DNA of 64,000 nucleotides from Celeribacter indicus (GTDB lineage Bacteria > Pseudomonadota > Alphaproteobacteria > Rhodobacterales > Rhodobacteraceae): NCBI RefSeq assembly GCF_000819565.1, contig NZ_CP004393.1, forward strand, positions 310,001 through 374,000, read 5' to 3'. The notes under the pieces are model-generated. The model was given only the letters and a program-made list of their open reading frames with translations, did not search any database and had not been told where the DNA came from. Below, piece after piece: positions 1 through 64,000 of this stretch; within the stretch, counting starts at the first letter, position 1; each line of letters opens with the position of its first letter. The position numbers were made by a program, and so were the translations under genes.

Positions 1-135
1 CTGAGCGGCATTTTCGCTTCGAAATGGGCGAAAAACGCCCCGTAACGTACACTAGGCGTTGTGCGTCCCCTCAATATTCGCTTAGAAATGCGCAATAACC
101 CCCAAAGTCATGGGGGATGACGAGGAGATACAGAC

Positions 136-423
136 ATGACGAAACCGATGACCAAGACCCAGCTGGTTGCCGCTCTCGCCGACGAGATGGGATCCGACAA
201 GAAATCCGCCGGTGCCGCCCTCGAGGCGATCACCAGCATCATCACCAAGGAAGTGTCCGCCGGCGGTGCCGTGACCCTTCCCGGTGTCGGCAAGATCTAT
301 TGCCGTGAGCGTCCCGAGCGCATGGTGCGCAACCCGCAGACGGGCGAGCAGATGAAGAAGGAAGCCGACAAGGTCGTGAAGATGACGATCGCGAAGGCGC
401 TGAAGGACAGCGTGAACGGCTGA
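136..423 (+). CDS. HU family DNA-binding protein
   Basis: A 95-residue histone-like protein that would bind and bend DNA as a dimer in the nucleoid. The N-terminal helical dimerisation part (about residues 1-45) is followed by the beta-arm region with the family-typical GKIYCRERPERMVRNPQTGE stretch; this arm differs from canonical HU (GFGTFxVRxRxxRxGRNPxTG) but keeps the RNPQTGE turn. A strong GAGGAG ribosome site at 122-127 lies eight bases before the ATG. A GC-rich hairpin follows the stop. No other gene shares its transcript in the window. Confidence 0.93.
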   Translation: MTKPMTKTQLVAALADEMGSDKKSAGAALEAITSIITKEVSAGGAVTLPGVGKIYCRERPERMVRNPQTGEQMKKEADKVVKMTIAKALKDSVNG

Positions 424-446
424 GCCGTTCTCTGCATGTATCAGGC

Positions 447-475
447 AAAGGGTCGTGCCGCGGGCGCGACCCTTT
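447..475 (+). terminator. Probable terminator of the HU gene
   Basis: A 9-bp perfect stem (AAAGGGTCG paired with CGACCCTTT) around a GC-rich loop, 24 bases after the HU stop. The downstream tract TTTCTCTT is only partly U-rich, so termination efficiency is uncertain. Confidence 0.55.
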
Positions 476-561
476 CTCTTAGCGCGAGAGGCCGGAGGTG
501 CGGCGGCCGGGCTCTGCCAGGGCTCAGTCCTTCTGGAGGCGTGTCATATGCGTGTTGCGCG

Positions 562-1050
562 TCACGAATGTCGAGAGTGTCCGACCTTTTGTGTATGGCT
601 GAACTGCCTTGCCTCTTCCTGATCGAAGCACTGGAGCAGCTTCTTCTGCATCTCCAGAGTGCGGGACATGCCGTCGAGCACGACCTCGTGCCCGTGCGGG
701 GTCAGTTCGAGAACCCTTTGCCGGCGGTCTTTCTCGCCGGTTCCGATCCGCATGAGGCCCCGCTTCTCGAGCAGGGTTGCCGCCCGTCCGCAGCTTGCCT
801 TGTCGATCCTCGACAGCTCGGCAATGTCCGTGACCGAGCGCCGGGGATAGCAATAGGTCACGGTGAGGAGAATCCACAACAGCGGGGTCATGTTGAGCCC
901 CTTCATCGTGTCGTCGAAGAAAAAGAGGAAAACCTGATAGGCGCGCCTCAGGAGGTGACCGGGATTATGGGACACCAGCTCATAGATTTCGTCGCCGGCT
1001 AACTCCTCGAGGTTCACGTGCCGGGCTTCTCGGTCGATGGATCGGGACAT
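562..1050 (-). CDS. MarR family transcriptional regulator
   Basis: A 162-residue winged-helix regulator. Residues about 45-125 carry the MarR fold: the recognition segment TDIAELSRIDKASCGRAATL and the wing EKRGLMRIGTGEKDRRQRVL, with the conserved D-R-R. The N-terminal and C-terminal helices would form the dimer interface. A short AAGGA ribosome site precedes the ATG. It converges on HU and its target is not evident; a cluster of GGTGTC repeats lies about 200 bases upstream. The last dozen residues (after EEARQF) do not look like a normal MarR C-terminus, so a small 3' frameshift cannot be excluded. Confidence 0.85.
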   Translation of the reverse strand: MSRSIDREARHVNLEELAGDEIYELVSHNPGHLLRRAYQVFLFFFDDTMKGLNMTPLLWILLTVTYCYPRRSVTDIAELSRIDKASCGRAATLLEKRGLMRIGTGEKDRRQRVLELTPHGHEVVLDGMSRTLEMQKKLLQCFDQEEARQFSHTQKVGHSRHS

Positions 1051-1243
1051 GCGTTTCTTATCCTTGTGTCATCGGGCGCTCGGTTGGTTGCGGTTGGAGC
1101 AGCATGGTCACCCGTCCTCGAAGGCCCGAGGCTGACACGTTTTGCGACGCAGGTCCGCCAACGCCTCGTAACCCGAATATATGGGATGGAAGCGCGAATC
1201 CAGTTCGGACAACGCCGAGCGTTCCGATGCACGGGACAAATCA

Positions 1244-1293
1244 GGTGTCACCCCGACATCTGGTGTCGTCTTTCGTTTGGTGTCGAACGACAC
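1244..1293. repeat. Cluster of GGTGTC repeats with a dyad
   Basis: GGTGTC occurs at 1244-1249, 1262-1267 and 1279-1284, spaced 18 and 17 bases apart; the last copy starts a dyad GTGTCG-AA-CGACAC (1280-1293). The first copy reads GGTGTCACCCCGACA and closely matches 9520-9534 at the other end of the accessory block. It could be an operator of the MarR gene or the remains of an element end. No gene is supported in the rest of 1051-1424. Confidence 0.5.
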
Positions 1294-1424
1294 ATAGTTT
1301 GGCGCCTGGAGTTTATGCAAGCACCTGTTTTCTTGTAATTCGAAGGCGTGGCTCCGACAACAAATCGGCTCTTTTCGACAGTTGGTTTGGCACCTAGCTG
1401 GCTGGGACGGTCGCGTTAGGGCAA

Positions 1425-1450
1425 CAAAAAAGGCCGCCCATCGGGCGGCC
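1425..1450 (-). terminator. Rho-independent terminator (minus strand)
   Basis: Read on the minus strand, GGCCGCCCGATGGGCGGCC forms an 8-bp stem with a short loop and is followed by a run of six T. It lies just downstream of the truncated membrane-protein gene at 1538-1787 and would end that transcript. Confidence 0.75.
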
Positions 1451-1537
1451 AAGAATGCGTAGAAAATCGCAGGATGCACTGGGTTTCGATGACTGGGTAG
1501 GGTGCTGGCCCAGGTAGATTTTGGGGGATGAACTTCG

Positions 1538-1787
1538 CTAAATCTGTGCCAGTAAGTGGTCTCTTAAGCGCGCGAGTGCGTCGGCGAGGTTTTCCATTGA
1601 GTAGTGAAAAGAAAAGAACCCGATCAAAAGAAGCACTGCGATCAGGGGCAATAGAAAGGCTCCCGAAATGAGCAATATCACGTACCTCGCCTTTGACTGC
1701 TGTGTATTGCTCCTATGATCCGCCCAAGCTTTTCGAAGTTCGTCACCAAGAATTGCGCTTACCCCGAAGGCTGCTAACAGAGCCAAG
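1538..1787 (-). pseudogene. 5'-truncated small membrane protein, cut by the IS3-family element
   Basis: The open frame runs from the left end of the IS element to a stop at 1538. The host part holds about 82 residues with two hydrophobic segments: a short one (VHLALLAAFGVSAIL) and a clear one (VILLISGAFLLPLIAVLLLI), separated by a basic/polar loop. The original start has been lost; any product would begin inside IS sequence. I do not recognise the family. A terminator at 1425-1450 follows it. Confidence 0.5.
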
Positions 1788-1814
1788 TGAACCGCTCCGG
1801 GTTTGCCGGAGGCT
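1788..1814 (+). repeat. IS3-family left inverted repeat
   Basis: 27 bp, perfectly complementary to 3076-3102; starts TGAACCGCTCCGGGTTTGCC. Confidence 0.95.
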
Positions 1815-1840
1815 CCAACTCTTGAGTAGGATGGAGCATC

Positions 1841-2167
1841 ATGAGCAAGACAACGAACAAATATTCCCCTGAAGTGCGCGAGCGAGCGGTTCGTATGGTT
1901 TTGGACAACGCCGGTCAGCATGAGAGCCGCTGGCAAGCGATCGTATCGATCTCGGCGAAGATAGGCTGTTCGACGAACACGCTGAATGACTGGGTCAAAA
2001 AGGCAGAGATTGATCGTGGCGACCGTGCTGGGGTCAGTACCGAGATGGCCGAGAAGATGAAGGCGCTGGAGCGCGAGAACCGCGAACTCAAGCAGGCGAA
2101 TGAGATCCTGCGGAAGGCGTCGGCGTATTTTGCGATGGCGGAGCTCGACCGCCGACCGAAGTCATGA
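1841..2167 (+). CDS. IS3-family transposase OrfA
   Basis: A 108-residue DNA-binding subunit. A helix-turn-helix (about residues 8-55, including [16 protein letters not shown]) recognises the IS ends, followed by a leucine-zipper coiled coil (about 65-95, [20 protein letters not shown]) used for multimerisation. It overlaps orfB by four bases (ATGA), with orfB in the -1 frame. The full OrfAB transposase could therefore arise by -1 frameshifting, and free OrfB by coupled initiation. Confidence 0.93.
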
Positions 2168-3063
2168 TCGCCTTTATCGACGATTATCGTGGAGAGCTCG
2201 GGGTCGAGCCGATCTGCAAGCACCTGCCGATTGCCCCGTCCACATACTACGATCATCTGGCCAAACGGGCCGACCCTGATCTGCGCTCGGATCGGTTCAA
2301 GCGCGACGACGAGCTTCGCCCCGAGATCGAGCGCGTGTTCGATGAGAATTACAAGGTCTATGGCGTGCGCAAAGTCTGGCGCCAGATGCGGCGGGAAGGA
2401 TTTGATGTGGCCCGATGCACGATAGCCCGGTTGATGAAGGATTTGGGCCTGCAGGGCGTCATCCGGGGCAAGCCGCATAAAACGACGATCCCTGACAAGA
2501 AGCAGCCGTGCCCGATGGACAAGGTAAACCGGCAATTCCGGGTGCCGGCACCGAACATGCTCTGGGTCAGCGATTTCACCTATGTCGCCACCTGGCAAGG
2601 GTTCGTTTATGTGGCATTCGTGATCGACACGTTCGCGCGCCGGATCGTTGGGTGGCGCGTCAGCCGCACGGCTCACACAGGCTTCGTTCTCGACGCTTTG
2701 GAACAGGCTGTTCATCAGCGGCAGCCTGGTGTGGGACTGATCCATCACTCAGACCGCGGATCGCAATACCTGGCGATAAAATACACCGAACGCTTGGCCG
2801 AGGCAGGAATCGAACCCTCGGTCGGCAGCGTCGGTGACAGCTATGACAACGCTTTGGCCGAGACAATCAATGGTCTCTTCAAGGCGGAGGTCATCCACCG
2901 CCGTGGCCCGTGGCGCAGTCTGGACGCCGTGGAATACGCCACTCTGGAATGGGTCGACTGGTTCAACAATCGCCGCCTCCTCGAGCCCATCGGGAACATC
3001 CCACCAGCGGAAGCAGAGGCAAACTTCTACGCAGCTCTGGTAACTAAGACCATAGCCGCATAA
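2164..3063 (+). CDS. IS3-family transposase OrfB (DDE integrase catalytic domain)
   Basis: A 299-residue rve-type catalytic subunit. An HTH_21-like N-terminal part (to about residue 110) includes the [14 protein letters not shown] motif. The RNase-H-like core then shows the DDE triad: D in WVSDFTYV, D in HHSDRGSQY, and E in [13 protein letters not shown]. The C-terminal [20 protein letters not shown] is typical of the family. The gene is intact, so the element may still be active. Confidence 0.95.
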
Positions 3064-3075
3064 CTTAAACCAAAC

Positions 3076-3102
3076 AGCCTCCGGCAAACCCGGAGCGGTT
3101 CA
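3076..3102 (-). repeat. IS3-family right inverted repeat
   Basis: 27 bp, perfect inverted copy of 1788-1814. Confidence 0.95.
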
Positions 3103-3934
3103 GATTGTGCTCTTCCATAGCTTTCAGTGTGTTTCGAGCCTTCTGGAAAGCGCTTTCGAAATTTTTAAGGTCATCTTTTGTAAACTCGCTATCTGGAAAA
3201 TCATCGGACTCGGCATCCTCGATGTCGGCTTCGCTCTCAGGGAGCTGATCCTCGTCAAAGTCATATTTCGCATAAAGCTCATCAATGTGGCTTTGAGGAA
3301 AGCCGACGAAATCGCTTTCCAACAGCACAAGCGCTAAGACAGAGATAAATTCGACGTCTTTCATCCGGGCAGACTTGGCTTGACTCGACACGCCGACATC
3401 TCGCCAAAAGGTTTCGTCCACTGCCTCTTTTTCAGCGCGGTTGATTAGCCAACCATCAAAGCGAGCATGGCGAAGCTCCTGCTCTCCAAGTTTCTTCTGG
3501 TTCTTGTTGACCCTTTGAAAGACTTCGCCCCAATCGACCTCTGCCTCCGAGCGGATTTGTTCGACCATGAAAATGTAGTTGTAGAAGTGTGTTTTGTCTT
3601 CGTCACTGATTTCAATGAATTTCTTGCCTCGCAGCCGGGCAACGCTGAAGTCTTTGCCGATGCGAATTTTCCCGGCATGAAAATCCAAGACCGTGCTCAA
3701 CCTTTGTTTGCCGTCGACAACATTGTAGAGGGGCCCTTTTGCCGTATTTTCCTTTTGAAGGTAGACAGCTGGGCACGGGTAGTTATTGAAGATTGTGTCA
3801 AGGAAGAATTGCTTATCCTTGTAAGTCCATACACTCTTCCTCTGATAGGGCGGATCAAATTCGAGGCGATTTTGTGTCTGCATGTCGATGAACCACGAAA
3901 GGTCCTGCTGATTGGGGTTGCGGTGAAACGCCAT
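3103..3934 (-). pseudogene. DUF262 (GmrS/ParB-like) protein, 3' end removed by IS
   Basis: About 277 native residues remain before the frame enters the IS element and picks up eleven foreign residues. The DUF262 core is present: LEFDPPYQRKSVW near the N-terminus and VVDGKQRLSTVLDF, a variant of the DGQQR nucleotide-binding/nuclease motif. DUF262 proteins are usually longer and often continue into or pair with an HNH (DUF1524) half, as in GmrSD and BrxU restriction enzymes that attack modified phage DNA. Here any C-terminal half is gone, so the gene is probably inactive. A restriction remnant nearby fits a decayed defence locus. Confidence 0.75.
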
Positions 3935-4106
3935 GGAGAAAGCCTCAAAATTCTAGATTGTTCTGCGATGTGCTATCTGGCCGTATTTTCTGAGGATGCC
4001 GCCAGCTTGTTTGGCCTGATAGTTGCACCGAAGACGCTGGAGTTCAACTTGTGGATTGGAGCCAAAGTTGTCGCAGGCTGGTTCTCAGTGGTGCTCCTTC
4101 TGAGCT

Positions 4107-4114
4107 CACTCTTC
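4107..4114. repeat. Target-site duplication of IS66 (left copy)
   Basis: CACTCTTC directly abuts the left IS66 end and is repeated at 6594-6601. An 8-bp duplication is the norm for IS66. Confidence 0.95.
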
Positions 4115-4142
4115 GTAAGCGGCGTCTGCGCCCCACCGGAGT

Positions 4143-5699
4143 TCAGCTTGACGGCGTGAAGTTCCACGGCAGGAGCTCGTCGATTCGGTGCGCAGGATGG
4201 CCTGCCGCGATCGCCTCGAGCGTCGCCTTGAGGTAGGCGAAGGGCTCCACGCTGTTGATCTTTGCGGTGGCGATGAGCGAGGCGATGCGGCCCCAGGTGC
4301 GTCCGCCTTCATCGTGCCCAGCAAAGAGTGCGTTCTTCCGTGTCAGGGCGATCGGCCTGATGAGGTTCTCCACGGCATTGGAGTCGATCTCGACGCGGCC
4401 GTCCTGCAGGAAGGTCTGCAGCCCGTCCCACTGCCGGTGGATGTAGGCGAGTTTCTCTCCGAGGCGGGACTTGGCGGAGACCCGGCGGCGCTGGAACTGC
4501 AACCATTCGCCGAACTCGGCCACCAGCGGCGCGGTGCGTGTCTGTCTCGCCGACAGGCGCTGTCCCGGTCCCATGCCGCGGATCTCGGTCTCGATACGGT
4601 AGAACTCGGCGATCCGGCGCAGCCCCTCGGCGGCGACCTCCGATCCGTCGCGGTCAAAGACTTCCTTCAGCTTTCGGCGCGCATGTGCCCAACAGTGTGC
4701 AACCGTGATCGGCGCCCCGCCCGTGCGCGAGGGGCGCGTCAGCCGATCGTAGCCGGCATAGCCGTCCAGCTGCAGGATGCCGTCAAAGCCCTGCAGGATC
4801 TGCTCCGCGTTCACGCCGGCGCGGCTCGGGTGATACGTGAAGACCACGCCGGGCGGGTCATCGCCGCCCCAACCCCGATCGTCTCGGGCCAGCGCCCAGA
4901 GGAAGCCGGTCTTCGTTCGGCCCCGCCCGGGTTCCAGAACCGGCGCCGTGGTTTCGTCCATGAAGAGCTTTCCCGAGCTCTTCAAATGCTCGGCGAGCCG
5001 ATCGACCACCGGGGCAAGGTGGAAGGCCGCGGTGCCGACCCAATCGGCGAGCGTGCTGCGCTGGAGCTCGATCCCAGAGCGCGCGAGGACCTGGCTCTGG
5101 CGATACAAGGGCAGATGGTCGGCGAACTTGGCGACGAGCACATGCGCGATGGCGCCCTCGGTCGGTAACCCGCCCTCGATCAGGTGGGCGGGGGCCGGAG
5201 CCTGGGTGATCCCTTCGGCGCAGGCACGACAGGCATACTTTGGCCGGACCGTCACGATGACGCGGAGCTGGGCCGGCACGATGTCCAGCCGCTCGCTGCG
5301 GTCCTCGCCGATCCGGTGCATCGTGCCGCAGCCGCACGGACAGTCCAGGCTGGCCGGCTCGATCACCTGCTCGGTCCGGGGGAGTCCTTCGGGCAGATTG
5401 CCTCGGTTGCGCCGGACGGTCTTGGCTCGCCGCGGACCGGACGAGGCCGGGGCGTCTTCATCCTGCTGCGCCTCGACCTCGGCAACGGCAGTTTCCAGGT
5501 CCTCGAAGGCCAGCTGCCGCTCGTCCTCGCTGAGCCTCTCGGACTTCTTGCCATGCACGACCTGGTTCAGCTCGGCGACGAGATGCTCGAGGCGCTTGTT
5601 GGCTTCCCTGAGTGCATCGCGCTCACGCAGCACGGCCAGAACAGCTTCACGCTGGTCTTCCGGAATGGCCGACAGGTCGAGGGATGGGGCGCTGGACAT
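4143..5699 (-). CDS. IS66 transposase TnpC
   Basis: A 518-residue DDE transposase. An N-terminal coiled coil and the IS66 helix-turn-helix region (VHGKKSERLSEDE) are followed by a zinc-binding segment (DCPCGCGTMHRIG and CRAC). The catalytic core begins near LFMDETTAPVLEPG (first Asp) and continues through LQLDGYAGYDRL (second Asp) to the region of VEIDSNAVENLIRPIALTRKN, which carries the catalytic Glu. It ends 28 bases inside the element. Length and motifs are complete, so it looks functional. Confidence 0.95.
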   Translation of the reverse strand: MSSAPSLDLSAIPEDQREAVLAVLRERDALREANKRLEHLVAELNQVVHGKKSERLSEDERQLAFEDLETAVAEVEAQQDEDAPASSGPRRAKTVRRNRGNLPEGLPRTEQVIEPASLDCPCGCGTMHRIGEDRSERLDIVPAQLRVIVTVRPKYACRACAEGITQAPAPAHLIEGGLPTEGAIAHVLVAKFADHLPLYRQSQVLARSGIELQRSTLADWVGTAAFHLAPVVDRLAEHLKSSGKLFMDETTAPVLEPGRGRTKTGFLWALARDDRGWGGDDPPGVVFTYHPSRAGVNAEQILQGFDGILQLDGYAGYDRLTRPSRTGGAPITVAHCWAHARRKLKEVFDRDGSEVAAEGLRRIAEFYRIETEIRGMGPGQRLSARQTRTAPLVAEFGEWLQFQRRRVSAKSRLGEKLAYIHRQWDGLQTFLQDGRVEIDSNAVENLIRPIALTRKNALFAGHDEGGRTWGRIASLIATAKINSVEPFAYLKATLEAIAAGHPAHRIDELLPWNFTPSS

Positions 5700-5753
5700 G
5701 GCGGGATCATACCCTGCTCCCGTCTTCGGCAGGCAGGCTTTCCCGCCCCTGAG

Positions 5754-6101
5754 TCATTCTGCCACAGCCGGGCGGCGCGCTTCCAGGGACCGCACCCGCC
5801 GCCAATCCAGCCCGGCGAACAGCGCCTCGAACTGGGCGCGGTTCAGCGTCATCGCCCCATTCCGGATCGCGGGCCAGGTGAAGGTGCTCTCTTCCAGCCG
5901 CTTGTAGGCCATGACGAGGCCGCTGCCGTCCCAGAACAGGATCTTCATCCGGTCCGCGCGCTTCGCCCGGAAGACGAAGACCGTCCCGGTGAACGGATCC
6001 TCGGCCAGGGTCGACTGCACCAGGGCGGCCAGGCCATCATGTCCCTTGCGGAAGTCTACCGGCTTCGTCGCCACCAGGATGCGGACGCCTTGGGACGGCA
6101 T
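5754..6101 (-). CDS. IS66 accessory protein TnpB
   Basis: A 115-residue IS66 Orf2-like protein of unknown biochemical role needed for transposition. The family signature is clear: VDFRKGHDGLAALVQ, FRAKRADRMKILFWDGSG and YKRLEESTF. The start was set at the ATG that overlaps the tnpA stop by one base (TGATG), which implies coupled translation. Confidence 0.93.
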   Translation of the reverse strand: MPSQGVRILVATKPVDFRKGHDGLAALVQSTLAEDPFTGTVFVFRAKRADRMKILFWDGSGLVMAYKRLEESTFTWPAIRNGAMTLNRAQFEALFAGLDWRRVRSLEARRPAVAE

Positions 6102-6520
6102 CAGCACGTCGGTGCTTCCAGAGCATGCACGATCGCCGCGATCCGATCTGCCGGTGTGTCGGGCGACAGCTCGATCTGCATCGCTCCCCTGATAATCCGG
6201 ATCATATGCTCGGGCGTCGCGCTCGCCGGCCCGCTCATCTCGGCCGGATCGCAAACGACCAGCGGCGTGAAGACAGGACCGCCGATCTCCTCGGCGGGGA
6301 GAACCAGCTGTCCCTGCTTTGCTAAGCGCCGCCAGGCGGAGAGCTGGTTTGGGCGGATGCCATACCGACCGGCCACAGCATACACTGTCGCCCCCGGCTC
6401 CAAGGTCTCTGCCACAGCGCGAGCCTTAGCATCGTCCGGCCAGCGCCGGTGACCCGACGCGTAGATCTCGACGCCCAGAGATTTGAGAAACGAATTTGTG
6501 GCGCACATTGCGAAACGCAC
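6101..6520 (-). CDS. IS66 accessory protein TnpA
   Basis: A 139-residue IS66 Orf1. It has an N-terminal helix-turn-helix of the transposase_8 type (about residues 25-70, including VYAVAGRYGIRPNQLSAWRR) and a less conserved acidic C-terminus. It is the first gene of the IS66 operon and would bind the element ends. An alternative start at the second methionine (residue 5) is possible. Confidence 0.85.
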   Translation of the reverse strand: MRFAMCATNSFLKSLGVEIYASGHRRWPDDAKARAVAETLEPGATVYAVAGRYGIRPNQLSAWRRLAKQGQLVLPAEEIGGPVFTPLVVCDPAEMSGPASATPEHMIRIIRGAMQIELSPDTPADRIAAIVHALEAPTC

Positions 6521-6593
6521 TCCCCATCATGAGATGGGTATCACCTCGCAGCGCCAGAGCTCATCTACAACGTGGGCCGCAGACGCCGCTTAC

Positions 6594-6601
6594 CACTCTT
6601 C
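6594..6601. repeat. Target-site duplication of IS66 (right copy)
   Basis: CACTCTTC, identical to 4107-4114, directly after the IS66 right end. Confidence 0.95.
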
Positions 6602-6923
6602 GTTGGGCGCATCCCATGATCTGCCCACAATAACAAGCGCCCACCAGACTACTGCGACGTTCGAAGAGTTCTGGGCAGAGAAGCGCGAAGCGGCATTCCA
6701 AGCGATTTACATAGAAGAAAGGTTGGATCGTGAAGGTTTTGCCGGGTTGCTGGAAGCTTATCAGTTTTCCAGCAAGCGCCCGCTGACCGATGAGGTAATT
6801 GCGATCATGGCCGAAGTGCCCGGCATTCTTCCGCGAGAACCCTCTGTGGAGCGCGTTGCGAAACGGATGGTCGACTTCATCGAGTCCTTTGAAGAAGGGA
6901 TGGGAGACATTGAAGGGGTATAG
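6602..6923 (+). pseudogene. C-terminal remnant resembling type I restriction subunit HsdR
   Basis: About 105 residues in an open frame entering from the IS66 element. The helical, acidic pattern (TFEEFWAEKREAAF, RLDREGFAGLLEAY, PLTDEVIAIM, VERVAKRMVDFIESFEEGM) resembles the C-terminal helical domain of type I restriction motor subunits (HsdR). On the other side of the IS the same frame has a TGA at 4101-4103, six bases before the target site, so no upstream part of a large gene can be joined to it. It is most likely a leftover of a deleted restriction locus. The family assignment is from pattern only. Confidence 0.45.
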
Positions 6924-7035
6924 GCTTACAGAACGACGACAACACGAATGGGAATCTGATCCCCGCGCGCTGCATTTGTCGAATCGGGACTTTTCGCCTC
7001 CCACACACAGCGGTTTAAGCTAGTAAATACGGGTA

Positions 7036-7782
7036 CTATGCAGCGAGGATGTCGGCATCTAGGCTTAGGGTTCGGGGGTCGATTAGGTTTTGTTCGTCAT
7101 CGCCAGAGTTGTTGAACGCATAGAGAGACGCAACTTTTTCACCGTCCCATGAATACCTGAAGTGCTCTCCTTGAATAGCTCGATCAAGGACATCGCCGTC
7201 CGTTACGCAGATACGAATGCCGCTTGGTCGCTCGGTGGAACGGAATAGCACGCCTGACAGACCTTCCGCCATGGCGCGCTCCAATAGTGACTTTCCAAGT
7301 TTACGCCGCTCCGACTGGGAAAGTTCGACGGATACCGCCCGCAGGTCCAGAAACTGACCAGATACCTTTCGGCTCAACATTCGCATGTCTAGTCCGGTCG
7401 GAGCTTCTGCTGTGCGATTAAGAAATAGCTCTCGCTTCGCGACAGAGACCGCCAAAGCAGTCTGTTTATCTTGCGACATTTCCAGGCAGCGTACGAACCG
7501 ATCGAAGAACCAACTCCCTTCCGGGTTCGAATAGGCGAACGGAGCATGGTTCCAGTTTTGAAAACGTGGAGACGCATCGTCTACGGCTACACCCCATTGC
7601 CCGAGCAGGCGCTGCTTTTCCTTGACACGCGGATTGTGAAGTTCTGCGACCGCTGCAACCTCATCGTCATGCCCACCCGCTATGCGCTGATAAAGCGGTA
7701 CGGGTGGGAAACGCGAAGGTATAAGTACATAGAAGACATCGTTGATTTGCGTGACACCAAAGTCATCCGCCGCGTTGTGCAT
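7036..7782 (-). CDS. RES-domain toxin
   Basis: A 248-residue RES protein. RES toxins (MbcT, Rse) deplete NAD+ in the cell. The domain spans most of the protein: an N-terminal FYVLIPSRFPP strand, the APFAYSNPEGSWFF segment, FLDLRAVSVEL, GLSGVLFRSTERPSGIRICV near the core end, and the late YSWDGEKVASLY. It overlaps the upstream antitoxin gene by 20 bases, in the usual antitoxin-toxin order. The start was placed at the ATG; a TTG one codon earlier is possible. It is somewhat longer than typical RES toxins and the glycine-rich N-terminal motif is modified. Confidence 0.8.
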   Translation of the reverse strand: MHNAADDFGVTQINDVFYVLIPSRFPPVPLYQRIAGGHDDEVAAVAELHNPRVKEKQRLLGQWGVAVDDASPRFQNWNHAPFAYSNPEGSWFFDRFVRCLEMSQDKQTALAVSVAKRELFLNRTAEAPTGLDMRMLSRKVSGQFLDLRAVSVELSQSERRKLGKSLLERAMAEGLSGVLFRSTERPSGIRICVTDGDVLDRAIQGEHFRYSWDGEKVASLYAFNNSGDDEQNLIDPRTLSLDADILAA

Positions 7783-8155
7783 CAAGGTATTCTCTCACTT
7801 TGTAGATATCGACAACGTTTCCATCGAGCATCACGTCGAGTGCGCTTCGATTATCGAAAAAAGCGTTAGGCTTTTTTACCCATTCATCGGCCGCTTCAGG
7901 GTTGGGCAGGACTATCTGCAGAGATTTGTAAATGCCGAGCAAGTGAGAAATACGCTCAATAGTATCGTGGGGGAGATTACCCCCCGATTTCTTCCACTTG
8001 AAGAAAGTTGAGCGCCCTGGCGAGCCAAGCAGCGTAATCTGTTCATCAGTCGAGAGCTCCCAGTCTTCCGCAAGCCTAGAAAAAGCGTCCATGATGGCTG
8101 GAATCCTAAACGCTTCCGCGCCTTGTCCGGGCGCAGAGCCTATGTGTGATTGCAT
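7763..8155 (-). CDS. Xre/MbcA/ParS-type antitoxin of the RES toxin
   Basis: A 130-residue antitoxin. An Xre-like helical DNA-binding part (about residues 25-85, RLAEDWELSTDEQITLLGSP and STFFKWKK) is followed by the toxin-binding domain (NPEAADEWVKKPNAFFDNRS, then LDVMLDGNVVDIYKVREYLD), whose LG/NP-W-x3-PN pattern is diagnostic of the MbcA/ParS/Xre family. A strong AGGAGG ribosome site precedes the chosen ATG. It would neutralise the RES toxin by capping its active site and repress the operon through the AGTCC repeats upstream. Confidence 0.85.
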   Translation of the reverse strand: MQSHIGSAPGQGAEAFRIPAIMDAFSRLAEDWELSTDEQITLLGSPGRSTFFKWKKSGGNLPHDTIERISHLLGIYKSLQIVLPNPEAADEWVKKPNAFFDNRSALDVMLDGNVVDIYKVREYLDAQRGG

Positions 8156-8177
8156 GAATCCTCCTGCCGTCCTCTTT

Positions 8178-8226
8178 TGGACTTGACTGTCAAAAAAGTC
8201 CTTATATAGACTGTCCATATAGGGAC
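8178..8226. promoter_or_regulatory. Probable operator/promoter between the Xre-RES and TIR operons
   Basis: On the minus strand the 50 bases before the antitoxin leader hold GTCC-CTATAT-GGAC, AGTC-TATATAAG-GACT and a further GTCAAGTCC: several AGTCC/GGACT half sites around a TATATA core. Such repeated half sites fit autoregulation by the Xre antitoxin. The divergent small-protein gene starts about 55 bases away, so the same sites could also affect it. Confidence 0.5.
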
Positions 8227-8280
8227 TCAATGGAAGTATTAGTCCACTCAGTTCAAAATGCAACAGAAAGGAGCAGTTCA

Positions 8281-8499
8281 ATGGCTGGTAAGGGAAATGG
8301 TGGCGGTGGATACCGCAGTGCAAAATCTGGCCGCTACGTGACAAAGTCGTACGGGAAGTCGCATCCGCGGACGACAGTGAAGGAGGCGCCGGGGAAGAGC
8401 GGATCAACCAATGGGAGTTATCGCAGCGCTATCAGTGGCCGGTTCGTTACTGCGAAGCACGGCAAGGCGAATCCGAACACCACTGTCCGAGAGAGATAA
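8281..8499 (+). CDS. Small GRYVT-repeat protein, function unknown
   Basis: A 72-residue basic protein made of two copies of one unit: YRSAKSGRYVTKSYGKSHPRTTV and, 40 residues later, YRSAISGRFVTAKHGKANPNTTV, joined by a Gly/Ser/Lys linker. No membrane segment or signal peptide is visible. A clear AGGAG site lies eight bases before the ATG. It is followed after 90 bases by the TIR-protein gene in the same direction, so the two probably form an operon. Similar short proteins are often left as hypothetical; I infer no activity. A role as partner or regulator of the TIR protein is speculation from position. Confidence 0.7.
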   Translation: MAGKGNGGGGYRSAKSGRYVTKSYGKSHPRTTVKEAPGKSGSTNGSYRSAISGRFVTAKHGKANPNTTVRER

Positions 8500-8588
8500 C
8501 CAATGAGTATTTCAGACGATGGTTAACAACAGCAAATATGCATCCGCATTTCCGCCAAGTCGGGCCGCGGTGAAATAAAGGAAAAAGC

Positions 8589-9308
8589 ATGGCTAGATGC
8601 ACGGCACCAGTATACGGTCACAGATCAGCGGCAGCAGCGGCCAATTGTCCCGCATGTGGAGGACGTTACGGTCGATCTAGAAGCTACGGCGGGTTCGGCG
8701 GCGGATATAGCAGTTACGCTTCAAGCGCTCCTCCTTCGCGCTCTTCAGGGAGCAGTAGTAGGGCCAGCGGTGGCGCAGGCCGTCGCACCGTGAAACCGCG
8801 GTGGTCGGGTGCTAGTTCGGCTATGTTGTATACGCCTGAGCAAGTGCTGGCGCTCACGCCGATTCGAGAAAATGTGGAGCACCTGGCAGCCTCCCAGCCT
8901 GATCTTCGAGACGTATTTCTCTGCCATGCTTGGGATGACAGGCAAGGCTCTGCCAAAGAACTGCATGACTTGCTCGAAGCCCAAGGTGTGCGCGTGTGGT
9001 TCAGTGAGAAAGATCTTGGCCTCGGTGTTCCAATGATGCGCGCAATTGATAGGGGCTTGGTAAATTCGCGCGTTGGTATCGTTTTGGTGACACCCGCGAT
9101 GTTGCGACGACTACCAGCAGAAGGAGTCGCGGACAAAGAACTGTCTGCGCTCCTACGACGCGAGCGACTAGTCCCGGTTGTTCATGGAACAACCTATGAG
9201 GAGCTTGAGGCAGTTAGCCTTCTATTGGCGTCCAGGGCAGGTTTGAGTACTGCCGAAGAGTCGATGGCGGAAGTCGCGGCCAAGATCGCTGAGCTAATTA
9301 CCGCTTGA
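8589..9308 (+). CDS. TIR-domain protein with N-terminal zinc-ribbon-like motif
   Basis: A 239-residue protein. Residues 4-24 carry Cys4, His11, Cys20 and Cys23 (ending NCPACG), a zinc-ribbon-like knuckle. Residues 25-75 are a low-complexity Gly/Ser/Arg linker. Residues 108-215 form a TIR domain: DVFLCHAWDDR (first strand), VRVWFSEKDLGLG (BB-loop), RVGIVLVTPAML, and ADKELSALL, whose Glu184 sits where TIR NADases carry the catalytic glutamate. Bacterial TIR proteins commonly degrade NAD+ or make cyclic ADP-ribose signals in anti-phage defence. Ribosome site AAAGGAA before the ATG. The location beside a RES toxin and decayed restriction genes supports a defence role. Confidence 0.85.
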   Translation: MARCTAPVYGHRSAAAAANCPACGGRYGRSRSYGGFGGGYSSYASSAPPSRSSGSSSRASGGAGRRTVKPRWSGASSAMLYTPEQVLALTPIRENVEHLAASQPDLRDVFLCHAWDDRQGSAKELHDLLEAQGVRVWFSEKDLGLGVPMMRAIDRGLVNSRVGIVLVTPAMLRRLPAEGVADKELSALLRRERLVPVVHGTTYEELEAVSLLLASRAGLSTAEESMAEVAAKIAELITA

Positions 9309-9550
9309 TCGTTTTGGAAGGTCAAAGCGAGCCCTGCATGTTGCATGTACGGTTAGGTACGTGCCACGAAACGATCCCTGATGGTGTTCGGACGGATATC
9401 GCTTAGAGTTCAGTCACTGCAGCAGTGGAGCCATTTTTCAGTTAGCCAACCTTGACCAAGCAACTCTGCTGACCGAGATTGCACCAATGGACAGAAACCT
9501 GTCACAAATGGCCAAGTCGGGTGTCACCCGACAATCGTCATTTGGAGAAG
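9309..9550. other. Intergenic, with a 17-bp palindrome at 9516-9532
   Basis: No gene is visible. GTCGGGTG-T-CACCCGAC (9516-9532) is a perfect palindrome with a single central base, 20 bases from the encoded CCA end of the tRNA-Lys gene. Part of it (GGTGTCACCCGACA) matches 1244-1258 at the other side of the accessory block with one extra C there. Confidence 0.55.
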
Positions 9551-9626
9551 TGGTGAGCCGTGCAGGATTCGAACCTGCGACCCACTGATTAAAAGTCAGT
9601 TGCTCTACCAACTGAGCTAACGGCCC
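9551..9626 (-). tRNA. tRNA-Lys (anticodon TTT)
   Basis: A 76-base cloverleaf on the minus strand: acceptor GGGCCGT paired with ACGGCTC, D-arm GCTCAGTTGGTAGAGC, anticodon stem-loop CTGACTTTTAATCAG giving TTT, T-arm GCAGGTTCGAATCCTGC, and an encoded CCA. The accessory block lies directly downstream of its 3' end. Confidence 0.97.
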
Positions 9627-9742
9627 ACTCTCGGCAGCCCGCGTCGGGCTGTGCGGGGGAACTAACGTCGCAAGACGAGAGCGTCAAGCCGAAAACTGAG
9701 AAATTCTTGGAAAAGGTTTCACGAGGGTATATATGCGCGGCC

Positions 9743-10576
9743 ATGCGACAAGATCTGGCCTCCACAGACCTGCCCTTTCTGAAAATGCACGGGCTGGGCA
9801 ATGACTTCGTGATCATCGATTCACGGGGGCGCGATGCCCTTGTCTCGCCGGAGCTCGCGCGCGCTATCGGGGACCGGCATCGCGGTGTGGGTTTCGACCA
9901 GCTCGCGGAGATCCGCGACGCGGAGGAGGCGGATATCGCGCTCGATTTCTGGAATTCGGATGGGTCGCGGGCCGGCGCCTGCGGGAATGCGACGCGCTGC
10001 GTCGGTCGGCTGATGCTCGACGAGAGCGGTCGGGACAGCGTGTCGATCCGCACCGAACGCGGTGTGCTGAGTGCGCGGCGTGCGGGCGAGGAAGTGTCGG
10101 TGAACATGGGGCATCCGCAGCGGATGTGGGACGAGATCCCGCTGTCCCATCCCGTCGACACGGATTTCCTCCCGCTCGAGGGGGAGCCGGTGGCCGTCGG
10201 CATGGGAAACCCGCATGCGGTGTTCTTCGTTCCCGATATCCGCGATGTCGACGTGGCGGGCCGGGGCCGCAGGGTGGAATGCGATCCTCTGTTTCCCGAA
10301 CGCACGAATGTGGAATTTGCCGAAATCCGCGCACGCGACGAGATCCGCATGCGCGTCTGGGAACGCGGGACGGGCATTACCCTGGCCTGCGGGTCGGGCG
10401 CCTGCGCGACGGCGGTCGCGGCGCATGTGCGCGGATTGACCGACAGGACCGTGCGTATGGAAGTGGACGGCGGCTGGCTCACGCTCGACTGGCGCGAGGA
10501 CGGGGTCTGGATGACGGGGCCGACGCAAACGGTCTTTGCCGGCCGGTTCGATCTTTCCTTCCTGGAGCGGGTCTGA
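9743..10576 (+). CDS. dapF: Diaminopimelate epimerase
   Basis: A 277-residue cytosolic enzyme converting LL- to meso-diaminopimelate for lysine and peptidoglycan synthesis. The two catalytic cysteines are in the expected motifs, Cys80 in GACGNATRC and Cys216 in [11 protein letters not shown]. The N-terminal [15 protein letters not shown] is also diagnostic. The ATG chosen removes a poorly conserved extension that would start at a TTG 36 bases earlier; its ribosome site is weak. The stop overlaps the mtaB start (TGATG). Confidence 0.97.
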
Positions 10577-11835
10577 TGTCCGACAACGCGCCCGTCTTCG
10601 CGACGCTCGGCTGTCGCCTCAATGCCTATGAAACGGAGGCGATGAAGGAGCTCGCGGCGAGCGCGGGGGTCGAGAACGCGGTCGTGGTGAACACCTGCGC
10701 CGTCACGGCCGAGGCCGTGCGCAAGGCCCGCCAGGAGATCCGCAAGCTCCGGCGCGAGAACCCGGCGGCGAAGATCATCGTCACCGGCTGCGCCGCGCAG
10801 ACGGAGCCGGAGACCTTTTCGGCGATGGCCGAGGTCGATCTCGTCATCGGCAATTCGGAAAAGATGCAGGCCGAGACCTGGCAGGCGATGGGACCCGATT
10901 TCGTCGGAGAGACCGAGCGCGTGCAGGTCAACGACATCATGTCGGTGACGGAAACGGCGGGTCACCTGATCGACGGGTTCGGGCGGCACCGCGCCTATGT
11001 GCAGGTGCAGAACGGCTGTGACCACCGCTGCACCTTCTGTATCATTCCCTACGGGCGGGGCAATTCGCGCTCCGTGCCCGCGGGTGTCGTGGTGGACCAG
11101 ATCAGGCGTCTCGTGGACAAGGGCTTCAACGAGGTGGTGCTGACCGGGGTCGACCTGACCTCATGGGGTGCCGATCTTCCGGCGGCGCCGCGTCTGGGCG
11201 ATCTGGTGATGCGCATTCTCAAGCTCGTGCCGGACCTGCCGCGGCTGCGGATCTCCTCCATCGATTCCATCGAGGCGGATGAGATGCTGATGCAGGCCAT
11301 CGCGACGGAGCCGCGCCTCATGCCGCATCTGCACCTGTCGCTTCAGCATGGCGACGACCTCATCCTCAAGCGCATGGCGCGGCGGCATCTGCGCGACGAC
11401 GCGATCCGGTTCTGCGAGGAAGCGCGCAAGCTGCGTCCCGAAATGACCTTCGGCGCGGATATCATCGCCGGCTTTCCGACCGAGACGGAGACACATTTCG
11501 AGAATTCGCTGCGACTCGTCGCGGAATGCGATCTGACCTGGCTGCACGTCTTTCCCTATTCGAAGCGGGAGGGCACCCCGGCAGCGAAGATTCCCCGCCA
11601 GGTGAACGGAAAGGTCATCCGCGACCGCGCGGCGCGGCTGAGGGCCGCGGGCGAACGCCAGGTCGAGAAGCACCTCGCGGCGCAGGTCGGTCGCGCGCAC
11701 ATGGTGCTGATGGAAAACGACCGGATGGGCCGGACCGAACAGTTCACCGAGGTCGCCTTTGCCACGCCGCAGAGGGAAGGGGCGCTTCTTCGTGCCACGA
11801 TCACCGGCATCTCCGGGGCCCGCCTCACCGCATGA
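10576..11835 (+). CDS. mtaB: tRNA t6A37 methylthiotransferase MtaB
   Basis: A 419-residue radical-SAM enzyme that adds a methylthio group to N6-threonylcarbamoyladenosine-37 of ANN-decoding tRNAs. The N-terminal methylthiotransferase domain has three cluster cysteines (TLGCRLNAYET, VVNTCAVT, VTGCAAQ). The radical-SAM motif is CDHRCTFCIIPYGRG, and the C-terminal part is TRAM-like. It starts within the dapF stop codon, indicating translational coupling. MtaB (rather than MiaB or RimO) is chosen from the GCRLNxYE N-terminus and the dapF context common in Rhodobacterales. Confidence 0.93.
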   Translation: MSDNAPVFATLGCRLNAYETEAMKELAASAGVENAVVVNTCAVTAEAVRKARQEIRKLRRENPAAKIIVTGCAAQTEPETFSAMAEVDLVIGNSEKMQAETWQAMGPDFVGETERVQVNDIMSVTETAGHLIDGFGRHRAYVQVQNGCDHRCTFCIIPYGRGNSRSVPAGVVVDQIRRLVDKGFNEVVLTGVDLTSWGADLPAAPRLGDLVMRILKLVPDLPRLRISSIDSIEADEMLMQAIATEPRLMPHLHLSLQHGDDLILKRMARRHLRDDAIRFCEEARKLRPEMTFGADIIAGFPTETETHFENSLRLVAECDLTWLHVFPYSKREGTPAAKIPRQVNGKVIRDRAARLRAAGERQVEKHLAAQVGRAHMVLMENDRMGRTEQFTEVAFATPQREGALLRATITGISGARLTA

Positions 11836-12141
11836 AGCCGCGCCGTTGTTCCGTCCGCCGCTGTCATCCGAAAATACGACGGAGGGCATCCCGAGGCGGG
11901 TCCGATGGTTTTCCGGGAAATTCCCGCGCGGCGGACGGTTAGGGGGCACATGCCCGCAAGGCGCCGCCGATCCCGTTCCCCCGGAGACACACCGCGACAG
12001 ATCGCGCATCTTCACGACCCATTGAATGCTAGACGCAAGCCCTCCCTCTCGCTAAAAGCGCCTCGAAGGGCTGCGGGGACGAACCGCGGCTTCTCACGCA
12101 TTGGCCGGTCGCCGCCGGCTTGAGAGAATGGAGATTTGCTC
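11836..12141. other. Intergenic before petABC
   Basis: About 300 bases without a supported gene. It must contain the petABC promoter, but no unambiguous -35/-10 pair stands out. A short palindrome CGGGAA-A-TTCCCG lies near 11915-11927. Confidence 0.4.
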
Positions 12142-12705
12142 GTGTCCCACGTAGACGAACACGAAGGCACCCGCCGCGATTTCCTGTACTACGCCACTGG
12201 TGGCGCCGGTGCAGTCGCCGTGGGGGCCGCCGTCTGGCCTCTGGTCAATCAGATGAATCCTTCTGCCGACGTCCAGGCCCTGTCCTCGGTCCGCGTGGAC
12301 ATCAGCGCCGTCGAAACCGGCACGCAGCTCACCGTCAAGTGGCGCGGCAAGCCGGTCTTCATCCGCCGGCGCACGCAAGAGGAGATCGACACGGCCCGTG
12401 CCGTCACGATGGACCAACTCGTCGACCCGGTCGCGCGCAACAACAACCTCGAGGACGGCGCGGATGCCGAGGACCAGAACCGTACGATCGACGAAGCCGG
12501 CGAATGGCTCGTCATGATGGGAGTCTGCACCCATCTCGGCTGTGTGCCGCTCGGCGACGGCGCCGGGGATTTCGGCGGATGGTTCTGCCCCTGCCACGGC
12601 TCGCATTACGATACCGCCGGTCGCATCCGCAAGGGACCGGCGCCGGAGAACCTTCCGGTTCCCGTGGCCGCGTTCGACGGCGAGACCGAGATCGTTCTGG
12701 GCTAA
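12142..12705 (+). CDS. petA: Ubiquinol-cytochrome c reductase Rieske iron-sulfur subunit
   Basis: A 187-residue 2Fe-2S subunit of the cytochrome bc1 complex. The twin-arginine signal and membrane anchor lie at the N-terminus ([13 protein letters not shown] then a hydrophobic stretch), and the cluster ligands in CTHLGC and CPCHGSHYD. The GTG start is preferred because GGAG lies eight bases upstream; a TTG two codons earlier is too close to it. First gene of petABC. Confidence 0.96.
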
Positions 12706-12716
12706 GGGAGAAACTC

Positions 12717-14123
12717 ATGTCTGGTATTCCGCACGACCATTACGAACCGAAGGCGACCTTCACCAAGGGTGTCGAGCGCCGTCTTCCGATCATCGGCCTC
12801 CTCTACGACACGCTGATGATCCCCACGCCCAAGAACCTGAACTGGATGTGGATCTGGGGCATCGTCCTTGCCTTCTGCCTCGTCCTCCAGATCGTCACCG
12901 GCATCGTCCTGGTGATGCATTACACGCCGCATGTCGACCTCGCCTTCGCCTCGGTCGAGCATATCATGCGTGACGTGAACGGCGGCCACATGCTGCGCTA
13001 CCTGCACGCCAACGGGGCCTCACTGTTCTTCTTCGCCGTCTATCTGCACATCTTCCGCGGTCTCTACTACGGGTCCTACAAGACCCCGCGGGAGATCACC
13101 TGGATCGTCGGCATGATCATCTACCTGCTGATGATGGCCACAGGCTTCATGGGCTACGTGCTGCCCTGGGGTCAGATGTCCTTCTGGGGCGCGACCGTGA
13201 TCACCGGCCTGTTCGGCGCCATCCCGTTCGTCGGGGAGCCGATCCAGACCTGGCTCCTGGGCGGACCGGCGGTGGACAATGCGACACTCAACCGCTTCTT
13301 CTCGCTGCACTACCTGCTGCCCTTCGTGATCGCCGGGCTCGTGATCGTCCATATCTGGGCCTTCCACAACACCGGCAACAACAACCCGACGGGCGTCGAA
13401 GTGCGCCGGACCTCGAAAGCCGAGGCGGAGAAGGATACGCTGCCGTTCTGGCCCTATTTCGTGATGAAGGACCTCTTCGCCCTCGGCGTCGTCCTGATCG
13501 TCTTCTTCGCCATCGTCGGCTTCATGCCGAACTATCTCGGCCACCCGGACAACTATATCGAGGCAAACCCGCTTTCGACGCCGGCGCATATCGTCCCTGA
13601 ATGGTACTTCCTGCCGTTCTATGCGATCCTGCGGGCCTTTACCGGCGATGTCTGGCTCGTCCAGATCGTGAGCTTCCTCACCGGCGGGATCGTCGACGCG
13701 AAATTCTTCGGTGTGCTGGCCATGTTCGGCGCGATCCTCGCCATGGCCCTTGTGCCCTGGACGGACACCTCTTCCGTGCGGTCCGGCAAGTATCGCCCGA
13801 TGTTCAAGAATGCCTTCTGGCTTCTGGCGTTCTTCTTCATCGGCCTGACCTGGGCCGGTGCACAAGGCACCGACCTGATCATGTTCGGCGTGCTCGACGG
13901 CCATCCGGTGTTCATGCAGAACCTCTCGGGCGCCGATTTCGACAACACCATCGGCATGTCCGCTCCGGGCTTCGCCCTGATCGGCTCCGCCTACTGGTTC
14001 GGCTATTTCTTCGTGATCCTCCCGCTTCTGGGCGTGTTCGAGAAGCCGTTGCCGATGCCGGCCACCATCGAAGAAGATTTCCTCGCGCATTACCCGGATG
14101 CGGCCAAAGAGCCGGCCGAGTGA
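12717..14123 (+). CDS. petB: Cytochrome b of the bc1 complex
   Basis: A 468-residue integral membrane subunit carrying hemes bL and bH and the quinol-oxidation and quinone-reduction sites. Eight or more transmembrane helices are evident. The heme-binding histidine pairs lie in helices B and D ([19 protein letters not shown], and [20 protein letters not shown]), and the Qo-site PEW motif is in [13 protein letters not shown]. It is full length as in Rhodobacterales, where b is not split. AGGGAG ribosome site twelve bases after petA. Confidence 0.97.
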
Positions 14124-14140
14124 GAAAGGACACAGGGACA

Positions 14141-14959
14141 ATGATCAGGAAACTTACCCTCTCCGCCCTCACCGCTCTGGGCCTCTCCGCCACGGCCGCA
14201 CTGGCCGCGGGCGAAACCGGGCACACCCATGACGTCGATTTCTCCTTCGAGGGTCCGTTCGGGAAATTCGACCAGTTGCAGCTCCAGCGCGGCCTTCAGA
14301 TCTATACCCAGGTCTGTTCCTCCTGCCACGGCCTGCAATACGTGCCGATCCGCACGCTGGCCGACGAAGGTGGTCCGCACCTTCCCGAGGAGCAGGTGCG
14401 CGCCTATGCTGCCCAGTTCCTCGTGGCGGACGAGGCGGCGAACATGCACCTCTACGACTATGACGAGGGTGCCGCGCGGCCGTTGACCGAGAACGATCAC
14501 TTTCCGGCCAACCAGTCGCAGAACGCGCCCGACCTGTCGCTCATGGCGAAAGCGCGCGCGGGCTTCCACGGACCGGCCGGCACCGGCATCAACCAGTTCC
14601 TCCAGGGTATCGGCGGGCCGGAATATATCGTCTCCATCCTCACCGGTTATACCGGCGAAGAGAAAGTCGAAGCGGGCACCACCTATTACGAAAACACCGC
14701 CTTCTCGACGGGCTGGATCGCCATGGCACCGCCGCTCTACGGGGATGATGTCGAATTCGCCGATGGTCATTCCACCGAGCTGCATCACGAGGCCGAGGAT
14801 GTCGCGGCCTTTCTGATGTGGGCGGCCGAACCGAAGATGATGGCGCGCAAGAAGGCCGGCTTCCTTGCCGTCGGCTTCCTCGTCGTGCTGACCTGCCTGC
14901 TCTATCTGACGAACAAGAAGCTCTGGGCGCCCCACAAGGGCAAGAAGATCACGCTTTGA
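14141..14959 (+). CDS. petC: Cytochrome c1
   Basis: A 272-residue heme c subunit of the bc1 complex. The cleaved signal peptide ends near ALAAG. The heme motif CSSCHG is at about residues 59-64, and a C-terminal anchor helix ([17 protein letters not shown]) is followed by a basic tail on the cytoplasmic side. It passes electrons from the Rieske protein to a soluble or membrane c-type cytochrome. Last gene of petABC, followed by a strong terminator. Confidence 0.97.
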
Positions 14960-14980
14960 GCGGGTGACCGAGAAGAAAGG

Positions 14981-15005
14981 AAAAGCGCCCCGCGGGGCGC
15001 TTTTT
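14981..15005. terminator. Bidirectional rho-independent terminator
   Basis: AAAAGCGCCCC-GC-GGGGCGCTTTTT is a near-perfect palindrome with A and T runs on both sides. It separates the convergent petC and thiQ genes and can stop transcription from both. Confidence 0.9.
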
Positions 15006-15700
15006 CATGTGCCGGTATAGGCGCGGAACCCTTCGGGCGGATCAGCCAGAAGCGCGTCCCAGGGGCGCGGCGGATGACAACGGCCCTGTTCCACCCAGAT
15101 CACCTGATCCGCAAAGGCCTCTACATCCGGGATGTCATGGGTGACCATCAGCATGGTCGCGCCGAGCCGGTCGCCGACCTGCCGTGCCAGGTCCACCATC
15201 TCCCGCCGCATCGCCGGTCCGAGCGCGGAGAACGGTTCGTCGAGCAGCACGAGCGGTTTTTCCTGCACCAGCACGCGGGCGAGGGCGACCCGGCTTTGCT
15301 GTCCTCCGGACAATTCCGCAGGCCGGCGCGTCTCCAGCCCGGTGAGGCCGACCGCGCCGAGCGCCACCGAGACGCGGGTGCGGTCGGCGGGGGACAGTTT
15401 CAGGTCCGGTCGGATGCCGAGCCCGACATTCTGCGCCGCACTCATGTGGCCGAACAGGTTGTTGTCCTGGAACAGGTGCGAAATCGGCCGCGCGAACGGG
15501 GGTTTCGAGCCGAAGTCTGTACCGTTCCAGACGACCTTCCCCCGATCCGGCGTCTCGAAGCCGCCGATCACGGAGAGGAGGGTCGATTTTCCCGCCCCCG
15601 ACGGGCCGAGCACCGCCACCCGCGCCTGTTCGGGAATTCCGAAGTCGGCGGTGAGGATGAAATCTCCCTGGGTGAGGCTCACATCCTTCAGTTCAAGCAC
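15005..15700 (-). CDS. thiQ: Thiamine ABC transporter ATP-binding protein
   Basis: A 231-residue ABC ATPase that powers uptake of thiamine and its phosphates. Walker A GPSGAGKST (about 33-41), Q-loop in HLFQDNNLF, signature LSGGQQSR, Walker B LVLLDEPFSAL and H-loop THD are all present. The start appears to be a GTG that overlaps thiP by 8 bases. Last gene of the thiBPQ operon. Confidence 0.94.
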   Translation of the reverse strand: MLELKDVSLTQGDFILTADFGIPEQARVAVLGPSGAGKSTLLSVIGGFETPDRGKVVWNGTDFGSKPPFARPISHLFQDNNLFGHMSAAQNVGLGIRPDLKLSPADRTRVSVALGAVGLTGLETRRPAELSGGQQSRVALARVLVQEKPLVLLDEPFSALGPAMRREMVDLARQVGDRLGATMLMVTHDIPDVEAFADQVIWVEQGRCHPPRPWDALLADPPEGFRAYTGT

Positions 15701-17237
15701 GGCGTCTCCCCCAGAGATCGAAGATATAGAACAGCGCGAGGCTCAGCCCCAGGAGCAGCAATGCGGCCCCCATCGCCTGATCCATCCGATAGGAGCCCAT
15801 GAGGCGGTAGATCTGCAAGGGCAGCGTCGCGGAGTCGGGTCGGGCGAAAAGCGTGATCACGCCGAGGTCGCCCATCGACAGGGCGGCGGCGAGCCCCGCC
15901 GAAAAGCCGAGCGGCGCGCCGAGCCGCGGCAGGAGCACGAAGCGCAGCCGCGTCCGGCCGGTCATGCCGAGGCTGTCGGCGAGCCGGCCATAGTCGCGTT
16001 CCGCCGTTGCGAGTGCCGGGCCGAGGGCGCGAAGGATGAAGGGCAGCGACATGGCCGCGTTGACGAGTGCGGTGATCAGCAGCGCCCAGTTCGCCGGATC
16101 GGTCACGGCAAAGAGCATGATGTAGAGCCCCGTGCCCATCACCAGCGGCGACGCGGCGATGGCGGTCATGCCGACACCCTCGAGCCAGCGCCAGCGCAGG
16201 GCGGAGAGGGCGAGCGTCAGGGACAGCACGATCGCGAGCGCGGCCGAGCCGAGCGCGGTCAGCAGCGAGCGCAGTGCCGCCTCCCAGACGGGGGCGGGCA
16301 GATCCGCGAGCCCGGTCGCGCCCCGCAGGGCGATGGCGACGAGCGGGGCAAGCAGGAACAGGCTCACCAGCGCCATCCAGAAGGCATCGGCGCTGCGTGT
16401 CCCGATCCCGGCGGCATCGAATCTCTGCACGGTACGGTCGAGGCCGACCTGACCGATCTGCGGTACGCCGAAGCGCAGGGAAACGAGCGCGGCGGCCACG
16501 CAGATCAGCACCTGGATGAGGGCGAGGAGCGAGGCCTTTCCGAGATTGAAGTCGTAGCGGAAAGCTTCGTAGATGGCGAGCTCGACCGTCGTCGCCCGCG
16601 GGCCGCCGCCGAACGTCAGCGCCACCGCGAAGGAGGTCGTGCAGATGAGGAAGATCACCGTGAGCGCCCCCGGTACGATCTCCCGCAGCATCGGGATCTC
16701 GATGTGACGGAACAGGTCGCGGGGTCCGAATTGAAGCGCCGCGGCGAGGCGGAACCGCTCTGCCGGGATCGTCCCCCAGCCCTGAAGCAGGAGCCGCGTC
16801 GCGAGCGGCAGGTTGAAGAAGACGTGGGCGAGCACCACGCCGTGAAAGCCGTAGATCGAGATCGGCTCGAATCCCGCCCAGCCGAGCAGGACGGAGACGG
16901 CACCGCTCCGTCCGAAGACGGCAGTCAGCCCGAGGATCGCCACGATGGTCGGCAGGATGAAGGGCGCGCCGAGCAGCGTGACGAGCAGCGTCCGGCCCCG
17001 GAACCGGCGGCGCGCGAGTGCCCGTGCCGCCGGGATCGCGAAGCCTACAGAAAGCGCTGCAGACAGGGCCGCCTGCACCAGCGTGAAGCGGACCGCGAGC
17101 CAGTCGAAGCGGTTGAGGGCGGAGAAGCTCTCCGCCCGCAATGCGACCGCCGCCAATGTGCCGAGGCTCAGGAGCGCGACCAGCGCCGCCGCGATCAGTC
17201 CCGGCCAGAGGCTTATTGCGAAAACGCGGCGCGCCAT
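15693..17237 (-). CDS. thiP: Thiamine ABC transporter permease
   Basis: A 514-residue inner-membrane permease with about twelve hydrophobic segments arranged as two fused binding-protein-dependent transport domains. EAA-like loops, which contact ThiQ, are visible in each half (YGRLADSLGM in the second, FNLPLATRLLLQGWG in the first). It overlaps thiB by 25 bases and thiQ by 8, so the three are translated together. Confidence 0.94.
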   Translation of the reverse strand: MARRVFAISLWPGLIAAALVALLSLGTLAAVALRAESFSALNRFDWLAVRFTLVQAALSAALSVGFAIPAARALARRRFRGRTLLVTLLGAPFILPTIVAILGLTAVFGRSGAVSVLLGWAGFEPISIYGFHGVVLAHVFFNLPLATRLLLQGWGTIPAERFRLAAALQFGPRDLFRHIEIPMLREIVPGALTVIFLICTTSFAVALTFGGGPRATTVELAIYEAFRYDFNLGKASLLALIQVLICVAAALVSLRFGVPQIGQVGLDRTVQRFDAAGIGTRSADAFWMALVSLFLLAPLVAIALRGATGLADLPAPVWEAALRSLLTALGSAALAIVLSLTLALSALRWRWLEGVGMTAIAASPLVMGTGLYIMLFAVTDPANWALLITALVNAAMSLPFILRALGPALATAERDYGRLADSLGMTGRTRLRFVLLPRLGAPLGFSAGLAAALSMGDLGVITLFARPDSATLPLQIYRLMGSYRMDQAMGAALLLLGLSLALFYIFDLWGRRRA

Positions 17238-18187
17238 TCTTCGATGGCCTCATCGCGAAGCGCCGCGGCCTCGTCCTCGTTCAGGAAGATCGCCTTTTCC
17301 GGATAGTTCAGCTGCGAGAACGCCTCCGGCCACTGATCCTCGGGCAGCGCTGCGGGATAGGACCAGTTTGCGGTCGGAATGATCTCCTGGAAGGTGGGTG
17401 AGAGGATGAAGGCCATGAACCGGTCGGCCAGCTCCGGCTGATCCGTGTTGCCGAGCTTCGCGGCGGTTTCCACGAGGAAATAATGCCCCTCCTCGAAAAG
17501 TGCGGCCGATTTCGTCTCGTCCTCCTCGGCGATGATGTGATAGGCGGGCGAGGTCGTGTAGGAAAGAACCATGTCCACCTCCCCGTCGGTAAAGAGCCCG
17601 TAGGCCTCGGACCAGCCGCGCGTCACCGTCGTCACCTTGGGCGCCAGTTTCGCCCAGGCGTCTTCCGCCTCGTCGCCGAAGACTTCCTTGCCCCAGAGCA
17701 CCATCGCGAGGCCGGAAATCGAAGTTCTCGGATCCTGGATGGCGATGGTCCAGTCTTCCTCCGAATTCACCAGTTCATGAAAGGACTGCGGCGGGTTCTC
17801 GATCTTCGTGTTGTCGTAGACGAAGGCGGTATAGGACCAGTTGAACGGCACGAAGATGTCGTCGTCCCAGTCGATCGGCAACGTCAGCGGCGACAGGTCC
17901 AGCCCGTGCGGGCCGAAGAGCCCCGTCTCGCGCGCCTGTTTCATCACGTCGGAATTGAAACCGATTGCGACATCCGCCCGTGTCCGCTCGCCCTCGAGCA
18001 GGATGCGGGGCAACAGATCGCCGGTGACATATTCGAGCTCACAGCCGCATTCCGCCTCGAACGCGTCCCGGATCGCGGGACCGGGTCCCCATTCGGAGGC
18101 GAAGTAATCGGGGGCATAGACGGTCAGGGTCTCCGCCTGTGCTGCGGAGGCGGCGAGGGTCGCCGCAAGGATCAATCCGGGTTTCAT
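17213..18187 (-). CDS. thiB: Thiamine-binding periplasmic protein
   Basis: A 324-residue substrate-binding protein for thiamine, TMP and TPP. The signal peptide is residues 1-18 (MKPGLILAATLAASAAQA). Mature-protein family features are LTVYAPDYFASEWGPGP, FEAECGCELEYV and QDPRTSISGLAMVLW. The second in-frame ATG was chosen because the signal peptide begins there. It is the first gene after a TPP riboswitch. Confidence 0.94.
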   Translation of the reverse strand: MKPGLILAATLAASAAQAETLTVYAPDYFASEWGPGPAIRDAFEAECGCELEYVTGDLLPRILLEGERTRADVAIGFNSDVMKQARETGLFGPHGLDLSPLTLPIDWDDDIFVPFNWSYTAFVYDNTKIENPPQSFHELVNSEEDWTIAIQDPRTSISGLAMVLWGKEVFGDEAEDAWAKLAPKVTTVTRGWSEAYGLFTDGEVDMVLSYTTSPAYHIIAEEDETKSAALFEEGHYFLVETAAKLGNTDQPELADRFMAFILSPTFQEIIPTANWSYPAALPEDQWPEAFSQLNYPEKAIFLNEDEAAALRDEAIEEWRAAFSQ

Positions 18188-18238
18188 GGCTCGCTCCATC
18201 GGAAATGGGCGAAGAAAAAGGCAGCTTCTCAGGGCTGA

Positions 18239-18325
18239 AACCTTCCCTCCGCCGGTGTTAGCCGGTTCAGGTTCAACGGGTTCGCTTCGCGCATCTCAGC
18301 CGGCCGGAACCGGGCACCCCGAGGT
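18239..18325 (-). ncRNA. TPP riboswitch (THI element)
   Basis: On the minus strand the conserved thi-box elements occur in order: GGGGTGCC, GCTGAGATGCGCG, ACCCGTTGAACCTGA and CGGCTAACACCGGCG followed by GAGGGAA. It lies about 50 bases upstream of thiB and would turn off thiBPQ when thiamine pyrophosphate is abundant. Confidence 0.95.
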
Positions 18326-18394
18326 GGCCCCGACGCTAGTCATCCGCCGCGCCGAGCGCAAGGCCCTCCCGTCGCCGGACGGATGCGGCAGGGA

Positions 18395-19756
18395 TCAATG
18401 CTTGTGCGCGGCGATCGCGAGTTCCTTCTCCGCCTCCGCGTCGATATGGATGTCCTGATCGGCAAGGAGGCCCGCTTCTGGATCGTTGAACAGCGCGAGA
18501 TCGACCTTGCCCTCGCCCTTCGCCACGATGGTGGTCACCACCGCGTCGCCGGTGATGTTCACCGCGGTGCGGATCATGTCCATGAGCCGGTCGACGCCGA
18601 GGATGAGCGCGATCCCCTCGATCGGGAGCCCTACCTGCCCGAGCACCATGGTCAGCATGACGAGGCCGACCCCCGGCACGCCGGCCGTGCCGATAGAGGC
18701 GAGGACCGACATGGCGATTACGGTGAGATAGCCTGTCAGGCCGAGGTCGATGCCATAGACATTCGCGAGGAAGACGGTCGCCACCCCCTGCATGATGGCG
18801 GTGCCGTCCATGTTGATCGTCGCACCGAAGGGCACGCAGAAGGAGGCGACGGAGTTGTCCACCCCCATCCGCTCTGTCACCGACCGAAGGGTGATCGGGA
18901 TCGTCGCATTCGAGGAGGCGGTGGAGAAGGCGAAGATCTGCGCCGGCCGGATCTTTGCCATGAAGGTGAAGGGATTGAGGCCGGTCATCAGCTTCAGCAT
19001 CAGCATCAGCGTGACGAAGAGATGCAGGAACAGCGCACCGGTCAGGGTGGCGACATAGGCCAGGACCGGCAGGAAGAGCTCGATCCCCTGCTCCGTGAAG
19101 GTCTTCGCGATCAGGCAGAAGACGCCGACGGGTGCGAAGGCCATGACGATCGTCACGATCTTCATCATCACCTCGTTGAGGTATTCGCATCCCTCGACAA
19201 AGGGTTTCGAGCGCCCGCCGAGCATCAGCACCGCAATACCCAGAAGAATGGTGTAGAAGATGATCTGGAGCATTTCCCCGCTGGCGAAGGCCGCGACCGG
19301 ATTTGCGGGCACGATGGCGGCGAAGACCTGCCAGACGCGCGGCGCCTCGCGGCCCTCGACCCCGGTCGTGTCGATGCCGGTCATGTCGAAGCCCGAGCCC
19401 GGTCCGACGAGCAATGCGATGAGGATCGCGATGGCGATCGCGAGCGCCGTGGTCATGAGGTAGAGGCCGAAGCTCTTGCCGCCGACACGGCCGAGGAGCC
19501 GTATGTCTCCTATCCCCGTCACCCCCGTGAGCAGGGAGAAGAAGACGAGCGGAACGACAAGCATCTTGAGCGCGTTGACGAACATCGTGCCGACCATGCC
19601 GAACAGCCCGGCGACGATATGCGTGTTGATGAAGGTGCTGTCGATCCGGTTGAAGACGACACCGAGCACCACGCCCGCAGCCATCCCGATCATGATCCTG
19701 GCGGTGAGGGACATCCTTCCCCCCTGCCCGCCGGAGCCGTGAGCCGTGTCTGTCAT
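18395..19756 (-). CDS. Dicarboxylate/amino acid:cation symporter (DAACS family)
   Basis: A 453-residue transporter of the GltP/DctA/SstT fold. It has eight transmembrane segments with two re-entrant hairpins: the serine-rich HP1 region (FSTASSNATIPIT), the NMDGT motif in FGATINMDGTAIMQG and HP2 (ASIGTAGVPGVG). The substrate is probably C4-dicarboxylates or acidic amino acids, driven by Na+ or H+; sequence alone does not decide. Its start lies only 25 bases from the left end of the IS256-family element, so its native promoter has been displaced. Confidence 0.9.
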   Translation of the reverse strand: MTDTAHGSGGQGGRMSLTARIMIGMAAGVVLGVVFNRIDSTFINTHIVAGLFGMVGTMFVNALKMLVVPLVFFSLLTGVTGIGDIRLLGRVGGKSFGLYLMTTALAIAIAILIALLVGPGSGFDMTGIDTTGVEGREAPRVWQVFAAIVPANPVAAFASGEMLQIIFYTILLGIAVLMLGGRSKPFVEGCEYLNEVMMKIVTIVMAFAPVGVFCLIAKTFTEQGIELFLPVLAYVATLTGALFLHLFVTLMLMLKLMTGLNPFTFMAKIRPAQIFAFSTASSNATIPITLRSVTERMGVDNSVASFCVPFGATINMDGTAIMQGVATVFLANVYGIDLGLTGYLTVIAMSVLASIGTAGVPGVGLVMLTMVLGQVGLPIEGIALILGVDRLMDMIRTAVNITGDAVVTTIVAKGEGKVDLALFNDPEAGLLADQDIHIDAEAEKELAIAAHKH

Positions 19757-19772
19757 GTCTGATCCCCTGTTG

Positions 19773-19781
19773 GTTTATGTG
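19773..19781. repeat. Target-site duplication of IS256-family element (left copy)
   Basis: GTTTATGTG, repeated at 21183-21191. Confidence 0.93.
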
Positions 19782-21182
19782 GAGCTATGCTTGAATTTGG
19801 GTGACGCGCATCATCAGGCGGCGCGGTTTTCGGTATCGTTTGTGTGTTCGATACCGTCTGTGAACTTGATTCCTTCGATAACCTTTGGCAACTGATTTCT
19901 GCCCTTGAGGCGCAGCCATTTTTTCGATGCTGCCTGAATGAGGGTGAAGACCATCAGTTTTGCGGTCTTTTGTGACAGCGCCCCTTTGGTCCTCACCGTT
20001 CGGTGCCGAACAGTGGCGAACACGCTTTCAATCGGGTTCGAGGTGCGCAGATGGCCCCAATGCTCAGCTGGGAAGTCGAAGAATGCAAGCATCGCCTCTT
20101 CGTCCTTTGTCAGGCAGGCAACACCTTTTGGGTATTTGACGCCATACTTTTCGGAGAAAACTGCCAACGCAGCATCGGCTTCTGCGCGCGTTCCGGCGTG
20201 CTGGATGTCGTCCAGATCTGACTTGACCGCCAGGGCCATCTGCTTGGGAAAACAGTTCTGGACGTTCTTTACCTTATGCACCCAACACCGTTGGTGCTTT
20301 GTGCCTGGAAACGTTTTGTCCAGTGCGTTCCAGAACCCCATGGCTCCATCCCCAACCGCAATTTCCGGTGCGACGGACAGCCCGCGGCCTTTGATGTCGG
20401 TCAGCAACTCATGCCAGCTCTGCGCGCTCTCCCGCAGGCCGACCTGAAAGCCGATCAGCTCTTTCTTGCCCTCCGGTGTCGCGCCGATGATCACCAGCAT
20501 GCATTCGGCATTTTCCTCCATCCGCGCCTGAAGATAGACGCCGTCCGCCCAGATGTAGACATAGTGGCGGGCAGACAGATCCCGCCGTGCCCAGGCATCA
20601 TATTGAACCTGCCATCCGGCAGTCAGACGCGAGATGACGCTTGGCGAGAGGTTGGGTGCATCCGGCCCCATGATGGCCGACAGCGCGTCCTGGAAATCGC
20701 CCGTCGATATGCCCTTCAGATAAAGAACAGGCAGCAGCGCGTCCAAGCTGATCGAGCGGCGCGCCCATTTCGGCAGAATGTTCGAGGTAAAGCGGATTTT
20801 TTCTGCCCCATCACAGGACGCCATCCGGTCGCGCACCTTGGGCCGCTGGACATCCAGAGCACCGATCCCCGTCTGAATCTTCCGTTCAGGGCCAAATCCA
20901 TGCCGCACAATCCGCTGGCGGCCATCCTCCAAGTGCTCAGCGGCAAAACTGGCGACAAACGCATCAGCTTCGGCTTTCAGCGCCTCCGCCAGCATCCGGC
21001 GCGCACCTTCCCGTGCAATTTCTGTCAATGGATCCGCTATCGATTCCGATTGGCGAAAGGGCAGGATCGTTGTATCGTTCTTCATAGGCGTATTGCTCCT
21101 CGTGAGGTTCTGGCCGGCTTCAACACCCGCCACAATACGCCGCACTTCAAATCACACCATCACCCAAATTCCCGCATAGCTC
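19782..21182 (-). mobile_element. IS256-family insertion sequence (1401 bp)
   Basis: One transposase gene between inverted repeats GAGCTATGCTTGAATTTGGG and, inverted, GAGCTATGCGGGAATTTGGG (two mismatches). The 9-bp direct repeat GTTTATGTG borders both ends. It sits in the aroC/DAACS intergenic region. Confidence 0.95.
19814..21085 (-). CDS. IS256-family (mutator-type) transposase
   Basis: A 423-residue mutator-type transposase. The DDE core shows YIWADGVYLQAR (first Asp), AVGDGAMGFWNAL (second Asp) and, after the family signature QRCWVHKVKNV, the region RTSNPIESVFATVRHRT with the catalytic Glu. The N-terminal helical part would bind the ends. Start placed at MKNDTT, 20 codons inside the longest frame, because GAGGAG lies just before it. 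Intact. Confidence 0.94.
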   Translation of the reverse strand: MKNDTTILPFRQSESIADPLTEIAREGARRMLAEALKAEADAFVASFAAEHLEDGRQRIVRHGFGPERKIQTGIGALDVQRPKVRDRMASCDGAEKIRFTSNILPKWARRSISLDALLPVLYLKGISTGDFQDALSAIMGPDAPNLSPSVISRLTAGWQVQYDAWARRDLSARHYVYIWADGVYLQARMEENAECMLVIIGATPEGKKELIGFQVGLRESAQSWHELLTDIKGRGLSVAPEIAVGDGAMGFWNALDKTFPGTKHQRCWVHKVKNVQNCFPKQMALAVKSDLDDIQHAGTRAEADAALAVFSEKYGVKYPKGVACLTKDEEAMLAFFDFPAEHWGHLRTSNPIESVFATVRHRTVRTKGALSQKTAKLMVFTLIQAASKKWLRLKGRNQLPKVIEGIKFTDGIEHTNDTENRAA

Positions 21183-21191
21183 GTTTATGTG
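21183..21191. repeat. Target-site duplication of IS256-family element (right copy)
   Basis: GTTTATGTG, identical to 19773-19781. Confidence 0.93.
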
Positions 21192-21324
21192 TCCTCAACT
21201 GCTCCATGGATCGGAAAGTTTCTGGACCGTCCGGAGGCGGCTCCGGCCTGACGGTGCCTGTCCTGCCGCGATTGCCCAGCGAGGCGACTTCGGCTAAAGC
21301 GGGGGAAACCCGAGGGAGCCGCCC

Positions 21325-22425
21325 ATGAGCATGAACACATTCGGCCGTCTTTTCCGCTTCACCACCTGGGGGGAGAGCCACGGTCCCGCGCTCGGCGCGA
21401 CGGTGGACGGGTGCCCGCCGGGCGTTGCGGTCAGTGAGGAGATGCTCCAGGTCTGGCTCGACAAGCGCAAGCCCGGCACATCGAAATTCACCACCCAGCG
21501 GCGGGAGGCCGATCAGGTCGAGATCCTGTCGGGCACGTTCGAGGGCAGGACGACGGGTACGCCGATCCAGCTCATGATCCGGAACACCGACCAGAGGTCG
21601 AAGGATTACGGCGACATCGCGGAGAAGTTCCGGCCCGGCCATGCCGATATCACCTATTGGCAGAAATACGGCATCCGCGACTATCGCGGCGGCGGGCGGT
21701 CCTCGGCGCGCGAGACCGCCGCGCGAGTGGCTGCGGGTGGCATTGCGCGGGCGGTCCTGGCCGACCTGGTGCCCGCTCTGGAGATCCGGGGCTACATGAC
21801 CCAAATCGGGCCGCACGGGATCGAAGGGCAGCGCGACATGACGGAGATCGACAACAACCCCTTCTGGGTGCCCTCCGCCGCGACTGCCGACAAATGGGCG
21901 GAATATCTGGGCGGGATCCGCAAGGCGGGGTCATCCGTCGGTGCGGTGATCGAACTCGTCGCGCGGAACGTTCCGGCGGGTCTCGGAGCGCCGATCTATG
22001 CCAAGCTCGACACCGATCTTGCCGCGGCGATGATGTCGATCAACGCCGTGAAAGGCGTCGAGATCGGCGAGGGCATGAATGCCGCCTCTCTGACCGGCGA
22101 GGAAAACGCCGACGAGATGCACATGGGGCCGGAGGGTCCCGAGTATGCCTCGAACCATGCCGGCGGCATCCTCGGCGGGATCTCTACCGGGCAGGATCTC
22201 GTCGTGCGTTTTGCGGTGAAGCCGACCTCCTCGATCCTCACGCCGCGCAGGACCGTGACGAAATCCGGCGAGGACGCGGACCTGATCACGAAGGGGCGGC
22301 ACGATCCCTGCGTCGGGATCCGCGCGGTGCCGGTGGGCGAGGCGATGATGGCCTGCGTGATCCTCGACCATCTGCTGCTCCATCGCGGACAGGTCGGTGA
22401 GGGGCTGCGCGGAAAGATCGGCTGA
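21325..22425 (+). CDS. aroC: Chorismate synthase
   Basis: A 366-residue FMN-dependent enzyme making chorismate from 5-enolpyruvylshikimate 3-phosphate, the last common step to aromatic amino acids. All signature motifs are present: [18 protein letters not shown] at the N-terminus, [29 protein letters not shown], and the C-terminal [17 protein letters not shown]. Housekeeping gene marking the left border of the catabolic region. Confidence 0.98.
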
Positions 22426-22456
22426 GGCCCGGTCGTTTTTCGGTCGGGCCCGCGGA

Positions 22457-23296
22457 TCAGTCCTTTTCTCCGGCAGGCAGAGGCCGCCGCGACTCCGGGT
22501 CCGGATAGCCAAGCTGAGACGAGATCGCGGCGGCAGCGCGTTTGGTGGCGTCGATGAAGTCCGCCTCTTCCTGCTCGTTGTCGAAATGCAGGCTGGAGCC
22601 CAGCACGGAGAGGGCCCCCGCGAGATCACCGGTCGCGTCGAAGATCGGGACCGACAGGGCGGCGTAGCCTTCGTTCAACTGGTTGCGGGAAAGCGCATAG
22701 CCCCTTTCACGGATTGCAGCCAGTTCCGTGGCGATGGAGGAGAGGCTCCTGGATTTCGGCCCCACCCAGATCAGCCCGGATTTTTCCAGTTTCAGGATTG
22801 GTTCGACCTCGGATTTCGGCAGATAGGCGCAAAAGATGTTTCCCGTCGGCGACGAGGTGATCGGAAGGCCGAACCCGACCCTGACATTCAGCGGGCTGTG
22901 TTCGCGCCCCTCGAATTTCTGCACGATCGTGGGTCCGCGATTGCCCCAGATGGACAGGAAGACAGACAGGCCGGTGGCGTCTCGCAGGCCGAGCATGATC
23001 TCGCGCGAAACCGAAACGATATCGCTTTGCCGCAGGGCGGAGAGCCCGAGCTGAACGGCGAAGGGGCCGAGCGAATAATGTCCGGTAGCCGAGTCCTGCA
23101 CGATGATGCCTTCGCGCAGGAAACTGACGAGATAGAACCGAACTTTGCTCGGAGGCATTGCGCTGGCCGCGGCGAGATCCTTGAGCGCCATGGCGGAGGA
23201 GGCGTTGGCGAGCGATCTGAGGATGTGGCACCCGATTTCTATCGACTGGATGCCGCGGCTCTCGCTCATGTCCTTGTCTTGTCGGGTCAATCGCAT
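22457..23296 (-). CDS. IclR family transcriptional regulator
   Basis: About 279 residues. The N-terminal winged helix-turn-helix (GCHILRSLANASSAMALKDLAAASAMPPSKVRFYL) is followed by the IclR effector domain (about residues 90-260, ending with YAALSVPIFDATGDLAGALSV). The ATG at 23296 was chosen for its AGGAG site; one nine codons downstream is an alternative. It precedes the flavin monooxygenase on the same strand and probably controls the homogentisate-type genes in response to an aromatic ligand. Confidence 0.87.
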   Translation of the reverse strand: MRLTRQDKDMSESRGIQSIEIGCHILRSLANASSAMALKDLAAASAMPPSKVRFYLVSFLREGIIVQDSATGHYSLGPFAVQLGLSALRQSDIVSVSREIMLGLRDATGLSVFLSIWGNRGPTIVQKFEGREHSPLNVRVGFGLPITSSPTGNIFCAYLPKSEVEPILKLEKSGLIWVGPKSRSLSSIATELAAIRERGYALSRNQLNEGYAALSVPIFDATGDLAGALSVLGSSLHFDNEQEEADFIDATKRAAAAISSQLGYPDPESRRPLPAGEKD

Positions 23297-23450
23297 CACG
23301 CTCCTGCTGAGGTCGGCGCCCGTGTCACGACCGACCGGCGCGGAGTCCATGGCAATTCATAGAACCTCCCGCGACCGGGCGCAAATTCGAAGCCATCCTG
23401 CTCGGTAGCGACAAGCAGGCGCCCTCGCGAGGACGGGCCGGCCAATTTCT

Positions 23451-24674
23451 TCAGGCGGTTTCGCGGCTTTCCGCGAGCGGAACGGTGATGGCGTCGAATT
23501 CGAACAGCCAGTCGTAGCGCTGGCGCACCCTTTCGGGTGCCCATTGTTCGTCGAGATACCGGATCGCCCTGTCGTGATCCGCCAGCAGCGGGTTGTGGAA
23601 CCGTTTCGCATTCTCGGCCGAACCGTCGACGATCGCGGTGCAGCGGTCGATGCGGGTCGCGACGAACCGCCTGAAGGCCAGTTCGGGATCCTCCGGTGTC
23701 GTGTCGAGGCAGCGGGCGACGATATATCCGTCTTCGAGTGCCATGATCGAACCGTGCGCCAGAAAGGGCAATGTGGGATGCGCGGCATCGCCCAGGAGGG
23801 TCAACCGGCCCTTGCACCAGTTCGAGAGCGGCTTGCGGCTGACCAGTGCCCATTTGAAGGGTTGGTCCACAGCCCGGATCAGGTCGTGGATACTGCTGTT
23901 CCATCCGGCGAAATCCGCGAGACATTCCTCATGGGTGCCCTTGGTCGACCAGGATTCCGTGGTCCAGTCGGGGCGCTCGACGATGCCGGCGAAATTCATG
24001 AGTTCGCCCCGGCGCAGCGCGTAGCTGACGACATGTCCGCCGGGTCCGACCCAGTTCGTGCCCGCGTGGGTCCGGAGGTCTTCCGGCAGATCCTCCATCC
24101 GCGCGATCCCGCGCCAGGACATCATGCCGGTGAATTCGGGTTTCGGGGAGGCGAAGGCCTGGCCGCGCAGGATGGAATGGACACCGTCGGCGCATATGAC
24201 CGCATCGCCGGTGGCGGTGGAGCCGTCCTCGAACTGCAAGCTGACGTGCTGGCCGTCGTCCGAGTAGGAGATACATTTCCGGCCCGGATGCACACAGTCG
24301 GGATCCGCCTCCAGAACCGCGTCGAGCAGCACCCGATGCAGGTCGCCGCGATGCACGAACCAGTAGGGCGCGCCGAACCGTTCCCGAGAATCCGCGCCCA
24401 GGTCGAAAAGTTTCCGGCGTTCGCCGGTGTTCCACAGCCGCACCTCCTTGGAATCCGCCTCGCAGACGACGGCTTCCATGGCATCTTCCAGACCCAGCTC
24501 AATCAGGATGCGGCTGCCGTCCGGCGCGATCTGCAACCCGGCGCCGACCTCTCCCAGAACCGGGGCCTGCTCGTACACCTCCACGGGAAATCCGCGTCGC
24601 AGGAGGGACAGGGCTGCGGTGAGACCGCCAATCCCGGCGCCTGAAATGAGAATCTTGGGCTTTTTCGGCATCAT
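23451..24674 (-). CDS. FAD-dependent aromatic hydroxylase (class A flavin monooxygenase)
   Basis: A 407-residue single-component flavoprotein. The N-terminal dinucleotide fold is ILISGAGIGGLTAALSLLRRG, the DG motif is VICADGVHSILR, and the FAD-ribityl motif is GDAAHPTLPFLAHG. Enzymes of this type (salicylate 1-hydroxylase, 3-hydroxybenzoate 6-hydroxylase) use NAD(P)H and O2 to hydroxylate a phenolic acid. Facing a homogentisate dioxygenase gene, it may make the para-dihydroxy substrate for that enzyme, for instance from a hydroxyphenylacetate; this is inference. Divergent from hmgA across an AT-rich control region. Confidence 0.85.
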   Translation of the reverse strand: MMPKKPKILISGAGIGGLTAALSLLRRGFPVEVYEQAPVLGEVGAGLQIAPDGSRILIELGLEDAMEAVVCEADSKEVRLWNTGERRKLFDLGADSRERFGAPYWFVHRGDLHRVLLDAVLEADPDCVHPGRKCISYSDDGQHVSLQFEDGSTATGDAVICADGVHSILRGQAFASPKPEFTGMMSWRGIARMEDLPEDLRTHAGTNWVGPGGHVVSYALRRGELMNFAGIVERPDWTTESWSTKGTHEECLADFAGWNSSIHDLIRAVDQPFKWALVSRKPLSNWCKGRLTLLGDAAHPTLPFLAHGSIMALEDGYIVARCLDTTPEDPELAFRRFVATRIDRCTAIVDGSAENAKRFHNPLLADHDRAIRYLDEQWAPERVRQRYDWLFEFDAITVPLAESRETA

Positions 24675-25068
24675 TCATGTCCTTCCGGCTGGAACTCCGG
24701 GGCGGCACGCGAAGCTGTTCAGCGGCGCGGCGGCTTTGGATTTTGGTGATAATATTGTATATAATGATATAATATCAAATCAAGGGGGAGATTTTTCGCC
24801 TCCAGAAGTCTATCGGGACGGCAACACGCTCCATCTCGGTTTTCCGAAGCGGCTCAGCCCCTTCGCGGTCATTAAATAATATAACTTTACTGTTGCTAGT
24901 GTTGTATATAGGTTTTCCATGGGCAAGCTGAATCGCGCTCTTCCGAACCAAGGATCGGGGACTCGTTGCGATGCCTTTGCGCGTCCCTCCCGCAGGGATT
25001 TCGGCGGTTCAGAGGAGGGTCGACCGCGTCAGGTCAGGCTTGCGCGATATTTGAGAGAGGAGGTCTTC
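24675..25068. promoter_or_regulatory. AT-rich divergent control region of the hydroxylase and hmgA genes
   Basis: A 394-base gap. Two AT-rich patches stand out against GC-rich surroundings, and each contains TTGTATATA (24755-24763 and 24902-24910). The first continues as an imperfect dyad (TATTGTATAT then ATATAATA). These are plausible operators for the IclR regulator next door and promoters for both directions. No gene is supported in the gap. Confidence 0.5.
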
Positions 25069-26412
25069 ATGAAGACGGAAGAACATCTGATCAGGGGCGG
25101 GCGCATGGAGCATGCCAGCCCCGACTACGGATATATTCCCGGCTTCGGGAACACGCACAGCACCGAGGCGGAGGCCGGAGCGCTCCCCATCGGACGGAAT
25201 TCGCCGCAGAAACCGCCTCTCGGGCTCTATGCAGAACAGCTTTCGGGCACGGCCTTTACGGCGCCGCGCGCGGACAACAAGAGATCGTGGCTCTACCGGA
25301 TCCTTCCCTCGGTCAAGCACGGCACGGGATTCGAGGAAGTCGATGCGGGAATGCTCCGCACCGCGCCCTGTCGTGAAAGCACGCTGCCCTCGATGCAGCT
25401 TCGCTGGCAGCCGGTCGAGCTACCTTCGGGAGAGGATGTCGACTTCCTGAGCGGGTTGAGAACGATGACAACCTGCGGAAATGCCGCAATCGGCGAGGGG
25501 ATCGCGACGCATGCCTATGTTGCGAATGCCTCCATGGGACGGCGGTATTTCCACAATGCCGACGGGGAAATGCTGATCGTTCCGCAGGAAAACAGCATCA
25601 AATTGCTTACGGAATTCGGGATCATCATCGCCTCTCCCGGAGAAATCGTCGTGATGCCGAAAGGTGTGAAATTCCGCGTCGATCTCGTCGAGGGCCCCAT
25701 TCGCGGCTATGTCTGTGAAAATTACGGGGTGGCCATGACCCTGCCGGAACGCGGTCCGATCGGTGCGAACTGCCTCGCGAACGCACGCGACTTCCTGTAT
25801 CCGGTCGCGGCCTACGAGGATTTCGAAGGCGACTGCGAGCTTTACCTGAAGGCGCAGGGCCGCCTGTTCCGCACGAGGCTGAGGCAATCCCCGCTCGATG
25901 TGGTCGGGTGGCACGGTAACTATGCGCCCTACAAATACGACCTGCGCCGGTTCAGCCCGGTGGGGGCGACGCTGTTCGACCATCCCGACCCGTCAATCTA
26001 CACGGTCCTGACCTCTCCGTCGCCGGTCCACGGGACTGCGAACGTCGATTTCGTGATCTTCCCGGAGCGCTGGCTGGTCATGGAGGACAGTTTCCGCCCG
26101 CCGTGGTACCACATGAACGTCATGTCCGAATTCATGGGCCTGATCTATGGGGTCTATGATGCGAAACCCGGTGGTTTCGTTCCGGGCGGCATGTCGCTGC
26201 ACAACTCGTTGATCGCGCACGGGCCGGATACGGATGCGTTCGCGAAGGCGTCGACCAAATCGCTCGAGCCGGAAAAACTGTCAGGCACCATGGCCTTCAT
26301 GTTCGAGACGCGCTTCGTGCAGGATCCGACGGCCTATGCCTCCAACCTCGAGAGGGTGGACACCTCCTATCCCGATTGCTGGGACGGGCTGAAACGCAAC
26401 TTCAGGGTCTGA
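25069..26412 (+). CDS. hmgA: Homogentisate 1,2-dioxygenase
   Basis: A 447-residue cupin-type Fe(II) dioxygenase cleaving homogentisate to maleylacetoacetate. The ligand region is FRPPWYHMNVMSEFMGLIYG (His and Glu) followed by MSLHNSLIAHGPD (second His). The N-terminal YIPGFGNTHSTEA and LYAEQLSGTAFTAPR are family hallmarks. A strong GAGAGGAGGT site fixes the start. The usual HRNxMSE is HMNVMSE here. It heads a ring-cleavage operon with the two genes that follow. Confidence 0.93.
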   Translation: MKTEEHLIRGGRMEHASPDYGYIPGFGNTHSTEAEAGALPIGRNSPQKPPLGLYAEQLSGTAFTAPRADNKRSWLYRILPSVKHGTGFEEVDAGMLRTAPCRESTLPSMQLRWQPVELPSGEDVDFLSGLRTMTTCGNAAIGEGIATHAYVANASMGRRYFHNADGEMLIVPQENSIKLLTEFGIIIASPGEIVVMPKGVKFRVDLVEGPIRGYVCENYGVAMTLPERGPIGANCLANARDFLYPVAAYEDFEGDCELYLKAQGRLFRTRLRQSPLDVVGWHGNYAPYKYDLRRFSPVGATLFDHPDPSIYTVLTSPSPVHGTANVDFVIFPERWLVMEDSFRPPWYHMNVMSEFMGLIYGVYDAKPGGFVPGGMSLHNSLIAHGPDTDAFAKASTKSLEPEKLSGTMAFMFETRFVQDPTAYASNLERVDTSYPDCWDGLKRNFRV

Positions 26413-26569
26413 ACGCCGTCGCCGGATCGCTGAAGGCGGCGTTCCGGCGGCCTTCACCCGATGCGCCTGTTCGCTCCCCCGGAGCGCACATATCCGCGGG
26501 CATCTTCCGCTGGTGCCCCGCATCCATGACCGCGGCCGGGACAGGGCTGCGAACGAGTACGGAGAAGAC

Positions 26570-27559
26570 ATGAAACTGGCCTCATTGAAAAGCGGGCGCG
26601 ACGGAGAACTCGTCATTGTTTCGCGCGACCTGAGCAGGGCCGCGAAAGTGCCCCATATCGCACCGACGCTCCAGGCTGCGCTGGATGATTGGGACAGGCT
26701 GGAGAGCCGGCTTCAGGATGTCTACGACGCTCTGAATGCGGGAACCGCCGAAGGCGCGTTCACGCTCGCACTCGAGGATCTCGCCGCGCCGCTTCCGCGT
26801 GCCTATCAGTATCTGGACGGAGCCTGTTACGTCTGCCACATCCGCCGCAACCGCGAGGCGCGCGGGGATACGCTGCCCGACGACATCCTCGACGCGCCGC
26901 TGATCTATCAGGGCATATCGCACGGCTACGGCGCCTGGAACGACCCTATCGTCCAGAATCCCGCCGACATGATCGATTTCGAGGCGGAGATCGCCGCGAT
27001 CACCGGCGACGTGCCGCGCGGCGTGTCCGCCGATGAGGCGCCGCGGTACATCCGGCTGTTCTGTCTTTTGCAGGATACCTCCCTGCGCCGCATCGTGGCG
27101 CCCGAACTGAAGCGGACCTTCGGCTTCCTGACCTCGAAGCCGGAAAGTTTCCTCGGGCCCCTCGCGGTGACGCCGGACGAGCTGGGCGATCTCTGGGACG
27201 GGAAGATGGTTTCCGGGACGATGAAGGTCACGCTGCGCGGCAAACAGATCGGCAATATCGAGACCGGCATCGACAGCCCCTTCCACTACGGGCAGGCTAT
27301 CGCCCATGTGGCCAAGACACGCAACTTCCCCGCCGGCACGATCATCGGCCTCGGCACCGTGTCCAACGAGGCGGCGGATACCGATTGGTCCATCGGCGCC
27401 GGCTGCATCGGCGAGTATCGCGCGATGGAGACGATCCAGACCGGCAGCGCCAAACTGGCCTTCATGCAGCCGGGCGACCGGGTGCGGATCGAGCTTTTCG
27501 ACCGGGAGGGCAAGTCCGTCATGGGTGCGATCGACCAGGAGGTGACATGGCCGGCATGA
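26570..27559 (+). CDS. Fumarylacetoacetate hydrolase family protein
   Basis: A 329-residue C-C bond hydrolase. Conserved FAH features are YQYLDGACYVCHIRRNREARG near the N-terminus, DMIDFEAEIAAITGDVPRG (metal-binding Glu residues), and GTVSNEAADTDWSIGAGCIGEYRAME. It would split fumarylacetoacetate to fumarate and acetoacetate after HmgA and the isomerase. It is closer to the bacterial short FAH form than to the 420-residue animal enzyme. GGAG precedes the ATG; the 3' end overlaps the next gene. Confidence 0.88.
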   Translation: MKLASLKSGRDGELVIVSRDLSRAAKVPHIAPTLQAALDDWDRLESRLQDVYDALNAGTAEGAFTLALEDLAAPLPRAYQYLDGACYVCHIRRNREARGDTLPDDILDAPLIYQGISHGYGAWNDPIVQNPADMIDFEAEIAAITGDVPRGVSADEAPRYIRLFCLLQDTSLRRIVAPELKRTFGFLTSKPESFLGPLAVTPDELGDLWDGKMVSGTMKVTLRGKQIGNIETGIDSPFHYGQAIAHVAKTRNFPAGTIIGLGTVSNEAADTDWSIGAGCIGEYRAMETIQTGSAKLAFMQPGDRVRIELFDREGKSVMGAIDQEVTWPA

Positions 27560-28185
27560 TGCGGCTTCACCATTTCGCTCATTCGAGCGCCAGCTATCGC
27601 GTCAGGATCGCGTTGGCGCTCAAGGGGCTGGCGGTCGACTATGTGACGGTGGACATGCTGGCCCGCGAACAGCAGGGCGCGGACTACGCCGCGCTCAACC
27701 CGCAGCGCCTGGTTCCCTGCCTCGAGCTCGAAGACGGTCGGGTCATCGCGCAGTCGCTGGCCATCATCGCCTATCTCGAAACGCTGCGCCCCGCGCCGGC
27801 GCTCTGGCCGGATGATCCGGTCGAGAAGGCGCAGGTCGAGGCGCAATGCCTGATGATCGCCGCGGACACCTCGCCGGTCCAGGCACGCATCGTCCAGAGA
27901 TATCTCGAGGAGGACTGTGGGTTGCCCGACGCCGCCATCCACGGCTGGCTGACCCACTGGATCCGCCGAGGCCTCGCGCCGGTGGAGGATTTCGTCCGGA
28001 AATCACCGCATGAATTCGCCGCCGCCGACACCCCCGGCATGCTGGACCTGATGATCGTCCCGCAGTTGCGGAATGCGGAGCGGTTCGGGATCGATGTGTC
28101 GGACTTCACGGCGCTGGCGGGGCTGGCTGGACGATGCCTGCGGCTGCCCGCCTTTCAGGCCGCCCATCCGGACAACTGGAGCTGA
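27547..28185 (+). CDS. Maleylacetoacetate isomerase-like glutathione transferase
   Basis: A 212-residue zeta-class-like GST. The thioredoxin-fold N-terminal half starts MRLHHFAHSSASYRVRIALALKG and includes NPQRLVPCLELEDG and the glutathione-binding QSLAIIAYLE; the C-terminal half is helical. It would isomerise maleylacetoacetate to the fumaryl form. In zeta GSTs the active-site motif is SSCxxWRVRIAL; here the Cys is Ala and the Trp is Tyr. The gene overlaps the FAH gene by 13 bases; an ATG three codons later (ATGA overlap) is a second possible start. Confidence 0.82.
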   Translation: MAGMMRLHHFAHSSASYRVRIALALKGLAVDYVTVDMLAREQQGADYAALNPQRLVPCLELEDGRVIAQSLAIIAYLETLRPAPALWPDDPVEKAQVEAQCLMIAADTSPVQARIVQRYLEEDCGLPDAAIHGWLTHWIRRGLAPVEDFVRKSPHEFAAADTPGMLDLMIVPQLRNAERFGIDVSDFTALAGLAGRCLRLPAFQAAHPDNWS

Positions 28186-28203
28186 AATGGCGCGCCGGTG
28201 ATC

Positions 28204-29139
28204 TCAGCCGGTGCCGGACTGAGGCTCGCTGAACGTGTCGACGACGAATTCCCGCAGCCACCTGTTGCGGGGATCGTTGTCGAACCGCTTGCTCCAATAG
28301 GCCGATATTTCGGTGAAGGGCAGTTCGAACCCGTCAAAGGCGAGCGGCAAGGCACGCACAGTGTTGAACTGGCGAAAATACCGCCCGACCGCCACCGGCA
28401 CGATGGCGATCAACTCGGATTTCTGCACGACGGACATGACGCTGAGCGCATGCGGCACGGTCAGCACCACGTTGCGCCGCAACTGGTTGGCGCGCACGAA
28501 ACGGTCGAAAAGCTCTTCCGAGAGGTTTGCGAAGGAGGCCTTCATCTGCGGCTCGCTCTGGAACTGATCCAGCGTCAGGGCATCGCCGGTGATGCGTGGA
28601 TGCCGGGATGAGACCAGCGCCATGAAGCCGCGGCGGTAAAGCGGAGTCGAGTTCAGCGCCGCCCGCTTCAGGTCGGGATAGGGGCCGATGGCCAGATCCA
28701 CCTCACCGCGATCCAGCGCGGTCGGAATTTCAGGGGCCGACAGTGACATCGTTTGCAACTGGCTGTGCGGTGCCGCGTCGCGCAGCCAGTTGACGATGAC
28801 GGGCAACAGCACCAGCTCCGATACGTCGTTCATGCAAAGCGTATAGCAGGTGTCGAGCGCCGCCGGAGAGAAAGGCAGTTCCGCTGAAAGCTCCTGCTGG
28901 AGGAAGGCCTCGATATGGCGGATCTTTCCGGCAAGGGCGGTGGCTTTCGGCGTCGGGGTCATCCCCGTCGCGGTGCGTACGAAAAGCGGGTCGCTGAAGA
29001 TGTCGCGCAGCTGCCGAAGCGTATGGCTGATTGCCGGCTGGCTCAGATGGAGCTGTTGCGCGGCCATCGTCAGGGAGCCGGTGCGGTGGATCGCGTCGAG
29101 CGTGTAGAGCAGGCGGATATCGAGGTTGCGCAGGTCCAT
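28204..29139 (-). CDS. LysR family transcriptional regulator
   Basis: A 311-residue LTTR. The N-terminal helix-turn-helix (residues 8-66, TGSLTMAAQQLHLSQPAISHTLRQLR) is NahR/NodD-like, and the C-terminal inducer-binding domain starts near residue 93. It is divergent from the P450 gene and shares a 110-base control region with it, so it probably activates that operon in response to the substrate or an early intermediate. Confidence 0.9.
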   Translation of the reverse strand: MDLRNLDIRLLYTLDAIHRTGSLTMAAQQLHLSQPAISHTLRQLRDIFSDPLFVRTATGMTPTPKATALAGKIRHIEAFLQQELSAELPFSPAALDTCYTLCMNDVSELVLLPVIVNWLRDAAPHSQLQTMSLSAPEIPTALDRGEVDLAIGPYPDLKRAALNSTPLYRRGFMALVSSRHPRITGDALTLDQFQSEPQMKASFANLSEELFDRFVRANQLRRNVVLTVPHALSVMSVVQKSELIAIVPVAVGRYFRQFNTVRALPLAFDGFELPFTEISAYWSKRFDNDPRNRWLREFVVDTFSEPQSGTG

Positions 29140-29182
29140 GGCACCATCTTATTAGTTTCATCTATACTCACAATTATCATAA

Positions 29183-29199
29183 TTCATTTGACTAATGAA
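29183..29199. promoter_or_regulatory. LysR-type operator between lysR and P450 genes
   Basis: TTCATT-TGACT-AATGAA is a 6-bp inverted repeat of the T-N11-A class, centred between the divergent genes. A second small dyad, ATTAT-C-ATAAT, lies just before it. Confidence 0.55.
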
Positions 29200-29250
29200 G
29201 TCACGCAGAGCGAGAATTCCCTACGAAACATGCCGCAGGGAGGAGCGCTC

Positions 29251-30510
29251 ATGGATCAGCAGACCACCAGCAATGCGATCGCGGACCCGAAGACCTACGG
29301 GGACCCGAGCAAAATGTATGCGCTGTTCGAACGGCTGCGCCGGGAGGAGCCGGTGCGGTGGTGCGAACCCGAGGGATATCGTCCGTTCTGGGCCATCGCC
29401 CGCCATGCCGAAATCATGGAGATCGAGCGGCAGCCCGACCTTTTCATCAGTGCGCCGCGCACGGCCTTGCGGACCTTTGCGCAGGAGGAAAACATCCGCA
29501 AGATGACGGGATCCTATCAGATGGTGCGCACATTGCTCCAGATGGATCCGCCGGACCACCGGAAATATCGCGCCCTCAGCCAGGCATGGTTCATGCCCGG
29601 CAAGCTGCGGTCGCTGGAACCCGCGATGAAGCGGCTCGCCGGCGAATTCATAGACCGGATGGAAAGCCTGGACGGCAATTGCGATTTCGCGAAGGATATC
29701 GCCAGCCTTTATCCGCTGCGCGCGATCCTGCAAATCCTCGGGGTTCCGCCGGAAGACGAACCGATGGTTCTCAAGCTGACGCAGCAGTTTTTTGCCGGGA
29801 CTGATCCGTCGACCTTTGACGAGGACAACGAGGAGACCGACATCACCTCGGCGGCGGCGCAGCTTTTCCCCTATTTCAACGAAAAGGTGGCCGAGCGCCG
29901 TAAGGAACCGAAGAACGACTTGTTCACCCTGCTGGCCGACGCCGAGGTGGACGGGCAGCCGATCAGCGATTTCGAGCGCAATTCCTATTTCTTCATCGTC
30001 GCCGTGGCCGGGCACGACACCACCAGCCTGACGATGGCGAGTTTCATGCACGCGCTTGTCGAACATCCCGATCAGTTGCGGCGTTTGCAGGAAAACCCTG
30101 CCCTGCTGGAGGACGCGATCAACGAGGCGGTGCGCTGGGCTTCGCCGGTCTTTCACTTCATGCGAACGGCGACAGCGGATTACGAGATCGGCGGCAAGAC
30201 GATCCGCAAGGACGATTCGATCATGTTGCTCTATCCGTCCGCGAACCGCGATGAAAGCGTGTTCGAGGCGCCGGAGGAGTTCCGTATCGACCGCCAGCCG
30301 AACCGGCACGTGGGTTTCGGTTACGGTCCCCATCTTTGCCTTGGCCAGCATTTTGCCAAGCTGGAGCTGCGGATGTTCTTCGGTCAGCTCCTGCCGAGGC
30401 TGAGGGAGGTCAGCCTCGACGGCGAGCCGCAATGGCTCGAAACGAACTTTGTCGGCGGCCTGAAGACGCTGCCCATCAGCTATCGCCTGAACACACCGGA
30501 ACTGGTCTGA
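29251..30510 (+). CDS. Cytochrome P450
   Basis: A 419-residue soluble bacterial P450. The I-helix oxygen-activation motif is AGHDTT (253-258), the K-helix ExxR is EAVR (292-295), and the heme ligand is Cys363 in FGYGPHLCLGQHFAKLE. A GGGAGGAG site fixes the start. It leads an operon with an aldehyde dehydrogenase and an FMN/2Fe-2S reductase that can serve as its electron donor. The relatively long B-C region and the company of CoA-dependent genes suggest hydroxylation of a terpenoid or alkyl side chain; the substrate cannot be read from sequence. Confidence 0.9.
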   Translation: MDQQTTSNAIADPKTYGDPSKMYALFERLRREEPVRWCEPEGYRPFWAIARHAEIMEIERQPDLFISAPRTALRTFAQEENIRKMTGSYQMVRTLLQMDPPDHRKYRALSQAWFMPGKLRSLEPAMKRLAGEFIDRMESLDGNCDFAKDIASLYPLRAILQILGVPPEDEPMVLKLTQQFFAGTDPSTFDEDNEETDITSAAAQLFPYFNEKVAERRKEPKNDLFTLLADAEVDGQPISDFERNSYFFIVAVAGHDTTSLTMASFMHALVEHPDQLRRLQENPALLEDAINEAVRWASPVFHFMRTATADYEIGGKTIRKDDSIMLLYPSANRDESVFEAPEEFRIDRQPNRHVGFGYGPHLCLGQHFAKLELRMFFGQLLPRLREVSLDGEPQWLETNFVGGLKTLPISYRLNTPELV

Positions 30511-30589
30511 CCGAACGGGTCGGGCGTGCGGCGGCTTCGCCATGCGCCCGACCCCACGACAGCCCCACGTTTCTGACGGAGAGACTTGC

Positions 30590-31984
<1,395 letters not shown>

Positions 31985-31998
31985 GAGGAGGAGCGACG

Positions 31999-32937
31999 AT
32001 GGAGATCCATGACTTCCGCATCGCGCGTTCGGCACCCATTGCCGAGGATACGCGCGCCATAAGGCTTGAGCCGGTGGATGGCACTTCCGAACTGGCCTTT
32101 GCACCGGGGGACCACGTCCGGCTCGTCCTGCCCTCGGGAGAGGAGCGCGCTTATTCCCTGGTGAATGCACCTGCCGATCTCGAAGGATATGAGATTGCCG
32201 TTCAGGTCTGTCCCGATGGCACCGGCGGCTCAAGGGAGCTTTGCAGCCTGGCGGCGGGGACGGCGGTCGGGGTGCATACACCCCGCAATGCCTTCCGGCT
32301 TCACGACGGGCCGGGGGTGTCGGTTCTGGTCGCCGGAGGCATCGGCATCACGCCGATCTGGTGCATGGCGCAGTCTCTGGCCCGCGAGGGCCGGCCCTGG
32401 AGATTGTATTACGCGGCCAGGCGTGCCGAACGCGCTCCCTTTCTGGCCGAGGTCAGGGCATTGGCCGCCGATTGCGGCGCCGAGGTGGAAATCGCGTTCT
32501 CCGATCAGGGGGAGCGGCTCGACCTGACCCGGATCGTCGGGGGCATCGGGCCGAAGGATCATCTCTATTGCTGCGGCCCCGACACTTTGCTGGACGATTT
32601 CCGGGCCGCGACCTTCATGGTGTCGGATCGCGCCCATACCGAAAGTTTCGCCGTCGCGGAGGCGGCGGAAGGCGGCTTCGAGGTGGAACTCGCGCAGTCC
32701 GGTCTCGTCCTGACGGTCCCCGAAGGCTACACGATCCTCGAGACCGTGCTGGAGCAGGGGATTCTCGTGGAATATTCCTGCATGGGCGGCACCTGCGGCA
32801 GCTGTGCGACGCGGGTTCTGGAGGGGACACCGGATCATCGTGACAGCTATCTCTCCGAGGAGGAGAAGGCGGCTGGCGACAAGATGCTGATTTGCTGCTC
32901 CGGCAGCCTGACGCCCCGGCTGGTGCTGGATCTGTGA
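31999..32937 (+). CDS. FMN/2Fe-2S oxidoreductase (phthalate dioxygenase reductase type)
   Basis: A 312-residue VanB-like reductase with three parts: the flavin domain (RAYSLVN, residues 50-56), the NAD(H) domain (GGIGITP, 113-119, and the CCGPD end) and a C-terminal plant-type ferredoxin with Cys261, Cys266, Cys269 and Cys299 or 300. It delivers electrons from NADH to an oxygenase. As the third gene after the P450 it probably supports that enzyme. The dioxygenase at 43694 has its own ferredoxin and reductase. Confidence 0.9.
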   Translation: MEIHDFRIARSAPIAEDTRAIRLEPVDGTSELAFAPGDHVRLVLPSGEERAYSLVNAPADLEGYEIAVQVCPDGTGGSRELCSLAAGTAVGVHTPRNAFRLHDGPGVSVLVAGGIGITPIWCMAQSLAREGRPWRLYYAARRAERAPFLAEVRALAADCGAEVEIAFSDQGERLDLTRIVGGIGPKDHLYCCGPDTLLDDFRAATFMVSDRAHTESFAVAEAAEGGFEVELAQSGLVLTVPEGYTILETVLEQGILVEYSCMGGTCGSCATRVLEGTPDHRDSYLSEEEKAAGDKMLICCSGSLTPRLVLDL

Positions 32938-32982
32938 CAATTCCAGGCGCAGCCAATTTCACTGACTATCCAATGAAAATAC

Positions 32983-32994
32983 AAAGTATGCTTT
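32983..32994. promoter_or_regulatory. Palindromic site AAAGTATGCTTT upstream of the GMC gene
   Basis: AAAGTATGCTTT differs in one base from the perfect palindrome AAAGCATGCTTT at 43573-43584 before the dioxygenase operon. It sits 58 bases ahead of the GMC start, in a promoter position. Confidence 0.5.
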
Positions 32995-33052
32995 AAAGTT
33001 GCGGAAGATCGAGGTCACTCGGCGCGACAGCATGTGTGGGGAGGCACATGGC

Positions 33053-34666
33053 ATGATGCAAGATCAGCGACAGCAATACGACTATATCGTTATCGGCGCG
33101 GGGTCGAGCGGATCGGTGGTGGCAGGGCGGCTCAGCGAGGAGTCGTCGAAAACGGTCTGTCTGATCGAGGCAGGGCCGGATGCCGGTCGGCCGCTGATCG
33201 CCATGCCGCTCGGGGTGATGTGGCTGATGAAGTCCGAGCGGCTGAACTGGCGATATTTCTCCACGCCACAGGAGGGTATGGCGGGGCGACGGATCTTCAT
33301 GCCGCGTGGCAAGGTCCTCGGGGGGACCTCGGCCCTGAACGGTATGTGCTACATGCGCGGCCATCCCGACGATTACCGCGACTGGGCGGCTGCCGGCTGT
33401 ACCGGCTGGGATTGGGAGGATGTGCTGCCGGTCTTTCGCAAGTCCGAACGCAATACCCGGCCCGATGCGGATCCCGACTGGCATGGCAAGGACGGTCAGC
33501 TGTGGGTGTCCGACATCCGCGAGACGAATCCGGCGTGCGACGTCTTCCTTCGGGCGGGCGATACGCTCGGAATGCCACGCAACACCGATTTCAATTCCGG
33601 TGAGATGGAGGGGCTGGGCTTCTTCCAGGTCACGCAGAAGAAAGGTCTGCGCTGTTCCAGCAGCAACGCCTTCATCGATCCGGTCCGGTCGCGTCCCAAC
33701 CTGACGGTCATGACAGAGGCCAGCGTGCGGCGCATCCGGGTGGCGGAGGGCAGGGCGGAGGCGGTCGAGATCTCCACGCCGCAGGGCGACATGACCCTGA
33801 TCGCACGACGGGAGATCGTGCTTTGCGCCGGGGCCATCGGCTCGCCGGAGATCCTGTTGCGCTCCGGGATAGGGCCGGCCGGGGAGCTGAAACAGGCGGG
33901 AATCGAGCCGGTCCTGGATTTGCGGGGAGTTGGGCGGAACCTGCATGACCATGTGGATGCCCGGATCATCGCCCGCACCCGCCACCGGGCGCCCTACGGC
34001 ATTTCGGTGCCGGCCCTGCCGCGGCTTGCCTGGGACACGCTGCGCTTCCTGACGGTGCGCAAGGGATTGTTCAATTCGAATGTCGTTGAAGCAGGCGGGT
34101 TCTGGCGCAGCGATCCTTCGCTGGACCGGCCGGATATCCAGTTCAATTTCGTGCCGGGCCTGAAGAGCCATCGCGGCAAGATGGTGGAATGGGGGCACGG
34201 CATCGCGCTCCATGCCTCCGTCATGCGCCCCAAGAGCCGTGGCAGCGTGACCCTCGATCCCGACAATCCCTCCGGTCCGCCCCGGATCGACCCGGCGCTG
34301 CTGCGCGAGCAGGAGGACGCCGACACGATCGTGCGCGGGTTGAAGCGCGCCCGCGAGATCCTGCGTTCCAGTCCTTTCGAACATTATGGCGTTCAGGAAG
34401 TCGTCCCCGGAGACGGCAGGGAGAGCGATGCGGATCTGGAGGCCTTCGCCCGCGAACAGGGCAGCACGATCTATCATCCGGTCGGCACCTGCGCCATGGG
34501 CGTCGGGCCGGATGCGGTGGTCTCTCCGCGACTGAAACTGCACGGGATCGAGGGGCTTCGCGTGGCCGATGCCTCGATCATGCCCTCGATCATGGGCGGC
34601 AACACCAATGCACCGGCGATCATGATCGGGGAAAAGGCCGCAAGCATGATCATGGAGGATGTATGA
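33053..34666 (+). CDS. GMC family FAD-dependent oxidoreductase (choline dehydrogenase-like)
   Basis: A 537-residue flavoprotein. FAD is bound by YIVIGAGSSGSVVAGRLSE at the N-terminus; the GMC signature is PRGKVLGGTSALNGMCYMRG. The C-terminal catalytic region is STIYHPVGTCAMG with NTNAPAIMIGEKAA (His and Asn). It oxidises an alcohol to an aldehyde, so it could connect the P450 product with the aldehyde dehydrogenase. Start chosen by its GGGGAGG site. It is monocistronic, behind its own palindromic site. Confidence 0.9.
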   Translation: MMQDQRQQYDYIVIGAGSSGSVVAGRLSEESSKTVCLIEAGPDAGRPLIAMPLGVMWLMKSERLNWRYFSTPQEGMAGRRIFMPRGKVLGGTSALNGMCYMRGHPDDYRDWAAAGCTGWDWEDVLPVFRKSERNTRPDADPDWHGKDGQLWVSDIRETNPACDVFLRAGDTLGMPRNTDFNSGEMEGLGFFQVTQKKGLRCSSSNAFIDPVRSRPNLTVMTEASVRRIRVAEGRAEAVEISTPQGDMTLIARREIVLCAGAIGSPEILLRSGIGPAGELKQAGIEPVLDLRGVGRNLHDHVDARIIARTRHRAPYGISVPALPRLAWDTLRFLTVRKGLFNSNVVEAGGFWRSDPSLDRPDIQFNFVPGLKSHRGKMVEWGHGIALHASVMRPKSRGSVTLDPDNPSGPPRIDPALLREQEDADTIVRGLKRAREILRSSPFEHYGVQEVVPGDGRESDADLEAFAREQGSTIYHPVGTCAMGVGPDAVVSPRLKLHGIEGLRVADASIMPSIMGGNTNAPAIMIGEKAASMIMEDV

Positions 34667-34766
34667 ATCCCGCCTGCGGTCTCGATCCGTATGTGCTCGA
34701 GGAGCGGGTTCCGGGTGGCATGAGCCCTTGCGCTCTGAAGCGTCCTGGTCGGCGGGCGCGGGTGGG

Positions 34767-35279
34767 CTACGGCTTCTGGTCCAGGACTTCCGCTTCGGCG
34801 GTGAGTTCGGCCGTCAGCTTCGCGATGGCCCTGCGCAGGACTGTGTTTTCCTCCTCCGTCAGAATACTGCTGATGCGGGCATTTTCGGCAACCCGCGTGG
34901 GGAGGATCTTGCGATAATGCTCGAGCCCCTTCGGCGTCACCTGGAAAAGCGCACTGCGCCCGTCGCTCTTGTCGACCTTGCGGAGAATGTATTTCTTTTC
35001 GATCAGGGCGGAGGTGGCCCGGCTCACATCTGCGCGATCCATGTGCATCCGCCGTGCCAGGTAGCGCACGGTGCCGGGGCTGTGGTTCGCCAGCTGGGCA
35101 AGGACGCGCATTTCAGACAGCTTCAGGTCGAATTCCTGTGCCATCACGCGAATCGTCCGTCGGTCGATGAGCTTGGCAAGGATGCTGATCTTGTAGGTGA
35201 GGAAGCTCTCGAGAACGATCTCGTCGTAATCCTCATCCGCGCCCTGCGCGCCGGAGCCTTCTGGATTTTCTTTTCGCAT
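34767..35279 (-). CDS. MarR family transcriptional regulator
   Basis: A 170-residue winged-helix regulator. HTH and wing lie at about residues 65-125 (GTVRYLARRMHMDRADVSRATSALIEKK, then KVDKSDGRSALFQVTPKG). It is divergent from the acyl-CoA ligase gene; the perfect palindrome at 35378-35391 lies between them and recurs before the TRAP transporter. It is probably a repressor released by an acid or CoA-thioester ligand, as in other MarR regulators of aromatic-acid CoA ligases. Confidence 0.9.
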   Translation of the reverse strand: MRKENPEGSGAQGADEDYDEIVLESFLTYKISILAKLIDRRTIRVMAQEFDLKLSEMRVLAQLANHSPGTVRYLARRMHMDRADVSRATSALIEKKYILRKVDKSDGRSALFQVTPKGLEHYRKILPTRVAENARISSILTEEENTVLRRAIAKLTAELTAEAEVLDQKP

Positions 35280-35377
35280 CTCTCTGATCGCCTGCTGTTC
35301 CCACCGCGCGGACAGAACGGGCCCGTCTGGGAAATTGAACTGTAGATGACCAAAATCAGGTTGCCAAGATCAAGATC

Positions 35378-35391
35378 ATTGATTAATCAAT
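35378..35391. promoter_or_regulatory. Perfect palindrome ATTGATTAATCAAT (candidate MarR operator)
   Basis: A 14-bp perfect palindrome 44 bases before the acyl-CoA ligase start and about 100 bases before the divergent marR. A near-identical site with the same flanks (TC before, AAA after) is at 39296-39309. Confidence 0.65.
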
Positions 35392-35435
35392 AAATATGAC
35401 CACCCCTCGGGATTCCCCGACAGGAGAGGGTCATC

Positions 35436-36995
35436 GTGTTGAGACCGAAGGGAGGATTGCAGAGCGTGATCAGGTTTTATTCCGGCGAAAGGTGTCTGGC
35501 CCGGACGGAGATGGAAGATTTTGCGCGGCGTGCGGCATCCGGTCTGGCAGACATGTCGATCGGTCGGGGTGCGGCCGTCGCCCTGCTGATGGTGAACGAA
35601 CTCGAGATGATCGCCTGCACGCAGGCGCTCGCGACGCTCGGCGCCTATTCCGTCCCGATCAACTGGCGCAGTACGGTTGATGAGGTCGCCTATATCGTCG
35701 CGGATGCGGAGGTCAGCGCGATCGTGGTGCATGATGCCCTGCTGCCGGTGGCACTGGAGGCGGCGAAGGGGAGGATTCCGGTAATTTCGGTCCCACTGCC
35801 ACAGGCGACGGCGGAATCGCTGGCCCTTGCCGCCGCGCCTGCCTCTGCGGATGTGATCGGCTGGGACGACTGGATCGCGGCGCAAAGCCCTTGGGCGGGC
35901 AAGCCCGAACCCGCGCGCCCGGCGATCATCTATACCTCGGGCACCACCGGCAAGCCCAAGGGCGTGGTGCGCGAGGCCCATGCCTCGGACGCTGCCAAGC
36001 TGGCGCAGGCCCGGCAGCAGGCTTTTCTTTGGGGGGCAGAGGACGGGATGCGCACGCTTTTGCTTGCGCCGCTCTACCATGCCGCGCCGGCGGCCTATCT
36101 GCGCTCGGCCCTCGGGGCGATGAAGACGGATGGAGAGGTCCATCTGACCCCCCGTTTCGATCCCGAGACGGTCCTGAGGATCATCCAGGACGCGCGGATC
36201 AGCCATATGTGGATGGTTCCGACGATGTTCATCCGGCTGCTGCAACTGCCTGCGGACGTGAGGGCGCGCTATGATGTCTCGTCGCTGCGCAACGTGGTGC
36301 ACTCGGCCGCGCCTTGTCCGGTGGACGTCAAGCTGAAGATGATCGAATGGTTCGGTCCGGTGGTGAACGAATTCTACGGCTCGACCGAAACCGGCCCGCT
36401 GACTTATGTCACCTCGCCGGAATACCTGGCCCGGCCGGGTACCGCAGGGCGGGTCATCGACGGCTGCACCATTGCGATCCTGGATGACGACGGCAACCTT
36501 CTGCCCCCCGGCACCGACGGAGAGATTGCGGGCACGAACAGCGCCTTCGCGAATTTCACCTATCGCAATCGCCAGGGCGACCGCGACAGTCTGAATACCG
36601 GCGGGCTCATCCGGTCGGGCGATATCGGCTGCATCGACGACGACGGCTATCTCTTCGTCAAGGACCGCAAGAAGGACATGGTGATTTCGGGCGGTTCGAA
36701 CATCTATCCTGCCGAGATCGAATCCGTGCTGCTGGCCCTGTCCAACATTGCCGATGGCGCCGTCTTCGGCGTGCCGCATCCGGTCTATGGCGAAAGCCTG
36801 ATGGCAGCGGTGACGCTGCAACGGCCGGAACCCGGCGCGCCCGACCGTCTGCGTGCCGATCTGGCAAAGGTTCTGTCGCCGGACAAGCTGCCGCGCAAGG
36901 TGCTCGTGGTCGAGGATTTTCCTCGCGACCCCTCGGGCAAGGTCTTCAAGCACAAGCTGCGCAAGATGGTTGCCGAAAGCAACGAAATCGCCTGA
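35436..36995 (+). CDS. Acyl-CoA synthetase (AMP-forming, class I adenylate-forming)
   Basis: A 519-residue ligase activating a carboxylic acid through an acyl-AMP. P-loop A3 motif IIYTSGTTGKPKG, A5 FYGSTETGPLTYV, A7 LIRSGDIGCIDDDGYLFVKDRKKD and the A10 lysine in PRDPSGKVFKHKLR are complete. It starts at GTG behind AGGAGAGGG. First gene of an operon with enoyl-CoA hydratase and the DUF35/thiolase-like pair. The nearest functional types are aryl- or short-chain acyl ligases (feruloyl-CoA synthetase-like), but specificity is not certain. Confidence 0.9.
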   Translation: MLRPKGGLQSVIRFYSGERCLARTEMEDFARRAASGLADMSIGRGAAVALLMVNELEMIACTQALATLGAYSVPINWRSTVDEVAYIVADAEVSAIVVHDALLPVALEAAKGRIPVISVPLPQATAESLALAAAPASADVIGWDDWIAAQSPWAGKPEPARPAIIYTSGTTGKPKGVVREAHASDAAKLAQARQQAFLWGAEDGMRTLLLAPLYHAAPAAYLRSALGAMKTDGEVHLTPRFDPETVLRIIQDARISHMWMVPTMFIRLLQLPADVRARYDVSSLRNVVHSAAPCPVDVKLKMIEWFGPVVNEFYGSTETGPLTYVTSPEYLARPGTAGRVIDGCTIAILDDDGNLLPPGTDGEIAGTNSAFANFTYRNRQGDRDSLNTGGLIRSGDIGCIDDDGYLFVKDRKKDMVISGGSNIYPAEIESVLLALSNIADGAVFGVPHPVYGESLMAAVTLQRPEPGAPDRLRADLAKVLSPDKLPRKVLVVEDFPRDPSGKVFKHKLRKMVAESNEIA

Positions 36996-37028
36996 TCCAT
37001 CGCCTGCCCCTAACGAGAAGAAGAGCGT

Positions 37029-37787
37029 ATGTCTGAAGTCATAGTCGAAAAACCGGTCGCCGGCGTTGCCGTCGCGCGCATCAACCGGCCCGAAGTGCGC
37101 AACGCCCTGAACGGAGCCGTCCGCAGCCAGATCAACGCCGCGTTCCGGGAGTTCGACGCCGATCCTGACGTGCGTTGCGTGGTGCTGACCGGCGTGGGGG
37201 AACATTTCGCCGCCGGCGGCGACATCCGCGAATTCGGCGCCTCGACGATGGTCGACCGGATCAATGCCGAAATCACCGACGGGATCGGCCGCTGCCGCAA
37301 GCCGGTCATCACCGCCGTGAACGGCTACGCCCTGGGCGGCGGGTGCGAATATGCGATGAACGGCGATATCATCATCGCCGGCACGGATGCGATCTTTGGC
37401 CAGCCCGAGGTGAAACTGGGCCTGATCCCCGGCCTGGGCGGCACGCAGTACCTGCCCCGCGCGATCGGCCTTTATCCCGCGATGCTTATGCTGCTGACAG
37501 GCGATCCGATTTCGGCGGAACGCGCCGCGACGCTCGGCCTTGTCAGCGAGGTGGTCGAGGGCCGGGCCGAGGATCGCGCGCTGGAAATCGCGCAGAAGAT
37601 CGCCCGCCTGCCGCCGCTGACCGTGCAGGCGATCAAGAAGGTCGTGCGCAACGGCACCGAAGTCGCGCTGCCGACCGCGCTTGAAATGGAGAGAATGGCG
37701 CATCAGCAGATGTTTGCGACCGAAGACATGTTGGAGGGCACGCGCGCCTTCATCGAAAAACGCAAGCCCGAGTTCCGCGGCAAATGA
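37029..37787 (+). CDS. Enoyl-CoA hydratase/isomerase family protein
   Basis: A 252-residue crotonase-fold enzyme. The oxyanion-hole motifs are HFAAGGDIREF and NGYALGGGCEYAM; the two glutamates of true hydratases map to GGGCEYAMNGD and FGQPEVKLGLIPGLGGTQ, both present. It would hydrate the enoyl-CoA to the 3-hydroxyacyl-CoA used by the following aldolase-like pair. No acyl-CoA dehydrogenase is encoded nearby. It overlaps the DUF35 gene by four bases (ATGA). Confidence 0.9.
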   Translation: MSEVIVEKPVAGVAVARINRPEVRNALNGAVRSQINAAFREFDADPDVRCVVLTGVGEHFAAGGDIREFGASTMVDRINAEITDGIGRCRKPVITAVNGYALGGGCEYAMNGDIIIAGTDAIFGQPEVKLGLIPGLGGTQYLPRAIGLYPAMLMLLTGDPISAERAATLGLVSEVVEGRAEDRALEIAQKIARLPPLTVQAIKKVVRNGTEVALPTALEMERMAHQQMFATEDMLEGTRAFIEKRKPEFRGK

Positions 37788-38110
37788 GCGGCGATCATGG
37801 ATTTCGGGCGGATCCGCCGACCCTTCTCGGCAGCCGGGATCCGGCGACCGGGCAGGTCTATTTCCCGCCCCGGACGCTTTCCGCCGATGGCGCGCTGACC
37901 CGCTGCGAGGAAGTGGAGCTGAGCCGGGAAGGCATTCTCCACACCTGGACGCAAATGGGCGGCCGCTTCTACGGGCAGGTGGATCTGCCCGAGAAGGTGC
38001 GCATCCAGTGTGTGCTTGCGCCCGGTGTGCCGGAGATCGGAGCAGTCTACCGTCTGGAGGCGGCGGCGGCCGACGACGGTGCCGCCGGATGGAGGTTTGC
38101 CCGTGCGTGA
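37784..38110 (+). CDS. DUF35 OB-fold partner of the thiolase-like protein
   Basis: A 108-residue DUF35 (OB-fold) protein. The N-terminal LLGSRDPATGQVYFPPR aligns with the rubredoxin-like zinc ribbon of DUF35, but the first CxxC is absent (SRDPAT); only one cysteine remains nearby (LTRCEEVEL). The OB strand region (EGILHTWTQMGGRFYGQV) is intact. DUF35 proteins form complexes with SCP2-thiolase-like (Ltp) partners. Here both ends overlap neighbours, 4 bases with the hydratase and 8 with the thiolase, so a stable complex is likely. Confidence 0.8.
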   Translation: MSGDHGFRADPPTLLGSRDPATGQVYFPPRTLSADGALTRCEEVELSREGILHTWTQMGGRFYGQVDLPEKVRIQCVLAPGVPEIGAVYRLEAAAADDGAAGWRFARA

Positions 38111-39230
38111 GGTCTTCGTCGCAGCGGCCGGAACCGTTCCCGTCGGCAAGCATCCCCTCGGCGCCGGCCGCGCTCTGGCGCGCGAGGCCGGACGGGCCGC
38201 GCTGGCCGATGCCGGGATCGATTTCACCGGGGTCGATGCCCTTTATTGCGGCGTCGCCATGCCGGCCAGTCCCAGGGCCGTGGCGGTCGCCAAGGAATTC
38301 GGCCTGACCGGTCTGCCGGTGGTGCAGATCACGAACGCCTCGGCCAGCGGTCTTGCCGCCGTGCATCAGGCGATGATGGCGATCGAGTCCGGCCGGCACG
38401 ATGTCGTCATGGTTCTCGGCTACGACGCGCCGGACTGGGACGAAAACCCTCTCGCGCGGCAGGGCTTCCTGCCGCCGCCGGCGCTTTTCGCCATGTGGGC
38501 GCGCCGGCGGATGCACGATCACGGCTCCCGGTCCGAGCATCTGGCGATGGTCACCGCGAAGAACTGGAACTATGCCCGGACCGTGCCCTATGCCGCCCGC
38601 CGGTCAGACCATGAGGTCGGCGTGGACGAAGTGCTGGCCAGCCGCATGGTGGCCGAGCCGCTGACGACGATGATGTGCACTTCCTGGGTTTTCGGTGCCG
38701 CGGCGGTGATCCTGGCCTCGCGAAAAGGTCTCGAACGCCTTCCCGGAGCGCGCTGGCCGATGCCGCGTATCGCGGCGAGCGAATGGCGGACGGAGGTGTA
38801 TGAAGACTACCATATCTTCGAGGGTGCGATCGTCGGCCCGCCGGCGATCAGCCGCACCACGTTCGACGCGGCGATGACGGCCGCCGGCCGGGTACGCGGC
38901 GAGGTGGACGTGGTCCAGATCCACGACGCCTTCGCCATTGAGGAACTGGAATACTACGAGCTTTTCGGGTTCGTCGAACCTGGCGGCGCCGAGGCCCTGC
39001 TCGAGCAGGGGGCTTTCGGCCCCGGATCGCGGGCGAGGACCGGCCTGCCGGAATTCTCGACCGATGGCGGCCTGATCGGGCGCGGCCATCCGGCGGGGCC
39101 GAGCGGCGTGCTGCAACTGATCGAGACGCGCCGGCGGTTCCGCGACTGCGGGGACCGGGTCGGGGTCTGCCATCTGCTTGGCGCGGGCTCATCCTGCATC
39201 GTGCAGGTTCTCGACCGGGTGGACGAATAG
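38103..39230 (+). CDS. Thiolase-fold lipid-transfer protein (Ltp2-like aldolase), Cys replaced
   Basis: A 375-residue SCP-x/Ltp-type thiolase-fold protein starting at GTG behind GGAGG. The C-terminal GGLIGRGHPAGPSGVLQ and HLLGAGSSCIVQV are typical of the family. The position of the nucleophilic cysteine (NACASG in thiolases) reads NASASG here, with Ser80. Ltp2-type proteins that lack this cysteine and pair with DUF35 act as retro-aldolases on 3-hydroxyacyl-CoA with a branched or tertiary carbon. So a C-C cleaving aldolase is the best inference, not a beta-ketothiolase. Confidence 0.8.
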   Translation: MREVFVAAAGTVPVGKHPLGAGRALAREAGRAALADAGIDFTGVDALYCGVAMPASPRAVAVAKEFGLTGLPVVQITNASASGLAAVHQAMMAIESGRHDVVMVLGYDAPDWDENPLARQGFLPPPALFAMWARRRMHDHGSRSEHLAMVTAKNWNYARTVPYAARRSDHEVGVDEVLASRMVAEPLTTMMCTSWVFGAAAVILASRKGLERLPGARWPMPRIAASEWRTEVYEDYHIFEGAIVGPPAISRTTFDAAMTAAGRVRGEVDVVQIHDAFAIEELEYYELFGFVEPGGAEALLEQGAFGPGSRARTGLPEFSTDGGLIGRGHPAGPSGVLQLIETRRRFRDCGDRVGVCHLLGAGSSCIVQVLDRVDE

Positions 39231-39295
39231 ATCCCTAGGCGGGAAAGGGCGCCCGTTGGACCTCTGGTCTCGAAAAAGCTTGAAAATATAATATC

Positions 39296-39309
39296 ATTGA
39301 ATAATCAAT
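39296..39309. promoter_or_regulatory. Near-palindrome ATTGAATAATCAAT upstream of the TRAP operon
   Basis: Matches the palindrome at 35378-35391 in 13 of 14 positions, and the surrounding TC and AAA also match. It lies 125 bases before dctP, implying control of transport and CoA activation by one regulator. Confidence 0.6.
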
Positions 39310-39434
39310 AAAATAAAGCTGCGTCGCTGATGTTGCATTCGTGTTTGAGCGTTCCCCCAGCGGTGCGGTGCTGAATGATCGCGAGTGACCGGAAAACTGG
39401 CGAAACCAACGAGAAAAAGGGAGGTACCCCGAGA

Positions 39435-40484
39435 ATGGGACGGAAGATACGGGAAATTATCGCTGGGATTTTCATTGCGATTGTCATGGCGAACGCGCCG
39501 GTCGCGGCACAGGACTCGCAGGTGACCCTGCGGCTCGCACATTGGGTGCCGCCGGGCAATACCAATGACATCGGGCTGCACATCTGGGCGGATGCGGTGA
39601 CCGAGGCGTCGGGCGGTTCGATCCAGTTCCAGTTCTTTCCGGGCCAGCAGCTCGGCAAGGCGGCGGACCACTACAACATGGCACGCGATGGGATCTCCGA
39701 CCTGTCCTGGATCGCGGTCAGCTATTCCCCCGGAGCCTTCCCGATCGCCGGCGTAACCGAACTGCCGTTCTTCGTGGGCGACGCCGTGGCGGGCTCGGTG
39801 GAGATCTCGGACTGGTACGAGGAATACGCACCAACCGAGATGCCGGACGTGAAGTTCTGCATGATGTATGTCTCCACCCCCGGCTCGATCCATTCGACGG
39901 TGCCGATCAGGGTGCCTGACGATCTGAAAGGCAAGCGGGTGCGCCCCGTGAACGAGCGTCTGAGCCGGCTCGTCTCGACGCTCGGCGGCCAGGTGTTCCA
40001 GGTCACGGTCCCGGAAATGCGCGACGGGCTGGAACGCGGTCTGTTCGACACGACCTTTTTCCGCTGGAAGTCCATCGTCGATTTCCACCTGACAGAGCTT
40101 TTGACCTATCACCTCGATATGCCGATGTATGTGTCGCACTTCGCGCTGGTGATGAACCGCTCGGCCTATGAGCGGCTGTCCGATGACCAAAAGGCCGTGA
40201 TCGACGATCATTGCAACGGTGCCTGGGCCGGAAAGATGGCGGCGAACTGGGCAGGGGAAGAGGCCGAGGATGGCGGCCGCGATGCCTACTATGGGCAGGA
40301 GAGCCAGACCGTCTACGCACCGTCGAAAGACGAGATCCGGCAGTGGAAGGACGCCGCCGCGCCCCTGACAGAACAGTGGATATCCGAAGTCGCGGCATCC
40401 GGGCATACGCGCAAGGATCCGCAGGTTGTGCTCGAGGAGTTGCGGAACCGGCTCGGCAGCGCCGGCGCATTGGTCGAGGACTGA
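39435..40484 (+). CDS. TRAP transporter substrate-binding protein (DctP family)
   Basis: A 349-residue periplasmic binding protein. The signal peptide is residues 1-26, ending PVAAQ. The mature protein has the DctP fold with QVTLRLAHWVPPGN, PGQQLGKAADHYNMARDG, and the ligand-contacting Arg in KGKRVRPVNE. A GGGAGGT site before the chosen ATG. It would capture an organic acid, presumably the substrate of the adjacent CoA ligase pathway. Confidence 0.92.
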   Translation: MGRKIREIIAGIFIAIVMANAPVAAQDSQVTLRLAHWVPPGNTNDIGLHIWADAVTEASGGSIQFQFFPGQQLGKAADHYNMARDGISDLSWIAVSYSPGAFPIAGVTELPFFVGDAVAGSVEISDWYEEYAPTEMPDVKFCMMYVSTPGSIHSTVPIRVPDDLKGKRVRPVNERLSRLVSTLGGQVFQVTVPEMRDGLERGLFDTTFFRWKSIVDFHLTELLTYHLDMPMYVSHFALVMNRSAYERLSDDQKAVIDDHCNGAWAGKMAANWAGEEAEDGGRDAYYGQESQTVYAPSKDEIRQWKDAAAPLTEQWISEVAASGHTRKDPQVVLEELRNRLGSAGALVED

Positions 40485-40541
40485 GAGGCGACGCCGGAGT
40501 GGCGGTCCGCCGACCGGTTCTTTTTCACCAGGGAGGTCCAC

Positions 40542-41057
40542 ATGTCTTCATTTTCGCGCCTCATGCGTGCCTCGGTCGGAACCGTCAATATCCTTGCCGC
40601 CATCCTGCTGGCGACGGTGACGCTTCTGACCTTCGTCATGGTTGTGCTGCGCCCTCTGCCCGGCGTGCACGTTCCCGGTGTCTTCGACCTGTCGCGGCTG
40701 ATGCTCGGCGTCTCCATCTTCTGGGGGCTTGCCGTGGCTTGTTATCGCGGAAGCCATATTCGAGTGGATCTGGTCTATCAGGCGATGCCGCGGGTTGTTC
40801 GGAAGGCCATGGATCTTATTGCCGACACGGCCTTTGCCGTTTTCCTCCTGCTGATGAGCTGGAACATGGCGGGATACATTCTCCACGAAATGCGCGCAGG
40901 GCTGAAGACCTACGAGCTGAATCTGCCGGTCTGGCCATTCTACGCGCTCGCCTGGCTGGGCGGCGTGATGGGATGTGCGATCATGATCGGCCGGGTGACG
41001 GCGCGGCTGGCCGGTCGCAAGCTCGCCGAAGACGAAGGAAATCCGGATGAGCAGTGA
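40542..41057 (+). CDS. TRAP transporter small permease (DctQ)
   Basis: A 171-residue membrane protein with four hydrophobic helices (first at about residues 14-40, last near 130-150). It keeps the loop pattern CYRGSHIRVDLVYQAMP seen in DctQ proteins. It forms the membrane complex with DctM, whose gene it overlaps by 11 bases. Confidence 0.92.
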   Translation: MSSFSRLMRASVGTVNILAAILLATVTLLTFVMVVLRPLPGVHVPGVFDLSRLMLGVSIFWGLAVACYRGSHIRVDLVYQAMPRVVRKAMDLIADTAFAVFLLLMSWNMAGYILHEMRAGLKTYELNLPVWPFYALAWLGGVMGCAIMIGRVTARLAGRKLAEDEGNPDEQ

Positions 41058-42348
41058 TGCGGTCGCCCTCCTCGGTTTTGCCGGGCTGTTCCTCCTGATC
41101 GCGGCGCGCGTCCCGGTGGGTGTGGCACTTGCCCTGGTCGGCACCGCCGGCTTCGCCTCGATCGCGGGCATCGACCCGGCACTCAACCTACTGGCGAGTT
41201 CTCCCTTGAGCGCGGCCACCGATTACAGCCTCGGACTGATTCCGATGTTCATCCTGATGGGTGTCGTGACTTCGCGTTCGGGCATGAGTGGCGAACTCTT
41301 CGCCGCGGCGAGCGCCTTCCTCGGTCATCGCAAGGGCGGCCTCGCCATGGCGACGATTGCCACCTGCGGAGGGTTCGCCGCGATCTCGGGTTCTTCGCTG
41401 GCCACTGCCGCGACCATGTCGAAGATCGCAGTCCCGGAGATGAGGCGCCATGGCTATCCCGACTCCATCTCGACCGGAACAGTCGCCGCGGGTGGAACCC
41501 TGGGCATCCTGATCCCGCCCTCCATAGCCTTGTCGATCTATGGTGTCCTGACCGAGCAGGACATCGGCAAGCTCTTCATCGCGGGCATCGTGCCCGGCCT
41601 GATCGCGATGGTGTTCTACCTGATCGCCGTTGCGGCCTATTTCACGATCTCAAAACCCGACGTCACACTTCAGGAGCGTGCGTCCTGGTCCAAACGGCTA
41701 CACGCGCTCGGCGGCATCTGGGCCATCGTCATCCTGTTCCTCTTCGTGATCGGTGGCATCTACGGCGGATTTTTCACTCCGACTGAGGCGGCTGCCATGG
41801 GGGCCTGCGGTGCGATCCTGCTGAGCCTTTTTCGCGGCAAGCTGAACCTGCGCGGATTGCTCGACAGCCTGATCGAGAGCGTGACGGTGTCTGCCGGGAT
41901 CCTTCTGATCCTGATCGGAGCGCATATCTTCGGCTATTTCCTGACGATCACGCAATCGCCGCAGAAGATCGCAGCATTGCTGCTCGGCCTGGAATTGGGA
42001 AGATGGGGCACGATGCTTCTGATCGTCGCCTTCCTGCTGCTGCTTGGCTGTATCCTCGACACGATGGCGATGATCGTCCTGATGATCCCGATCCTGTTTC
42101 CGGTGGTCATGCAGCTCGGCTTCGATCCGATCTGGTTCGGTGTGATCTTCGTGATGGCGGTCGAGCTCGGCATGATCACGCCGCCGATCGGCATCAACGC
42201 CTTCATCATCCGCGCGATGGTTCCGGACGTCCCGGTCCAGACGATATTCCGCGGCATATTCCCGTTCATCGTCGTGGATATCCTTCGACTTCTTCTGGTG
42301 TTCTTCGTGCCGGCTCTGGCGCTTTTTCTCCCCAATTCGATGAACTGA
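41047..42348 (+). CDS. TRAP transporter large permease (DctM)
   Basis: A 433-residue membrane permease with about twelve transmembrane segments. Family motifs are SGMSGELFAAASAFLGHRKGG, ATCGGFAAISGSSLATAATM and GGTLGILIPPSIALSIYG. It imports the substrate using the Na+ gradient with DctP and DctQ. Confidence 0.94.
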   Translation: MSSDAVALLGFAGLFLLIAARVPVGVALALVGTAGFASIAGIDPALNLLASSPLSAATDYSLGLIPMFILMGVVTSRSGMSGELFAAASAFLGHRKGGLAMATIATCGGFAAISGSSLATAATMSKIAVPEMRRHGYPDSISTGTVAAGGTLGILIPPSIALSIYGVLTEQDIGKLFIAGIVPGLIAMVFYLIAVAAYFTISKPDVTLQERASWSKRLHALGGIWAIVILFLFVIGGIYGGFFTPTEAAAMGACGAILLSLFRGKLNLRGLLDSLIESVTVSAGILLILIGAHIFGYFLTITQSPQKIAALLLGLELGRWGTMLLIVAFLLLLGCILDTMAMIVLMIPILFPVVMQLGFDPIWFGVIFVMAVELGMITPPIGINAFIIRAMVPDVPVQTIFRGIFPFIVVDILRLLLVFFVPALALFLPNSMN

Positions 42349-42416
42349 CCCCTATCCGAAGCCGGAGGGCCGAAAAGGTGTCCGGCGAATCGGCTCAAGA
42401 AAGGAACGGAACGCGC

Positions 42417-43553
42417 ATGGACAAGACTGAAGATCATCCCGCCGGGCCGCTTTCGGGTCTGCGGATTCTCGAATTCGCCGCGTTGGGACCTGCGCCCTTC
42501 GGATGCATGATGCTGGCCGATCTCGGCGCGAGCGTCGTCACCATCGAGCGCCCGAAGGCCACCACGGGTGATGGCGCCGGACGGGAGGCGTGGGAGCCGG
42601 AGAAGTTCGATATCCTGAAGCGCAACAGGAAAATCCTGCCGCTGGACCTGAAATCCGAGGTGGATCGGCAAGCGGTTCTCGCGCTGGCGCAGGAGGCGGA
42701 TGCAGTCGTCGAGGGGTTCCGTCCCGGCGTCATGGAACGTCTCGGCCTCGGTCCCCAAGACCTGAAGACAGTCAACAGGCGCCTTGTCTATGGGCGGATG
42801 ACGGGATGGGGTCAGGACGGGCCGCTTGCGTCGAGCGCGGGGCACGATCTGAACTTCCTCGGCATGTCGGGAGCGTTGTCGCTGTTCGGACGCGACGGCG
42901 CGCTTCCGGCCGCCATTCCTCCGCTCGTTGGCGATATGGGCGGTGGTGGAGCGTTCCTCGCCTTCGGGCTGCTGGCGGCCATCTTCGACGCGCGCCGGAC
43001 CGGCGACGGCCAGGTTGTCGATGCCGCCATCGTGGATGGATCGGCGGCGCTCTACGCGTTGATCAAGGGTCTGGCACAGGCGGGCAGACATGGCGCGGCG
43101 GTCGGCCGGAACATGCTGGACGGCGGACGGTACTTCTACCGAACCTATGTCTGTTCCGACGGGAAATACATTGCCGTGGGCGCGATCGAGCCCCAGTTCC
43201 GCAAGGCGTTGCTTGAAACGCTGGGGCTTTCAGGCTCCGCGTTGTTTGCCGACACCGATCCGGCGAGAGAGGACGAACGGATTGCAGAGATGGCGATGAT
43301 ATTCGCATCGCGGCCGCGGGATGCCTGGTCGGCGCGTTTCAGCTCCGTGGATGCCTGCGTCACGCCGGTGCTGACGATGCAGGAGGCGGAAGAGCATCCC
43401 GCGAACATCGCGCGGGGGCTGTTTCTCGAAGCCGACGGTATCGTGCAGCCCGCGCCGGCACCCCGCTTTGGAAAGGCCCCTGTCAGGGCGGCGGTGGCCC
43501 CCTCCGTCACGAGCCTTCAGGAGATTCTCGCCGAGTGGCGGACGAGCCCTTAA
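42417..43553 (+). CDS. Alpha-methylacyl-CoA racemase (CaiB/BaiF family)
   Basis: A 378-residue family III CoA-transferase fold protein. LRILEFAALGPAPFGCMMLADLGA matches the racemase subgroup rather than formyl-CoA or carnitine transferases. The racemase acid/base pair is visible: His143 in SAGHDLNFLG and Asp173 in VGDMGGGGAF, with the same 30-residue spacing as in characterised AMACR/MCR enzymes. It would interconvert R- and S-2-methylacyl-CoA. Such an enzyme is needed only when the acid has an alpha-methyl branch, which informs the substrate of the operon. Confidence 0.87.
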   Translation: MDKTEDHPAGPLSGLRILEFAALGPAPFGCMMLADLGASVVTIERPKATTGDGAGREAWEPEKFDILKRNRKILPLDLKSEVDRQAVLALAQEADAVVEGFRPGVMERLGLGPQDLKTVNRRLVYGRMTGWGQDGPLASSAGHDLNFLGMSGALSLFGRDGALPAAIPPLVGDMGGGGAFLAFGLLAAIFDARRTGDGQVVDAAIVDGSAALYALIKGLAQAGRHGAAVGRNMLDGGRYFYRTYVCSDGKYIAVGAIEPQFRKALLETLGLSGSALFADTDPAREDERIAEMAMIFASRPRDAWSARFSSVDACVTPVLTMQEAEEHPANIARGLFLEADGIVQPAPAPRFGKAPVRAAVAPSVTSLQEILAEWRTSP

Positions 43554-43572
43554 AAGGGTTGCACGAATATAT

Positions 43573-43584
43573 AAAGCATGCTTT
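43573..43584. promoter_or_regulatory. Perfect palindrome AAAGCATGCTTT before the dioxygenase operon
   Basis: A 12-bp perfect palindrome in an AT-rich patch, 109 bases before the dioxygenase alpha gene. It matches AAAGTATGCTTT at 32983-32994. Confidence 0.55.
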
Positions 43585-43693
43585 GTTATTTTTAGCTTGG
43601 TTGCCATGATCGCCTCACGGCCGGTTTCGTGGCCCGACCAAGGGATGCGCTCCTGGGAGGGGACGCGCAGCAACTGCCAGGGAGGAGTTTAGG

Positions 43694-45058
43694 ATGGCGA
43701 ACGCCGGAAACACTACGAATGTATCCGCATATTCCGATGAAGAGATTCTCGGAATGATCGACGAAAAAAGTGGTGTGTACAGTCCCGAGATATACACCGA
43801 CGAATCCCTCTACAGCCTTGAGCTGGAGAGGATCTTCGCCCGGACCTGGGTGTGTATGGGCCATGAAAGCATGATCCCGAAGGCCGGCGACTTCATGACG
43901 TCTTACATCGGTGAGGATCCGGTCGTGGTTGCGCGCCAGAAAGACGGCAGCATCCGGGTTTTCCTCAACCAGTGCCGCCACCGCGGCATGCGGATCTGCC
44001 GCGTCGATTCGGGCAATGCGAAGTCTTTCACCTGTAGCTATCACGGCTGGGCCTATGACGGGGCCGGAAACCTCGTCAGCGTTCCGATGGAAAAGGAAGC
44101 GTTCGGCGGCTGCCTCGACAAGAAGGAGTGGAGCCCGAAACAGGCGCGGGTGGACACCTACAAGGGTCTGATCTTCGCCAACTGGGACGAGACGGCGCCC
44201 GATCTCGAAACCTATCTGGGCGATGCGAAGTTCTACATGGACATCATGCTGGACCGTTGCGCCGAAGGAACCGAGGCGATTACCGGCATTCAGAAATGGG
44301 TGATTCCCTGCAACTGGAAAATGGCGGCGGAGCAATTCGGCAGCGATGCCTATCACGTTGGCACCACCGCGCACCTGTCCGGCATCCTGGCGGGTCTTCC
44401 CGCGGATTTCGACATGTCGCAGATGCAGGTTCCGAACACCGGCTACAACATCAACATCGGCAACGGCCACGCCTGCGGTACATTCATGCGCAATCCGGGC
44501 TTCTTTCCGATCATCTTCGGTGAGGACGTGACGAACTACCTCATTTCCGGGCCTGCCTACGAAGAAGCCGTCGAACGGCTGGGCCAGGCTCGTGCGGATG
44601 TCCACACCTGCCACATGAATGTCTTTCCCAACCTCGCATTCCTGATCGGTGTCAACACCGTGCGCATGTGGCAGCCGCGCGGTCCGAACGAGATCGAGGT
44701 CTGGACCTTCGGCGTGGTCGACAAGTCGGCGCCGGAGGACATCAAGGAACAGTGGCGTCGCCACATCATCCGAACCTTCTCGGCCAGCGGTGTGTTCGAG
44801 CAGGACGACGGGGAAAACTGGACCGATATGCAGGCTATTCTGCGCGGGCATGTTGCCCGGCAGACGAAGCTCAACATCAGCATGTCGCAGGAGACTGTTT
44901 CCTCCGAAAACCCCGACGGCTTCCCCGGTGTCAGCTTTGCCTATGTCTACGGTGAGGAGGCCGCGCGCTCTTTCTACCGTTACTGGACACAGATCATGAC
45001 CGCGCCGGACTGGGATGCCATTCGGGCGATCAGCCCGCTGCCTCACGCCGCGGAGTAG
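43694..45058 (+). CDS. Aromatic ring-hydroxylating dioxygenase, alpha subunit
   Basis: A 454-residue catalytic subunit that adds both atoms of O2 to an aromatic ring. The Rieske ligands are Cys94, His96, Cys114 and His117 (NQCRHRG and CSYHGWAYDGAG). The mononuclear iron site includes His222 and His228 after Asp219 (GSDAYHVGTTAHLSGILAG). Six residues between the histidines and the HLSGILAG continuation match biphenyl/toluene-type enzymes; naphthalene dioxygenases have five. First gene of the operon, GGAGGAG ribosome site. Confidence 0.94.
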   Translation: MANAGNTTNVSAYSDEEILGMIDEKSGVYSPEIYTDESLYSLELERIFARTWVCMGHESMIPKAGDFMTSYIGEDPVVVARQKDGSIRVFLNQCRHRGMRICRVDSGNAKSFTCSYHGWAYDGAGNLVSVPMEKEAFGGCLDKKEWSPKQARVDTYKGLIFANWDETAPDLETYLGDAKFYMDIMLDRCAEGTEAITGIQKWVIPCNWKMAAEQFGSDAYHVGTTAHLSGILAGLPADFDMSQMQVPNTGYNINIGNGHACGTFMRNPGFFPIIFGEDVTNYLISGPAYEEAVERLGQARADVHTCHMNVFPNLAFLIGVNTVRMWQPRGPNEIEVWTFGVVDKSAPEDIKEQWRRHIIRTFSASGVFEQDDGENWTDMQAILRGHVARQTKLNISMSQETVSSENPDGFPGVSFAYVYGEEAARSFYRYWTQIMTAPDWDAIRAISPLPHAAE

Positions 45059-45137
45059 GAGCCGCGCAGGCCAGGCGAAAGACGCTGTCCGCTGTCGAAG
45101 CCGCGCGGCGGACAGACACCAAACATGGGAGGAAAGA

Positions 45138-46012
<875 letters not shown>

Positions 46013-46040
46013 GGCAACAAGAAGACAGGGAGGGAGAAAC

Positions 46041-46874
46041 ATGCAACTCAAGGATCAGGTTGCGCTGATCACCGGCGGCGGGTCCGGGCTCGGCCGCGCA
46101 ATTGCCGAACGGTTCGTCGAGGAGGGCGCGCGGGTCGCCATTCTCGACCGGTCGCAGGAGCGCATAGACGAGGTGGTCGGGGCCTTGGGGGACAACGTGA
46201 TCGGCGTGGCCGGCGACGTGCGAGAGATGGCCGATCACAAGCGAGCGGTCGCTGAATGCGTGAGGGCCTTCGGCAAGCTCGACACGCTCGTGGGGAATGC
46301 CGGTGTCTGGGATTACAACCAGACCCTCGCCGGAATGGCGGACGATGCCGTTTCTCCGGCATTCGACGAGATGTTCAGCATCAACGTCAGGGGCTATCTC
46401 CTCGCTGCCAAGGCCGCGCTGCCGGAGCTCTACAAGAGCCGGGGCAACGCGATCTTCACCGTCTCGAATGCAGGTTTCTATCCCGGCGGCGGCGGCGTTC
46501 TCTATACCGCGACCAAGCACGCGGTCGTGGGGATGATCAAGCAGCTCGCCCATGAATGGGGTCCCTATATCCGCGTGAACGGCGTCGCGCCGGGCGGTAT
46601 CGGCGGCAGCAACCTCGCGGGCCTGAGCGCGCTGTCTCAGGACGGGCATCGGTTCTCCGACATTCCGTTCGACGAGCTCATGCCACGGCTCGTGCCTCTC
46701 GAAAAGGCTTTCTACACCCAGGACTACGCCGGCGGATACGTGTTCTTCGCCAATCGCCGGGACAACGGGCCGGCCACCGGCGTGGTGCTGAATTTTGACG
46801 GCGGCATCGGCATGCGCGGCTTTGCCTCACCGAACATGGGGGCCGAGCTGGCCGAGAAGTTCGGCGAATTCTGA
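46041..46874 (+). CDS. cis-dihydrodiol dehydrogenase (SDR family)
   Basis: A 277-residue NAD-dependent enzyme rearomatising the cis-dihydrodiol to a catechol-type diol. The cofactor motif is GGGSGLG, followed by NAG; the catalytic triad Ser142, Tyr155, Lys159 (VSNAGFYPGGGGVLYTATK) has the same numbering as BphB of biphenyl degraders. Third step protein of the upper pathway. Confidence 0.93.
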   Translation: MQLKDQVALITGGGSGLGRAIAERFVEEGARVAILDRSQERIDEVVGALGDNVIGVAGDVREMADHKRAVAECVRAFGKLDTLVGNAGVWDYNQTLAGMADDAVSPAFDEMFSINVRGYLLAAKAALPELYKSRGNAIFTVSNAGFYPGGGGVLYTATKHAVVGMIKQLAHEWGPYIRVNGVAPGGIGGSNLAGLSALSQDGHRFSDIPFDELMPRLVPLEKAFYTQDYAGGYVFFANRRDNGPATGVVLNFDGGIGMRGFASPNMGAELAEKFGEF

Positions 46875-46963
46875 AGACCTGGTCCGACGCTTCAACAGGA
46901 CATGCTGTCGCCGACGGATCGGCGGCAAACGGGTGCGGCTTGAAACAGGGAAGGAAAATTACA

Positions 46964-48418
46964 ATGGAAACGACATTGCACATCGACAACGAGGCGCGCC
47001 CGGCCAGCGAGCAGGCGCGTTTCGAACGCCGGTCACCTGCGACGGGCGAGGTCGTCACGACCGGCGCCGCCGCCAGCAGGGCAGATGCGATTGCCGCGAT
47101 CGAGGCGGCGGACCACGCCTTTGCCACATGGTCGCAAACCGGGCCGGGCACACGCCGCGCACTTCTTCTTAAAGCCGCCGGTGAGCTCGAGGCGCGGACC
47201 GGCGATCTCGTCGCCGCGATGAAGGCCGAGATCGGGGCGGGCGACCTCTGGGCGCATTTCAACGTCATGATGGCGGCGAACGAATTCCGCGAGGCGGCGT
47301 CCCTGGCGACGCAGATCCAGGGGGAGACGCTTCCTTCGGACAAGCCCGATTGCCTGTCGATGACCGTGCGCCAGCCGGTCGGCGTCATCCTCAGCATGGT
47401 ACCCTGGAACGGTCCGGTGGTTCTGGCGGCGCGGGCGATCGCCTATCCGCTGGTCTGCGGCAACACGGTCGTGTTCCGCGCCTCCGAAACTTCCCCGAGG
47501 ACGCATGAACTGATCGCAGAGGCTATCTATGCCGCGGGTTTCCCGCCCGGCACCCTGAATTTTCTTACCAACGATCCCACGGACGCTCCCGAACTGGTCG
47601 AGGCGATGATCGCGCATCCCGCGGTGCGGCGCGTGAACTTCACAGGTTCGACCCATGTCGGCCGGATCATCGCGGAGCATTGCGGTCGCCATCTCAAGCG
47701 CTGCCTGCTGGAACTGGGGGACAAATCGCCGATGGTGGTTCTGGCGGATGCGGACCTCGAGGGCGCGGTGAACGCCACGATCTTCGGCGCCTTCCTGTAT
47801 CAGGGACAGATCTGCATGACGACGGAGCGGGTGATCGTCGAAGACACGATCGCGGACAGCTTCGTGGAGCTTCTGTCAGAACGCGCGAAGGCGCTTCAGG
47901 CCGGCGATCCGCGCAGCCAGGCGACCTGTGCCCTTGGACCGATCATCAGCCAGGGAGCCGCCGATCGCCTGAACGGGCTGCTGGACGATGCCATCGCCAA
48001 GGGCGCCGGGGTGCGAGCCGGCGGGCATGCCGAGAAGACGCTCATGGCGGCCACGGTTCTCGACGGCGTCACTCCCGAGATGCGTATCTACAGGGAAGAG
48101 GCTTTCGGTCCGATCCTTCAGGTGATCCGCGTCAAGGATGCCGACGAGGCGGTGCGCATTGCCAACGACACGGAATACGGCCTCTCTGCGGCGGTCTTCG
48201 GCAGCGATATCAACCGCGCGATGTCGGTCGCGATGCGGATCCAGACCGGCTCTGTCCATATCAACGGCTCGACTGTGGGCGGCGAATCTCAGGCGCCCTA
48301 CGGCGGGACAAAGTCGAGTGGCTGGGGCCGTTTCGGCGGAGGGCGCGCGGTGATTGACGAGTTCACCGAGCTGAAGGCGCTGACGATCCAGTCGCCCCGG
48401 CAGCAATATCCGTTCTGA
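46964..48418 (+). CDS. Aldehyde dehydrogenase (salicylaldehyde dehydrogenase-like)
   Basis: A 484-residue ALDH. The cofactor segment is [11 protein letters not shown] and [13 protein letters not shown], the general base Glu lies in [13 protein letters not shown], and the nucleophile Cys in [14 protein letters not shown]. The LGDKSP variant and its position next to NahE- and NahD-like genes point to an aromatic aldehyde such as salicylaldehyde or a related hydroxyarylaldehyde. Confidence 0.9.
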
Positions 48419-48525
48419 CGCGGCGAATGTCAGGGATCGCTGTCGGGCCGGGCTGCGCCGGCGATTCTCCCGAAAGAAAACCGGTCGCCTCCGGAATGGG
48501 GCGCGACACAACGCTGGAAGTGCTC

Positions 48526-49521
48526 ATGAAAAGAACTTTGCTTACCGTGGATGACGTGTCCGGCTGCTGGGCGATCATGCCCACGCCGTCGAAGCCGAAT
48601 GCGTCCGATATCAACGCGACGGATACCGTCGATCTGGAGGAAACCGCCCGCACAGCGGAAGCTCTCGTCGCGGCGGGTGTGGACGGTATCCTGACGCAGG
48701 GCACGCTTGGCGAGGCCGCGACGACGACCTGGGAGGAAAAGCAGGCCTTCCTGCGCACGGTGGTCGAGACGGTCGCAGGCCGGGTGCCGGTCTTCGGCGG
48801 GACGACCAGCCTCAACACCCGCGACACCATCCGCATGACCAGGGCGGTGCGCGAGATCGGCGTCGACGGCGTCATGCTCGGACCGCCGATGTGGTGCCAG
48901 CCCGATGTGCCGACGGCGGTGCGGTTCTTCCGCGATGTCGCCGCCTCCTGCCCTGACGTGGCCATCTGCATCTACGCCAATCCGGAAGCGTTCAAGTTCG
49001 ATTTCCCGCGGCCGTTCTGGGCGCAGATCGCGGAAATTCCCCAGGTCGTTTCTGCGAAATACATGAACATCGCGGCGCTTTACATGGACCTGAACCTGAC
49101 CGGGCGCAGGATCCGCCTTATGCCGCTCGATGTGGATTATTACGCCGCCGCGCGGATCGACCCGCAGGCCTGCACGGCCTTCTGGACCAGCGGCGCGGTC
49201 TGTGGCCCTTCGCCGGTGATCCGGTTGCGCGATCTCGTGGCGGAGGCGAACAGGACCGGCGACTGGACGCAGGCGAAATCCCTCACCGACCGGATCGCGT
49301 TCACCTATCGCACGCTTCTTCCGAACGGGTCGTTCAAGGAATTCTCCGTCCACAATATCGGTATCGAGAAAGCGCGGATGGATGCGGCGGGCTGGATGAC
49401 CGCCGGACCCTGCCGCCCGCCCTATCACCTCGCGCCCGAGTCGGCGCTCGCCGGAGCGCGCGAGGCGGGTCTCCAGTGGGCGAAGCTCGCATCCGAACTC
49501 GATGGCGGGCAATCGGCATGA
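48526..49521 (+). CDS. Hydratase-aldolase of the NahE/PhdJ type
   Basis: A 331-residue DapA-fold class I aldolase. The Schiff-base lysine is Lys178 in [12 protein letters not shown]; the family signature [20 protein letters not shown] and the [13 protein letters not shown] segment match trans-o-hydroxybenzylidenepyruvate hydratase-aldolases. It releases pyruvate and an aromatic aldehyde from the isomerised ring-cleavage product. The downstream ATG was chosen because conserved sequence begins there. The stop overlaps the next start (ATGA). Confidence 0.9.
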
Positions 49522-50132
49522 GCAGACGCCCCCTCGACTTCTACTTCGACTTCATGAGTCCCTTCTCCTATCTGGCGTTCCAGAAGCTTCCTGGTCTTTG
49601 CGAGAAATACGGTCTCGAGCTTCGGTCCCATGTGGTCGATCTGCCGAAGCTCAAGCTGCTGGCCGGGAATACCGGACCCGCGAATGTGACCATCCCGCTC
49701 AAGGCCCGCTATCTCAGGATGGATCTCGCGCGCTGGGCAAGCCGCTATGGCGTGTCGCTGATCTCTCCGAAATCGCTGGAGACGGGCGCAGTCAACAGGG
49801 CGTATTTTTTTGCCCTCGACAGGGGAAAGGGCCCGGATTTCCTGCGTGCCGCCTGGGACGGGGTCTGGAACACCGGGGGAGATCCGGCGGATCCCGCGCT
49901 GCTGGAGCGTCTGGCCATCGCCTGTGGCTGCAAGCCCGAGGAGCTCGACGCCTGGAGCGGTTCGGAGGAGGCCATCACGCGCCTGAAGGCGGCGACCCAG
50001 GCCGCACATGACGCTGGCGTGTTCGGTGTTCCGACCATGGTCCTCGGGGATCAAATGTGGTGGGGCAACGACCGCCTCACCTTCATGGAGGACGCCCTGA
50101 GCAAGGGCCTTCTCTCATCTGACTGTCAGTGA
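49518..50132 (+). CDS. 2-hydroxychromene-2-carboxylate isomerase
   Basis: A 204-residue kappa-GST/DsbA-fold enzyme (NahD type), glutathione-dependent. The N-terminal [15 protein letters not shown] includes the serine that activates glutathione; [20 protein letters not shown] near the end is the family cis-proline region. It isomerises the chromene formed after extradiol cleavage into the open aldolase substrate. It marks a pathway for fused-ring or heterocyclic aromatics. Translation is coupled to the aldolase gene. Confidence 0.92.
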
Positions 50133-50158
50133 AATTTCAAACGGAGGAGGAGCCGGAC

Positions 50159-51061
50159 ATGGCCCTGCAAAAACTTTCTCATGCCACGCTCAGGGTGAAG
50201 CACCTCGAAGAGTCGGTCGAGTTCCACACCAGTGTGTTGGGACTGGAAGAGATCGGCCGGGAGGACGGCCGCGTGTACCTGACCTGCGGCACCGACGGAA
50301 CCTATGACGTCGCGGTGACCGAGGGCGGCACGGGCGTCATCAGTTTCGCGATCGCCGCGGATGATGAAGAGGACCTGGCGCATTATCGCAAGCGCGTCGA
50401 GGGAGCCGGCGTGGAAGTGCGCGAGATGACAGACCCCGATCCGGGCGTTGTGCGCGTCATCGAATTCGATCTGCCGCCGCAGAACCAGAAGATGCAGATC
50501 GCTCTGCTGAAACGCGAGGCGCGCCAGCATTACTACAACCCGGCCCAGCGTGCGACGAACCATCTGAGCGCCCTTGCCCCGGTGGATCTGGACCACATCA
50601 CCCTGCGCGTCGGGCCGGATGCGACGCAAACCATCGAGTTCCTGTCGACCCACGTCGATTTCCGCGCCTCCGACATCGTGGAATTCCCCGGCGGCGCCGG
50701 CCGGCTCGCATCCTGGATGCATGTCGGCGACTACCATCATGATGTCGCGATGTTCGCCGGGGCACCGCATGAGACCCTCGATCACCTCGCGTGGAACATT
50801 CCCAATATCGAGTTCATGAAGCTGATGCTCGACCAGCTCGCGCGGGGCGGCATCACCACGGAAGCCGGTCCCGGCCGCCACGCTGTCGGCTCCAACCTCT
50901 ATTCCTATTTCCGGACACCCTGCGGCAACCGTTACGAACTGTCGGGGGAAATGCCGCGCTGCGTGGATCGCAAGGCCGGACCGAAGATGTGGACGGCGGA
51001 TCAGCAGATCTTCAGCTCCTGGGGCGCGGCCTTCCCGGAGAGCTTCAAGATCGGCTCGTGA
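50159..51061 (+). CDS. Type I extradiol dioxygenase (BphC/NahC-like)
   Basis: A 300-residue two-domain vicinal-oxygen-chelate dioxygenase cleaving a dihydroxy-aromatic next to the diol. Iron ligands in the C-terminal domain are His146 (LDHITLRVG), His209 (TLDHLAWNI) and Glu260 (GNRYELSGEMP), numbering almost identical to BphC of biphenyl degraders. The start follows a GGAGGAGG site. Last enzyme of the ring-attack set before a hairpin. Confidence 0.93.
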   Translation: MALQKLSHATLRVKHLEESVEFHTSVLGLEEIGREDGRVYLTCGTDGTYDVAVTEGGTGVISFAIAADDEEDLAHYRKRVEGAGVEVREMTDPDPGVVRVIEFDLPPQNQKMQIALLKREARQHYYNPAQRATNHLSALAPVDLDHITLRVGPDATQTIEFLSTHVDFRASDIVEFPGGAGRLASWMHVGDYHHDVAMFAGAPHETLDHLAWNIPNIEFMKLMLDQLARGGITTEAGPGRHAVGSNLYSYFRTPCGNRYELSGEMPRCVDRKAGPKMWTADQQIFSSWGAAFPESFKIGS

Positions 51062-51068
51062 GAAAGCA

Positions 51069-51098
51069 CCGGCCCGCGCCTCGCCGGGCGCGGGCCGG
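51069..51098 (+). other. Strong GC-rich intergenic hairpin
   Basis: CCGGCCCGCGCC paired with GGCGCGGGCCGG: a 12-bp perfect stem around TCGCCG, eight bases after the extradiol dioxygenase stop. There is no U run, so it more likely stabilises or separates mRNA segments than terminates. Confidence 0.6.
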
Positions 51099-51163
51099 AC
51101 GGCAAACGGTGCGCCCTCCTTGTGGAGGCGGGCGCATTCTCAACACGACGGGGAGGACGACAT

Positions 51164-52369
51164 ATGGAGCATTTTGTCATTCTGGGAGGAGGGCAGGCCG
51201 CCGCCACCGCGGCGCGGACCCTGCGTGACGAAGGTTTCGGAGGATCCGTCACCATCGTGTCGGAAGAAAACCGGCTGCCCTACGAGCGCCCGCCGCTGTC
51301 CAAGGCCGTGTTGCAGGGGGAGGCGGACGTGGCGAAGGTCACCCTCATCCCGGAGGAGGCTCTCGTCGATCTGAACCTCGATCTGCTGCGGGGACATCGC
51401 GCGGTCGCGCTTGATCGCGGCGGGCGCAAGGTGATCCTCTCTTCCGGTCGGGAGCTGTCCTATGACCGGCTTCTGATCGCGACGGGAAGCCGTCCGCGGT
51501 TGATCGACGGGCCTCTGTCGGGCAAGAGCAATGTCTTTTATCTGCGCACCTTCGACGATGCCGAAAGGCTGCGTGCGGCGATGGCGCCCGGCAAGACGCT
51601 GTTGTCCGTGGGGGCGGGCTGGATCGGGCTCGAGGTCGCGGCGACCGCGCGCAAGCTGGGCTTGCAGGCGGCGGTGGTGGAGATGGCCGGGCGGCTGTGT
51701 GCCCGCTGCCTTCCCGCGGAGGTCGGTTCTGCTCTTGAGCGCATACATCGCGACCACGGCACGAAGATCCATCTGGACACGCGCATCACGGAGGTGGCCG
51801 GGAGGGATGCGGTCGAAGCCGTGACCCTGTCCTCGGGAGAGGTGCTGCCCGTCGATATCGTCGTGATCGGAATCGGTGCGGTGCCCAATGTCGAACTGGC
51901 CCGCGATGCCGGTCTTGAAATCGGGAACGGGGTGGTGGTCGATCCGTTCCTGCGGACCTCCGATCCGCACATCTTCGCGGCGGGCGACGTTGCGGCGATG
52001 CGGGATGAGACGGGCCGGAGCATCCGCATGGAGTCCTGGGCAAATGCGCAGGATCAGGCGGCGGCCGCGGCGCGGAACATGATGGGAGAGAACAGCGCCT
52101 ATTCCGTCAACACCTGGTTCTGGTCGGATCAGTACGATCTGAACCTCCAGATGATCGGGGATTGTGCCTCCGACGGCGGAGAGGTGTTTTTGCGCCAAGG
52201 GGAAGGCGGCGCCTTCACCCGCCTCTGCGTTGCGGGCGGAAAGCTGGTCGGCGCCATCTGCTTCGACGCGCCGCGCGACATGGCGATCGTCCGGCGGCTG
52301 CTGGCCAGGGGATATTCCCCGGCCGGCGACGAGCTCCAGACCGCACCGGACCTGCGCAAACTGCTGTGA
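51164..52369 (+). CDS. FAD-dependent ferredoxin reductase
   Basis: A 401-residue glutathione-reductase-fold enzyme (BphA4 type) moving electrons from NADH to the Rieske ferredoxin. FAD motif FVILGGGQAAATAARTL, NAD motif LLSVGAGWIGLEVAATA, and second FAD motif DPHIFAAGDVAAM are present, as is the aromatic WANAQDQAAAAARNM region. A GGGGAGG site fixes the start. It is the reductase of the three-component dioxygenase. Confidence 0.92.
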   Translation: MEHFVILGGGQAAATAARTLRDEGFGGSVTIVSEENRLPYERPPLSKAVLQGEADVAKVTLIPEEALVDLNLDLLRGHRAVALDRGGRKVILSSGRELSYDRLLIATGSRPRLIDGPLSGKSNVFYLRTFDDAERLRAAMAPGKTLLSVGAGWIGLEVAATARKLGLQAAVVEMAGRLCARCLPAEVGSALERIHRDHGTKIHLDTRITEVAGRDAVEAVTLSSGEVLPVDIVVIGIGAVPNVELARDAGLEIGNGVVVDPFLRTSDPHIFAAGDVAAMRDETGRSIRMESWANAQDQAAAAARNMMGENSAYSVNTWFWSDQYDLNLQMIGDCASDGGEVFLRQGEGGAFTRLCVAGGKLVGAICFDAPRDMAIVRRLLARGYSPAGDELQTAPDLRKLL

Positions 52370-52462
52370 GCGGGAGGCTCACACCGGCAGGAAAGACGCG
52401 CTCCGGCTCCGGGGCGGCAAATACAAACAACGTTTCAGCTTGAAAAACAGGGAGGAGATAAA

Positions 52463-53116
52463 ATGAAACGAATTCTGGCGACGACGGCGATATGCTCGGC
52501 TGCCCTTCTGGGCAGCAGCCCGGCTTCCGCTCAGCAGGTCGAACACGAGGGATGGTTTCTTCGGGGCGGCCTCGTCGGGGTTTACTTCGATCCGGGGGCG
52601 GATGTGTCCGTCGCCGGTGGCCAGGTTCCCGGCACGGATATCACGATAGACGACAACTATTCCCTGACCGTCGATATCGGTTACCGTTTCAACGAAAACT
52701 GGTCCGCGACCTTCAGCCTCGGTCTTCCGCCCGAGGCGGAGATCGAGGGATCGGGCACTTTGAGCGGCTACCGCCTGGGCAACGTGACCTATGGGCCGGC
52801 GGTGCTGATGGGACAATATCGCTTCCCCACGAACAATCCGAAGTTCATGCCCTATGTCGGGGCTGGCATCAACTACACGATCGTCTTCGATACCGACGAC
52901 AAGGATGTCATCGATTTCGAGGTCGACGACAACTGGGGCGCCGCATTGCAGGTCGGTTTCGAAAGCATGATCACCGACCGGATGGGCCTTTATTTCGACG
53001 TCAACAAGATCTGGATCGACACGGATGCAAGCGGCTCGCTGGGCGGTGCGCCGGCAGATGTCAAGGTGACGCTCGATCCGCTGCTCGTCCGGACCGGTGT
53101 CGTCTGGCGCTTCTGA
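52463..53116 (+). CDS. OmpW family outer-membrane protein
   Basis: A 217-residue beta-barrel. The signal peptide (residues 1-24) ends PASAQ; alternating hydrophobic strands follow and the protein ends in a terminal phenylalanine (VVWRF) for BAM recognition. OmpW-like proteins form small hydrophobic channels and are often found with hydrocarbon catabolic genes (as AlkL is). It probably admits the aromatic substrate. Confidence 0.9.
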   Translation: MKRILATTAICSAALLGSSPASAQQVEHEGWFLRGGLVGVYFDPGADVSVAGGQVPGTDITIDDNYSLTVDIGYRFNENWSATFSLGLPPEAEIEGSGTLSGYRLGNVTYGPAVLMGQYRFPTNNPKFMPYVGAGINYTIVFDTDDKDVIDFEVDDNWGAALQVGFESMITDRMGLYFDVNKIWIDTDASGSLGGAPADVKVTLDPLLVRTGVVWRF

Positions 53117-53131
53117 TCGACATCGCCTCCG

Positions 53132-53154
53132 TTCCCGGCGCATCGCGCCGGGAA
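53132..53154 (+). terminator. Hairpin after ompW-like gene
   Basis: TTCCCGGCGC-ATC-GCGCCGGGAA is a 10-bp perfect stem with a 3-base loop, 16 bases after the stop. Only TTT follows, so it may be a weak terminator or an mRNA-stabilising end. Confidence 0.5.
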
Positions 53155-53194
53155 TTTCCGATTGCCCTTTCATTTCCACGGGAGACATACATTC

Positions 53195-53800
53195 ATGAAG
53201 CTTTACTACATTCCCGGCGCCTGCTCGCTGGCGCCGCATATCGCGTTGCTCGAGGCCGGGATCCCCGCCACATATCATCTGGTGGAAAAGACCGAAGACG
53301 GCAACAAGGTCGACGGCAACGATTATCGCGAGATCAATCCGAGCGGGCTGGTGCCGGCGCTCGTCACCGATGACGGCAGGAGGATCGCCGAGGCCGCCGT
53401 GGTGCTTCAGTTCATCGCCTCGCAGGTGGAGGGCGGCCGGCTCGGGGACGTGACCGCCGAAGGACGCTGGGAACTCCAGGAAATCCTCAATTTCCTGGCG
53501 ACGGAAGTTCACAAGTCCTACGGCCCCCTGTTCCATCCGGGCCTGCCGGCGGACATGCGCCCCGTTGTCGAGGCGCAGGTCCGCGACAAGCTTGCCCTGG
53601 CCCAGGACCGGATCGGCCCCTCGGGCTATCTCGTTGGAGACGGGTTCACGGTCGCCGACGCCTACCTGTTCACGCTGACCGGCTGGGCAGTTCATCTTCA
53701 GATCGACCTGTCGTCGCTGCCGAAGCTCGGTGAATACGTCGGCCGGATCGCAAGCCGGCCCGCCGTGCGTCAGGCGCTCAGGGACGAGGGTCTCGCCTGA
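53195..53800 (+). CDS. Glutathione S-transferase (beta class, BphK-like)
   Basis: A 201-residue GST. The thioredoxin half begins MKLYYIPGACSLAPHIALLE with the beta-class Cys10; INPSGLVPALVTDDG and the C-terminal GYLVGDGFTVADAYLFTL are typical. Beta GSTs like BphK are common in aromatic-degradation operons and may detoxify reactive intermediates. GGGAGA site before the ATG. Last gene of the catabolic region. Confidence 0.9.
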   Translation: MKLYYIPGACSLAPHIALLEAGIPATYHLVEKTEDGNKVDGNDYREINPSGLVPALVTDDGRRIAEAAVVLQFIASQVEGGRLGDVTAEGRWELQEILNFLATEVHKSYGPLFHPGLPADMRPVVEAQVRDKLALAQDRIGPSGYLVGDGFTVADAYLFTLTGWAVHLQIDLSSLPKLGEYVGRIASRPAVRQALRDEGLA

Positions 53801-53856
53801 CCGGCCCAGCTATCGCTCCGGGGCTCGCGCGCGGGTCCCGGCGCGTCAGGGGAAGG

Positions 53857-54357
53857 TCACTCATGCTTCTTGCCGGAATGGATTTCGCCTGTGGTCAGGA
53901 CCGGCGAGGCGTCGATGTCCTTCGCGTCGAGCATGGCGGCGACGCGTTCCAGGGAAGCGACAAGTTGCGCCTGTTCCCAGTCGGCCATCGCGCTGAAGGC
54001 CTTCACATAGCGCTGTTGCAGCGCGTCGGGCGCATCCGCGAGGCGGCTGTTGCCCTCATCGGTGATCGTGACGTTCGTCTGGCGCCGATCCTCGATCGAG
54101 GGAACGCGTTTCACCATGTCCCGCGCGACGAGCTTGTCCACGAGGGCGGTGATCGTCGCCTGGGTCACGCCCATGCGGGACGCGAGCTCCTTCGGTGTCG
54201 TGCTGCCCTCCGCGCCGACGAGTTGGAGCACCCGCAACTGGGCCGAGGTCAGGCCCGCAGCCTGCGCCAGATCGCGCTCATAGAGCTCCGTCGCCCGCAG
54301 GATACGGCGCAGGGCGATCAGGCTTTGGTCGATTCTGTCTCGATGTTGCTCTGTCAT
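53857..54357 (-). CDS. ectR: MarR-type regulator of ectoine genes (EctR-like)
   Basis: A 166-residue MarR protein. The winged helix is at about residues 45-105 (TTPKELASRMGVTQATITALVDKL, then PSIEDRRQTNVTITDEG). It is divergent from ectA, the arrangement known for EctR repressors of ectABC-ask operons. The ATG giving MTEQHRDRIDQ was chosen over one six codons upstream. An inverted repeat CGAAGCA-N11-TGCTTCG lies in the shared control region. Confidence 0.82.
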   Translation of the reverse strand: MTEQHRDRIDQSLIALRRILRATELYERDLAQAAGLTSAQLRVLQLVGAEGSTTPKELASRMGVTQATITALVDKLVARDMVKRVPSIEDRRQTNVTITDEGNSRLADAPDALQQRYVKAFSAMADWEQAQLVASLERVAAMLDAKDIDASPVLTTGEIHSGKKHE

Positions 54358-54398
54358 GGCGGCCCAAGATGCCACATCCGGGAAGATCCTTCAATTGT

Positions 54399-54423
54399 CG
54401 AAGCAATTCGCTCTAATGCTTCG
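54399..54423. promoter_or_regulatory. Inverted repeat in the ectR/ectA control region
   Basis: CGAAGCA (54399-54405) and TGCTTCG (54417-54423) with an 11-base spacer, 42 bases from the ectR start. Candidate EctR autoregulation site. Confidence 0.4.
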
Positions 54424-54527
54424 CATGTCGAACGATGGATGGACTCAAAGCGCTTTGTTTTCTGATAGGTTTCTTTCCCGTAAAATTCCTGAAATCGCGC
54501 TATGAGCGGAAAAAACAGCTTAGAAGG

Positions 54528-54556
54528 TTGAAATTTTATCTCTCATAGGATACTTA
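54528..54556 (+). promoter_or_regulatory. Possible ectA promoter
   Basis: TTGAAA, 17 bases, then TACTTA in an AT-rich stretch. Initiation would fall near 54563, which leaves almost no leader for the first in-frame ATG (54572) and favours the ATG at 54587. Confidence 0.4.
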
Positions 54557-54586
54557 GTCTTTCGAACAAACATGGAGCAGAGGTTC

Positions 54587-55138
54587 ATGCCGAAAGACAT
54601 GATGACACCGGACACAGATCGCCCCCGAACGCGAGCGCCCCGCCTGCGCAAACCTGATGCGACGGACGGGGCTGCCATCTGGGATCTCGTGCGCGCCTGC
54701 AAGCCGCTGGACGAGAACTCCATGTATGCGAACCTGATCCAGGCCGATCATTTCCGCGACACCTGCGTGGTGGCGGAACTCGACGGCGAGATCGTGGGTT
54801 GGATCTCGGGTCACATGATCCCGAACAAGGACGCTTTCTTCGTCTGGCAGGTCGCTGTCAGCGCAAAGGCGCGCGGGCTCGGTCTCGGCAAGACCATGCT
54901 GTTCGAACTGATCGGACGCGACGAGCTGTCCGGGGCGAAGGCGCTCAAGACCACGATCACCGAAGACAATGACGCCTCCTGGGGCCTGTTCCGGAGCTTC
55001 GCCCGTGCCATCGGCGGCGAACTGACCGACGAACCCCATTATGTGAAGGAGACGCATTTCGACGGCGCGCACGACACCGAACATATGGTGACGATCTCGC
55101 TGCCGGCCGACGAGGCCGCGCTGAAGAGCGCCGCGTAA
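54587..55138 (+). CDS. ectA: L-2,4-diaminobutyrate N-acetyltransferase
   Basis: A 183-residue GNAT enzyme, second step of ectoine synthesis, transferring acetyl from acetyl-CoA to diaminobutyrate. The core is IWDLVRACKPLDENSMYANL (substrate loop), WQVAVSAKARGLGLGKTML (acetyl-CoA loop) and TITEDNDASWGLFRSFA. Start chosen from an AGAGG site and the likely transcript start; ATGs at 54572, 54599 and 54602 are alternatives. Confidence 0.94.
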   Translation: MPKDMMTPDTDRPRTRAPRLRKPDATDGAAIWDLVRACKPLDENSMYANLIQADHFRDTCVVAELDGEIVGWISGHMIPNKDAFFVWQVAVSAKARGLGLGKTMLFELIGRDELSGAKALKTTITEDNDASWGLFRSFARAIGGELTDEPHYVKETHFDGAHDTEHMVTISLPADEAALKSAA

Positions 55139-55171
55139 CTCCCCTCTCACGACAAACCCGAAGGATTCCCC

Positions 55172-56458
55172 ATGCCCAAAGACATGGCACAAGAGAAGAC
55201 CATCTATGCGCGCCGCGAGAGCGGAGCGCGTTCCTACTGCCGCGCCTTTCCGGCGACCTTTACGGAGGCGCGCGGTTCCGAACTGTTCACCGAGGACGGC
55301 AACCGCTACATCGACTTCCTGGCGGGCTGCTCCTCGCTCAACTACGGGCACAACGACCCGGACATGAAGGCGGCGCTGATTGCGCATATCTCACAGGACG
55401 GTATCGCCCACGCGCTCGATTTCCATACCGACGCGAAGGAAGCGTTCCTGCGTGCCTTCGAGGAGAATATCCTCGCGCCGCGCGGGATGGATTACCGCGT
55501 GATGATGACCGGCCCGACCGGCACGAACGCGGTCGAAGCCGCCATCAAGCTCGCGCGCAAGGTGACCGGCCGGCGCAACGTGATCGCCTTCACCAACGGC
55601 TTTCACGGCATGACGATGGGCGCGCTCGCGCTCACCGGCAATGCCTCGAAACGCGGGGGCGCGGGCACCGGGTCGCTCGGTGACGTGACCCATATGCCCT
55701 TCGAAGGCGCGATGGGGGACGGCGTCGACACGCTTCAGATGATCGAGAGCCTTCTGGACAATCCCTCCTCCGGCATCGACGCGCCCGCGGCTTTCGTGTT
55801 CGAGCCGATCCAGGGCGAAGGCGGGCTGAACGCCGCTTCCGACGACTGGATGCGCGGGATCGAAAGGATCGCCCGCAAACATGGCGCGCTCGTCATCGTC
55901 GATGACATCCAGGCCGGTTGCGGCCGCTCCGGCACCTATTTCTCGTTCGAGACCTCGGGCATCGAACCGGACATGATCACGCAGGCGAAATCGCTGTCGG
56001 GCTTCGGCCTTCCCTTTGCGGCGCTGCTGATCAGGCCCGAACTCGACGTGTGGAAGCCGGCCGAGCACAACGGCACCTTCCGGGGCAACACCCATGCCTT
56101 CGTGACCGCCCGCGTGGCAATCGAGAAATTCTGGAAGGACGACGCGTTCGAGAAGGAATTGGCGGCGAAATCCGTGATGCTGACCTCCGCCTTCAAGGAG
56201 GTGGCAGACCTGATCGACGGCGCCGCCCTCAAGGGGCGCGGCCTGATGCAGGGCGTCGACGTCGGGTCGGGCGATCTGGCCGCTGCGATCTGCGCACGCG
56301 CCTATGAAAAGGGGCTCGTCATCGAGACCTCGGGCGCCCATGATGAGGTCGTGAAATGCCTCGCCCCGCTCACCACCCCCGACAGGCTCCTGCGCGAAGG
56401 GTTCGATATCCTGCTCGAGGCCACCCGCGAGGTGCTCGCGGAACGCTCCGCCGCCTGA
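55172..56458 (+). CDS. ectB: Diaminobutyrate-2-oxoglutarate transaminase
   Basis: A 428-residue PLP-dependent class III aminotransferase making diaminobutyrate from aspartate semialdehyde and glutamate. [19 protein letters not shown] N-terminus ([12 protein letters not shown]), [35 protein letters not shown] (Asp contacting PLP) and the PLP lysine in [15 protein letters not shown] are all visible. First committed ectoine step. Confidence 0.96.
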
Positions 56459-56486
56459 GCCAAACGAGACAACCGAGGAAACCGAC

Positions 56487-56882
56487 ATGATCGTTCGCGA
56501 TTTCAACGACCTGAAGAAAACCGACCGCCATGTGGCGGATGCCCGATGGACGTCGACCCGCATGCTGCTGGCCGAAGACGGAATGGGCTTTTCCTTCCAC
56601 ATCACCGTGCTCGAAGCGGGTTCGGAACACATGTTCCATTACAAGCACCACTTCGAGAGCGTCTATTGCATGAAGGGCAAGGGCTCGATCACCGATCTCG
56701 GCACCGGCGAGACCCACGAGATCCGTCCCGGCGTGATGTATGCGCTCAACCTGCACGACAAGCACATCCTGCGCGCCGAGGAAGAGCTGCACATGGCCTG
56801 TTGCTTCAACCCGCCGGTCACCGGCACGGAAGTGCACCGGGAGGACGGATCCTACGCCCCGGCCGAAGAGCTCGAGGCGTAA
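56487..56882 (+). CDS. ectC: L-ectoine synthase
   Basis: A 131-residue cupin that cyclises N-gamma-acetyl-diaminobutyrate to ectoine. Family features: [34 protein letters not shown] (metal-binding Glu and neighbouring residues), and [24 protein letters not shown] with the later His. Third gene of ectABC-ask; no ectD follows, so 5-hydroxyectoine synthesis is not encoded here. Confidence 0.96.
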
Positions 56883-56892
56883 GGCGGTCGGT

Positions 56893-58317
56893 ATGGCACA
56901 TACTGTCGAGAAAATCGGCGGGACAAGCATGTCCCGCGTGGACGAGTTGCGCGACACGCTGTTCATCGGCGGGCGCGAAGGGGCGGATCTCTATGGACGT
57001 GTCTTCGTCGTTTCGGCCTTTGGTGGCATCACAAACCTGTTGCTCGAGCACAAGAAATCCGGCGAGCCGGGCGTCTACGCCCGCTATGCCGATGCCGACA
57101 GCGACCACGGCTGGCACGAAACGCTGGCGCGGGTGTCGGAGGCGATGAGCACGGCGCACAAGGCCGTGCTCGACCATCCTGCCGATATCGCGCAGGCCGA
57201 GGCCTTTGTCGCCGAACGGATCGAAGGCACGCGCAATTGCCTCATTGACCTCCAGCGCCTGTGTTCCTACGGCCATTTCCGCCTCGCCGGGCATCTGTTG
57301 CAGGTGCGCGAACTGTTGTCGGGGCTGGGAGAGGCGCATTCCGCGTTCGTCACCACGCTTCTGTTGCAGCGCGCCGGGGTGAATGCACGTTTCGTCGACC
57401 TGTCCGGTTGGCGCGACCGGGGAGAGGTGTCGCTCGATGCGCGGATCGCAGGGGCGATGGACGATCTCGACCTGGCGCGGGAAATGCCTATCGTCACTGG
57501 GTACGCGCAATGCGTCGAGGGGCTGATGCGGGAATTCGATCGCGGCTATTCGGAGGTGACCTTTTCCCGTCTCGCGGCGCTCACCGGCGCGAAAGAGGCG
57601 ATCATCCACAAGGAATTCCATCTTTCCTCGGCCGATCCGAACCTCGTCGGGCACGGCGTGGCGCGCAAGCTCGGGCATACGAATTACGACGTGGCCGACC
57701 AGATGTCGAATATGGGTATGGAGGCGATCCATCCGAAAGCCGCCAAGACGCTGCGTCAGGCCGACGTGCCGCTGCGCGTGACCAACGCCTTCGAACCGGA
57801 GGACGCGGGCACGCTGATCGACGACAAGCCCGCCGAGACGCCCGCGGTGGAAATGGTGACGGGGCTCGACATCGTCTCGCTCGAAGTGTTCGAACAGGAC
57901 ATGGTCGGTGTGAAGGGCTATGACGCGACGATCCTCGACATCCTGACGCGCCACAATGTGCGCATCGTGTCGAAGACCTCGAACGCGAACACGATCACCC
58001 ATTATCTCGATGCCTCGCTCAAGGTGATGCGCCGGGTGGAGAAGGATCTTACCGAGACCTATCCGAACGCCGAGGTCTCCGCGCGACCGCTCGCGATGGC
58101 GTCCGCGATCGGACGCGACCTGTCGGGGCTTTCCGTGCTCACCGACGGGCTTCAGGCCATCGCGGGTGCCGGTCTCTATGCGCTCGGCGCCTCGCAGGGG
58201 CCGCGCAATGTCGATGTGCAGTTCATCCTCGAGCGCGATGCGCTGAAGCCGGCGATCGCGGCGCTGCACGGCACACTCGTGGAAACGGCGCGCACGTCCC
58301 TGTCCAAGGCTGCCTGA
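56893..58317 (+). CDS. ask_ect: Ectoine-specific aspartokinase
   Basis: A 474-residue aspartate kinase of the Ask_Ect branch. The N-terminal VEKIGGTSMSRVDELRD replaces the usual KFGGTS; kinase and two C-terminal ACT domains follow (GYDATILDILTRHNVRIVSKTS in the first). It commits aspartate to ectoine under osmotic stress and is usually less feedback-sensitive than housekeeping LysC. It follows ectC by 10 bases. Confidence 0.94.
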   Translation: MAHTVEKIGGTSMSRVDELRDTLFIGGREGADLYGRVFVVSAFGGITNLLLEHKKSGEPGVYARYADADSDHGWHETLARVSEAMSTAHKAVLDHPADIAQAEAFVAERIEGTRNCLIDLQRLCSYGHFRLAGHLLQVRELLSGLGEAHSAFVTTLLLQRAGVNARFVDLSGWRDRGEVSLDARIAGAMDDLDLAREMPIVTGYAQCVEGLMREFDRGYSEVTFSRLAALTGAKEAIIHKEFHLSSADPNLVGHGVARKLGHTNYDVADQMSNMGMEAIHPKAAKTLRQADVPLRVTNAFEPEDAGTLIDDKPAETPAVEMVTGLDIVSLEVFEQDMVGVKGYDATILDILTRHNVRIVSKTSNANTITHYLDASLKVMRRVEKDLTETYPNAEVSARPLAMASAIGRDLSGLSVLTDGLQAIAGAGLYALGASQGPRNVDVQFILERDALKPAIAALHGTLVETARTSLSKAA

Positions 58318-58347
58318 GCCCGCACGCGGCGGGGGCCGTCCCCGAGG

Positions 58348-59055
58348 TCAGCTCCCGCCGGCCCGCGCCAGGGGCGCGCGCACGCGCACCTCGCGTCCGT
58401 CGATGCGGAACGTCCCCTCGGCTTCGAGCCGGCGGACAAGGCGCGACATCGTCTCGCGCTGCACGCCGATCAGATCGGCCAGGTCGGCGCGGCTCAACGG
58501 CAGGCGCATGCGCAGCTCCACGCCTTCGCGCGTGCCGTGGCGCTCCATCAGCCAGTTCAGCAGGGCGGCGAGCCGTTCCTTGTTGTCGAGAGTGGCCGCG
58601 GCGATGATGCGTCGGTGGCTGCGGTCGATCTCCTCCAGACTGCGTTCGAGCAGCCGCTCGAGAAGCGCCGGATGGTCGCGCAGGAGCCGTCCCGCGCTCC
58701 GCCGTCCTACAGTGCAGACCCGAGAGGGCAGCAGGGCCCGCGCTTCGGTCTGGTGCACGCCCCGGCCGAGGAAGGAGCGGAAGCCGACGATCTCCCCCGG
58801 ATAGGCGAGGCGCAGCAGGATCGACCGGCCGTCGGGATGATGGCTGCGCAAGGCGATCAGCCCCTTCGAGACGCAGAACACCCCACGATTGTCGCTGCCC
58901 TGGGCGAAAAGCACCTCGCCCGCCGCGAGTTCGCGCCGCGAGAAGCCGCGCGCGAGCTGCGTCACGGCGTCGGATCCGGCGACGGGGCGCCACAGGCTTG
59001 CCTCGTAGAACCGGCAGCGGCCGCAGGGATGGGACGGATCGGAAATCTGGGGCAT
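58348..59055 (-). CDS. Crp/Fnr family transcriptional regulator
   Basis: A 235-residue regulator. Cyclic-nucleotide-like beta-barrel at about residues 30-130, long dimer helix, and a C-terminal helix-turn-helix (LSRADLADLIGVQRETMSRLVRRLEAEG). The N-terminus has CGRC (Cys11, Cys14); the only other cysteines are Cys61 and Cys114. This is suggestive of, but not the exact pattern for, an FNR-type 4Fe-4S oxygen sensor. Target genes unknown; the P450 and AlkB genes diverge from it. Confidence 0.88.
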   Translation of the reverse strand: MPQISDPSHPCGRCRFYEASLWRPVAGSDAVTQLARGFSRRELAAGEVLFAQGSDNRGVFCVSKGLIALRSHHPDGRSILLRLAYPGEIVGFRSFLGRGVHQTEARALLPSRVCTVGRRSAGRLLRDHPALLERLLERSLEEIDRSHRRIIAAATLDNKERLAALLNWLMERHGTREGVELRMRLPLSRADLADLIGVQRETMSRLVRRLEAEGTFRIDGREVRVRAPLARAGGS

Positions 59056-59235
59056 GATCGGGTCGCGCTCAAATGGAATTCATGAAGGATTTTGCCATCA
59101 TAGTGCGGCGACGTGGCGGCGGGCAGTGCGACGCAACGTATCAGCCGGGGCAGGGCGGGCAGGAGATGTGACACCCGTCACAGACCGGCGGCAGGCGGGC
59201 GGCTATCACCGACGCAAAGCCGGAGCCAGATCCAG

Positions 59236-60666
59236 ATGACCGACCGTCCCTTGCCCATGTCCGCAGCGCTCGCATCTGCCGCGCCGTTGCCGCCGAAACC
59301 GGCGGCGCGGGCGGGGCGGGTGTCGCTTTTCGGCTATCTGCGCCTCTTCCGGCGTGACATTCTCTCTGCCCAGCCCGGACATCTCTTTCGGGCCTGGATG
59401 GCGGAGATGCGCACGCCCTTCTTCCGATCCTTCCTGTGCAACGATCCCGAGCTGGTGCACCGCGTGCTTCGGGGACCCGTGCGCGACTTCCCGAAGTCGG
59501 AGCGGGTGCGGATCGGGCTGCGGCCGCTGCTGCGCAGCTCCGTCTTCATCAGCAACGGTGCGCTCTGGGAACACCAGCGGCGCATCATAGATCCCGCGTT
59601 CGAAGGCGGGCGGCTGCGCGAGGTCCTGCCGGCGATGTGGCAAGCGGGACGCGCGGCTGTGGCACGGCTCGCCCCGCTTGCCGATGGTCGTGCGCTGGAG
59701 ATCGAGGCGCAGACCAGCCATGTGGCGATGGATGTGATCTTCCGTGCGCTGTTCTCGCAACCGATCGAGAGCGGGATCGCACAGGCCGCCCTTGTCGCAT
59801 TCCGTGACCACCAGGCGGCGCATCCGGTGGCCAATGCCGCCGCGATCCTGCCCTTTCCGAAGTGGGTGCCGCGGTGCCATTCGCGCGCGGTACGGGCGAG
59901 CGCGGCGCGCATCCGCACTCTGATCGTCCGGCTCACCACGATGCGCGCGGCGGAGATCGCCGCGGGCACCGCGCCGGATGATCTGGCGACAAGGATCATG
60001 ACCACCCCGGATCCGGAGACGGGCAGGGTGTTCGACACCGCGGAAATGGTCGATCAGGTGGCGATCTTCTTCCTTGCCGGACACGAGACCTCGGCGGCGG
60101 CGCTCGCCTGGGCCCTCTACCTGCTCGCCACCCATCCCGACTGGCAGGAGCGGGTGGCCGCAGAGGCCGGGGCGGTGCTGGGCGCCGGTGCCGAGCCGGA
60201 TCTCGCCACGCTGAAACGTCTGGAGACGAGCCGGGCCGTCTTTCGCGAAGCCCTGCGGCTCTACCCGCCGGTGCCGATGTATGTGCGCGAGGCGGCCTGC
60301 CCGATGCGGTTCCGCGCCCGCAGGGTGCCGAAGGGGGCACAGATCGTGATAAGCCCCTGGCACCTGCATCGCCACGAACGGATCTGGGAGAATCCCGACG
60401 GGTTCGATCCCGCCCGCTGGAAGACCGGGAACGGCCGCGAGGGGCTGCGCCTGGCCTATATCCCCTTTTCCGAGGGGCCGCGGGTCTGTCCCGGTGCGGG
60501 ATTTGCCATGGCGGAGGGGCCGCTGCTGTTGTCGATGCTGGTGCACGTCTTCCGTTTCGACCCCGTGGCGGGAGACGTGCCCGTGCCCGCCGCCCGGCTG
60601 ACGCTGCGCTCCGCCGACGGCATCCGCCTGCGGCTCCGTCCGCGCCTTCCGACACCCTCCGCATGA
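59236..60666 (+). CDS. Cytochrome P450
   Basis: A 476-residue P450. The I-helix motif is AGHETS, the K-helix ExxR is EALRLYPP, the PERF-like segment is GFDPARW, and the heme ligand is Cys in FSEGPRVCPGAGFAMAE. The layout is of the longer, eukaryote-like class seen in some bacteria (similar to CYP4/CYP102-type heme domains), which often hydroxylate fatty acids or alkanes. Proline-rich N-terminal leader of about 40 residues. No reductase gene is adjacent. It is 16 bases upstream of alkB. Confidence 0.9.
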   Translation: MTDRPLPMSAALASAAPLPPKPAARAGRVSLFGYLRLFRRDILSAQPGHLFRAWMAEMRTPFFRSFLCNDPELVHRVLRGPVRDFPKSERVRIGLRPLLRSSVFISNGALWEHQRRIIDPAFEGGRLREVLPAMWQAGRAAVARLAPLADGRALEIEAQTSHVAMDVIFRALFSQPIESGIAQAALVAFRDHQAAHPVANAAAILPFPKWVPRCHSRAVRASAARIRTLIVRLTTMRAAEIAAGTAPDDLATRIMTTPDPETGRVFDTAEMVDQVAIFFLAGHETSAAALAWALYLLATHPDWQERVAAEAGAVLGAGAEPDLATLKRLETSRAVFREALRLYPPVPMYVREAACPMRFRARRVPKGAQIVISPWHLHRHERIWENPDGFDPARWKTGNGREGLRLAYIPFSEGPRVCPGAGFAMAEGPLLLSMLVHVFRFDPVAGDVPVPAARLTLRSADGIRLRLRPRLPTPSA

Positions 60667-60682
60667 TCCCGAGGACACGCCC

Positions 60683-61834
60683 ATGACGGACACTCTCCCG
60701 ATCGCTCCCGCCGCCGCACGTCTCAGCGCATGGCCCTACTGGCTGACCGTCACCTTCGTGCCGCTGGTCGCTCTGGCGCTCTGGCAGGGCGGCTGGACGA
60801 TCCTGCTGATCCCCTTCTACGGTTGGGTGCTGATGCCACTGCTCGACACGGTTCTGGGCAAGGACCTGCGCAACCCCGACCCCGACACGCCGGACAGCGA
60901 ACTCTTCGCCTTCCGCCTGCTCACCTGGATCTGGCTGCCGCTCGAACTTTGCCTCGTCTACGGCGCAATCTGGTGCCTGACCCATCTGGACGGCTATTCC
61001 ACGGCGGAGACGCTGGGGATCATGTTCGCGATCGGCGTCACCACCGGCACGGTCGGGATCGTCTACGCCCATGAGCTTTTTCACAAGACCAACCGGTTCG
61101 AGCGCAATCTGGGCGATCTGCTCATGGCGCTGGTGCTCTACGGTCATTTCCGCACGGAACACCTGCTGGTGCATCACCCCTGGGTCGGCACGCCGCGCGA
61201 CACCGTGACGGCGCGCTACAACGAGGGGTTCCACCGCGCCTTCTTCCGGATTTTGCGCACCGGCTTTCCCTCCGCCTGGCGCGCCGAACGGGCGATGCTC
61301 GCGCGGCGCGGGCGGAGCCCGTGGCATCGCAGCAATCCGATCTGGAAATATCTCGCGCTACAGGCCCTCTTTCTCGCCTTTGCCTTCGCCGTGGGAGGAT
61401 GGGCTGGCATCGGCCTCTTCGCCCTCCAGGCCATCGTGGCGATCTGGCAGCTCGAGCTGACCAATTATGTGGAGCATTACGGGCTGACCCGCAAATACCT
61501 GGGCGACGGGCGATATGAGCCGGTGAAGCCGCATCATTCCTGGGATTCGGCGCATCGGGTGTCCGGTCTGCTGCTGATCAACCTGCAACGCCATGCCGAT
61601 CACCACCTGCATCCGCTGCGCCGGTTTCCGCTCTTGCAGATCTACGACGAAACACAGGTGCCGATGCTGCCGACCGGCTACCCGCCGATGACTTTCCTCG
61701 CGATGATCCCGCCGGTCTGGCGGCGGATCTTCAACCCGCGGGTAAAGGCATGGCGGCGGCAGTTCTATCCCGAAATCACCGATTGGACCCCCTACAAGAC
61801 CGGGTCCTTGCCGATGCCGAGGGGCGCGGGCTGA
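60683..61834 (+). CDS. alkB: Alkane 1-monooxygenase (AlkB family)
   Basis: A 383-residue integral membrane non-heme di-iron hydroxylase that oxidises n-alkanes at the terminal carbon. Six hydrophobic helices, and the histidine boxes HELFHK, EHLLVHH and LQRHADHH, plus the AlkB signature NYVEHYGL. The middle box normally reads EHxxGHH; here it is EHLLVHH. It is slightly shorter than the Pseudomonas enzyme. No rubredoxin gene is next to it. Its operon partner is the P450. Confidence 0.93.
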   Translation: MTDTLPIAPAAARLSAWPYWLTVTFVPLVALALWQGGWTILLIPFYGWVLMPLLDTVLGKDLRNPDPDTPDSELFAFRLLTWIWLPLELCLVYGAIWCLTHLDGYSTAETLGIMFAIGVTTGTVGIVYAHELFHKTNRFERNLGDLLMALVLYGHFRTEHLLVHHPWVGTPRDTVTARYNEGFHRAFFRILRTGFPSAWRAERAMLARRGRSPWHRSNPIWKYLALQALFLAFAFAVGGWAGIGLFALQAIVAIWQLELTNYVEHYGLTRKYLGDGRYEPVKPHHSWDSAHRVSGLLLINLQRHADHHLHPLRRFPLLQIYDETQVPMLPTGYPPMTFLAMIPPVWRRIFNPRVKAWRRQFYPEITDWTPYKTGSLPMPRGAG

Positions 61835-61953
61835 TCCCTTTCCGCCCCCTCGGCGCCTGTGCCGGGCGCGTCCCAACACTCCGGCACAGGTTCCCTTCGT
61901 CGCAGCCGCCGCGTGACGTGACTGGCGCGGCGGCTGCGCGCTGCGCGAGGCAT

Positions 61954-62880
61954 TCAGGCGCCGCCCGCGGGTTCCGCCTCCTCGGTCGACCAGTCGGCGC
62001 CGCGCGTGCCCGTGAGGAACCCATCCGAAAGCCGCATGGGTGCCGCCGCGTGCAGCCGCCGCACCGCTTCGCCGGGATCAAGGCGCCCGTCGAGGGCCGC
62101 CCGATAGAGCGCGCAGATCTCGCCGAAGCCTGTGGATTGCGGCGACAGGCGCAGCGCCGCCACCCCCGCCTCGCGCAGCGCGTCGATCTGCTGCAATGCG
62201 CAGGCATGGCTTTCCGAGAGAGTCTGTACGCCGTTCATCGCCAGAAACGGCTGGCCATCGAGCGTTTCCACGGTCAGCCCGTCGGAATCGGCCTCGCAGG
62301 CAAACTTGCAACTGTCCTTCGTGCGCCCGTGGAGCCGCGCGTGATAGCACCGGCCCGAGATTGCGAGCGGCACCCGTCCGTGACCCCAGACCTCGACCGT
62401 CACGCCCCGCGCCGCGCCTTCGCGCGCGAGCACCGCCACGGAAGCGAGCGGCAGCTCCGGCGGCAGGCAGATCCGCCGCGCCCCCCGCGCCGCGAGCCAG
62501 GCGAGCGTCGCCTCGTTGTAGACGTTCACGAGCGGCCCGACCGAGAAGGCTGTGCCCGCAGGCAGCCAGGCCAGGGCGGTGAGATCCGCGATCTCGATCC
62601 CGGCGCCGGCCTCGGCGGCGGTGCCGATCAGGGCCTGCGCGGCACGCCGTTCCCGCGGCAGGGTCACCAGCGCCAGCGTGGAGAGCGCCACGGTCTTGCC
62701 CGCCGCGCGCATCCGCTCCACCGCCGCGCCCAGCTCCGCCGCCACGAAAGGCTCGCGCTTCGAGCAGACCGCCTCTCCCAGCACCACATGCGAGACCGGC
62801 GCATCGGCGATCTCCTCGTAGAGCCCGAGGCGGCGCGGCTGCGGCCAGAAGAACAGGTTCGGTCCGACGGTGAGGTCCAT
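61954..62880 (-). CDS. ubiV: Oxygen-independent ubiquinone biosynthesis protein UbiV (U32 family)
   Basis: A 308-residue U32 peptidase-fold 4Fe-4S protein that forms a heterodimer with UbiU to hydroxylate ubiquinone precursors without O2. The cluster cysteines Cys39, Cys178, Cys191 and Cys195 have the spacing known for UbiV (GEAVCSKRE, SGRCYHARLH, DSCKFAC). A GGAAGGAG site just before the ATG fixes the start. It follows ubiU by 31 bases. Confidence 0.92.
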   Translation of the reverse strand: MDLTVGPNLFFWPQPRRLGLYEEIADAPVSHVVLGEAVCSKREPFVAAELGAAVERMRAAGKTVALSTLALVTLPRERRAAQALIGTAAEAGAGIEIADLTALAWLPAGTAFSVGPLVNVYNEATLAWLAARGARRICLPPELPLASVAVLAREGAARGVTVEVWGHGRVPLAISGRCYHARLHGRTKDSCKFACEADSDGLTVETLDGQPFLAMNGVQTLSESHACALQQIDALREAGVAALRLSPQSTGFGEICALYRAALDGRLDPGEAVRRLHAAAPMRLSDGFLTGTRGADWSTEEAEPAGGA

Positions 62881-62911
62881 TTTCACTCCTTCCCTGCCGG
62901 TCGGCGACCGG

Positions 62912-63889
62912 TCAACGCCATGTCTTGCGATAGGCGCCGGTGGTGGTGGCCTGCCCCTCCGACAGTGCGGCAAGCGCCGTCTCGGGCAGCGGGTGGCCCG
63001 CCGCGAGCGCATCCACCGCGGCGCGGAAACTCGCCACCACCTGCGCCACATAGGCCCGCGACCGCTGCCGCCCCTCGATCTTCAGCGCGCGTACCCCGGC
63101 CTGCGCGAGCTGCGGCATCAGTTCGGTCGCGTTGAGGCTTACGGGATCCTCGAAGAGATGGCCCTCCGTCCCGCTGGCGCGGAAACAGCCCTTGCACAGG
63201 GTCGGGTAGGGCGCGCTTTCGCCGGCGCGGACGCGATGGATGGTAAAGCCCCCGAGTTTCGCATCGAGCTCCCCTGCCGTCTCGTGATAGGAGACGTGAC
63301 TGGCGGGCGAACAGACGCCGTTCATGTTGGGTGACAGCCCCGTCGCATAAGAAGAAAGCGCGCAGCGGCCTTCGGCCATCACGCACAGGCCGCCATAGAC
63401 GAAGACCTCGGTCTCCACGTCGGTCTCGGCGTTGATCGCCGCGATCTCGGGGACGGAGAGCACACGCGGCAGCACCACCCGCTTCACTCCGAATTCGCGG
63501 CCGTAGAAATTGATCACCTCGGCATTCGAGGCTGCCGCCTGCACCGACAGGTGGCGGCGCAGGCCGGGATGGCGGTCGGCCGCATGGGCGAGCAGGCCGG
63601 GATCGGCTAGGATGACCGCGTCTGCCCCCGCCGTCTCGGCATCCGCGAGCGCGCGGTGCCACGGGCCGGCCTCGCCTGCGCGGGGAAAGGTGTTGATCGC
63701 CACCAGCACCTTCACCCCGTGCGCATGGGCGAAGTCGATCCCCGCCCGCATCTCGTCCCGCTCGAAATTGAGACCCGGAAAATTGCGCGCGTTCGTCGCA
63801 TCGGCAAAGCCGCAATAGACGCTATGCGCACCCGCCTTCACCGCCGCACGCAGCGCCGCCGGCGTGCCGGCCGGGCAGACGATCTCCAT
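62912..63889 (-). CDS. ubiU: Oxygen-independent ubiquinone biosynthesis protein UbiU (U32 family)
   Basis: A 325-residue U32-family 4Fe-4S protein, partner of UbiV. With the start at MEIVCPAG the cluster cysteines are Cys169, Cys176, Cys193 and Cys232, the same numbering as in E. coli UbiU. This ATG also overlaps the ubiT stop (TGATG), so it was preferred to one two codons earlier. Other U32 features are YCGFADATNARNFPGLNF and YGGLCVMAEGRCALS. Confidence 0.93.
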   Translation of the reverse strand: MEIVCPAGTPAALRAAVKAGAHSVYCGFADATNARNFPGLNFERDEMRAGIDFAHAHGVKVLVAINTFPRAGEAGPWHRALADAETAGADAVILADPGLLAHAADRHPGLRRHLSVQAAASNAEVINFYGREFGVKRVVLPRVLSVPEIAAINAETDVETEVFVYGGLCVMAEGRCALSSYATGLSPNMNGVCSPASHVSYHETAGELDAKLGGFTIHRVRAGESAPYPTLCKGCFRASGTEGHLFEDPVSLNATELMPQLAQAGVRALKIEGRQRSRAYVAQVVASFRAAVDALAAGHPLPETALAALSEGQATTTGAYRKTWR

Positions 63890-64000
63890 CACCATGGCAG
63901 CGTCTCCGCGGGACGGTGCAGCACCACGCCCGTGTGTCGCTCGACAAGGCCAACGAACGGGCGGAGCCCGGAGGCGAGCGGGCCGGCAAATGCGAAGATT
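63889..64000 (-). CDS. ubiT: Probable UbiT (SCP2-domain lipid carrier), 3' part only
   Basis: The window edge cuts this gene; only about 36 C-terminal residues are seen (FAGPLASGLRPFVGLVER, then HRPAETLPW). It ends in the base that starts ubiU. The assignment rests mainly on the conserved ubiT-ubiU-ubiV order; UbiT binds ubiquinone intermediates through its SCP2 fold. Confidence 0.55.
   Translation of the reverse strand, partial: IFAFAGPLASGLRPFVGLVERHTGVVLHRPAETLPW

Follow-up and report, generated by a model that had tools for sequence, protein, structure and literature searches.

A divergent Xre-RES pair and a conserved small gene precede a TIR gene in Celeribacter indicus, in an arrangement that suggests a switchable defense operon of exchangeable parts

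The window, i.e., the whole stretch of 64,000 nucleotides that was analyzed (C1:310001-374000, from a genome of 4.97 Mb in six contigs), carries two genes that the original prediction described as a two-gene module. Both genes are real, with open frames on the plus strand from 8281 to 8499 and from 8589 to 9308, the small gene first. The small gene encodes a basic 72-residue protein of two units, referred to here as GRYVT, for which no family was found in four libraries. The second encodes a 239-residue protein in which a Cys/His knuckle and a Gly/Ser linker are followed by a TIR domain (Pfam TIR_2, PADLOC). The 89-bp gap between the genes contains an AAGGA that resembles a ribosome-binding site, and no terminator-like site was seen in it. 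The two-gene description proved incomplete, however, as it overlooked a divergent Xre-RES pair at 7036 to 8155. This pair consists of a 130-residue Xre protein, the antitoxin or DNA-binding half (7763 to 8155, minus strand; Pfam Xre_MbcA_ParS_C, 46.3 bits, and Xre-like-HTH, 36.3 bits), and a 249-residue RES-domain protein, the toxin or co-repressor half (7036 to 7785, minus strand; Pfam RES, 35.4 bits against a cut-off of 23.2). The start of the Xre gene in the window was placed according to an annotated relative in L115. The xre and res cistrons overlap by 23 bases with the antitoxin first, and both products score above the curated Pfam cut-offs, giving the RES domain and Xre/MbcA/ParS antitoxin in overlapping cistrons that mark a RES-Xre system. 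Between the Xre start and the ribosome-binding site of GRYVT lies a 124-bp stretch (8150 to 8273) that contains two copies of GGACT-N13-AGTCC, one at 8179 to 8201 and the other, 44 bp further on, at 8223 to 8245. These promoter palindromes, again as in RES-Xre systems, are putative operators. The first overlaps the -35-like TTGACT of a candidate sigma-70-like promoter for GRYVT and TIR (TTGACT, 18 bp, TAGACT; 8183 to 8212, plus strand), which is a consensus match only, one having been seen against 0.7 expected in shuffles. Past the TIR gene there is a weak terminator-like hairpin (9414 to 9428, plus strand; one seen against 1.3 expected by chance).

The right edge of the island is formed by a tRNA-Lys gene (9551 to 9626, minus strand) with its 3' end towards the island, and the genes to the right of it look chromosomal by eye. 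The remnants of other defense genes that had been predicted for the island are present, namely an apparent fragment of 289 residues with a GmrSD N-terminal domain (3065-3934, minus strand; PADLOC NsnA, 103 bits) and the HsdR C-terminal fragment of a type I restriction subunit (6483-6923, plus strand; EcoR124_C, E 1e-5). Adjoining the GmrSD fragment is an insertion sequence (1788-3102) with perfect 27-bp terminal inverted repeats and two overlapping frames, IS3-like by eye with no search behind the name. A three-gene element that looks IS66-like by eye occupies 4115-6593, and the 22-bp inverted repeats that flank it are 95% complementary. The two longest exact or near-exact inverted repeats are consistent with insertion-sequence ends, and no convincing direct repeats marking the ends of the island were found.

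The TIR protein scored 58.6 bits with Pfam TIR_2 (cut-off of 28) and 385 bits over residues 1-238 with the PADLOC model PDLC00424 ('ThsB1|ThsB'). Its family is very common, with at least 8000 relatives at E 0.001; this is a lower bound, as only the 8000 candidates with the most common words were scored and all 8000 passed. The family spans phyla, and the members of a 54-row alignment are 62-88% identical to the window TIR. The three features predicted for this protein stood up to the comparison. The residues of the knuckle (Cys4, His11, Cys20, and Cys23) are kept in 54 of 54 aligned relatives, the Gly/Ser linker is present and predicted to be disordered (pLDDT below 50 for residues 26-63), and Glu184, the residue placed at the NADase position, is kept in 53 of 54 and lies within a K-E-L motif that, by sequence alignment, matches the KEL motif of the solved TIR 3h16. 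The one exception, L003:6001-6714, has Lys at residue 184 and is by identity the nearest of the 54 to the window TIR. Seven distinct solved TIR sequences match the protein by profile (E 9e-18 to 3e-16). In comparison with two solved bacterial TIRs, 3h16 (listed as a TIR protein) and AbTIR 8g83, the TIR domain is common to all (E 2e-17 and 3e-16, respectively), whereas the window protein adds the N-terminal Cys/His knuckle and the disordered linker. It differs further from bacterial TIRs in that it lacks the tryptophan of W-x-x-x-E, the usual TIR motif. The AlphaFold model has a mean pLDDT of 75, with better values in the TIR domain. From these alignments, the protein is a plausible NADase in a defense island, and we infer that the knuckle binds zinc and that the TIR domain has NADase activity.

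GRYVT is likewise as predicted, basic (pI 11.1, charge of about +13) and built of two copies of one unit that share 16 of 26 residues. An alternative in-frame ATG at 8230 would give a protein of 89 residues; the 72-residue form is favored, as at least 90% of 105 aligned relatives retain the Met encoded at 8281. Comparison with seven close copies gave dN values of 0.06-0.10 and dS values of 1.2-2.3 or saturated; therefore, the protein itself is under strong purifying selection and the gene is a true one. Of 525 candidates, 494 qualified as relatives at E 0.001. Searches of Pfam, PADLOC, NCBIfam, and PHROGs with E up to 1 returned no family name, and the search for solved relatives gave no credible match (best E 0.033). 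The structural model (pLDDT 73) shows two strand-helix-strand units but is too uncertain to argue from alone. Charge and smallness alone lead us to guess at nucleic-acid binding as the favored role. Literature searches of titles and the starts of abstracts gave nothing that names GRYVT or an Xre-RES controller of immune operons, and searches by GRYVT motif strings gave unrelated work only. A phage origin was considered and rejected, as none of 50,697 phage records matched GRYVT at E 1e-5 and viral contigs gave two relatives and no exact double operator. Weak relatives with a single unit (L144-L146) lie beside genes of ordinary appearance, so members of the wider family may also serve other purposes.

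GRYVT was found in 57 plasmid records at E 0.01, 27 of which were read; 27 of the remaining 30 are Actinobacteria by genus name. The loci read include near-copies (L133-L135 and L137-L138). The next gene on the same side encodes TIR in seven of the 27 loci (full-length in six, only the front part in L139), DUF3892 in three, DUF1883 in two (one architecture), and a CBASS CD-NTase in two, in L116 after an 80-aa ORF; these and all other tallies of GRYVT neighbors are raw counts. One locus each contains DUF1778 with GNAT, multiubiquitin with E1, DUF2188, PD-T7-1, a weak PDC-M14A match, DUF3800, DUF2513, and an 86-aa protein that is HNH-like by eye (weak Pfam matches only). In the other five (L129, L130, L133-L135), the gene after GRYVT is unrecognizable or there is none. 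Effector names are those of the database records except where PADLOC, in which ten proteins were run, confirmed them. This was the case for the cyclase (649 bits) and the 2TM effector (257 bits) of the L116 CBASS and for PD-T7-1 of L126 (497 bits). E1-E2 of L115 scored 28 bits, and the multiubiquitin, DUF6527, DUF2235, GNAT, and dCTP-deaminase-like proteins had no PADLOC match.

A controller lies directly upstream of GRYVT in 18 of the 27 plasmid loci (WYL in eight, HTH with ImmA in eight, and Xre-RES in two) and is absent from that position in nine. The WYL genes most like that of L122, with an identity of at least 70%, come from 11 plasmid records, two near-copy pairs among them; GRYVT is immediately downstream in 10, the exception being H167. 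Two WYL records of lower identity, L160 and L161, have no annotated GRYVT there and are absent from the GRYVT records. A palindrome-like sequence, GGGTGACAGCTTTTGACACCC, was noticed between the WYL gene and GRYVT in L123 (3866-4000) and L131 and, in varied form, in L125 and L122; it is a candidate WYL operator. Divergent HTH and ImmA genes were also seen before DUF2188 in the TIR loci L002, L004, L006, and L030.

The linkage of Xre, RES, the 124-bp stretch, and GRYVT was found in five loci, i.e., the window, L104, L105, L115, and L117, two of which are close relatives (L105 and L115, dS 0.29), and none of the four others has a TIR gene. The window Xre is 87-88% identical in L104 and L105, and copies 75% identical to the window RES lie opposite GRYVT in G126 and G128. 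The close RES subfamily (E 1e-50) is present in three of 149 family genomes, divergent from GRYVT in all three. Among 87 plasmid records with RES, only two exceed 60% identity, and both lie opposite GRYVT. The 124-bp stretch aligns gap-free in five of five loci. Half-sites (GGACT/AGTCC) number four each in the window, L105, L115, and L117 and three exact ones in L104, against means of 0.17-0.25 in mononucleotide shuffles. In the window, L105, and L117, the offsets of the four are 29, 47, 73, and 91; in L115, none is at 47, and the fourth match is at 62. In the window's own 4.97-Mb genome, GGACT-N13-AGTCC has two sites, both located here, as compared to seven for the backward control pattern; the palindromes had been noticed before they were counted. 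A search of 394 family genomes for the double palindrome, with up to one mismatch allowed, found it in three, which are those that carry the RES subfamily (149 of the 394 were spanned by the RES search). The genes behind the stretch differ from locus to locus, with TIR in the window and multiubiquitin with E1 in L105 and L115. In L104, a KorA-like ORF (below the Pfam cut-off) and an unknown ORF are followed by a dCTP-deaminase-like gene, and in L117 there is a set of nucleotidyltransferase, SLATT, and DUF2235 genes that resembles the L116 CBASS operon; the PADLOC runs covered L115 and the CBASS genes of L116.

The expectation that GRYVT and TIR occur together held in part. They lie side by side in the same direction, with a full-length TIR, in nine loci including the window, so adjacency does recur, but it is not exclusive. 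Among the best 80 of at least 528 genome loci sampled from the TIR side, 74 have the 500 bp or more of upstream sequence that makes them usable, and GRYVT precedes TIR in two of these (L024 and L039), leaving 72 of 74 usable TIR loci without it. The 149 family genomes contain GRYVT in seven and TIR (E 1e-40) in seven, with both in one, the window's own. In 385 class genomes, GRYVT is present in four, TIR (E 1e-50) in three, and both in two, the own genome and G176, where they are 1.5 Mb apart; a family search around G176 (12 genomes) returned only G176 itself (1/12) and added nothing. An exclusive GRYVT-TIR module was rejected on the locus and family-genome counts. On a 101-row TIR tree, the nine GRYVT-linked TIRs require four changes, at least two of them forced, and one of 500 label shuffles gave as low a number. 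Six of the nine belong to one plasmid clade, all behind a WYL regulator. Based on the locus, genome, and tree counts, the adjacency recurs but is loose.

The window GRYVT is 92% identical to the copies in L106 and L114, which precede DUF1778-GNAT, 88-90% to those of L104, L105, and L115, 88% to that of L116, which precedes CBASS, and 81% to that of L117. These seven closest copies among those read (81-92%) all precede genes other than TIR, whereas identity to the other eight copies beside full-length TIR and the one beside a remnant is 55-66%. Copies before DUF3892 (62-70%) and before other genes (48-70%), in hosts that are mostly more distant, are hardly closer than the TIR-linked ones. Since the hosts of the closest copies belong to the window's own family or are named Rhodobacterales, host kinship may explain part of this pattern. 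The window TIR, in turn, is 88% identical to the L003 TIR, whose upstream neighbors are other small genes. The simplest reading of these identities is that parts have been reshuffled between loci.

The explanation that we consider probable is a switchable defense operon of exchangeable parts, in which a controller and a GRYVT cassette drive an interchangeable effector, here a TIR NADase. The divergent Xre-RES pair would act at the shared promoter, where it would bind both GGACT-N13-AGTCC palindromes and repress its own genes as well as the GRYVT-TIR operon. Phage attack or another stress would lead to loss of the Xre-RES complex and thus turn the operon on. By analogy with the TIR family, the TIR protein would then consume NAD+ via Glu184, and the infected cell would be killed or a signal made. 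GRYVT would be the first gene of the switched transcript. Comparison across this small sample of loci indicates that GRYVT travels with the controller and not with the effector, and because the switch looks interchangeable among unrelated anti-virus systems, GRYVT seems to be part of it and not the private partner of TIR. Our guess is that GRYVT is a nucleic-acid binder that helps whichever effector follows, and not a sensor dedicated to TIR. More tentatively, and at somewhat less than even chances, GRYVT may represent an undescribed, effector-independent common component of controller-driven immune operons that remains with the switch, with one effector replacing another behind it (TIR, CBASS, ubiquitin-like, PD-T7-1, and others).

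Three other explanations were weighed. The original prediction proposed a two-gene module in which the zinc-ribbon half or the small protein could be the sensor, and a dedicated system of this kind would make GRYVT the sensor, the activator, or the inhibitor of the TIR effector with its Cys/His knuckle. The nine same-direction adjacencies, the tree and shuffle results, and the stability of WYL-GRYVT-TIR over the six rows of one plasmid clade speak for it, and within that clade a specific partnership could hold. Nevertheless, GRYVT occupies the same slot before many unrelated defense genes, its seven closest copies all precede genes other than TIR, and most usable TIR loci and all but one of the family genomes lack the combination, so that we regard a dedicated system as unlikely. 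It is quite unlikely, in our judgment, that the locus is a decaying island in which an ordinary RES-Xre toxin-antitoxin pair and unrelated passengers came to lie beside a tRNA by chance. The two insertion sequences on the left, the two restriction gene fragments there, and the tRNA-Lys at the edge would fit such decay, but all four genes (Xre, RES, GRYVT, and TIR) are conserved with open frames, five loci keep the 124-bp stretch base-phased, and purifying selection on GRYVT is strong.

The full-length match of the TIR protein to PDLC00424 raises the further possibility that it is a Thoeris ThsB making a cyclic ADP-ribose signal for a distant ThsA, with GRYVT a bystander. By this model score, it does belong to the same protein family as ThsB. 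In contrast, PF18185 (STALD), which we take to be the marker of ThsA, had no match in the window's own genome (G000), so the window genome lacks the SIR2-STALD ThsA of Thoeris and membership in that system was rejected. STALD was found in nine of the 79 genomes with this TIR that were searched (42 + 37, own included; L037 and L076 lie outside this set), which shows that the search is able to detect it, although its 14 control genomes were silent. In eight of the nine, the STALD and TIR loci could be compared, and they coincide in one fetched locus, L028, where the STALD gene lies directly behind a separate gene that is ThsB-like by eye. For PF20016, the macro-domain ThsA of type II, G000 and the 14 control genomes were alike silent, and a ThsA of that type may be present. 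On the STALD results, we regard the Thoeris reading as very unlikely.

The preferred explanation, an exchangeable operon under Xre-RES control, can be placed beside two kinds of known system. In P. putida, repression by the Xre-RES complex takes place at a palindromic repeat, and a second site has been suggested (PMC12204516); another RES-Xre pair, GndRX, is active during genotoxic stress and decreases NAD+ (PMC12457610). These pairs have in common with the window both domains, the overlapping cistrons with the antitoxin first, and promoter palindromes; the promoter region of the window differs in that it also serves a divergent GRYVT-led operon, as it does in all five subfamily loci read. The second kind comprises the Cap controllers (CapW, CapH+CapP, and CapK+CapS), which adjoin interchangeable immune operons (PMC13373217, PMC9122588), CapW binding promoter palindromes (PMC9122588). 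As with these, the Xre-RES regulator adjoins the promoter of immune operons that differ between loci, the promoter contains palindromes as it does for CapW, and HTH with ImmA and WYL genes fill the same slot in other GRYVT loci. In the window, however, that slot holds an Xre-RES pair, not a homolog of CapW, CapH+CapP, or CapK+CapS, and the operon starts with a small conserved GRYVT gene; neither an Xre-RES pair in the controller slot nor a leading GRYVT was found in the parts of the Cap-controller literature that were searched. Xre-RES may thus work like a Cap controller, though it is none of the named ones. An immune operon that kills its host needs a switch, and the known switches respond to DNA damage. 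If true, an NAD-directed toxin-antitoxin switch before an NAD-directed TIR would link two NAD-based layers, and a tiny protein before many unrelated immune effectors would offer a handle on a step common to them. The short control stretch with its two palindromes makes the switch directly testable.

Several other genes were observed beside TIR or GRYVT. A 345-aa protein with no Pfam match precedes TIR in 10 rows of one 13-row clade (L011, L015, L025, L035, L036, L037, L043, L045, L046, and L051) and is a steadier partner of TIR than GRYVT. A 72-aa protein family precedes TIR in five genomes (L009, L012, L013, L016, and L021), and since Pseudoxanthomonas L012 pairs with Rhizobium L013 on the TIR tree (fork 94/83), transfer is suggested. 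An 86-87-aa Cys/His protein (CEVCG..HHDRYD..CRLHH) follows WYL-GRYVT-TIR in L122, L125, L131, and L136, and in L128 it comes after GRYVT, with no TIR.
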